From: Candidatus Accumulibacter regalis
GTDB taxonomy: Bacteria; Pseudomonadota; Gammaproteobacteria; Burkholderiales; Rhodocyclaceae
Length of the DNA: 39,311 nucleotides
Reading direction: 5' to 3'
Assembly (NCBI GenBank): GCA_000585075.1
Contig: JEMY01000006.1
Coordinates: 93,339-132,649, forward strand
Below, piece by piece: positions 1 to 39,311 of this stretch (position 1 is the first letter of the stretch; every line of letters starts with the position of its first letter). Both the position numbers and the translations under genes were made by a program. The notes below the pieces were generated by a model. That model made no database searches, was not told the origin of the DNA, and saw only the letters and a program-made list of their open reading frames with translations.

Positions 1-1
1 C

Positions 2-166
2 CCCCGCCAATGCGTGCGCCTCGCCGGAGCCGCCGCAGTCGGCGGCGGCCACCTGGCGCTGTTCGCCACGGCACACCCGGAACGACTGCAGGCAGCCCTG
101 CCGGCACTCGGCCTGGGCGGCCTGTGCGCTCGCCAGACGCAGGCCGCACGCCTGGCAAGCGCATGA
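2..166 (+). CDS. C-terminal end of an unidentified protein (partial, 5' end outside the window)
   Basis: An open frame enters from the left edge and reads about 54 codons to a TGA at 164-166. The visible part contains a glycine/alanine-rich stretch followed by a hydrophobic strand (GGGHLALFATAHPERL) and ends in LASA. The stop overlaps the ATG of the next gene as ATGA, which is typical of translationally coupled genes and is the main reason to think the frame is real. The fragment is too short to name. It loosely resembles the glycine-rich end of a small-molecule kinase fold, but this is a guess. Confidence 0.45.
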   Translation, partial: PRQCVRLAGAAAVGGGHLALFATAHPERLQAALPALGLGGLCARQTQAARLASA

Positions 167-1428
167 CGTCGCCGACCACTTGCGCCGCATCGGCGCGACC
201 CGTCGTGGCCGTCGTCGGCGCCGGTCCAGCCGGCCTGATGGCTGCCGAAGTTCTCGCCAGCGGCGGCGTCAGCGTCGATGTTTACGACGCCATGCCGTCC
301 GCCGGGCGCAAGCTTCTGATGGCTGGCAGGGGCGGTCTGAACATCACCCACGCCGAGCCTGACGAAGACTTTCGCAGCCGCTACGGCGCGCGCCAGAGCG
401 AGATCGCGCCACTGCTCGACGCTTTCGGTCCGGCGGCCCTGCGCGAATGGGTACACCAGCTCGGCCTGACCACCTTTGTCGGCAGCTCAGGGCGCGTTTT
501 CCCGACCGACATGAAAGCTGCGCCACTCCTGCGCGCCTGGCTGCAACGGCTGCGCGCTGCCGGCGTACGCTTTCACGTCCGCCATCGCTGCTGTGGCTGG
601 ATGCGGACCGGCGATGGCACACTGCAACTGGCGTTTTCCACCGCGCAGGGCGAACAACGGCCGCAGGTGCAGGCCGTCGTCCTGGCGCTCGGGGGCGGCA
701 GCTGGGCGAGACTCGGCTCGGACGGCAAGTGGTTTGCACTCCTCGAACAAGCAGGGATCGAACTGGCACCGCTGCGGCCGGCCAACTGCGGCTTCGAGGC
801 CGCCTGGAGCCAACACCTGCGCGAGCGTTTTGCCGGCCAGCCGATCAAGGCCGTCAGCGCGTCTTTGCTCGACGCCAATGGCGTCGAGCATCGCCGACGC
901 GGCGAGTTCATGCTCACCGCGACCGGAGTCGAAGGTGGCCTGATCTACGCCCTGTCGGCGGTCCTGCGCGACACCATCGAGGCGGCCGGAAGCGCGACCC
1001 TGCACCTCGACCTGCTCCCCGAGCACGACGCGGCCCGCGTCCTTGCCGAAGTCGGGCGAGCACGCGGCTCGCGCTCGCTGGCCAGCCATCTGCAAAGCCG
1101 TCTGCACCTCAAGGGCGCCAAGGTTGCGCTGCTACGCGAATGCCTGGCCGCCGACGCGTTTGCCGATCCGGCGCAACTCGCGGCGACAATCAAAGTCCTG
1201 CCGCTGCGCCTGCTCGCCACCCGCCCGCTCGACGAAGCCATCAGCAGCGCCGGCGGCGTCTGCTTCGCAGCGCTTGACGAGCGGCTGATGCTCAAGAAGC
1301 TTCCGGGCGTTTTCTGTGCCGGCGAAATGCTCGACTGGGAAGCACCGACCGGCGGCTATCTGCTCACCGCCTGCCTGGCCAGCGGACACGCGGCCGGCCG
1401 CGGGGTGCGCGCCTGGCTGAGAAACTGA
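163..1428 (+). CDS. BaiN/HI0933-type NAD(P)/FAD-dependent flavoprotein (TIGR03862-like)
   Basis: A 421-residue soluble flavoprotein. Residues about 14-40 hold a Rossmann dinucleotide-binding motif (VVGAGPAGLMAAEVL) followed by the family signature AGRKLLMAGRGGLNIT, which binds FAD. The C-terminus carries the second FAD contact (GVFCAGEMLDWEAPTGGYLL). Both are hallmarks of the HI0933/YhiN/BaiN family, and the length matches the TIGR03862 branch. The physiological substrate of this branch is unknown; the family is named after a bile-acid dehydroxylation enzyme, but that role should not be transferred here. The ATG at 163 was chosen because it overlaps the upstream stop (ATGA) and directly precedes the Rossmann fold; the frame upstream is arginine-rich and does not look like protein. 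Family assignment is strong, function is open. Confidence 0.85.
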   Translation: MTSPTTCAASARPVVAVVGAGPAGLMAAEVLASGGVSVDVYDAMPSAGRKLLMAGRGGLNITHAEPDEDFRSRYGARQSEIAPLLDAFGPAALREWVHQLGLTTFVGSSGRVFPTDMKAAPLLRAWLQRLRAAGVRFHVRHRCCGWMRTGDGTLQLAFSTAQGEQRPQVQAVVLALGGGSWARLGSDGKWFALLEQAGIELAPLRPANCGFEAAWSQHLRERFAGQPIKAVSASLLDANGVEHRRRGEFMLTATGVEGGLIYALSAVLRDTIEAAGSATLHLDLLPEHDAARVLAEVGRARGSRSLASHLQSRLHLKGAKVALLRECLAADAFADPAQLAATIKVLPLRLLATRPLDEAISSAGGVCFAALDERLMLKKLPGVFCAGEMLDWEAPTGGYLLTACLASGHAAGRGVRAWLRN

Positions 1429-1538
1429 GGGCAACCGCGCAGGTCGGCAATATGGGCGGCTTCACCAGTCCGCGCGGGCTCGCCAAGAGCGCCGCAGTGC
1501 ACTAGACTCTCTCCTTGGATGACCAACCCGTGAAGCTC

Positions 1539-2366
1539 ATGCCCTCTCCCCCGGCCGAGACCTCTGCGCTGCAACCGCAGGTGCTCGTGGTTCCCCTGAC
1601 CGCTCCCGTGCAGTGGCTGATCCTGGGCTGGCGCGACTTGCTGCGTTGCGGCTGCTTGAGTCTGGCACACGGCTTCTTTCTGGCGGCTTTCGGCCTTGCG
1701 CTGATGGCCACGGCCTACCAGCATTTCTGGCTGCTGGCCGGTGCCTTCTCGGGCTTTCTGGTCGTGGCCCCAGTCCTGGCCACCAGTCTGTACGCCATGA
1801 GTCGGGCCGTCGAGCATGGCGGCACCATCGGCTGGCAGCTGCTGCGGGACACCTGGCTGAGCTGGCAGCAATCGCGCTTCATGGAGTCAGGCGGGTATTG
1901 GTGCCTGGTCCGCTTCGGTCTGCTGCTGGCCCTGGCCGGTACGGGATGGGTGGTCACCTCGGCGGCTCTGATCACGCTGCTCGCTCCGGCGCCGATCAAC
2001 GCGCCACTGGACTTCCTGCGTCATGTCGTCTTGAGCAGGGACAACTTCCTCTTCGAGACCTGGCTGGCCATGGGGGGCATACTTGCCGCGCCGATCTTTG
2101 CCTCGAGCATTGTCTCGATGCCCCTGCTCCTCGACCGGCGCAGCAACCTGCTGATGGCCGTCCTGACGAGCTGGCGCGTGGTTCTCGCCAACCCTGGCCC
2201 GATGGCACTCTGGGCGGCGCTGATCATGACTCTGGTGCTGATCAGTTTCGCGACGCTCATGCTCGGCCTGATCGTGCTCATTCCCCTGTTGGGCCACGCC
2301 AGCTGGCACGCGTACCGCGCCCTGGTCGATGCCAGTGCCCTGCCGGAACGTCCGCGAGCTCGGTGA
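1539..2366 (+). CDS. DUF2189 family integral membrane protein
   Basis: About 275 residues, predicted to sit in the inner membrane with roughly six hydrophobic segments. They run from the first (LAHGFFLAAFGLALMATAYQ) through pairs around the middle to a final strongly hydrophobic stretch (IMTLVLISFATLMLGLIVLI). The N-terminal pattern of a short polar leader, a conserved W-x-x-x-GWRDL segment and then SLAHG is characteristic of DUF2189 proteins, whose biochemical role is unknown. A TTG at 1515 in the same frame would add eight residues; the ATG at 1539 is preferred because neither site has a clear Shine-Dalgarno sequence and ATG is commoner. The next small gene follows almost immediately, so the two are probably co-transcribed. 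Confidence 0.75.
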   Translation: MPSPPAETSALQPQVLVVPLTAPVQWLILGWRDLLRCGCLSLAHGFFLAAFGLALMATAYQHFWLLAGAFSGFLVVAPVLATSLYAMSRAVEHGGTIGWQLLRDTWLSWQQSRFMESGGYWCLVRFGLLLALAGTGWVVTSAALITLLAPAPINAPLDFLRHVVLSRDNFLFETWLAMGGILAAPIFASSIVSMPLLLDRRSNLLMAVLTSWRVVLANPGPMALWAALIMTLVLISFATLMLGLIVLIPLLGHASWHAYRALVDASALPERPRAR

Positions 2367-2374
2367 ACGATCCC

Positions 2375-2587
2375 ATGTTCGGATTTTCCGAAGAACAGAT
2401 TGCAGCTTTTGGCCTTTCCGTCGGGCTCGGCTCGTTCATGCTCTACATGCTGTTCATCGTCGGACAGCTGGCGTGGGAATCGAAGGCCGGCAAGCTCGGA
2501 ACTTTCGTGATTTTCCTGGGACTGGCCTTCGGAATGCTTGGCTTCGTCGCCAAATACCTCATTCAGTGGGCGCTCAACATCGAGTGA
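2375..2587 (+). CDS. DUF2788 small membrane protein
   Basis: A 70-residue protein with two hydrophobic segments, at about residues 9-32 ([20 protein letters not shown]) and 43-65 ([20 protein letters not shown]), separated by a short charged loop (WESKAGK). The size and pattern match the DUF2788 family of Gram-negative bacteria, whose function is unknown. A GTG at 2363, overlapping the stop of the DUF2189 gene as GTGA, is in frame and would add four residues, so translational coupling is possible. The gene precedes prfC but is separated from it by 130 bases holding a promoter-like element. Confidence 0.75.
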
Positions 2588-2629
2588 GTGGCAAGGAGCG
2601 GCGCGGTTCCAGCAGGCGCCGAGTCTTGC

Positions 2630-2706
2630 TATAGTGTTCGGCCTGCGCACCGCCAGCGGGTCAGCCTTCATCTTCCCGACCGGCGGCTTTTGTTTTCCTG
2701 CCGCCG
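2630..2706 (+). promoter_or_regulatory. Putative prfC promoter -10 and structured leader
   Basis: A good -10 hexamer TATAGT lies at 2630-2635, about 80 bases before the prfC start; the -35 region (around 2606-2611) is poor. The leader then holds two overlapping potential stem-loops. The first has arms 2651-2654/2681-2684 and an inner GGTC/GACC pair, and is followed by a T-rich stretch (TTTTGTTTT, 2688-2696). The second has the seven-base arms CGGCGGC (2681-2687) and GCCGCCG (2700-2706). The pairs share bases, so they exclude each other. Regulation by attenuation is only a possibility. Confidence 0.35.
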
Positions 2707-2717
2707 AAAGCTTCCCG

Positions 2718-4364
2718 ATGAGCACCACCGCCAGCGAATCACCGCACGATAGCCGCACCGACAACCCCTTTCCGCCAGACATCCAGCGTGATGTCGCCAA
2801 GCGGCGGACCTTTGCGATTATTTCCCACCCGGACGCCGGCAAGACGACGCTCACCGAAAAGCTGCTGCTTTTCGGTGGCGCGATCCAGCTCGCGGGGACG
2901 GTAAAGGGGCGCAAGAGCGCTCGCCATGCCACCTCCGACTGGATGGAGGTCGAGAAGCAACGCGGCATTTCGGTGACCAGTTCGGTGATGCAGTTCGAGT
3001 ACCACGGGCACACCGTGAACCTGCTCGACACGCCGGGCCACGAGGATTTCTCCGAAGACACCTACCGCGTCCTGACCGCCGTCGACGCCGCCGTGATGGT
3101 CATCGACGCAGCCAAGGGTGTCGAGGCGCAGACGATCAAGCTGCTCAATGTCTGCCGCATGCGCGACACGCCAATCATCACCTTCGTGAACAAGCTCGAC
3201 CGCGAAGTCCGCGAGCCCTTCGAACTGCTCGAGGAAATCGAATCGGTGCTGGGCATCGAATGCGCACCGATCACCTGGCCGATCGGCATGGGCAAGACTT
3301 TTCGCGGCGTCTATCACCTGCTCAACGACCGCCTGCTGCACTTCGCGGCTGGCCAGGAGAGACGCAGCGAATCGGAGCGCCTCGACGGACTCGACAACCC
3401 GCTCCTCGACGCGCAGTTCCCCGCCGAAGTGGCCAAGCTGCGCGAGGATGTCGAGCTGATTCAGGGAGCGAGCGGCCCCTTCGAACTCGCCGGTTTCCTC
3501 GCCGGCCGCCAGTCACCGGTCTTTTTCGGCTCGGCGATCAACAACTTTGGCGTCCAGGAGATCCTCGAAGCGCTGCTCGACTGGGCGCCGCCGCCGCAGG
3601 AACGCAACGGTGGTGAGCGCCTGGTGCAACCCGCTGAAGCGGAATTCAGCGGCTTCGTGTTCAAGATCCAGGCCAACATGGACCCCAAGCACCGCGACCG
3701 GATCGCTTTTTTCCGCGTCTGCTCGGGTCGCTACACTCCGGGAATGAAGGTCAAACACGTGCGCCTGGACCGCGAGATAAAACTGGCCAACGTACTCACC
3801 TTCATGGCCAACGAACGTCTGCTCATGGAGGACGCTGTCGCCGGCGACATCATCGGCATCCATAACCACGGCAACCTGCACATCGGCGACTGCCTGAGCG
3901 AAGGCGAGGCACTGGCTTTCAAGGGCATCCCCTACTTCTCGCCGGAGCTCTTCCGGGTAGCGCGCTTGCGCGACCCGCTGAAAAGCAAGCAGTTGCAGAA
4001 AGGCCTGCAGGAACTCGGTGAGGAAGGCGCGATCCAGGTCTTCGAGAACCTCGGCAGCGGCGCGCTGCTGCTCGGTGCCGTCGGCACGCTGCAGTTCGAA
4101 GTCGTCGCCCAGCGCCTGCAGACCGAGTACAAGGTTGATGCGATCTTTGAATCAGCGGACATCTACACCGCCCGCTGGCTGACCTTCCCCGACGACAATA
4201 CGCGCCGCAATTTCGAGCGCGAGCAGTTGCACCGTATGGCCAAGGACGTCGACGGCAATGCGGTGTACCTGGCCAGTACGCGCTACAACCTCGAGGTGAC
4301 CCGCGAGAAGTGGCCCGGGGTCGCTTTCCACAGTTCGCGCGAACACGGGCAGCTGCTCACTTGA
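2718..4364 (+). CDS. prfC: Peptide chain release factor 3 (RF3)
   Basis: A cytoplasmic translational GTPase of 548 residues, close to the usual length of RF3. It recycles RF1/RF2 from the ribosome after peptide release. GTPase motifs are intact: the P-loop [12 protein letters not shown] at about residues 36-47, the switch [10 protein letters not shown], and NKLD for guanine specificity. The effector region with [11 protein letters not shown] and the later beta-barrel domain ([20 protein letters not shown]) and RF3 C-terminal domain ([12 protein letters not shown]) separate it from EF-G and TypA. The frame stays open upstream to 2538, but the ATG at 2718 fits the family start; the upstream part covers the leader and DUF2788 end. 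It likely has its own promoter (TATAGT at 2630). Confidence 0.95.
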
Positions 4365-4425
4365 GCGCCTCATTCCCTGCCGCATGGCAGCCGCGCGACC
4401 CACGCGACCGAAAATGGAGCCCGTC

Positions 4426-5115
4426 ATGGCGCAAGCATCCGAACCCCTGCAAGACCTGAAGTTCCTCGAAGCGCGCATCCTCGGGGTGTTGATCGAAAAG
4501 GAAAAGACAACACCCGACGCCTATCCGCTGACGCTGAACAGCTTGAGCGCCGGTTGCAACCAGAAAACCGCGCGCGATCCAGTGATCAGCGCCAGCGACA
4601 GCGAGCTGCAGGCGACCCTCGAGGAACTGCGCAGTCGCCTGCTGGTGCTCGAAACCTACGGTGCCTCCGGCCGCGTGCTGCGTTACGCGCAGAATTTCGC
4701 CAAGGTATACGGCCTGCCGACGGCCGGCGTCACCCTGCTGGCCATGCTGATGCTGCGTGGCGCGCAAACGGTCAGCGAGTTGCGCGCCAACAGCGAACGC
4801 CTGTACCGCTTCGACGATGCCTCGTCGGTGGAAGCGTATCTCGAGGAACTGGCGGCGCGCAGCAGCGGCGCGCTGGTCTGCCGACTGCCCAAGCAGCCGG
4901 GTTCACGCGAACATCGCTGGGTGCACCTGCTCTGCGGAGCGCCAGCCCAGTCGGGCGCAGCGGAGGCGACAGCTGCGGAAAAGACGAACACGGAACTTGA
5001 AGAGAGGGTGGCGCGACTGGAAAGCGAGGTCGCTGAACTGCGCGCGGCCATCCAGGCCCTGGGGGGCGCAACAGGCGCCGCTCCAGCGTCGCCAGCGACA
5101 GCGGCGGAGCCCTGA
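4426..5115 (+). CDS. yceH: YceH-type DUF480 protein (winged-helix fold)
   Basis: About 229 residues. The start of the mature fold, LKFLEARILGVLIEKEKTTPDAYPLTLNSL followed by AGCNQK and then RDP, is the diagnostic DUF480/YceH signature; the family folds as two winged-helix domains. A C-terminal heptad-like segment (LEERVARLESEVAELRAAIQAL) looks like a coiled coil and is followed by a short Ala/Pro tail. The biochemical function of YceH is not established. In-frame ATGs also occur at 4384 and 4414; 4426 is preferred because GGAG lies about eight bases upstream. It ends 14 bases from the convergent HD-GYP gene, with no visible hairpin terminator between them. Confidence 0.85.
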   Translation: MAQASEPLQDLKFLEARILGVLIEKEKTTPDAYPLTLNSLSAGCNQKTARDPVISASDSELQATLEELRSRLLVLETYGASGRVLRYAQNFAKVYGLPTAGVTLLAMLMLRGAQTVSELRANSERLYRFDDASSVEAYLEELAARSSGALVCRLPKQPGSREHRWVHLLCGAPAQSGAAEATAAEKTNTELEERVARLESEVAELRAAIQALGGATGAAPASPATAAEP

Positions 5116-5129
5116 GCGAGCAGCGCGTG

Positions 5130-6293
5130 TCAGGCCTGGTCGGCGACGGCCTGCGCCAGAAACTCGATTTTCTTCTGGTAGTCGCGGTCGGAATCCGGAT
5201 AGAGCTGCGCAATTTCACGAAACTCGTCCTGAATCTCGATAAAGGCGTCGACCATGTCCGGGTCGAAGTGGCTGCCACGACCCTCGACAATGATCTGCGC
5301 CGCTTTCTCATGCGGCAGCCGCTCCTTGTAGACCCGCCGACTGATCAGCGCGTCATAGACGTCGGCGATGGCCATCAGCCGAGCGGAGACCGGAATACTG
5401 TCACCGACCCGCGCTTCCGGATAGCCGCTGCCATCCCATTTTTCCTGATGACAGAGGGCAATCTCCTTGGCAATGGTGAGAAACTCGACCTGCGTGCCGA
5501 GCCAGTCCTCGGCGAGCTGGATGGCATCCCTGCCGAGCAGGGTGTGGTTCTTCATGATTTCCAGCTCGTGCGGCTCGTAGCGACCCGGCTTCAACAAGAT
5601 GCGGTCGGGGATGCCGACTTTGCCGATGTCATGGAGGGGCGCCGACTTGAATAGCGTCTTGATGTTCTCCTCGGTGAGGAAGCTCGAGAAGCGCGGATGC
5701 GGCCGCAGCTTTTCCGCCAAGGCCTTGACGTAGCGCTGTGTACGCAGGATGTGCTTGCCGGTTTCGGCGTCACGGGTCTCCGCCAGCGACGCCAGCGCCA
5801 GGATGGTCACGTCCTGCACCGCCTCGAGTTCGCGGGTCCGCCGGGCCACCTCGGCGGTCAGGAAGTCGTTCTGGTCGCGCAGGAAGTCGGCACTGGCCTT
5901 CAGCGTCAGCTGCGTCGCCACGCGTGCGAGCAGGATCGGCGCGCTGATCGGCTTGGTGATGTAGTCGGCGGCACCGAGTTCGAGCCCCTTCTGCTCGTCC
6001 TCGGGCTCGGACTTTGCGGTCAGGAAAATGACCGGAATGTTGTGCGTGCGGGCGTTGGCCTTGAGGCGCCGACAAACCTCGTACCCGTCAATGTCCGGCA
6101 TCATGACGTCGAGGAGGATCAGGTCAGGAGGGGTCGCCGATGCCGCAATCTGGAGTCCCTTCGCGCCGTTGTTGGCAACTTTGACCTTGTAGGTAGTCTT
6201 GAGCAGCGCCGACATCAGCGCCAGATTGTCCGGCGTGTCGTCGACCACCAGGACGGTGGCCTTGTCGTTGAAGCGGAGAACATCCATATCCAT
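5130..6293 (-). CDS. HD-GYP domain response regulator (probable cyclic-di-GMP phosphodiesterase)
   Basis: A 387-residue cytoplasmic two-domain protein. Residues about 10-125 form a receiver domain with VVDD near the start, phospho-acceptor Asp62 in LLDVMMPDIDG, and the conserved lysine in ITKPIS. After a helical linker comes an HD-GYP domain with all signature residues: His221-Asp222 in PLHDIGKVGIPD, the NHTLLGRD helix, and HQEKWDGSGYPE. HD-GYP proteins of this type hydrolyse cyclic-di-GMP. The intact receiver suggests control by phosphorylation, and the obvious partner is the hybrid kinase encoded immediately upstream, about 12 bases away in the same direction. A GTG at 6296 would add one residue; ATG at 6293 is used. 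Confidence 0.9.
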   Translation of the reverse strand: MDMDVLRFNDKATVLVVDDTPDNLALMSALLKTTYKVKVANNGAKGLQIAASATPPDLILLDVMMPDIDGYEVCRRLKANARTHNIPVIFLTAKSEPEDEQKGLELGAADYITKPISAPILLARVATQLTLKASADFLRDQNDFLTAEVARRTRELEAVQDVTILALASLAETRDAETGKHILRTQRYVKALAEKLRPHPRFSSFLTEENIKTLFKSAPLHDIGKVGIPDRILLKPGRYEPHELEIMKNHTLLGRDAIQLAEDWLGTQVEFLTIAKEIALCHQEKWDGSGYPEARVGDSIPVSARLMAIADVYDALISRRVYKERLPHEKAAQIIVEGRGSHFDPDMVDAFIEIQDEFREIAQLYPDSDRDYQKKIEFLAQAVADQA

Positions 6294-6305
6294 CACCCGT
6301 CTCGT

Positions 6306-9905
<3,600 letters not shown>

Positions 9906-9910
9906 AGGAG

Positions 9911-9962
9911 CTCCGACAAAATGTCATAGCGATCGCGAGACGCTAATTCTACTTTGTCGGAG
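9911..9962 (-). promoter_or_regulatory. Long inverted repeat covering the kinase ribosome-binding site
   Basis: Perfect 10-base arms CTCCGACAAA (9911-9920) and TTTGTCGGAG (9953-9962) enclose a 32-base centre, which holds a nested TAGCG (9927-9931)/CGCTA (9941-9945) pair. In the minus-strand transcript the 3' arm ends in GGAG, the Shine-Dalgarno sequence of the TTG start at 9905. Folding would therefore hide the ribosome-binding site of the hybrid kinase. The repeat is seen directly; the regulatory effect is inferred. Confidence 0.5.
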
Positions 9963-9972
9963 GCCACTCGGG

Positions 9973-9993
9973 CAGAATGCCGAACGCATTCTG
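9973..9993 (-). terminator. Hairpin downstream of the carbonic anhydrase gene
   Basis: A perfect eight-base inverted repeat, CAGAATGC / GCATTCTG with a five-base loop, sits 13 bases after the stop of the carbonic anhydrase gene in its direction of transcription. There is no T-run, so it may stabilise the transcript end or act as a weak or factor-assisted terminator rather than a classic intrinsic one. Confidence 0.5.
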
Positions 9994-10006
9994 GCGGGCT
10001 GACCGG

Positions 10007-10639
10007 CTAGCTTGACGAGGGCGCCTCGAAGGCGTTGCTCAAGGGATCATAGTGCAGCAGGACGCCGGCTGCGAGGTCGAAATACCAGCCGTGCAAGTGA
10101 ACACTGCCGGCCTGCACGCGCTCGGCGATCCACGGATAGGTGAGCAGATTCTCGAGCGAGACGAGGATGCCCGCCTGCTCGCAAGCGCGGTCTTGCAACT
10201 CCGGTGATTTCGACGGCAATTCGGCTTGCACGCGTTCCCGCGCACGCTCCGCGATGCTGACCCACTTGCCGATGAACTCCGTCTCCGACGCAAGACCCTG
10301 CATCAGGGCGTGGATGCCGCCACAGCGGGCATGACCAAGGACGATGATGTGCTCCACCTGGAGCGAAAGGACGGCGAACTCAAGCGCCGCCGGCACGCTG
10401 GCGAAGTCACCGCCGGGATGATAGGGAGGCACCAGATTGGCGACGTTGCGCACGACAAAGACATCGCCGGGTTCGGCACCGGTCAGCAATGCCGGGTCCA
10501 CCCGGGAATCGGCGCAGGCGACGATCAGCGTCTTGGGGCTCTGACCCAGCGTGAGTTGTTCGAACAGCTCACGCTCTTCACCGAAGTATTTCTCCTGAAA
10601 ACGTTCGAATCCGGCGATGAATCGGGCAATGTCTTTCAT
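10007..10639 (-). CDS. can: Beta-class carbonic anhydrase
   Basis: A 210-residue cytoplasmic enzyme that interconverts CO2 and bicarbonate. Zinc ligands and catalytic dyad of the beta class are all visible: Cys42, Asp44 and Arg46 in ACADSRVDP, and His103 and Cys106 in GHARCGG. The family motif FVVRNVANLVPP is also intact, and the length is normal for the bacterial plant-type subgroup. The ATG at 10639 has AGGA about seven bases upstream. The gene is divergent from the nhaR-like gene across about 140 bases, so they may share a control region. A hairpin lies just past the stop. Bicarbonate supply for carboxylases is the usual role. Confidence 0.92.
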   Translation of the reverse strand: MKDIARFIAGFERFQEKYFGEERELFEQLTLGQSPKTLIVACADSRVDPALLTGAEPGDVFVVRNVANLVPPYHPGGDFASVPAALEFAVLSLQVEHIIVLGHARCGGIHALMQGLASETEFIGKWVSIAERARERVQAELPSKSPELQDRACEQAGILVSLENLLTYPWIAERVQAGSVHLHGWYFDLAAGVLLHYDPLSNAFEAPSSS

Positions 10640-10779
10640 AAAGTGTTCCTGGTGACTGGTTGCGGATGATGTGATGGGGCGTGCTCGGTCAGGAGGTAAG
10701 TTTACGCTTTCGCCAACACCAAGGAAATTCGATTATCCTTTGGGGTATGTTCGATGCCAGCGAATGAAAGAGGACGGCG
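10640..10779. promoter_or_regulatory. Divergent intergenic region between carbonic anhydrase and nhaR-like genes
   Basis: 140 bases serve two divergent genes. Near the regulator there is an imperfect dyad AAGGA / TCCTT separated by ten A/T-rich bases, directly followed by GGGGTATGTT, and TTCGAT occurs twice about 20 bases apart. A LysR-type regulator often binds such a spot to control itself and the divergent gene, but no convincing promoter pair could be fixed by eye. Confidence 0.3.
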
Positions 10780-11712
10780 ATGCTCAACTACCGGCACCTG
10801 CATTATTTCTGGAGCGTCGCGAAATGCGGGGGCATCACGCGCGCCAGCGAGCGCCTGCACCTCACTCCGCAAACCCTCTCCGGACAACTCGGTCAATTCG
10901 AACAGCAGCTTGGCAGGCCATTGTTTCGGCGCGTCGGGCGGCGCATGGAGTTGACCGAGACGGGAGAGTTGGCGCTGTCCTACGCAGAGGAGATGTTCCA
11001 GGTCGGTGCGGAGCTCGAGGAGATGTTGAGCAGGCGTCCGGAGCAGCGCCGCCTCCCGTTTCGCGTCGGCATCGCCGACGCGGTGCCGAAGACCATCGCC
11101 CACCGCCTGCTGTCGCCAGCGCTGAGCCTGCCCGAGCCGGTGCGGCTGCTTTGCCGTGCGGACCGGCTCGACCGCCTGTTGGCGGAACTGGCCATTCACC
11201 GCCTGGACATGGTTTTGGCCGACCGTCCACTGCCGGCAAACATGGACGTCAAGGGCTACAGCCATCCGCTTGGGCAGTGTGGCGTTGCCTTTCTCGCTGC
11301 GCCAAACCTGGCAGCACAGTTGAGCGGCAGCTTCCCCGCCAAGCTCGACGGCGCGCCGCTATTGCTTCCCGGCGAGGACAGCGCCCTGCGGACCCCACTC
11401 CTGCGCTGGCTGGAACGTCAGAAAGTGCGGCCGCGCATCGTCGGCGAATTCGACGACAGCGCCCTGATGAAGGCGTTCGGCCACAGCGGCCGGGGGATCT
11501 TTCCGGCTCCGGCGGCCCGCGCCCGTGAGGTCGAACGCCAGTACGGCACGATCACTCTTGGCCAGACCGACGACGTTCAGGAACGCTTCTTCGCCATTTC
11601 CGTGGAAAGACTACTGACCCACCCCGCCGTCGTTGCGGTCAGCGAGGGCGCGCGGCGTGGCCTCCTTGGTGACGAGGCGAACGACGGGGAGGCAGCCCCT
11701 TGCAGCGAATGA
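10780..11712 (+). CDS. nhaR: NhaR-like LysR-family transcriptional regulator
   Basis: A 310-residue DNA-binding regulator. The N-terminal winged helix-turn-helix reads LNYRHLHYFWSVAKCGGITRA then LHLTPQTLSGQLGQFEQQLG, closely matching NhaR (HLYYFW and LTPQT are diagnostic) rather than a general LysR protein. The rest, about residues 90-295, is the effector-binding domain. In Escherichia coli NhaR activates the Na+/H+ antiporter gene nhaA in response to sodium; no antiporter is present in this window, so the target here is unknown. The neighbour across the divergent spacer is a carbonic anhydrase, which suggests a link to pH or bicarbonate balance (inference). GAGGA lies about six bases before the ATG. 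Confidence 0.85.
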   Translation: MLNYRHLHYFWSVAKCGGITRASERLHLTPQTLSGQLGQFEQQLGRPLFRRVGRRMELTETGELALSYAEEMFQVGAELEEMLSRRPEQRRLPFRVGIADAVPKTIAHRLLSPALSLPEPVRLLCRADRLDRLLAELAIHRLDMVLADRPLPANMDVKGYSHPLGQCGVAFLAAPNLAAQLSGSFPAKLDGAPLLLPGEDSALRTPLLRWLERQKVRPRIVGEFDDSALMKAFGHSGRGIFPAPAARAREVERQYGTITLGQTDDVQERFFAISVERLLTHPAVVAVSEGARRGLLGDEANDGEAAPCSE

Positions 11713-11722
11713 CGCAGGGACA

Positions 11723-11742
11723 CAGCGGCAGGCGAGCCGCTG
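11723..11742. terminator. Hairpin between convergent nhaR-like and Nudix genes
   Basis: A perfect inverted repeat CAGCGGC / GCCGCTG with a six-base loop lies between the stops of two convergent genes (11712 and 11769). It could serve both directions. There is no clear T-run on either side, so the terminator call rests on position and symmetry. Confidence 0.5.
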
Positions 11743-11768
11743 CCCAAACGGACGATTGAAGCGGCGCT

Positions 11769-12329
11769 TCACCAGCCCGCGAGAATGGCCTTTTCGGCCC
11801 AGAATAGACCGGTGATCGTTTTGGCGTCAGTGATTTCGCCGCTCTTGACGGCGGCCAGGGCGTCGTCCAGGGAGAGGCTGAGGACGTCCATGAACTCGCC
11901 GCTGTCCAGGTTCTGCTCGCCTTGGCGGCGAACGCCGCGGGCCAGAAAAATCTCGATGCGCTCGTCCGAATAGCCGACGCAGGGATGCATCACTCCGAGA
12001 TAGCGCCACTCGGCGGCCTGGTGCCCGGTTTCCTCAAGCAACTCGCGGCTGGCAGTCTCGAGGATGGCCTCGCCGGGATCGATCTTGCCCGCCGGTAATT
12101 CCAGGATCGAGCGCCGCAGGGGATAACGGTGCTGGCGAACGAGCAGCAGGTGGCCGTCGTCCAACTGCGCAATGACGACCACGGCCCCCTGGTGGCGAAC
12201 GTATTCGCGCTGGCACTCTTCGCCGTCGGGCAAGCGCACCCGGTCAAGGCGTACGTCGAGCAGACGGCCACGAAAGACCTGCGTGCTCTCGAGCGGCTCT
12301 TCGCGCAGGTGTGGATAATCGTCTTGCAT
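11769..12329 (-). CDS. nudF: Nudix hydrolase, ADP-ribose pyrophosphatase type
   Basis: A 186-residue cytoplasmic hydrolase. The Nudix box is complete: GKIDPGEAILETASRELLEE then TGH, at about residues 76-98, matching the Gx5Ex7REUxEExGU pattern that binds Mg2+ and cleaves the diphosphate. Upstream, the segment RHQGAVVVIAQLDDGHLLLVRQHRYP and LELPAGKID are typical of the ADP-ribose/ADP-sugar pyrophosphatase subgroup, as is YSDERIEIFLA after the box. It likely clears ADP-ribose. The ATG at 12329 has GGGAG seven bases upstream, and that ribosome site lies only a few bases past the nuo terminator. The true substrate needs biochemical proof. Confidence 0.88.
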   Translation of the reverse strand: MQDDYPHLREEPLESTQVFRGRLLDVRLDRVRLPDGEECQREYVRHQGAVVVIAQLDDGHLLLVRQHRYPLRRSILELPAGKIDPGEAILETASRELLEETGHQAAEWRYLGVMHPCVGYSDERIEIFLARGVRRQGEQNLDSGEFMDVLSLSLDDALAAVKSGEITDAKTITGLFWAEKAILAGW

Positions 12330-12343
12330 TCGGAAACTCCCAA

Positions 12344-12370
12344 TGAAAACGCCCCGGCGGGCGGGGCGTT
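12344..12370 (-). terminator. Rho-independent terminator of the nuo operon
   Basis: The perfect nine-base arms AACGCCCCG (12348-12356) and CGGGGCGTT (12362-12370) with a five-base loop lie 20 bases past the nuoN stop. In the minus-strand transcript the stem is followed by a short T-run (GTTTTC). This is the clearest intrinsic terminator in the window. It also lies just before the Nudix ribosome site, so any readthrough would feed the Nudix gene. Confidence 0.8.
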
Positions 12371-12390
12371 GCGGTCAAAGTATGTGGTTC

Positions 12391-13878
12391 TCAGAGCGAG
12401 CGCAGAAGCGCGAAGGCGCAAAGCGACATCAGGGCCTGCGGGAAGATTCCCAGCACGGCAACCGCCAGTCCGTTGGCCGACATCAGGATCTTCATGTCGA
12501 GCGGCGCATGGATCGGAGCGGTATTGGTCGGCGGATCGAAGTACATGATCTTGACCACCCGCAGATAGTAGAAGCAGCCGATCAGCGAGAAGAGCACGGC
12601 GACGACGGCGAGCCAAAGATAGCCGGCGGCAACGACCGCTTGCAGAACCGAGAACTTGGCGAAGAAGCCGACAAAAAATGGGATTCCCGCCATCGAGAAC
12701 ATCATCATCATCATTACCGCGGCGAACCACGGACTGCGCTTGTTGAGCCCCTTGAAGTCGTCTATCTGATCCGATTCGAGACCGCCACGGGCGAGCAGCA
12801 GAATCATGCCGAAGGTCCCGGCGCTGGTCAGCACGTAGGTAATGACATAGAACATCGACGAGCTATAGGCGTTGAGGGCGAAACGCGCGTCACCACCGAC
12901 GACGCCGGTCACCAGCCCGAGAAGCATGAAGCCCATGTGCGAGATGGCTGAATAGGCGAGCATGCGCTTCAGGTTGGTCTGCGCGATGGCGGCGATGTTG
13001 CCGATAGCCATCGACAGGACGGACAGCAGAATCAGCATCGTCTGCCAGTCCTGCGCCAGAACGACCAGGCCGTTGACCAGCATCCGCATGACAATCGCAA
13101 AGGCTGCGAGCTTCGGCGCGGTGGCGATGAGCAGAGCGACGGCCGTTGGGGCGCCATGATAGACGTCGGGGATCCACATGTGAAAGGGAACGACGCCGAG
13201 CTTGAAGGCGATTCCAGAGACCAGAAAAACGAGACCGAAGACAAGAATCGACTTGTTCGCCTGACCCATGTACAGGCGTTCGGCAACCGCCGTGATCTCG
13301 AGCGTGCCGGTCGCCCCATAGATCATCGACATCCCGTACAGGAGCAGGCCGGAAGCAAGGGCTCCGAGCACGAAGTACTTCATGGCGGCCTCGGTAGCCG
13401 GCACCGAGTCACGATTCATCGCCACCAGGGCGTAAAGCGACAGCGAGAGGAGTTCGAGACCGATATAGACGGTCAGGAAATGGTTCGCCGAGATCATCAC
13501 CATCATGCCAAGGGTGGCAAACAGGGCCAGCACGTAGTACTCGCTGCGCGCCATCTGCTCACGCTCGAGGATGTAGTCGCGCGAATAGAAGAGGACGATG
13601 ATGACGGTCAGGTAGACCAGCAGTTTCAACAGGTCGCCCATAAGGTCGCCGACATACATGTTGCTGAACGTGTAGCCGATCTCGCCGGAACTGGTGGCGA
13701 AGGTAACCACGGCCGCTCCGACCAGCGTCAGCTGAGTGGCGACGAAGATCACCGTCCGCTTTCGGTCCTTGACGAACAGGTCCACTATCAGGATCACGCA
13801 AGCCATCAACAACATGAAGATCTCCGCGCTCGCGAGGCGAAGGTCAGGTATCTGGAACTGCATTTCGGCAAGAGTCAT
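12391..13878 (-). CDS. nuoN: NADH-quinone oxidoreductase subunit N
   Basis: A 495-residue inner-membrane protein, the Mrp-antiporter-like subunit ND2/NuoN that carries one of the proton channels of complex I. About 14 transmembrane segments are visible. Typical motifs include [13 protein letters not shown] with the conserved glutamate, the broken-helix lysine region ([20 protein letters not shown]), and [19 protein letters not shown]. It is the last gene of the operon, starts 12 bases after nuoM, and is followed by a strong terminator. A TTG at 13890 is also in frame, but the ATG at 13878 has GGTAG upstream and fits the family start. Confidence 0.95.
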
Positions 13879-13890
13879 AGCGGCTACCAA

Positions 13891-15375
13891 TTATTGGATC
13901 TTGCTGAGAGCGACGTGACGCAGCAGCTCATTGACCGAGCTGTGCATGACTTCAGTAAAGGGCTGCGGATAGAGACCCATGCCCAGCGCGCCAGCGGCGA
14001 ACAACACGAAAATCAGGAACTCCCGGCCGTTGATGTCGGTAAGTTCGGCAACGTGATGGTTGGCGACCGCGCCAAAAACCACCCGCTTGTACATCCACAG
14101 GGTGTACGCGGCGCCAACGATCATCGTCGTGGCCGCGGCGAAGGCGACCCAGAAGTTGTAATCGACGGCCGCCAGAATGACCATGAATTCGCCGACGAAA
14201 CCCGACGTGGCCGGAAGCCCGGCGTTGGCCATCGCAAAAAGCATGAAGAAGGCGGCGAATTTGGGCATCGAATTGACCACCCCGCCGTAGTCGGCAATCT
14301 GTCGCGAGTGGGCACGATCGTACATGACGCCGATGGCGAAGAACATCGCGCCGGACACGAAACCGTGCGAGATCATCTGTACCAGCGCCCCTTCAACCCC
14401 GAGTGCGCTGAACATGAAGAAGCCGAGGGTAACGAAGCCCATGTGCGCGATCGACGAATAGGCAACCAGCTTTTTCATGTCTTCCTGGACCAGGGCGACG
14501 AAGCCGATGTAGATGATCGCGATCAGCGATAGCGCGATGACCAGCCCGGAAAGTTCGTGCGAGGCGTCAGGGGCGATGGGTAGCGAAAAACGCAGGAAAC
14601 CGTAGGCGCCCAGCTTCAGGGCGATCGCAGCCAGAACGATCGAGCCTCCGGTCGGCGCTTCGACGTGCGCGTCCGGCAGCCAGGTATGCACTGGCCACAT
14701 CGGCACCTTGACGGCGAACGCGACCAGGAAGGCGAGGAAAAGCCAGGTCTGTGCGGTCAGGCCGAGCGGCAACTTGTGCCAGTCGAGTATCGAGAAACTG
14801 CCACCGGACTCGATGAAGAGATAGAGCAGCGCGATCAGGAACAGGAGCGACCCCATGAGGGTGAACAGGAAGAACTTGAACGCCGCATAAACCCGGTTGG
14901 AACCGCCCCAGATACCGATGATCAGGTACAGGGGAATCAGCGAAGCTTCGAAGAAGACGTAGAACAGAACGCCATCCAGCGAGGAAAAGATACCGTTCAA
15001 CAGGCCGGACATGATCAGGAAGCCGGCGTTGTACTGTGCGACCCGGCTATCGATGACCTGCCAGCCGGCAAGAATCACGGTCACCGTGATGAAGCTGTTG
15101 AGGAGCACGAAGAGCACCGAGATGCCGTCGACGCCGAGATGATAATTGACGTTGAAACGGGGAATCCAGCTGTGCAGTTCGACGAACTGCATCGCCGGCG
15201 TATTCAGGTCAAAGCCCGTATACAGCGGAATGGTGACCAGCAGGCCGGCGACAGCGCCGAGCAGGGCGAGCATCCGTGCGAGGGGCGCATTGCGATCGGC
15301 ACCGGTCGCCAGGACTGCAAAACCGGCAAGGATCGGTACCCAGATGGCAAGCGAGAGAAGCGGCGTGGCTAACAT
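13891..15375 (-). CDS. nuoM: NADH-quinone oxidoreductase subunit M
   Basis: A 494-residue inner-membrane, antiporter-like proton channel subunit (ND4/NuoM). Recognisable elements are the NYHLGVDGISVLFVLLNSF stretch, the charged FYVFFEASLIPLYLIIGIWGG helix with its key glutamate, KVPMWPVHTWLPDAHVEAPT with the broken-helix residues, and KKLVAYSSIAHMGFVTLG. The length is normal. It lies between nuoL (23 bases upstream) and nuoN (12 bases downstream), the canonical order. Confidence 0.96.
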   Translation of the reverse strand: MLATPLLSLAIWVPILAGFAVLATGADRNAPLARMLALLGAVAGLLVTIPLYTGFDLNTPAMQFVELHSWIPRFNVNYHLGVDGISVLFVLLNSFITVTVILAGWQVIDSRVAQYNAGFLIMSGLLNGIFSSLDGVLFYVFFEASLIPLYLIIGIWGGSNRVYAAFKFFLFTLMGSLLFLIALLYLFIESGGSFSILDWHKLPLGLTAQTWLFLAFLVAFAVKVPMWPVHTWLPDAHVEAPTGGSIVLAAIALKLGAYGFLRFSLPIAPDASHELSGLVIALSLIAIIYIGFVALVQEDMKKLVAYSSIAHMGFVTLGFFMFSALGVEGALVQMISHGFVSGAMFFAIGVMYDRAHSRQIADYGGVVNSMPKFAAFFMLFAMANAGLPATSGFVGEFMVILAAVDYNFWVAFAAATTMIVGAAYTLWMYKRVVFGAVANHHVAELTDINGREFLIFVLFAAGALGMGLYPQPFTEVMHSSVNELLRHVALSKIQ

Positions 15376-15398
15376 ATCGTTCCCAGTCTTTGTCTAGC

Positions 15399-17474
15399 TC
15401 AAGCGCGCGTGACCCACAGGGTCATCAAGACGAACACGCCGATAATCATCGTAAAAGCATAGTGGTAAATATGGCCGGTCTGGAAAAAGCGGGCCAGGGT
15501 CGCGAACCAGCTGACCAGGCGGACAGCGCCGTTGACGATCATTCCGTCGATGACTCCAGCGTCACCGCCCTTCCACAGTCCCCGCCCGAGCAAGCGAGCG
15601 CCCCCGGCGAAGACCACCTCGTTGAACCTGTCGAAATAGTACTTGTTGTCGAGCAGCGTATACAGCGCGCCAAAGCGGGCCTTGATCGCCACGGGAATAT
15701 CCGGACGTTTCATATAGAGGTACCAGGCCGTGACAACACCGGAAAGCGCCAGCCAGAAGACGGCAGTGGTCAGCGCGTGCGTCGCCATGGCAAAGGCACC
15801 GTGGAAATGATGGGCAAGCTCCTTCATCACCGGATGCGCTTCGCTGTCCACGAAGATCGCGCCTTTGAAAAAGTCGCCAAACAACATCGGTTCAATCGTC
15901 ATGAAGCCGATGATCGCCGAGGGGATGGCGAGCAGGATCAGCGGCAGGGTGACCACCCACGGTGTCTCGTGCGGCTTCTGGCCCGGTGCCAGACCGTGAT
16001 GCTCCTCGCCATGCGCCTCGTCGTGATGGGTATCGTCGTCGTGGTGCTCGTCCTTGGCGTGGCTGGTCGCGTGGCTGGCGTGATGATCCCCGTGCGCGGC
16101 CGCTTTGCCGAAGCGCTCTTCACCGTGAAAGACCAGGAAGTACATGCGGAACGAGTAGAGCGCAGTGACAAAGACACTCGCCATCACCGCAAAGTAGGCA
16201 AAGCCGGAACCGGGGATGTGCGATAGGGCCACCGCCTCGATGATCGAGTCCTTGGAGTAGAAGCCGGCAAAGAAAGGCGTCCCGATCAGCGCCAGCGAGC
16301 CGACGAGCGAGGTAATCCAGGTAATTGGCATGTACTTGCGCAGGCCGCCCATGTTGCGGATGTCCTGGTCGTGATGCATGCCGATGATCACCGAGCCCGC
16401 GGCCAGGAACAGCAGGGCCTTGAAGAAGGCGTGCGTCATGAGGTGGAAAATCGCCACCGAGTAGGCCGAAGCGCCAAGTGCGACGGTCATGTAGCCCAGC
16501 TGCGACAGCGTCGAATAGGCGACGACCCGCTTGATGTCATTCTGGATGACACCGAGGAAGCCCATGAACAGCGCCGTGATCGCGCCGATGACGATGACGA
16601 ATGACAGCGCGGTGTCGGACAACTCGAACAGCGGCGACATGCGCGCGACCATGAAGATGCCGGCGGTGACCATGGTCGCCGCGTGGATCAGCGCGGAAAT
16701 CGGCGTCGGGCCTTCCATGGAGTCCGGCAGCCAGACATGTAGCGGTACCTGTGCCGACTTGCCCATGGCACCGATGAACAGCAGAATGCAGACGGCCGTC
16801 ATCAGCGCCACGGCACTGCCCTCCCCGAACAGCGGGATCGTCGTCGCGGCAAGCGCGGACGCCTTGGCGAAGACGGCAGCATAGTCGAGAGTGCCGAAGT
16901 GGCTGAGTATCAGGCCGATGCCGAGGATGAAACCGAAGTCGCCGACGCGGTTGACCAGGAAGGCCTTCATGTTCGCGAAAATCGCCGTCGGCCGGGTGTA
17001 CCAGAAACCGATCAGCAGATAGGAAACCAGGCCGACAGCCTCCCAACCAAAGAACAGCTGCATGAAGTTGTTGCTCATCACGAGCATCAGCATGGAGAAG
17101 GTAAACAGCGAGATGTAACTGAAGAAGCGGTTGTAGCCGGGATCGTCCTGCATGTAGCCAATGGTGTAGATGTGCACCATCAAGGAGACGAAGGTGACCA
17201 CCAGCATCATGGTGACCGTCAATGGGTCGATCAGGAAACCGACCTCGAAGTGATAGTCGCCGGAGGTAAGCCAGCGGTATACCGGACCGTTGAAGGTATT
17301 GCCGGCGAGCACGTCCTTGAAGATCACGTAGGAGGCGATGAAGGCGATGGCCACGCCGGCGATGGTCACCGTGTGCGCCACCCAGCGCGGGATCACGCGA
17401 CAGAGGAGACCGGCGATGATGGCCCCGAAAAGGGGAGCCAGCGGAACGAGCAGGTAGAGCTTTTGCATTTCCAT
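15399..17474 (-). CDS. nuoL: NADH-quinone oxidoreductase subunit L
   Basis: A 691-residue inner-membrane subunit (ND5/NuoL), the distal proton channel with the long amphipathic lateral helix at its C-terminus. Motifs: FFGWEAVGLVSYLLIGFW, KSAQVPLHVWLPDSMEGPTP, and KRVVAYSTLSQLGYMTVALG. It is longer than the Escherichia coli protein (about 613), mainly because of a His/Asp/Glu-rich hydrophilic insert at about residues 455-500 (for example DEHHDDDTHHDEAHGEEHH) in the loop before the C-terminal helices. The ATG at 17474 was chosen because AAGGG lies about six bases upstream; a TTG at 17480 overlaps the nuoK stop and would add two residues. Confidence 0.95.
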   Translation of the reverse strand: MEMQKLYLLVPLAPLFGAIIAGLLCRVIPRWVAHTVTIAGVAIAFIASYVIFKDVLAGNTFNGPVYRWLTSGDYHFEVGFLIDPLTVTMMLVVTFVSLMVHIYTIGYMQDDPGYNRFFSYISLFTFSMLMLVMSNNFMQLFFGWEAVGLVSYLLIGFWYTRPTAIFANMKAFLVNRVGDFGFILGIGLILSHFGTLDYAAVFAKASALAATTIPLFGEGSAVALMTAVCILLFIGAMGKSAQVPLHVWLPDSMEGPTPISALIHAATMVTAGIFMVARMSPLFELSDTALSFVIVIGAITALFMGFLGVIQNDIKRVVAYSTLSQLGYMTVALGASAYSVAIFHLMTHAFFKALLFLAAGSVIIGMHHDQDIRNMGGLRKYMPITWITSLVGSLALIGTPFFAGFYSKDSIIEAVALSHIPGSGFAYFAVMASVFVTALYSFRMYFLVFHGEERFGKAAAHGDHHASHATSHAKDEHHDDDTHHDEAHGEEHHGLAPGQKPHETPWVVTLPLILLAIPSAIIGFMTIEPMLFGDFFKGAIFVDSEAHPVMKELAHHFHGAFAMATHALTTAVFWLALSGVVTAWYLYMKRPDIPVAIKARFGALYTLLDNKYYFDRFNEVVFAGGARLLGRGLWKGGDAGVIDGMIVNGAVRLVSWFATLARFFQTGHIYHYAFTMIIGVFVLMTLWVTRA

Positions 17475-17476
17475 GT

Positions 17477-17782
17477 TCAACCCTTCAGGCTGTCCAGATC
17501 ATCCACGTGGATGGTCTTCAGGTTGCGGAACAGCACCACCAGAATCGCCAGCCCGATTGCCGCCTCGGCGGCCGCAACAGTCAGGATGAAGAAGACGAAT
17601 ACCTGCCCGGCAAGGTCCTGCATGAAGTGCGAGAAAGCGATGAAGTTCATATTCACCGCCAGCAGCATCAGCTCGATCGACATCAGGATGATGATCAGAT
17701 TCTTGCGGTTGAGAAAGATGCCAACGACGCTGATCGCGAACATGATCGCGCCCAGGATCAAAAAATGGGACAGTGTAAGCAA
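17477..17782 (-). CDS. nuoK: NADH-quinone oxidoreductase subunit K
   Basis: A 101-residue inner-membrane subunit (ND4L/NuoK), the family length exactly, with three transmembrane helices. The conserved glutamates of the proton path are in [11 protein letters not shown] and [12 protein letters not shown]. The start is a TTG at 17782 giving [10 protein letters not shown]; it is preceded by GGGAGG four bases upstream and agrees with family N-termini, and no ATG is available there. The stop lies two bases before the nuoL ATG. A 109-base gap with a hairpin separates it from nuoJ, the longest gap between genes inside the nuo block. Confidence 0.93.
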
Positions 17783-17808
17783 GGTGCCTCCCTGATTCCT
17801 TCTGCTCG

Positions 17809-17831
17809 GGGTAGCACGTTTTACGCTACCC
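17809..17831 (-). promoter_or_regulatory. Hairpin in the nuoJ-nuoK intercistronic gap
   Basis: Perfect seven-base arms GGGTAGC (17809-17815) and GCTACCC (17825-17831) enclose a nine-base A/T-containing loop, in the only sizeable gap (17783-17891) inside the nuo genes. It ends 16 bases upstream of the nuoK Shine-Dalgarno sequence. It could be an RNA-processing or stability element; no T-run follows, so it is probably not a terminator. Confidence 0.45.
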
Positions 17832-17891
17832 GCTCTTATTCTCAGTCTTGTGGTGGTTGCGCCAGCGGCGCGTTTCGTCCGTTCATTGCGT

Positions 17892-18494
17892 TCAGTCTCG
17901 CTTCTCCGCCGGCATCTGCAGGACACGAAGGCGGTCCGCGGCCTTGACGAAGACCTGCTGCGATGGATTGACCGACTTGTTCTTGCGCTTGCCGCGCTGT
18001 GTCAGCGCCACCGCGGCGACGATGCCGACGAGCAGGATCACCGACGCCAGTTCGAAGGGGTAGACGTATTGGGTAAAAATCAGGCGGCCGATCGCCTTGA
18101 CGTTGCTGGCCTCGGCGCTGGCCTGCGGAACACTGCTTTCGAGCAGGCCGAGGTAGTTACCACCAAGGATCAAGGCCATCTCGGCGACCATCAGCAAGGC
18201 AATGATCGAGCCCAGCGGCAAGTAGCTCCAGAAGCCTTCACGCAGACGATCGAGGTTGATGTCGAGCATCATCACCACGAAGAGAAAGAGCACCATCACC
18301 GCCCCGACGTAGATCAGGATCAGCGCTATGGCCAGGAACTCGGCCTGCAAGAGCATCCAGACGCCGCTTGCCGAGAAGAAGGCTAGGACGAGGAACAGCG
18401 CCGCATGCACCGGATTGCGCGAGGTGATCACACGCAGTCCGGCGAACACCAGGATCGCCGAGAAAAAGTAGAAAACGAAGGTCTTGAATTCCAT
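17892..18494 (-). CDS. nuoJ: NADH-quinone oxidoreductase subunit J
   Basis: A 200-residue inner-membrane subunit (ND6/NuoJ) with five predicted helices. It includes the conserved pi-bulge helix sequence [19 protein letters not shown], which is central to coupling quinone reduction to proton transfer. The N-terminus [24 protein letters not shown] is typical. After the last helix a basic tail of about 30 residues ([14 protein letters not shown]) faces the cytoplasm. It starts 12 bases after the nuoI stop and is followed by an unusually long gap before nuoK. Confidence 0.95.
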
Positions 18495-18506
18495 CGCGTG
18501 GGCCTG

Positions 18507-18995
18507 TTAGCGGTATTTCGAGTCGAGTTCGCGGTCAGCGGCGATCTGCTCTTCGTAGCGGTCACCATTGGCCAGCAACATCGGCTTGGTGTAGTAGAGA
18601 TCACCGCGCGTTTCTCCGTGATACTCGTAGATCCGGGTCTCGACAATGGCGTCGACCGGGCAGGCCTCCTCGCAGAAACCGCAGAAAATGCACTTGGTCA
18701 GATCGATGTCGTAGCGTGTCGTCCGCCTCGAATCGTCCTCGCGCTGTTCGGACTCAATGGTGATCGCCAGCGCCGGGCAAACGGCTTCGCACAACTTGCA
18801 GGCGATGCAGCGCTCCTCGCCGTTGGGATAGCGACGCAGCGCGTGCAGGCCGCGGAAGCGGAAGCTTTGTGGCGTTTTTTCTTCCGGGTACTGGACGGTG
18901 ATCTTGCGCGCGAACATGTAGCGCCCGGTCACCGACATGCCCTTGAACAACTCCCTGAGCAGGAGGCTGTTGAAAATTTCCTTCATCGAACCCAT
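18507..18995 (-). CDS. nuoI: NADH-quinone oxidoreductase subunit I (2x[4Fe-4S])
   Basis: A 162-residue peripheral-arm ferredoxin-like subunit (TYKY) that carries iron-sulfur clusters N6a and N6b on the electron path to quinone. Both cysteine sets are complete: Cys63, 66, 69, 73 in [12 protein letters not shown] and Cys102, 105, 108, 112 in [12 protein letters not shown]. The N-terminal [24 protein letters not shown] helix docks on the membrane arm. The length is normal. It sits between nuoH and nuoJ with gaps of about 10 bases on either side. Confidence 0.97.
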
Positions 18996-19005
18996 GACTA
19001 GCCTC

Positions 19006-20058
19006 TCACTTCCAGATGTTCAACGGCGACATCATCCAGCAGCCGACCACCACCAACCAGATCAGGCACAGCGGGATGAACACCTTCCAGCCCAGACGCA
19101 TGATCTGGTCGTAGCGATAGCGGGGGAAGGTGGCGCGAATCCAGAGGAAGAAAAACAAGACCGCGGCGATCTTGACGAACAGCCACAGGAGACCGTCGGG
19201 CAGGAAGCCGACCGGCGACAACCAGCCGCCGAGAAACAGCAGCGAGGTGAGTGTCGAGACCAGAATCATGTTCGCGTATTCGGCCAGGAAGAAGACCGCA
19301 AACGCCATTCCCGAGTACTCGCAGTGGAAACCGACGATCTCCGACTCACCTTCGGCCATATCGAACGGCGCACGGTTGGTTTCGGCGACGATAGACACCA
19401 GATAGACGGCAAACATCGGCAGCAGCGGCAACCAGTTCCACGACAGGAAGCCAAGGCCGTAGTCGGCAAAGATGCCCTTGCCCTGACTGTGCACGATATC
19501 GCCGAGGTTGAGGCTATTGGAAACCATCAGCACGACGACCAGCGCCAGGCCCATCGAAATTTCGTACGAGATCATCTGCGCAGCCGAGCGCATACCGCCG
19601 AGGAAAGCGTACTTGGAATTGGACGCCCAGCCGGCCAGGATGATCCCGTAGACGCCGATCGAGGTGACCGACATGATGTACAGCAGGCTGGCGTTGACAT
19701 TGGCCAGCACCAGCGTGTCGTTGAACGGCACCACTGCCCAGGCAGCCAGCGCCGGCGCAAAGGCGAACATCGGCGCAATCAGAAAGACGCTCTTGTCCGA
19801 ACCGGTCGGGATGAGAACTTCCTTGAGCAGAAGCTTGACGCCGTCGGCAATCGGCTGGATAAGTCCCCACGGACCGACCCGGTTGGGTCCGATGCGGACC
19901 TGCATCCAGCCAATCACTTTTCTTTCCCAAAAGGTCAGGTAAGCCACGCAGAGCAGCAGTGGCGCAATGATCAGAACGATCTTGAGCAGCACCCAGACCA
20001 ATGGGAAAACCGATCCGAACAGACCTTGCAGAAACACCTGCAGCGCATCAACCATCAT
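19006..20058 (-). CDS. nuoH: NADH-quinone oxidoreductase subunit H
   Basis: A 350-residue inner-membrane subunit (ND1/NuoH) that forms much of the quinone chamber. The first-loop signature [20 protein letters not shown] and the acidic loop [20 protein letters not shown] are intact, with eight or so transmembrane helices. The ATG at 20058 overlaps the nuoG stop by four bases (ATGA), which implies translational coupling; a second ATG follows directly at 20055. Length and order are canonical. Confidence 0.96.
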
Positions 20059-22391
20059 GCACGCTCCACGTTGATCGCGCCGAACATCTCACCCAGCGCA
20101 GCAGTCGAAACATGCGCCGCGGCCACCCGAACACAGCCCGCCGGCACCGTTGCATCGGCCTTGGCCATCAGTACGGCCTCGCCGCTCCCCTGCCGGACAC
20201 GTACCGAGGCACCGTCGCTGACCGCCAGCGCCTGCAGCGTCTCGACGCACATGCGAGCGCTTGGAGCCAGCGCGTCGCGGGTCTTCTGAAGTGCCGCAGC
20301 ACGACGAGCGAGCGGATCGGCGGAATAGATCGGCACTTCGGCGACTCGTTGCAGACCTCCGGGGGTACTGGTCAGCGACCAGGAAACGCAGGGAACGGCA
20401 CTGACCTGGGTGCTCAGGCCGTCGACAAAGTCTTTACCCGCGGGGACGATTTCGTCACGCACCTGTTCGCTTGAGTCATAGTCGAAGCCGGGCACCGCCA
20501 GCAAAGTTCCGAGAACGCGCAGGACCTTCCAGCCGGGACGGGCGTCACCGAGAGGACGGACAACGCCGTTAAAACTCTGCACGCGGCCTTCGCAGTTGAC
20601 GAACGTTCCCGAGGTTTCGGTAAACGGGGCGATGGGCAGCAAGACGTCGGCGTACTCTGCCGCGGCGCCGTCGGCGAAGGGCGTCAGCATGACCACCAGG
20701 GCAGCCTGTTTCAGCGCCGCCAACGCCTGTTGCGGATCGTGGCAGTCGAGCTCTGGCTCGACCCCGTGCAGGAGATAGGCCTGGCGCGGCTGGGCGAACA
20801 TTTGGTGAGCATTCAGCGCCGTCGGCAGGGCCTTGGCAATGTAGCCGCCAACACTGTTGGCAGCTTCGCCGATAAATCCGCAACTGGCGCCGGTAAGCCG
20901 CGACAGTTCGTTGGCCAGAGCATGCAGCTGCGCCGCCTGCGGATGCTGTTCAGCGACGTTGCCGAGGAAGATCGCGCCCTTCTCGCCTTCGATCAGGCTG
21001 CTGGCGATGGCCTGGCTGCTGGCGCAGGGGGCGACGGACTCAAGGCCCTCGGGCACCGCCTCGCTCTTCAATTGTGCGGCCGCCTTGACGATCTTGGCCA
21101 GGGCCGCAGGCAGGTCGGCAGGACTCACCGTCAGCTGCGTGTGCAACTTGATCAAGGGATCGTCGGCACTGACCGACAGCAGGCTCACCTTGCCCCATTT
21201 CTTGCCCAGCTGACGCAAACGCTGTGCGAACAGCGGATGGTCCTTGCGCAGGAAGCTGCCGATCACCAGGGCCGCGTCCAGGTCCTTGATCTCGGCAAGC
21301 CGAAGACCCAGCCAGGGGGTTCCGCCAAGCTTGCCGTCGGCGCTGAAGTCGCGCCGCCGAGGCCGGAAATCGACGCTCCCGGAGCCCAGGCCGCGAATCA
21401 ACTTCTGCAGCAGATAGAGCTCTTCAAGAGTGGCATGCGGCGATGCCAGCGCGGCCAGGGACTCGCCGCCATGACTGGCGGCAATATCCTTGAGCGCGTG
21501 CGCCACATAGTCCAGGGCGACGTTCCACTCGACTTCGCGCAGCGCGCCATCGACACGAATCATCGGCCGAGTCAGCCGTGCCGGCGAATTGAGCGCCTCG
21601 TAGGAGAAGCGTTCCTTGTCCGAGATCCAGCACTCATTGACCTCTTCGTTCTCACGCGGCAGGACGCGCATGACGACGTTGTTCTTGATCTGCAGCGCGA
21701 GGTTGGCACCGATACTATCGTGCGGACTGACCGACTTGCGCCGTGATAACTCCCAACTGCGTGCGGAATAGCGGAACGGTTTCGAGGTCAGCGCACCGAC
21801 CGGACAAAGGTCGATCATGTTGCCGGACAGCTCGGAATCGATCGAGCGCCCGACGAAGGTCATGATCTCGGCGTGCATGTTGCGGTTGGCCATGCCGAGT
21901 TCCATGACCCCGGCGATTTCCTGCCCGAAACGAACGCAGCGCGTACAGTGGATGCAGCGCGCCATTTCCTGCATCGAAATCAGTGGGCCGACATCCTTGT
22001 GGAAAACGACCCGCTTGCCTTCCTGAAAACGTGACGCACTGCCGCCGTAACCGACTGCCAGATCCTGCAGCTGGCACTCGCCACCCTGATCGCAGATAGG
22101 GCAATCGAGCGGGTGGTTGATCAGGAGGAACTCCATCACGCCCTTCTGGGCCGTCACCGCCAGCTCGGAATGGGTGAACACCTTCATGCCGTTGGTCACC
22201 GGCGTTGCGCAGGCCGGCAAGGGCTTCGGGGCTTTCTCGACCTGGACCAAGCACATCCGGCAGTTCGCCGCGATCGACAGCTTCTTGTGATAGCAGAAAT
22301 GCGGGATATAGGCGCCAAGCTGCTGTGCGGCGTCCATGATGGTGCTGCCATCCGGCACCTGCGCGACCTTGCCGTCGATTTCGATTTCCAT
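20055..22391 (-). CDS. nuoG: NADH-quinone oxidoreductase subunit G
   Basis: A 778-residue peripheral-arm subunit. N-terminal [2Fe-2S] ligands are Cys33, Cys44, Cys47 and Cys61; the next cluster motif (His93, Cys97, Cys100, Cys106 in [14 protein letters not shown]) and the [4Fe-4S] motif CIHCTRC are present. The rest has a molybdopterin-oxidoreductase-like fold without the cofactor. Where some bacteria have the extra N7 cluster cysteines, this protein has [13 protein letters not shown], so N7 appears absent, as in many complex I enzymes. The C-terminal third is diverged and Ala-rich, which is usual in this group. It follows nuoF by 11 bases and overlaps nuoH. Confidence 0.95.
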
Positions 22392-22402
22392 CGTCTGGTA
22401 CC

Positions 22403-23731
22403 TTAAACCGTTGCCGTGAAGAAGCCGCTGCCGGCGCGCTGGACGTCAACGGGCACGAGGCACTTCTTGTGTTCGATGTGGTACGCGAACTCGTCGTGAA
22501 AATGCTTGATGAAGCTCTGTACCGGCATGGACGCGGCGTCGCCAAGCGCGCAGATGGTGCGACCCATGATGTTGGTGGTGACGCTGGACAGCAGGTCGAG
22601 GTCGTCGGCGCGCCCGCGCCCGGTCTCGATGCGGTGCACTACCCTGTACAGCCAGTTGGTTCCTTCACGGCAAGGGGTGCACTGCCCGCAGGATTCTTCG
22701 TAGTAGAAGAAGGAAAGGCGCTCCAGCGCTTTCACCATGCAGGTCGTTTCGTCCATTACGATGACCGCTCCCGAACCGAGCATGGAGCCGGCCTTGCTGA
22801 TCGAGTCGTAATCCATCGTGCACTCCATCATCGCCGCTGCAGGCACTACCGGAGACGAGGAGCCGCCTGGAATGCACGCCTTCAGCTGGCGACCGCCGCG
22901 CATTCCACCCGCCATCTCGAGCAACGTGGCGAATGGCGTTCCGAGCGGGATCTCGTAATTGCCGGGCCGGTTGACGTGACCCGAAATCGAGAACAGCTTG
23001 GTTCCTCCGTTGTTCGCCTTGCCCGCCTCCAGGTAGGTCTCGCCACCCAGGTTGATGATGTACGGGATCGAGGCAAAGGTCTCGGTGTTATTGATGGTGG
23101 TCGGCTTGCCGTACAGTCCGAAGGACGCGGGAAAAGGCGGCTTGAAGCGGGGCTGACCCTTTTTCCCCTCGATCGACTCGAGCAGCGCGGTTTCCTCGCC
23201 ACAGATGTAGGCACCGTAGCCGTGATGGGCAAAGAGGTCGAAGTCGAAGCCCGAAGCCAAGAGATTACGGCCCAGGAAGCCGGCCGCCCGCGCCTCGTCG
23301 AGCGCCTCTTCGAAGCGCTCGTAAATCTCCCACACCTCGCCGTGGATGTAGTTGTAACCGCGCGCCGCGCCCATCGCGTAGGCGGCGATGGCCATCCCTT
23401 CGATCACCGAATGCGGGTTATAGCGCAGGATGTCGCGATCCTTGAAAGTACCCGGCTCACCTTCGTCGGAATTGCAGACCACGTACTTGTCGCCGGGAAA
23501 CGAGCGGGGCATGAAACTCCACTTGAGACCGGTCGGAAAGCCAGCGCCGCCACGCCCGCGCAAAACCGATTTCTTGACCTCGTTGATGACGAATTCCTGC
23601 GTCTGCTTCTCTTCGAGAATCCGCCGCAAGGCAGAGTAACCGCCGCGCTTGACGTAGTCGGTAAGCCGCCAGGCATTGTCACCGTCCAGATCAAGGCTCA
23701 ACATCGGGTTGATTGCACCGAGAATCGCCAT
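22403..23731 (-). CDS. nuoF: NADH-quinone oxidoreductase subunit F (FMN/NADH-binding)
   Basis: A 442-residue peripheral subunit where NADH reduces FMN. The FMN loop [10 protein letters not shown] is at residues 59-68, followed by [15 protein letters not shown] for NADH contacts and [15 protein letters not shown]. The N3 [4Fe-4S] ligands are Cys348, 351, 354 (SCGQCTPC) and Cys394 (ICALGD). The start is the ATG at 23731, whose first base is the last base of the nuoE stop (TAATG); the frame remains open further upstream into nuoE but that stretch does not look like protein. Confidence 0.97.
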
Positions 23732-24204
23732 TACTTCAGCTCCGCCAGCAGTTGGTCGATTTGCTCGGGATTCATCCAGCTGCACATCCGACGATTGTTG
23801 ACGATCATCACCGGCGCATCGCCGCAAGCGCCCATGCACTCGCCTTCCTTGAGGGTGATCAGGCCGTCCGGCGTCGTTTCGTTATAGCCGATACCAAGCT
23901 TGCTCTTGAGGTACTCTCCGGCATCGACACCACCGGAGAGCATGCACGGCAGATTGGTGCACACCGAGACCTTGTACTTGCCGACCGGTTTCAAGTCGTA
24001 CATGTTGTAGAAGGTCGCCACCTCGTAGGCGGCCACCGGGGCCATGCCGAGGTAGTTGGCGACGCACTCGATCGCTTCACTGGACAACCACCCCTTCTCT
24101 TCCTGGGCAATCGCCAGAGCGGCCATTACTGCCGACTGCTTCTGGTCCGCCGGATACTTGGCGATTTCGCGGTCGATCTTCTTGAGGGATTCTGAGGTCA
24201 GCAT
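23731..24204 (-). CDS. nuoE: NADH-quinone oxidoreductase subunit E ([2Fe-2S])
   Basis: A 157-residue thioredoxin-like subunit that carries cluster N1a. Ligands are Cys82, Cys87 (CTNLPC), Cys123 and Cys127 (CMGAC). The helical N-terminus ([20 protein letters not shown]) is typical. The ATG at 24204 overlaps the nuoD stop by one base (TGATG), and the stop overlaps the nuoF start by one base, so nuoD-E-F look translationally coupled. A TTG at 24207 in frame would add one residue. Confidence 0.96.
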
Positions 24205-25457
24205 CAACGGTCAATCTCGCCAAAAACAACGTCCTGCGAACCAATGATGGTCACCACATCGGCCAGCATGTGGCCACGCGCCATTTCGTCCATTGCCGAA
24301 AGATGCACATAGCCCGGAGCACGTATCTTCAAGCGGTATGGCTTGTTCGCCCCGTCAGAAATAATGTAGATGCCGAACTCTCCCTTGGGATGCTCGACCG
24401 CCGAGTAGGCCTCGCCTTCGGGCACGTGCATGCCTTCCGTACACAGCTTGAAGTGGTGAATCAGCTCTTCCATGTTGGACTTCATGGCTTCGCGATCCGG
24501 TGGCGCAACCTTGTGGTTGTCGGACATCACCGGGCCCGGGTTCTGCCGCAACCAGTCGATGCACTGCTTGAGGATGCGATTCGACTGGCGCATCTCTTCC
24601 ATGCGCACCAGGTAGCGATCGTAGGAGTCGCCAGTCTTGCCAACCGGGATGTCGAAGTCGACCCGGTCATAGACCTCATAAGGCTGCTTCTTGCGCAAAT
24701 CCCAGGCGATGCCAGAACCGCGCAGCATCGGACCGGTGAAGCCGCGCTGCAGGGCGCGCTCGGGCGTGACGATGGCCACGTCGACCAGGCGCTGCTTCCA
24801 GATCCGGTTGTCGGTGAGCAGCGTCTCGTACTCGTCGAGCAGCTTCGGAAAGCGGCTGGCAAAATCGTCGAGGAAATCAAGCAGGGAACCACTGCGCGCC
24901 TCGTTGAACGGCTTGATCTGGGCGGAGCTCTTCCACTTCGACTCCTGGTACTGCGCCATGCGATCAGGCAGGTCACGGTAGACGCCGCCCGGCCGATAGT
25001 AGGCCGCGTGCATGCGCGCACCGGAGACCGCCTCGTAGGCATCGACCAGGTCTTCGCGTTCACGGAAGGCGTAGAGCACCATGGTCATCGCGCCGACGTC
25101 CAGGCCGTGACAGCCGATCCACAGGAGGTGATTCAGGATGCGCGTGATTTCGTCGAACATCACCCGGATGTACTGCGCACGGATCGGCACCTCGACCTGC
25201 AGAAGACGCTCGATGGCCATGCAGTAGGCGTGTTCGTTGCACATCATCGACATGTAGTCGAGGCGGTCCATATAGGGCACCGACTGAATCCAGGTCTTTG
25301 TTTCTGCGAGCTTTTCGGTCGCCCGATGGAGCAGACCGATATGCGGATCGGCACGCATCACGACTTCGCCGTCAAGTTCCAGAACCATCCGCAGCACGCC
25401 ATGCGCGGCCGGGTGCTGCGGCCCGAAGTTCAAGGTAAAGTTGCGCAGTTCAGGCAT
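24204..25457 (-). CDS. nuoD: NADH-quinone oxidoreductase subunit D (49 kDa)
   Basis: A 417-residue peripheral subunit that, with NuoB, forms the quinone-reduction site. The conserved beta-hairpin [12 protein letters not shown] near the N-terminus carries the quinone-contacting histidine, and the hydrogenase-like fold continues with [18 protein letters not shown] and the C-terminal [18 protein letters not shown]. It is a separate gene here, not fused to nuoC as in enterobacteria. The start overlaps the nuoC end by eight bases. Confidence 0.97.
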
Positions 25458-26055
25458 TTTCGGCGTTCCCGTAGGTCGCTTCGCGAACGATGCGCGGGGT
25501 AATCTCGCGCGGCTCGATGGTCACCGGTTGATAGATCACGCGCTGCTGCTCGGGGTCGTAGCGCATTTCGACGTAGCCGGAAATCGGGAAGTCCTTGCGG
25601 AACGGATGCCCGATGAAACCGTAATCGGTGAGAATCCGGCGCAGGTCGTCATGACCCGGAAAAACAATGCCGAAGAGATCGAAGGCTTCGCGCTCGAACC
25701 AGTTCACGCTGTTCCAGATGGAAGTCACCGAAGGCAGGGACGGGAAGTCGTCGTCAGGCGCAAAGCAGCGCACGCGCAGACGCCAGTTCTTGCTGATCGA
25801 CAGCAGGTGACTGACGGCCGCGAAACGCAGACCTTCGCGCGCCTCGTTGCCATACGCCGAATAGTCGACGCCGCACAAGTCAATCAGCTCTTCAAAGGCC
25901 AGGTCAGGCTCGTCGCGAAGGGACTGCATGACCGAAAAGTAATCGGCAGCTGCCACCTCAAGAGTCACCTCGCCGAACGCCAGCTTCAGGGACTTCACTC
26001 GATCACCGAGACACTGCTGCAGGTTCTGGCTAAGCGCTTCCAGCTTGGCGGACAT
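25450..26055 (-). CDS. nuoC: NADH-quinone oxidoreductase subunit C (30 kDa)
   Basis: A 201-residue peripheral-arm subunit. The family signature [29 protein letters not shown] and GHPFRKDFP is present in the C-terminal half, with the FRVRC/YSAYG beta-sheet region before it. It helps hold NuoD and NuoB and contains no cofactor. The length matches stand-alone NuoC of betaproteobacteria. It starts 25 bases after nuoB and overlaps nuoD by eight bases. Confidence 0.96.
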
Positions 26056-26080
26056 GACTCACACTCTCAATTGATTGTTT

Positions 26081-26557
26081 TCAGCGGGCGATGGTACTGG
26101 TCCGACGAATCTTGTTCTGCAACTGGATCAGACCATAGATCAGCGCCTCGGCCGTCGGCGGACAGCCCGGAACGTAGATATCGACAGGGACGATGCGGTC
26201 GCATCCGCGCACCACCGAATAGGCGTAATGATAGTAGCCACCGCCATTGGCGCAGGAACCCATCGACACCACCCAGCGCGGCTCCGCCATCTGATCGTAA
26301 ACCTTGCGCATGGCCGGCGCCATCTTGTTGGTCAGAGTGCCGGCAACCACCATCACGTCGGACTGGCGCGGACTGGGGCGGAAGACGATGCCGAAGCGAT
26401 CCAGGTCGTAACGCGAGCAGCCGGCATGAATCATCTCGATGGCGCAACAGGCAAGCCCGAAGCTCATTGGCCACATCGAACCCGTACGCACATAGTTGAT
26501 CAGCTGGTCGGCCGTCGTAGTGACAAAGCCTTCCTGCAGAATGCCGTCAATTCCCAT
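26081..26557 (-). CDS. nuoB: NADH-quinone oxidoreductase subunit B (cluster N2)
   Basis: A 158-residue subunit that carries the terminal [4Fe-4S] cluster N2 next to the quinone site. The tandem cysteines Cys37-Cys38 (GLACCAIEM), Cys102 (GSCANGGG) and Cys132 ([11 protein letters not shown]) are all there. The family helix [20 protein letters not shown] is intact. It begins three bases after the nuoA stop. Confidence 0.97.
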
Positions 26558-26560
26558 CGC

Positions 26561-26935
26561 TCACTCCCAGTCCAGAGCGCCCTTGGCCCAGGCATAGATA
26601 TAGCCAACGACCAGAATGGCGATGAAAACCAGCATCTCGATGAAGCCGAACCACTTCACCGAATCGGTCTCGACGATCTCCTTGAAGATCGTCGCCCACG
26701 GCAGAAGGAAAGCAACCTCGAGGTCAAAAAGGATGAAGATGATGGCGATCAGGTAGTAGCGCACATCGAACTTCATGCGCGCATCTTCAAAAGCCTCGAA
26801 GCCGCACTCGTACGGGGAGAGCTTTTCGCTGTCGGGACGGTGCGGGGCGACGAGCAGACCGGTGACGACCGGCGCCACGCCGAACGCAACACCAATCAAT
26901 ATGAAGACAAGTACCGGGAAATAGCCTTCCAGCAT
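26561..26935 (-). CDS. nuoA: NADH-quinone oxidoreductase subunit A
   Basis: A 124-residue inner-membrane subunit (ND3/NuoA) with three helices. The loop after helix one contains the conserved [26 protein letters not shown] region, whose cysteine is the well-known conformation-sensitive Cys of ND3. The start is the ATG at 26935 (MLEGYFPV) with GGGGCGG about six bases upstream; a GTG at 26947 is less likely. It is the first nuo gene, 60 bases after tRNA-Leu. Confidence 0.95.
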
Positions 26936-26995
26936 GATCCGCCCCACAGGTGCTTCGATTCAGACTTACAGCCACCCACTTTGAATGGCCATTCC

Positions 26996-27080
26996 TGGTG
27001 CCGACGATGAGACTCGAACTCATACGACCGAAGTCACTACCCCCTCAAGATAGCGTGTATACCAATTTCACCACGTCGGC
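26996..27080 (-). tRNA. tRNA-Leu (anticodon GAG)
   Basis: An 85-base class II tRNA including an encoded CCA. The acceptor arms GCCGACG (27074-27080, read on minus) and CGTCGGC pair perfectly, followed by discriminator A and CCA (26996-26998). The anticodon stem CTATC / GGTAG encloses the loop TTGAGGG, giving anticodon GAG, which reads CTC/CTT leucine codons. A long variable arm (GAC-TTCG-GTC) and the T arm ATGAG-TTCGAGT-CTCAT complete the leucine type. It lies between secG and nuoA on the same strand, so it is probably cut out of a shared transcript. Confidence 0.95.
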
Positions 27081-27147
27081 ATTACCACACTCGGCAGGCG
27101 AGAAAATCGAGGAACAAAGCCTTTCTCGGAGCCGCTTTCAAACCAGA

Positions 27148-27519
27148 TTACCGGGGAATATCCTTCGCCTTCGAATCAGGATTCGCAGGGACTTTACCCT
27201 GCTCAACACCACCCGACGGCGGCGCTGGAACTGGCGCAGATCTTACCGCATCCTCCATCACACTGCCAGTCGTTTTTGGCGCACTCGACGCCAGATAGGC
27301 CAGCGACAAACTCGTCACAAAGAAGACGGTGGCCAGCACCGCCGTCGCGCGACTGAGGAAATTGGCGGAACCCGTCGCGCCGAAAAGGCTGCCCGATGAG
27401 CCACTACCGAAAGCGGCGCCCATGTCGGCGCCCTTGCCGTGCTGCACCAGGACGAGCCCGATCACGCTCACCGCCGCCAGGATGTGCACTGCCAGAACCA
27501 CAGAAAAAAGATATTCCAT
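27148..27519 (-). CDS. secG: Protein-export membrane protein SecG
   Basis: A 123-residue inner-membrane part of the SecYEG translocon. Two helices are visible: residues about 3-25 ([23 protein letters not shown]) and 57-78 ([21 protein letters not shown]). Between them lies the hallmark [30 protein letters not shown] cytoplasmic loop. The C-terminal 40 residues are Pro/Ser-rich and variable. It is the first gene after the promoter at 27575-27604; tRNA-Leu and the nuo genes follow, a gene order seen in many betaproteobacteria. Confidence 0.95.
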
Positions 27520-27574
27520 ATAACCTCTTAGTCCACCCGTCGCACAGCCGCGCCAAGGCCAGAAAAACTTTGGT

Positions 27575-27604
27575 AGTATACCGATTTTGGGCGGCGCCGG
27601 TCAA
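27575..27604 (-). promoter_or_regulatory. Sigma-70-type promoter for secG-tRNA-Leu-nuo
   Basis: On the minus strand TTGACC (27599-27604) and TATACT (27575-27580) are separated by 18 bases, five of six matches to consensus in each box. Transcription would start near 27568, about 50 bases before the secG ATG. No equally good promoter is seen between secG and nuoA, so this may drive the entire block of about 15 kb. Confidence 0.7.
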
Positions 27605-27895
27605 TTGACGATCGCCGTCTTGACGACATCAGCGGCCGCCACGCGGCGCGAGCGTCGACCGGCCAGACGATCCGGGCAAGCACCGGGTAGCCCCGGCCGG
27701 CATGATCCCGACCCGCGAAACGCGCCAGCAAGAAGAAACCACCATGATCTCCCCGACATCCGGCACCGACGGTCGACAAGACCGGCGCGCCCGCCCTTGG
27801 ACCCGAGCAAAGGCGCGTTCCTGGCGCGCGTTCGCCGCGTGCCGCCGGCGCTCGCCAGGCAAACTCCCAGACAACGACGACGGCCAAGAGATCGA
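27605..27895 (+). other. Region without a confident gene upstream of the spermidine-synthase-like gene
   Basis: These 291 bases hold no recognised protein. A plus-strand frame with an ATG at 27744 (55 codons, stop at 27911) overlaps the next gene by 16 bases. Its product is very Arg-rich and low in complexity (RRARPWTRAKARSWRAFAACRRR), which looks like GC-rich noncoding DNA, though a weak purine run (AGAAGAAACC) precedes the ATG. The region must contain the promoter of the downstream gene, but none could be fixed. Confidence 0.3.
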
Positions 27896-28651
27896 ATGGC
27901 GCATAACCTGATCGACGTCAGCGAAAGAGCCGGCGTCCGCTACCTCCACTTCTCGTCGGACTGGGTGCAGGGGGCGATGCGCATCCAGCGTCCGAACGCG
28001 CTCGAGTTGCCCTACACGCGCGAGATGATGGCCGGACTGCTCCTCCGCGAGCCGCCATGGCCGCGCGAGGCATTGCTGATCGGGCTGGGCCCCGGATCGC
28101 TGGCCAAATTCATCTACCATCAGCTGCCGGCAACCAAGATCACCGTCGTTGAAATCGATCCGCAGGTCGAAGTCGTCGCCCGGCTGCACTTCGGACTCCC
28201 CGACGATCCCCTGCGCCTGCGCGTGCTGATCGGTGACGGCGCGGCGCACATGCTTGCCGGCGACAGCCGCTACGACTACATCCTGGTCGACGGCTTTGAC
28301 AAGAAGGCCCGCGCCGGCGTACTCGACACGCTCCCTTTCTACCAGGCCTGTCGCTCGCGCCTGAGCGATAGCGGGCTACTGGCCGTCAATCTGCTCGGCC
28401 GCGAACGCGGCTTCCAGGCAAGCAGCCAGCGCATCAGCGACGCATTTGACGGTCGCGCGCTCGTCTTTCCGTCCTGCGACAGCGGCAATACTATCGCCTT
28501 TGCGGCAGCCGGTGACCCGGTCGACAGCAGCTTCGACGAACTGATCCGCCGTGCCGATCAGTGCCGGGCAGCCAGCGGACTGAATCTCCTGCCCACCATC
28601 GCCCGCTTGCAAGTCGCGCGCCGCTACCAGGGCGATCGCTTGACGATCTGA
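27896..28651 (+). CDS. Spermidine-synthase-like protein (SAM-methyltransferase fold)
   Basis: A 251-residue cytoplasmic protein. Motif I LLIGLGPGSLAKFIY (about residues 59-73), the acidic strand end VVEIDPQV, and YDYILVDGFDKKA show a class I Rossmann fold of the spermidine/spermine synthase type. The first segment VRYLHFSSDWVQGAMRI resembles the short beta-hairpin domain of SpeE. The canonical SpeE motif GGGDGG is replaced by GLGPGS, and the SpeE catalytic region is not clearly conserved, so true aminopropyl transfer is doubtful. ATG at 27896 directly precedes the conserved part. The gene lies upstream of the cyanophycin cluster on the same strand, 113 bases away. A link through arginine or polyamine nitrogen is possible but unproven. 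Confidence 0.7.
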   Translation: MAHNLIDVSERAGVRYLHFSSDWVQGAMRIQRPNALELPYTREMMAGLLLREPPWPREALLIGLGPGSLAKFIYHQLPATKITVVEIDPQVEVVARLHFGLPDDPLRLRVLIGDGAAHMLAGDSRYDYILVDGFDKKARAGVLDTLPFYQACRSRLSDSGLLAVNLLGRERGFQASSQRISDAFDGRALVFPSCDSGNTIAFAAAGDPVDSSFDELIRRADQCRAASGLNLLPTIARLQVARRYQGDRLTI

Positions 28652-28704
28652 TCGCTGCGGCACGACCCCGCTGGCGGGCATCGCCGGCAGCACTCTGAAG
28701 GCGA

Positions 28705-28710
28705 GTATAC
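28705..28710 (+). promoter_or_regulatory. Possible -10 element upstream of the cyanophycin-locus transporter
   Basis: TATACT at 28705-28710 lies about 55 bases before the transporter ATG in the gap after the spermidine-synthase-like gene. No good -35 hexamer lies 16-18 bases upstream, so the site would need an activator. It is the best promoter candidate for the cyanophycin gene cluster. Confidence 0.3.
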
Positions 28711-28764
28711 TTGCCGCCTGCAACGAAAACACCTCCGGCAGCCTTGCTTGAAAAACCCTCCTCG

Positions 28765-31089
28765 ATGACCGCAGCCAACCACGCATCCACCGCCCAGAGC
28801 GCCGCCCTCGCCAAGGTTTCCGCACCGCCGCTGCCCGCCGCATGGACAGAACGCGTGCAACCCCAATTGGCCGCTGACGAGGAGGTACTGGCCTGGCTGG
28901 AGATCGACCTCGACGCAAGCCTGCGCTTTTCTGCCGGCATCGTAGTCGTCAGCAACGCCCGCCTGATGGCCATGGGGTCTGGCGACGAGAGTGTGCACAG
29001 CTGGCCGTACCAGCCAGGCCTCACCCTGACGCGCAGCGACCACGCCGGGGTCGGCACGCTCGAACTGTGTGCCACCGATGAGCGCCTGGCGCACTGGCGC
29101 TACACGCTCGGCACGGACGTCGCCGCCGGACGGCTGATCGACCACTTCACGCGGCAGTTGAATTTCCACCTCACTGGCAGGCTGCCAGCACCGGCAGCAC
29201 CAGGCGTGTGCCCAAGCTGCGAAACGCCACTCCTCGCCGGCGACGAGCAGTGTCCGGTATGCAGCAAGGAAATTCACCAACCGCCTTCGACCTGGACCCT
29301 GCTCCGCCTTGGCCGCTTCGCGAGACCCTACCGCGGGCAGCTTCTCGCCGGGTTCACGCTCTCGCTGCTGAGCACCGCGGCCACCCTGGTGCCCCCCTAC
29401 CTGACCATGCCGCTGATGGACAAGGTCCTGATCCCCTACCAGAACGGTCAGGCGATCGATCCGGCACTGGTCGCGCTCTATCTCTCCGGCCTGCTCGGCG
29501 CTGCCCTGGTCGCCTGGATCCTCGGCTGGGCACGCACCTACATCCTGGCGCTGGTCTCCGAGCGCATCGGAGCCGACCTGCGCACCGCCACCTACGAACA
29601 CCTGTTGACGCTTTCGCAGGAGTACTTCGGCGGCAAGCGAACCGGCGACCTGATGGCCCGCATCGGCTCGGAGACCGATCGCATCAACATCTTTCTGTCG
29701 TTGCACCTGCTCGATTTCGCCACCGACGTACTGATGATCGTGATGACCACCGCCATCCTCATGTCGATCGACGTCAGACTGGCACTGGTGACCCTCCTGC
29801 CGCTGCCGATCATCGCCTGGCTGATCCACGTCGTGCGCGAGAGACTGCGCACCGGCTTCGAGCGCGTGGACCGCGTGTGGGCGGAAGTGACCAACGTCCT
29901 CGCCGACACCATTCCCGGTATTCGCGTCGTCAAGGCCTTCGCCCAGGAAGCGCGCGAGACCAGCCGTTTCCGCACCGCCAACGCGCACAATCTCGAAGTG
30001 AACGACCGGGTCAACAAGGTTTGGTCGCTGTTTTCGCCAAGCGTCACCCTGCTCACCGAAATAGGCCTGCTCATCGTCTGGGCTTTCGGCATCTGGCAGA
30101 TTGCCAGCGACCACATCACGGTCGGCGTGCTGACCGCATTTCTTGCCTACATCAGCCGCTTCTACCTGCGCCTGGACTCGATGAGCCGCATCGTTTCGGT
30201 CACCCAGAAGGCCGCCGCGGGCGCCAAGCGCATCTTCGATATCCTCGACCACGTGTCCAGCGTTCCCGAGCCGTCAACGCCGGTGCACCTGGCGAAAGTC
30301 ACCGGGCGTATCGAACTGCGCGGCGTCGGCTTCCGCTACGGAACGCGCAGCGTCACCCGCGACATCAGCATCGACATTGCCCCCGGCGAGATGGTCGGCC
30401 TGGTTGGCCACAGCGGCTCCGGAAAGAGCACGCTGGTCAACCTGATCTGCCGCTTCTATGACGTCAGCGAGGGCGCCATCCTGATCGATGGCGTGGACAT
30501 CCGCTCGCTGCCGGTGGCCGAGTACCGCCAGCACATCGGCCTGGTGCTGCAGGAGCCGTTCCTCTTTTTCGGCACCATTGCCGAAAACATCGCCTACGGA
30601 AAGCCCGCGGCGACACGCGCCGAAATCGTCGCCGCCGCCCGCGCCGCGCACGCGCACGAATTCATTCTGCGCCTGCCGCACGGCTACGATTCGCTGGTCG
30701 GCGAACGCGGCCAGGCACTCTCGGGCGGCGAACGACAGCGCATCTCGATCGCCCGCGCGCTGCTCATCGACCCGCCCATCCTGATTCTCGACGAAGCGAC
30801 CTCGTCGGTCGATACGACCACCGAGAAGGAGATCCAGAAAGCCCTCGACAATCTGGTTCGCGGGCGGACCACGATTGCCATCGCGCACCGCCTCTCCACC
30901 CTGCGCGACGCCGATCGCCTGGTCGTTCTCGACCGTGGCAGCGTCGTCGAGGTCGGCAGCCATGACCAGTTGATGGCTTGCGAGGGCCACTACTACCGCC
31001 TCTACCTGGCGCAGGCGCGCAACGTCGACAATGAAGACAGCTTGAGCAGCGTCGAACTCGCACGCGCCGCCGACGGAGAACGCCTGTGA
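28765..31089 (+). CDS. Cyanophycin-metabolism-associated ABC transporter (fused permease-ATPase with zinc ribbon)
   Basis: A 774-residue half-transporter with an unusual N-terminus. Residues about 30-130 form a soluble beta-rich domain (EEVLAWLEIDLDASLRFSAG, VVVSNARLMAM) that resembles a bacterial PH-like domain. A zinc ribbon follows with Cys149, Cys152, Cys163 and Cys166 (CPSCETPLLAGDEQCPVC). About residues 170-480 are the six-helix type I exporter domain. The ATPase has Walker A GHSGSGKST (Lys554), signature LSGGERQRISIARAL, Walker B ILILDEATSSVD and the H-loop IAHRLST. Such proteins are annotated beside cyanophycin genes in proteobacteria; the cargo is unknown. TTG at 28711 is in frame, but ATG 28765 is preferred. 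The stop overlaps the DUF1854 start (GTGA), so the two are coupled. It probably works as a homodimer. Confidence 0.85.
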   Translation: MTAANHASTAQSAALAKVSAPPLPAAWTERVQPQLAADEEVLAWLEIDLDASLRFSAGIVVVSNARLMAMGSGDESVHSWPYQPGLTLTRSDHAGVGTLELCATDERLAHWRYTLGTDVAAGRLIDHFTRQLNFHLTGRLPAPAAPGVCPSCETPLLAGDEQCPVCSKEIHQPPSTWTLLRLGRFARPYRGQLLAGFTLSLLSTAATLVPPYLTMPLMDKVLIPYQNGQAIDPALVALYLSGLLGAALVAWILGWARTYILALVSERIGADLRTATYEHLLTLSQEYFGGKRTGDLMARIGSETDRINIFLSLHLLDFATDVLMIVMTTAILMSIDVRLALVTLLPLPIIAWLIHVVRERLRTGFERVDRVWAEVTNVLADTIPGIRVVKAFAQEARETSRFRTANAHNLEVNDRVNKVWSLFSPSVTLLTEIGLLIVWAFGIWQIASDHITVGVLTAFLAYISRFYLRLDSMSRIVSVTQKAAAGAKRIFDILDHVSSVPEPSTPVHLAKVTGRIELRGVGFRYGTRSVTRDISIDIAPGEMVGLVGHSGSGKSTLVNLICRFYDVSEGAILIDGVDIRSLPVAEYRQHIGLVLQEPFLFFGTIAENIAYGKPAATRAEIVAAARAAHAHEFILRLPHGYDSLVGERGQALSGGERQRISIARALLIDPPILILDEATSSVDTTTEKEIQKALDNLVRGRTTIAIAHRLSTLRDADRLVVLDRGSVVEVGSHDQLMACEGHYYRLYLAQARNVDNEDSLSSVELARAADGERL

Positions 31090-31559
31090 TCACCGCGCCC
31101 GACTATCGCTTGCAACGCAACGCCTTCGGACGACTCGAGCTGACCACTGCCGGCGGCGAGACGCACACCGGAGTGGTGCCTGTGCGCGCCTTCCCGATCA
31201 GCGCTCCTGACGACGGCATCGGCCTGGTCGACCCGCATGGCCGTGAACTGGCGTGGATCGAGCAGCTCAGCGAGCTGCCGGACGAAATGCGTGCGCTGGT
31301 CGAAAGCGAGCTGAGCGGTCGTGAATTCATCCCCGAGATCAGGCGCCTGATCAGCGTCTCGAGTTTTGCCACGCCAAGTACCTGGCAGGTGGAGACCGAT
31401 CGCGGCACGACCACTTTCGTCCTCAAGGGCGAGGAAGACATTCGCCGCCTCGACTCGCCGGCCCTGCTGATCGCCGACAGCCACGGCATTCACTTCCTGA
31501 TCCGCGACCGCTACGCGCTCGATGCACCGAGCCGGCGATTTCTGGACCGCTTCCTGTGA
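31086..31559 (+). CDS. DUF1854 protein associated with cyanophycin metabolism
   Basis: A 157-residue soluble protein without signal peptide or membrane segment. The central pattern (PVRAFPISAPDDGIGLVDPHGRELAWI, ELSGREFIPEI, FVLKGEEDIRRL and the C-terminal DRYALDAPSRRFLDRFL) is that of DUF1854, a family found next to cyanophycin synthetase genes. Its biochemical function is unknown. The start is GTG at 31086, overlapping the transporter stop by four bases, so it is made together with the transporter and may be its cytoplasmic partner (inference). A 160-base spacer with a hairpin follows before the first synthetase gene. Confidence 0.8.
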   Translation: MITAPDYRLQRNAFGRLELTTAGGETHTGVVPVRAFPISAPDDGIGLVDPHGRELAWIEQLSELPDEMRALVESELSGREFIPEIRRLISVSSFATPSTWQVETDRGTTTFVLKGEEDIRRLDSPALLIADSHGIHFLIRDRYALDAPSRRFLDRFL

Positions 31560-31640
31560 ACCTGGCAACGGCAACTGCCGCATCCGACCCTGAGCCCGGT
31601 CAGCCGATTCGCAGCTGCCGCGTTATAGCCACGATAAGCT

Positions 31641-31658
31641 CGCTCGGACCTCCGAGCG
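31641..31658 (+). promoter_or_regulatory. Perfect inverted repeat in the spacer before the shortened synthetase
   Basis: CGCTCGGA and TCCGAGCG form a perfect dyad around a central CC in the 160-base gap (31560-31719). As RNA it would fold with six paired bases and a six-base loop; as DNA it could be an operator half-site pair. No T-run follows, so it is probably not an intrinsic terminator. Confidence 0.4.
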
Positions 31659-31719
31659 GATCACCCGCAGCCCCTCTTGCGCCAAGGCGCGCCCACCCGT
31701 CCGTGCCTGGAATGACCCC

Positions 31720-33891
31720 ATGAAAAACAAAGACATCAAGTTCCTCGAGATCCGCTACCTGCGCGGCCCGAACATCTGGACCTACCGCCCGGTCATCGAG
31801 GCGGTCGTCGATATCGGCGAACTTGAGGACTTCCCGTCGAACACCATCCCCGGCTTCTACGAACGCCTCACCGGGCTGCTTCCGTCGCTGATCGAGCATC
31901 GCTGCAGCTACGGTGAGCGCGGAGGCTTCCTGCGCCGCGTCCAGGAAGGCACCTGGCCGGCGCACATCCTCGAACACGTCACCCTCGAATTGCAGAACCT
32001 CGCCGGCATGCCCGGCGGTTTCGGCAAAGCCCGAGAAACCTCCACCCGTGGCGTGTACAAGGTCGTCGTTCGCGCCTGGCACGACGAGGTGACCCGCGCC
32101 TGCCTGTATTCCGGCCGCGAGCTGCTGCTGGCCGCCATTCACGAGACGCCTTTCGACGTTGCCGCCGCGGTCGCGCACTTGACCGACATGGCCGAGCGCA
32201 AACTGCTCGGACCGAGCACCAGTTGCATCGTCGACGCGGCAACGGCCAAAGACCGGCGCATACCGGCGATTCGCCTGCTCGCCACCGGCAATCTCGTGCA
32301 GCTTGGCTACGGCTCGCGCAGCCGACGTATCTGGACCGCAGAAACCGACCGCACCAGCGCCATTGCCGAGGGCATCTCGCGCGACAAGGACCTGACCAAG
32401 AGCCTGCTCTCGTCGTGCGGCGTACCGGTCCCCGAAGGACGCCTGGTCGACAGCGCCAACGACGCCTGGGAAGCCGCCGAAGACATTGGCTATCCGGTGG
32501 TCGTCAAACCCTCCGACGGCAACCATGCCCGTGGCGTATTCACCAACCTGATGAGCCCCGCAGAAGTCGAGGCGGCGTATGCTGCCGCCGTCACGGAAGG
32601 TAGCGGTGTCATCGTCGAACGCTATGTATGCGGCTCGGAGCACCGCCTGCTGGTCATCGGCGGCAAGCTGGTCGCCGCCGCCCGCGGCGAGACGGCCAAA
32701 GTCACGGGTGACGGCGAGTCGACCATCGACCAGCTGATCGACAGCCAGATCAACTCCGACCCCCGCCGCGGCGCCGAAGAGGAGTATCCGCTGGACATAC
32801 TCTCGCTCAGCGATAACCCGGTCGCCCGACTCGAAGTCACGCGCCAGGGTTTCAGCGGTGATTCGATCCCGCCCGCCGGTCGCGAAGTACTGATCGTGCG
32901 CAGTGGCAACCACACCGACGACATCACCGACAGCGTACACCCCGACACCGCTGCCACCGCGTCACTCGCCGCGCGCATCGTCGGCCTCGACATCGCCGGC
33001 GTAGACCTGGTCTGCGAAGACATTTCCCGGCCGCTCGACGAGCAGCGCGGCGCGATCGTCGAGGTTAACGCCGGCCCCGGGCTGCTCATGCACCTGAAAC
33101 CGGAAAGCGGCGAGCCGCGCCCGGTCGGTCGCGCCATCGTCGAGCAGTTATTCCCCAACGGTGACGACGGCCGCATCCCGGTCATCGGCGTCAGCGGCAG
33201 CTTTGGCAAGACCACCGTCGCCAACCTCGTCGCGCGCTTCCTGACGCTCTCCGGCAAGCATACCGGGCTGGCCTGCAGCGACGGCCTGTTCCTCGATCGG
33301 CGTTGCATCGCCAAGGGCGACAACGCCACCTGGGGAGCAGCCAACCGCATCCTGATGAACCGGGCCGTAGACGCGGCGGTGCTGGAAAATGGCAGCGACA
33401 CCGTTCTCGACGAAGGCCTGGCTTACGATCGCTGCCTGATCGGCGTGATCACCAACGTAGACCCCGCCCGCCATGTTGGCCGCTACCACATCGAAACACC
33501 CGAGCAGGTGTTCACTGTCCTGCGTACCCAGGTGGACCTGGTTCTGCCCGGCGGCGCCGCGGTGCTCAATGCCGGCCATCCCATGCTCGTCGAAATGGCC
33601 GCCCTGTGCGACGGCGAGGTCATTTTCTTTGCCACAGACCCCGAGCAGCCGGCGCTCGTCAACCACCGGGCGCTGGGCAAGCGCGCGGTGTTCGTTCGCG
33701 GGGGACAGGTGGTCCTCGCCAGTGGCAACGACGAGACGCCCATCGTCAGCCTGCAGGGAATACCGCTGACCGATGGTGGCAGCGTCGACTTCGAGATCGA
33801 GAACGTTCTCGCCGCCACCGCCGCGGCGTGGGCGCTGGGCATAGGACCGGAATTGATCCGCACCGGGCTGGAGACCTTCACCGTCGCCTGA
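31720..33891 (+). CDS. Shortened cyanophycin synthetase (CphA2-like / CphA' paralogue)
   Basis: A 723-residue paralogue of the full-length synthetase at 34043. It shares the N-terminal domain (LRGPNIWTYRPVIEAVVDIG) and the ATP-grasp domain (about residues 210-480, with YPVVVKPSDGN and IVEVNAGPGL). The Mur-ligase-like half begins with GSFGKTTV (Lys497) instead of GTNGKTTT, has LENGSDTVLDEGL where the paralogue has LETARGGVLREGL, and stops at about the end of the central domain. The C-terminal Mur domain, with the DYGHNPDA motif of its neighbour, is missing. This resembles cyanobacterial CphA2, which joins beta-Asp-Arg dipeptides using only the ATP-grasp site; whether this protein does so is inference. 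Its stop is clean and the rest lacks frameshifts, so it does not look like recent decay. The Shine-Dalgarno site is weak. Confidence 0.85.
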   Translation: MKNKDIKFLEIRYLRGPNIWTYRPVIEAVVDIGELEDFPSNTIPGFYERLTGLLPSLIEHRCSYGERGGFLRRVQEGTWPAHILEHVTLELQNLAGMPGGFGKARETSTRGVYKVVVRAWHDEVTRACLYSGRELLLAAIHETPFDVAAAVAHLTDMAERKLLGPSTSCIVDAATAKDRRIPAIRLLATGNLVQLGYGSRSRRIWTAETDRTSAIAEGISRDKDLTKSLLSSCGVPVPEGRLVDSANDAWEAAEDIGYPVVVKPSDGNHARGVFTNLMSPAEVEAAYAAAVTEGSGVIVERYVCGSEHRLLVIGGKLVAAARGETAKVTGDGESTIDQLIDSQINSDPRRGAEEEYPLDILSLSDNPVARLEVTRQGFSGDSIPPAGREVLIVRSGNHTDDITDSVHPDTAATASLAARIVGLDIAGVDLVCEDISRPLDEQRGAIVEVNAGPGLLMHLKPESGEPRPVGRAIVEQLFPNGDDGRIPVIGVSGSFGKTTVANLVARFLTLSGKHTGLACSDGLFLDRRCIAKGDNATWGAANRILMNRAVDAAVLENGSDTVLDEGLAYDRCLIGVITNVDPARHVGRYHIETPEQVFTVLRTQVDLVLPGGAAVLNAGHPMLVEMAALCDGEVIFFATDPEQPALVNHRALGKRAVFVRGGQVVLASGNDETPIVSLQGIPLTDGGSVDFEIENVLAATAAAWALGIGPELIRTGLETFTVA

Positions 33892-33926
33892 CGATGATCG
33901 ACTGACCAGCCACCAGGAGTGAAGAA

Positions 33927-33953
33927 ATGAGCCACAGACCGGCCGCGCAATAG
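33927..33953 (+). CDS. Possible eight-codon micro-ORF between the two synthetase genes
   Basis: An ATG at 33927 is preceded by AGGAG nine to ten bases upstream and reads MSHRPAAQ before a TAG at 33951-33953. The surrounding 151-base gap holds no other gene. The ribosome site is better than that of either synthetase, so the short frame may be translated as a leader peptide controlling cphA, or be the remnant of a removed gene start. It may also be chance. Confidence 0.25.
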   Translation: MSHRPAAQ

Positions 33954-34042
33954 CTTGATCGGCGCGCGCCGAACCGGAAACACGGCAGCCACGCGGACCT
34001 AACTGGCCGTCGTCCGCAGCGAAGCAGAAAGGGAAACTGTTC

Positions 34043-36625
34043 ATGGAAGTATCGCGTATCCGCGCTCTGCGCGGCCCCAACCTCTGGAGCCGGCACACGG
34101 CGATCGAGGCGATTGTCTGTTGCGCCGAAGACGAGCGCAGTATCGACGACCTGCCCGGCTTCGAGGATCGTCTGCGCGCGCGCTTTCCGGAACTGGCCAT
34201 GCTGCGCCCGGCGGGTCATGATGAAGCGGTATCGATGGCCCAGGCGCTGGAGTTCGCCGCCCTCGGCCTGCAGGCGCAGGCGGGCTGCCCGGTCACCTTC
34301 AGCCGCACGGCCAGGACGCTGGAAGCCGGCACCTATCAGGTGATCGTCGAATACAGCGAAGAGGTCGTAGGCCGCCTGGCTTTCGAACTTGCCCAGGACC
34401 TCTGCCATACCGCGGTCGACGATGCGCCTTTCGACCTCGACGACGCGCTCAGCCGCTTGCGCGAACTCGACGAGGACGTCCGCCTCGGCCCGAGTACCGG
34501 AGCCATCGTCTATGCGGCGATGGCGCGCAACATCCCTTATCGCCGGCTGACGGAAGGGAGCATGGTCCAGTTCGGCTGGGGCAGTCGCCAGAGACGCATC
34601 CAGGCCGCCGAAACCGATCGCACCAGCGCCGTTGCCGAAGCCATCGCGCAGGACAAGGAACTGAGCAAGATCCTGCTGCACGCGGCCGGCGTCCCGGTTC
34701 CCGCCGGGCGACCGGTATTGAGCGCCGAAGACGCCTGGGCAGCAGCCTGCGAGATCGACGCCCCGGTGGTCGTCAAACCTCAGGATGGTAACCAGGGCAA
34801 GGGGGTCGCCGTCAATCTGGTCAGCCGCGAGCAGATCGAGGCGGCCTACGCAATCGCTTTCCAGGTCAGCGACGAAGTCCTCGTCGAACGTTACATCCCG
34901 GGCCACGACTACCGCCTCCTGGTGGTCGGCGACAAGTTGATCGCCGCCGCCCGCCGCGACCCGCCGCTGGTCGTCGGCGACGGCGTGCACGATATCCGCG
35001 AGCTCGTCGAGCGGGTCAACAACGACCCGCGGCGTGGCGAAGGTCACGCCACCTCCCTGACCCGGATTCGCCTCGACGAAGTCGCCCTGGCACGCCTGGC
35101 GAGCGGCGGGCTGACTCCGGAGTCGGTGCCACCCAGAGGTTCGCGCGTCGTCCTGCGCAATAACGCCAATCTATCGACCGGCGGTACGGCGACGGACGTC
35201 ACCGACGACGTGCATCCCGAGTTTGCCGCGCAGGCGGTTGCCGCGGCACGGACCATCGGCCTCGACATCGCCGGCGTCGACGTCGTCTGTGACAGCGTCC
35301 TGCGGCCGCTCGAGGAACAGGGTGGCGGCATCGTCGAGCTCAACGCCGCGCCAGGGCTGCGCATGCACCTGCAACCGTCGTTCGGCAAGGGGCGACCGGT
35401 GGGCGAAGCGATCATCGGCAACATGTTCGCCGACGGCGACGAAGCACGTATCCCGCTGATTGCGGTGTCGGGAACCAACGGCAAGACGACGACCGTGCGC
35501 CTGATCGCCCACATTCTTGCCGCCCAGGAGCTGCGCGTCGGCATGACCACCACCGACGGCGTCTATGTCGAGGGGCGACGCATCGACACCGGCGACTGCA
35601 GCGGTCCGAAAAGCGCCAGAAACGTCCTCTTCCACCCCGATGTCGACGCTGCAGTTCTGGAGACCGCTCGCGGCGGCGTGCTGCGCGAGGGGCTCGGCTT
35701 CGACCGCTGCGATGTTGCCGTGGTCACCAACATCGGTCTCGGCGACCACCTTGGACTCTCCTACATCAGTACGGTGGAGGATCTGGCGGTGGTCAAGCGG
35801 GTCATCGTTCAGAACGTCAGGCCCGAGACCGGCGTCGCCGTACTCAACGCCGCCGACCCGGTGGTTTCGCGGATGGCCGACGCCTGCCCCGGCAGCGTCA
35901 TCTTCTTCGCTATCGACCGCAATCATCCGCTGATGGCTCTGCACCGCGCACAAAGAAAGCGCGTCGTCTACCGCGACGGCGCTTCGATCGTCGCCTCGGG
36001 AGGCGGCGTCGAACACCGCATCGCGCTGGCCAACATTCCGGTCACCCAGCATGGCGCCATCGGCTTCCAGGTCGAAAACGCGATGGCCGCCATTGCCGCC
36101 GCCTGGGCTATGGCAGTCCCCTGGGAAACGATACACGGCGCTCTGGCCAGTTTCGTCAACGACGCCCAGACGGCGCCCGGCCGCTTCAACGTCTTCAGCT
36201 ATCGCGGCGCCACCCTGGTCGCCGACTACGGCCACAACCCGGACGCCATCCAGGCCCTGGTCGAGGCCATCGACAACCTGCCGGCTCCCCCCGACAGTCG
36301 CCGCTCCGTCGTCATCAGCGGCGCTGGCGACCGGCGTGATGAAGACATCCGCGGCCAGACCGAGATTCTCGGCGGCGCCTTCGATCGCGTCGTTCTCTAC
36401 CAGGATCAGTGCCAGCGCGGACGCGCCGATGGCGAAGTGCTGGCCCTGCTGCAGCAGGGCTTGCTCAACGCCACGCGCGCGTCCGAAGTCCAGGAAGTTC
36501 ATGGCGAGTTTCTGGCGATCGATACCGCCCTTGCCCAATTGCAGCCAGGCGACCTGTGCCTGATCCTGATCGATCAGATAGAGGAGGCGCTCGAACACAT
36601 CGGCAAACGGCTGGCCGAGGGCTGA
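34043..36625 (+). CDS. cphA: Cyanophycin synthetase
   Basis: An 860-residue cytoplasmic enzyme, full family length, that makes multi-L-arginyl-poly-L-aspartate from Asp, Arg and ATP without a ribosome. Order: N-terminal domain (LRGPNLWSRHTAIEAIV), ATP-grasp domain at about 205-465 (APVVVKPQDGNQGKGVAVNL, GHDYRLLVVG, GIVELNAAPGLRMHL), which adds Asp to the backbone, then a Mur-ligase-like domain with P-loop GTNGKTTT (Lys481), GDCSGPKSA, LETARGGVLREGL, TNIGLGDHLG, and its C-terminal part with PGRFNVF and DYGHNPDA, which adds Arg to the side chain. All key motifs are intact, in contrast to the shortened paralogue upstream. AAGGGA lies about nine bases before the ATG. It is the last gene of the plus-strand cluster; only 39 bases separate it from the convergent FapA gene, with no visible terminator. 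Confidence 0.95.
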   Translation: MEVSRIRALRGPNLWSRHTAIEAIVCCAEDERSIDDLPGFEDRLRARFPELAMLRPAGHDEAVSMAQALEFAALGLQAQAGCPVTFSRTARTLEAGTYQVIVEYSEEVVGRLAFELAQDLCHTAVDDAPFDLDDALSRLRELDEDVRLGPSTGAIVYAAMARNIPYRRLTEGSMVQFGWGSRQRRIQAAETDRTSAVAEAIAQDKELSKILLHAAGVPVPAGRPVLSAEDAWAAACEIDAPVVVKPQDGNQGKGVAVNLVSREQIEAAYAIAFQVSDEVLVERYIPGHDYRLLVVGDKLIAAARRDPPLVVGDGVHDIRELVERVNNDPRRGEGHATSLTRIRLDEVALARLASGGLTPESVPPRGSRVVLRNNANLSTGGTATDVTDDVHPEFAAQAVAAARTIGLDIAGVDVVCDSVLRPLEEQGGGIVELNAAPGLRMHLQPSFGKGRPVGEAIIGNMFADGDEARIPLIAVSGTNGKTTTVRLIAHILAAQELRVGMTTTDGVYVEGRRIDTGDCSGPKSARNVLFHPDVDAAVLETARGGVLREGLGFDRCDVAVVTNIGLGDHLGLSYISTVEDLAVVKRVIVQNVRPETGVAVLNAADPVVSRMADACPGSVIFFAIDRNHPLMALHRAQRKRVVYRDGASIVASGGGVEHRIALANIPVTQHGAIGFQVENAMAAIAAAWAMAVPWETIHGALASFVNDAQTAPGRFNVFSYRGATLVADYGHNPDAIQALVEAIDNLPAPPDSRRSVVISGAGDRRDEDIRGQTEILGGAFDRVVLYQDQCQRGRADGEVLALLQQGLLNATRASEVQEVHGEFLAIDTALAQLQPGDLCLILIDQIEEALEHIGKRLAEG

Positions 36626-36664
36626 AACGACCTCTTCTCGCCGCTGCGGACCTGCCGCCGGCCG

Positions 36665-38626
36665 TCAGGCTGGCGCTTGCGGCGCCCGGTAGGTCCAGGA
36701 GAAATGGCCAGACGAGGCGAAGAACAATTTGTTGGTCGCCGCGTCCGTCGCCCGTAGCCGGACCTTCAGTTCCTTGCGCGGAAGGGCGCCCAGCGGCGTA
36801 TCGGCCTGCCTGACCAGCAAGGTACTTACCCGCGTCTCGCCTTCGACGCGGTCAATCGTGCACGCCAGCTCGCCACACGCCTGCTCTGCAGCGGCCTGGC
36901 CTTCGTCGATTTCCACCGCCATGGCGGCGGACTCGGCCACCAGCTCGTTGACCGCGCCAGACAGGAGCGAAAGCGTCTTCAAGACCGGAGCGACGACCGC
37001 CGAGAGGCGGCGCCAACCGACCTCCTGCTCGGGACTCAGGCTCACTTCGCCGCGTCGCAGCTTGCCCGCCAGGCGCAGGTACGCGGTGACATCCTTGTCA
37101 CCGCGCAAGGCCTCGACCCTGGCGCGGTGGCCGGCGATCGCCTCTTCGAGTTCGGCACGCTTTTCCCGCAAAGCAACAATGCCGGCGTCCTCGGTCGAGG
37201 CGTCCGGCAGCAGGACCAGAAACACGTTGCCAACCTCCCGGTGTGCGCGGGCGAGGCGCACCTGGATATTCCTGGCTGCCGCAGCGCAGGCTTCTGCCTG
37301 CTCAAGCGACAGGACCTGGGCAACGATATCGCATAGCGTCGCCCGGGCAATGACGACCTGGCGAGCGATGATCACGCAGTTGTCCGCCCGCTTCAAGGTC
37401 ACGCAGCCGTGCGGCGCGATCAGCGTCGCTCCGGAGGCGACACCTTCGACGACGATGTCGCCGTCGTCATTGCTGGCGCTGCCGCCAACCAGATTCTGTT
37501 GCAAGCGCACGGTACCGCCGGTGGACACGATGTTGCCAAAGACATCGGCGAATGCGGTGATGCTGCGACAGGTGACGACACGCTTCTCCTGGATTTCACC
37601 GTGCTGTTCGTACACTTCGCCGGTCAACATCAGGTCCCCGGTGGTACGTGCGCTGACCCCCTCGTGACTGACGATCTTGTCGGTCACCGAGAACTGGTGG
37701 CTGCGCGTATCGATGGTGAGGAAACCACAGACCGAGGCGAGCAGGTATTCGCCGTCCTTTTCCCGACTCAGCTGAGTCCCGGCACCGGCCATGCGCTGCA
37801 GGTCGAAATCCTTGGGCAAGGGCGCGGGCAGCGCCTCGCCGGTGACGTCCCGCCCGTCGACGCCGGGAGTACGCGGCGTCTTCTTCACCAGACGCAGCCC
37901 GGCGGCGACCTGCGGATAACGCGTCTCGAACTGGCGCAGATCGACCCGGTCACCGAACAGGCGACGCGGTGCGTTGTTGCGGCGCAGGCCAGGCGCCTGC
38001 TCGGTAATCGTGGCGTCCTTGCCGGCCACGAAGGGCTTGCCGCGAGCCACGACACGCCGCTCTGGCCTGTCGAGCTGGATGCCTTCCTGGACCGCCGCAA
38101 CGTCGATTCCGAAGCGCACCCCCTTGCCCCACGCGCTGGCGACGAACTCGTCGAAATCCAGCCAGACACGCACCTCCTGCGGCGAGCCGGCGAGCATCCC
38201 CTGCGGGCTGTTGCCGCTGCCTTCAGTCGACGCCTCATCGGGCGCCGCGTCGCGATAGATCGGCTCGAACAGATAGGCCGCCTCGCCGCGCTGAATCCGC
38301 AGCTCCTTGTAGAGCGACTGGCGCTGCGGCTGAAAGGTGGCGATATCCAGCGCCAGGAACACCTCGTCGGGGGCAGCCTTGTCGCGACTCGCCGCATCGT
38401 CGTACAGGAGCGACTGGAATTGCGCATAATCCAGGCCCCGGAAATAGAGCCCCAAGGCAAAGGTGCGATCGACGAAGTCGACGAAATCAACCGGCGAATC
38501 GAGCCGCGACAAGGTCACAAACAGGCCGTCCGCCCGCTTGACGATATAGCGCGACAACGCGATCTGTCCATCCTCGAGGTCGGCAAGATTGCCGATGGCA
38601 CTTTTCGGTTGGTCTGGCATGGTCAT
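36665..38626 (-). CDS. FapA family (DUF342) protein
   Basis: A 653-residue cytoplasmic protein with no membrane segments. The N-terminal 230 residues are specific to this group. The centre has the DUF342 beta-helix pattern: TPGVDGRDVTGEALPA, FDLQRMAGAGTQLSREKDGEYLLAS, then repeats such as SARTTGDLMLTGEV, ITAFADVFGNIVSTGGTV and GDIVVEGVASGATLIAPHGCV. A helical segment at about 470-560 follows (ALREKRAELEEAIAGHRARVEAL). FapA-like proteins are often labelled flagellar assembly protein A, but their role is poorly known and no flagellar gene is near. The ATG at 38626 fits; the frame stays open to 39166, but that part is low-complexity and overlaps a divergent lipoprotein gene. Another ATG lies two codons inside. 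Confidence 0.8.
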   Translation of the reverse strand: MTMPDQPKSAIGNLADLEDGQIALSRYIVKRADGLFVTLSRLDSPVDFVDFVDRTFALGLYFRGLDYAQFQSLLYDDAASRDKAAPDEVFLALDIATFQPQRQSLYKELRIQRGEAAYLFEPIYRDAAPDEASTEGSGNSPQGMLAGSPQEVRVWLDFDEFVASAWGKGVRFGIDVAAVQEGIQLDRPERRVVARGKPFVAGKDATITEQAPGLRRNNAPRRLFGDRVDLRQFETRYPQVAAGLRLVKKTPRTPGVDGRDVTGEALPAPLPKDFDLQRMAGAGTQLSREKDGEYLLASVCGFLTIDTRSHQFSVTDKIVSHEGVSARTTGDLMLTGEVYEQHGEIQEKRVVTCRSITAFADVFGNIVSTGGTVRLQQNLVGGSASNDDGDIVVEGVASGATLIAPHGCVTLKRADNCVIIARQVVIARATLCDIVAQVLSLEQAEACAAAARNIQVRLARAHREVGNVFLVLLPDASTEDAGIVALREKRAELEEAIAGHRARVEALRGDKDVTAYLRLAGKLRRGEVSLSPEQEVGWRRLSAVVAPVLKTLSLLSGAVNELVAESAAMAVEIDEGQAAAEQACGELACTIDRVEGETRVSTLLVRQADTPLGALPRKELKVRLRATDAATNKLFFASSGHFSWTYRAPQAPA

Positions 38627-38979
38627 CGTGCATTCAGCTCTAGGTCGGTTGCTGGGTGCAGAGGCTTTCCCCGTTTGCGCTGGCGACGCGACGCGGCGTG
38701 GCGAGCGCCCTGCGATTCGCCCACCACGGCCGGCTTGGCAATTCCTGTGCCGGCCCGCCGCGCAGCGGGATCGCGCTTGCTCGACGATCAATTGAGCGCC
38801 GAGCCCGGCGCGACTGCTTGCAGCGTACCAGAAACCGACGTTCGCCTGCCAACCTGCCCAGTTCGAGAGCGGCGCATTCAGCGCGCAGGTCAGCGCGCAA
38901 GCGGCGACTGCGTTACATTCACTATCGCCCACGCTCATCGCTTCCGCGTGCAGCGCAAAACCCCTTGCCGAGTTCAGCC
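38627..38979. other. Divergent intergenic region between FapA-like and lipoprotein genes
   Basis: These 353 bases hold no gene that could be supported. They should contain the promoters of two divergent genes. A near-exact direct repeat, TCAGCGCGCAGG / TCAGCGCGCAAG, occurs at about 38878-38901. The sequence TTACATTCACTATCG around 38913-38927 is an A/T-richer patch that could hold a promoter for the lipoprotein gene, but no consensus pair is clear. Confidence 0.35.
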
Positions 38980-39311
38980 ATGCCCAGCCGACGTCAATTA
39001 ACACCGTTGTTCGCCATCTTCCTTGCCGCCTGCGCCAGCTTTCCGCCGGACGGGCCCAGCGTGATGGCCTTGCCCGGATCGGGGCAGTCGTTCGCCAAGT
39101 TCCGCGGCGACGACGGATTTTGCCGGCACTACGCGAATCAGGCGATTGGTGGCGCAACGCCGGCAACTTCAGCCGCCAACGCCGGCGTCGCCAGCGCTGC
39201 GCTAGGCACGGTCGTCGGTGCGGCCGTGGGCGCCGCGATCGATGGCTCGAGCGGCGCAGCGGTCGGCGCCGGCGTCGGCCTGCTCGCTGGCAGCGTCGGC
39301 GGAGTCGCGGC
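38980..39311 (+). CDS. Glycine-zipper lipoprotein (partial, 3' end outside the window)
   Basis: About 110 codons from the ATG at 38980 to the right edge, with no stop. The N-terminus is a lipoprotein signal peptide: basic start (MPSRRQ), hydrophobic core (LFAIFLAA) and lipobox LAAC with Cys18 as the modified residue. Then comes VMALPGSGQSFAKFRGDDGFCRHYANQ, typical of small envelope proteins of betaproteobacteria, followed by Gly/Ala-rich glycine-zipper repeats (GTVVGAAVGAAID, GAAVGAGVGLLAGSVGG) that insert in or pack against the membrane. Its specific role is unknown. Confidence 0.75.
   Translation, partial: MPSRRQLTPLFAIFLAACASFPPDGPSVMALPGSGQSFAKFRGDDGFCRHYANQAIGGATPATSAANAGVASAALGTVVGAAVGAAIDGSSGAAVGAGVGLLAGSVGGVA

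Follow-up and report, generated by a model that had tools for sequence, protein, structure and literature searches.

Here we report that the active sites of cyanophycin synthetase are very likely divided between two neighbouring genes of Candidatus Accumulibacter regalis, as judged from the residues that each protein has kept. The first synthetase, here called CphA', keeps the N-domain hydrolase site, and its sites for adding aspartate (G domain) and arginine (M domain) are degraded; the second, CphA, keeps the synthetic sites and has lost the N-domain site. That this division operates in the cell in the way we describe below is somewhat more probable than the reverse. We consider it probable that the genes specify a cyanophycin synthetase split over two proteins, one of them a primer-maker that acts in trans, together with a linked module of an ABC transporter and a DUF1854 protein that is probably an exporter. 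The four open reading frames are intact and collinear on the + strand of the window, by which we mean the whole stretch of 39,311 nt that was analysed:

28711..31089, + strand: ABC transporter of the exporter type, transmembrane domain and ATPase in one chain (NF052233, PF00664, PF00005); TTG start at 28711, alternative ATG start at 28765
31086..31559, + strand: DUF1854 protein, 157 aa (NF052234, PF08909)
31720..33891, + strand: CphA', the first synthetase, 723 aa; N-domain site intact, G and M sites degraded
34043..36625, + strand: CphA, the second synthetase, 860 aa; N site lost, synthetic sites kept

A preliminary description of this DNA, whose coordinates imply the ATG start of the ABC gene, had recognized a four-gene, one-strand locus with two synthetases following an ABC transporter and a DUF1854 gene, the latter pair overlapping as GTGA. 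Both points are borne out, and the overlap of the ABC stop with the DUF1854 start lies at 31086-31089. Its statement that the co-occurrence of these families is known from annotation also holds: the ABC protein scores 1415 bits against NF052233, 'cyanophycin metabolism-associated ABC transporter' (curated cut-off 880), the DUF1854 protein scores 235 bits against NF052234, 'cyanophycin metabolism-associated DUF1854 family protein' (curated cut-off 150), and the cluster is also in print (PMC10687191). Promoter-like matches in the locus (1 versus 0.8 in shuffled sequences) and terminator-like matches (6 versus 5.8) are no commoner than in shuffles, so nothing on operon structure follows from them. 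The description had listed two 'cyanophycin synthetases', and here it needs revision, for the two are not alike. Both exceed the NF010623 cut-off of 877 bits (CphA' at 1063, CphA at 1236); CphA' falls below the equivalog cut-off of TIGR02068 (758 versus 850 bits) and has no Mur_ligase_C match.

To compare the two proteins we assembled 144 loci: 80 named loci, 59 (mostly one per genus) from a set of 359 genomes that samples the window's order evenly, the window itself and four loci at class level. Both synthetase genes were long enough at 125 of these, and removal of two identical loci left 123, the window included. Most of the 19 loci set aside are cut short by the end of a contig or close to it; in L213 the CphA gene is spread over two frames, and two others have no CphA in the available stretch, namely L130 (18.5 kb examined, with ABC and DUF1854 present) and L257, whose genome (G608) has CphA on another contig. 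Residue states were read from MAFFT alignments in the numbering of SuCphA1. The complementary pattern, N site on one protein versus G and M sites on the other, was present at all 123 comparable loci. Domain identity follows the same division, at 0.74 for CphA' versus 0.58 for CphA in the N core and 0.51 versus 0.70 in the M domain. The full N site together with H267 was found in 13 of 14 single CphA1s, the exception being the divergent L029. No description of complementary sites in such a pair was found in the open-access papers searched.

In CphA1 the N domain is a zinc hydrolase with the motif Cx19HxxEH, surrounded by H57, F67, R70 and E87, which cuts nascent polymer into primers (PMC9262961). 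The N domain of the window CphA' has this endo-cyanophycinase site intact, and H57, C59, F67, R70, H79, E82, H83 and E87 are all kept in CphA' at 123/123 loci. Its ATP-grasp domain keeps the ATP site and is missing R323, S396 and R458, the residues that line or hold the substrate aspartate in the G domain of CphA1 (PMC9427784). These three are retained in CphA' at 0/123 loci, R323 being replaced by Gly in 120 and R458 by Leu in 120, with a gap at S396 in all 123; ATP-site residues persist nearly throughout (K220 in 122, K261 in 122, H267 in 118, R309 in 123, D431 in 122 and E450 in 121). The M domain of the window CphA' lacks D585 and the C lobe, and this domain is degenerate across the 123 loci, with D585 in 33 and H586 in 54. 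The M lid is absent at 103 loci and full-length at 20, which indicates that truncation is not required for the role of CphA'. We rejected the idea that CphA' is a pseudogene, as both synthetases are long open frames at 125/144 loci and the N site is invariant. Two genomes (G091 and G213) have a CphA' with a broken G site and a whole N site, which suggests that it is the N site for which CphA' is retained. The locus had earlier been viewed as devoted to synthesis; with the cutting site of CphA' kept and its aspartate and arginine addition sites lost, it does not appear purely synthetic.

The second synthetase has the converse set of residues. The Cx19HxxEH hydrolase site is missing from the window CphA, and a full N site occurs in 0/123 CphA proteins. 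In CphA1 the G domain adds aspartate and the M domain adds arginine (PMC9427784). CphA keeps K220, K261, R309, R323, N394, S396, D431, E450, G456 and R458 of the G domain at 123/123 loci, as it does K499, T500, E558, D585 and H586 of the M site and the lid residues R731 and H748. The exceptions are E215, which is never Glu, T522, which is Ser in 32 loci, and H267, which is Gln in 122. The window protein conforms to this pattern, with the ATP and aspartate residues of its G domain present save E215 and H267 (Gln) and its arginine-adding Mur-ligase residues present. Elsewhere position 267 is His in 13/14 single CphA1s and in 7lgn and 7lgm, and Lys in L029. The substitution H267A impairs cyanobacterial enzymes (PMC9427784), and it is possible that H267Q leaves the G domain of CphA weak or altered. 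A dead G domain is argued against by the occurrence of Gln267 in an otherwise complete enzyme from genome G798, described below. We also considered an obligate split in which CphA', which keeps H267, would add aspartate and CphA would add arginine, and rejected it: R323, S396 and R458 are present in CphA at 123/123 loci and in CphA' at 0/123, and the G798 enzyme again counters it.

Since each protein retained the sites that the other lost, we suggest that CphA and CphA' work together. Gene duplication would have left CphA' with the N-domain zinc hydrolase and without aspartate and arginine addition, whereas CphA would have given up the hydrolase and kept the G domain for adding aspartate and the M domain for adding arginine. 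CphA would then elongate the polymer, and CphA' would cut nascent polymer into short primers, the two cooperating in trans or as a mixed oligomer. In vitro, a primer-dependent CphA1 no longer needs primer when an N domain on its own, or a SuCphA1 whose G and M sites are dead, is supplied in trans, and SuCphA1 cleaves polymer segments with a preference for (beta-Asp-Arg)4 as product (PMC9262961); CphA' resembles a naturally occurring form of this trans-acting N-domain helper. For enzymes without an N site, the authors of that work suggest that remnants of earlier polymer may serve as primers (PMC9262961). The CphA'/CphA pair, in genomes that mostly have no strong cphB, has retained a cutter of its own. 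The ABC-DUF1854 module would be a linked partner of this enzyme lineage, most likely carrying a cyanophycin-derived product over the inner membrane. Catalysis, the partnership of CphA and CphA', the transport step and its direction are all inferred from sequence.

CphA' may in addition be a ligase for a substrate other than free aspartate, given that its ATP site is kept and its aspartate pocket is changed uniformly, a uniformity that suggests new specificity rather than decay. One such reading, which we regard as quite improbable, would make CphA' a CphA2-like ligase that uses its altered ATP-grasp pocket to link beta-Asp-Arg dipeptides or short oligomers, with the N site as a helper. The kept ATP site alongside the near-constant Gly, gap and Leu at positions 323, 396 and 458 would suit it, and we take CphA2 to share with CphA' an ATP-grasp site and the lack of a complete arginine-adding domain. 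Against this, CphA' matches solved CphA1 at 525 bits and the presumed CphA2 entries 8fxh and 7ta5 at only 185 and 180 bits, scores that describe whole sequences and not pocket residues. Cyanobacterial CphA2 is, moreover, described as having no N-domain motif (PMC9262961), a motif that is present in CphA', itself much closer to CphA1; and the N site stays intact where the G site of CphA' is broken (G091, G213).

The trees are consistent with a single origin of this arrangement. Both the tree of the N+G region (73 rows) and that of residues 1-720 (52 rows) are unrooted, and in both a well-supported branch sets off each of CphA', CphA and the single CphA1s from the rest; support in the N+G tree is 100/100, 100/100 and 100/99, respectively. 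With the root assumed among the single CphA1s, these three supported groups imply one duplication, and complementary loss after it is the simplest history that fits, given that assumed root. Outside the window's class, genome G798 has an ABC-DUF1854 pair in divergent orientation to a single CphA in which the N, G (Gln267) and M residues are all complete. In the tree of residues 1-720 this protein branches at a three-way fork with CphA' and CphA, at which the tree does not settle the branching order, and it may be an undivided form or an early offshoot of either CphA' or CphA. Its gene runs off the contig, and with 8% contamination of the genome a second copy is possible.

We turned to how closely the transporter and DUF1854 genes follow cphA. 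Within the order sample, where counts ignore phylogeny, NF052234 was found in 121 of 359 genomes and CphA in 135, CphA being counted by NF010623 at E<=1e-100 with two candidates scored per genome, such that third copies could escape. Every genome with NF052234 has CphA (121/121), and NF052234 is present in 121/135 genomes with CphA and absent from 14. Nine of those 14 carry a strong cphB, defined as a TIGR02069 match over 230 bits. Three of the other five were looked at: G393 and G584 have both CphA and CphA', with an ABC gene reaching as far as the stretch or contig does, and G558 has a CphA without the N site on a short contig. In a class-level sample of 274 genomes, searched with PF08909 and for CphA, DUF1854 was found in eight genomes, CphA in 14 and both in five. 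The CphA-free DUF1854 relatives score 66-115 bits against PF08909 versus 150-179 bits for the others. In two of the CphA-free genomes (L098 and L100) a homologous ABC gene with a zinc ribbon lies directly before DUF1854; in the third, no homologous ABC gene was found within the 20 kb examined. These cases, DUF1854 without CphA in 3/8 class genomes and an ABC gene before it in two, suggest that the ABC-DUF1854 module is broader than cyanophycin. The question raised in the preliminary description, how strictly DUF1854 and its transporter follow cphA, thus has one answer for the order and another for the class: the order-level DUF1854 family is tied to cphA, and the wider DUF1854 family is not.

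Among the 80 named loci, the order <CphA <CphA' ABC> DUF1854> occurs in 39 and the order ABC> DUF1854> CphA'> CphA> in 24; in 8 of these 24 a spermidine-synthase-like gene lies upstream. ABC and DUF1854 stand alone in seven loci; in six of them no more than about 0.7 kb separates the pair from the end of the stretch, and the seventh is L130. The two genes are on the same strand in 138/138 loci with exactly one of each, and in 81 of these 138 the last four bases of the ABC gene are ATGA, GTGA or TTGA, which would permit a four-base overlap (the start being predicted). A larger gene cluster was considered and rejected, as no other neighbour family recurred within 6 kb in more than 4/60 loci; this survey took the longest ORFs and was crude, so that some neighbours may have been missed where the DNA is GC-rich and a wrong frame was read, or where the stretch is short.

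The transporter of the window has intact Walker A, signature and Walker B motifs. Its N terminus is predicted to be PH-like (model pLDDT 84; Foldseek probability 1.00 to several PH domains), with no match at E<=0.001 and a best E of 4e-3. A CxxC...CxxC zinc-ribbon pattern follows this domain in the window protein and in 129/139 homologous ORFs; of the ten ORFs without it, eight are apparently full-length and two are short and near a contig edge. In a separate set of 54 ABC sequences the cysteines are invariant partly by construction, as all save the window's were picked by this pattern. The DUF1854 model is beta-rich (pLDDT 86, pTM 0.57), and a fold search gave no PDB match at E<=0.001, the best E being 5.5e-3, with TM-scores of <=0.25 among the 50 matches listed. 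The nearest named relative of the window DUF1854 protein is from Candidatus Accumulibacter phosphatis (89% identity). A scan of named genomes with a DUF1854 alignment that included the CphA-free proteins brought nothing further, and in the open literature searched the word DUF1854 was found in no paper, nor together with cyanophycin.

Export of a cyanophycin-derived product fits the strict linkage of ABC-DUF1854 with cphA, and we give it somewhat less than an even chance; transport may instead run in the opposite direction, or the role of the pair may be purely structural. A somewhat less likely alternative is a general membrane or efflux module sharing only its regulation with cphA, such as a polyamine, arginine or lipid exporter. 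The homologous pairs in L098 and L100 would agree with this, as would the best named ABC family outside NF052233, the lipid A exporter MsbA (471 bits); the 121/121 linkage in the order sample speaks against it, and the order-level DUF1854 proteins all exceed the NF052234 cut-off, with the CphA-free relatives lower on PF08909, as given above.

The preliminary description had remarked on the lack of a cyanophycinase gene in the window and had proposed searching the full genome for cphB and isoaspartyl dipeptidase genes. That search extends the remark to the whole genome, which includes the window: there is no TIGR02069 match at E<=1e-15 and no PF03575 (S51) match at E<=0.001, and profile searches gave no Asparaginase_2 (IaaA) or IadA match. 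One AstE/AspA-type match, of 35 bits, exceeds its family cut-off, and no NCBIfam model exceeds its own on a 150-aa stretch of it; a cyanophycin dipeptide hydrolase of the AstE/AspA superfamily is possible in this genome. Across the order sample a strong cphB is present in 4/121 DUF1854-positive (G328, G540, G569 and G625) versus 9/14 DUF1854-negative CphA genomes, and any TIGR02069 match at E<=1e-15 in 13 of the 121. Fisher p values are 4e-8 for strong cphB and 2e-5 for any match, uncorrected for ancestry, with 7/9 cphB genomes from one genus. In a survey of cphA1 in which beta-proteobacteria were the largest group (903/1,614 genomes), a recognisable cyanophycinase was reported in 2.8% of the 903, which its authors called 'unanticipated' (PMC10206079).

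Scarcity of cyanophycinase in the order sample, in this genome and in that survey favours a reading in which the polymer is an intracellular store, CphA' is mainly a catabolic endo-cyanophycinase and ABC-DUF1854 handles the resulting oligomers or amino acids. We find this unlikely. The homologous N site is slow in vitro and yields mainly tetramers, not dipeptides (PMC9262961), and the cphB counts are subject to the shared ancestry just noted. Two of the four cphB-bearing pair loci were read (G540 and G625), and in both the N site of CphA' is intact, which argues that CphA' is not simply a substitute for cyanophycinase. Under the split-synthetase reading that we prefer, CphA' could still provide slow polymer turnover in place of the missing enzyme.

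A further line, decidedly unlikely in our judgement, is a chain of synthesis, cutting and export, in which CphA would make the polymer, CphA' would cleave it into short beta-Asp-Arg oligomers and the ABC protein, with its PH domain and together with DUF1854, would export these to the periplasm or outside, cyanophycin then being not, or not only, an intracellular store. If so, neither a cyanophycinase nor an isoaspartyl dipeptidase would be needed. According to a review, wild-type Ralstonia eutropha has two cphA homologues, yet cyanophycin was not observed in it (PMC11362209). This weakly favours a product that does not build up as granules, or silence of the locus in the conditions used. The same observation would suit the export of cut oligomers, and it also enters against the split synthetase.

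A split synthetase with a trans-acting cutter may help to explain how beta-proteobacteria live without a known cyanophycinase. It offers testable answers as to the retention of two cphA genes, the source of primers in the absence of cyanophycinase and whether either gene expressed alone fails because the other is missing; it would also give DUF1854 and its transporter a defined partner, and it is relevant to how Accumulibacter and other wastewater bacteria store nitrogen.

Pairs of cphA genes have been described before. A 'Group 1' cluster of two cphA genes and an ABC transporter, with no cphB, is reported from several activated-sludge taxa (PMC10687191); flanking IS elements are reported there, the word DUF is absent from the main text, and the parts of that paper covered here hold no comparison of the active sites of the two copies. 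Sideroxydans-like Gallionellaceae are described with neighbouring cphA1 and cphA2 and no cyanophycinase (PMC5178258), and a Herminiimonas with two cphA copies and no cyanophycinase (PMC5670224). The proteins of the window share the N, G, M domain order of CphA1 (SuCphA1, PDB 7lg5; NF010623/TIGR02068). In CphA1 all sites are on one chain, or the N site is absent and the enzyme is primer-dependent; here the residues of the three sites are shared over two proteins, with the N site on CphA' and the synthetic sites, save H267 and E215, on CphA. The ABC and DUF1854 proteins are members of NF052233 and NF052234, whose names give an association and not a function. As both models are already named for cyanophycin metabolism, the link of ABC-DUF1854 with cphA is not new; what goes beyond it is the division of the active sites between the two synthetases.

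The unit of ABC transporter gene, DUF1854 gene and two cyanophycin synthetase genes (CphA' and CphA) is flanked in the window by two further genes:

27773-28651, + strand, spermidine-synthase-like gene that precedes the ABC gene
36665-38641, - strand, gene for a FapA_N-domain protein, convergent to CphA

The spermidine-synthase-like protein scores 220 bits against an NCBIfam equivalog cut-off of 304, and is thus below it. Because a homologue adjoins the unit in just 9 of 80 named loci, chiefly in relatives of Accumulibacter, this gene is outside the conserved unit.

Among the 123 non-identical loci with both synthetases long enough for comparison, L102 (genome G213) is the only one whose CphA carries His267 (SuCphA1 numbering). 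Its CphA' carries H267L together with E450A, and His267 therefore seems to have been retained or regained in the CphA whose partner lost its own. A candidate for an undivided locus is L266 in G798, a genome outside the class of the window, where a single CphA with complete N, G (with Gln267) and M residues is divergent from the ABC-DUF1854 pair.

In nine loci (L103, L105, L106, L107, L110 and L267-L270) a single CphA1 gene has close to it the gene for another CphA-like protein, about 560-720 aa long, and the cyanophycinase gene cphB is present in the genomes of eight of them. Its sites were read in four of these loci, L267-L270, where it has an intact set of Mur-ligase residues (KTTEDHRH) but neither a recognisable N site nor a recognisable G site.

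An ABC-DUF1854 pair also occurs in a Propionivibrio sp. MAG (L130), with no CphA found in the 18.5 kb of sequence covered there. L099, in the CphA-free genome G043, looks like a decayed module, having a DUF1854 ORF with no ABC partner in the 20 kb of sequence covered. This short ORF lies at 9944-10276, and its start is similar to that of another gene in locus L100. The control genome of Sulfolobus acidocaldarius gave a match to PF08909 (DUF1854) above the cut-off, and the family therefore extends to archaea.
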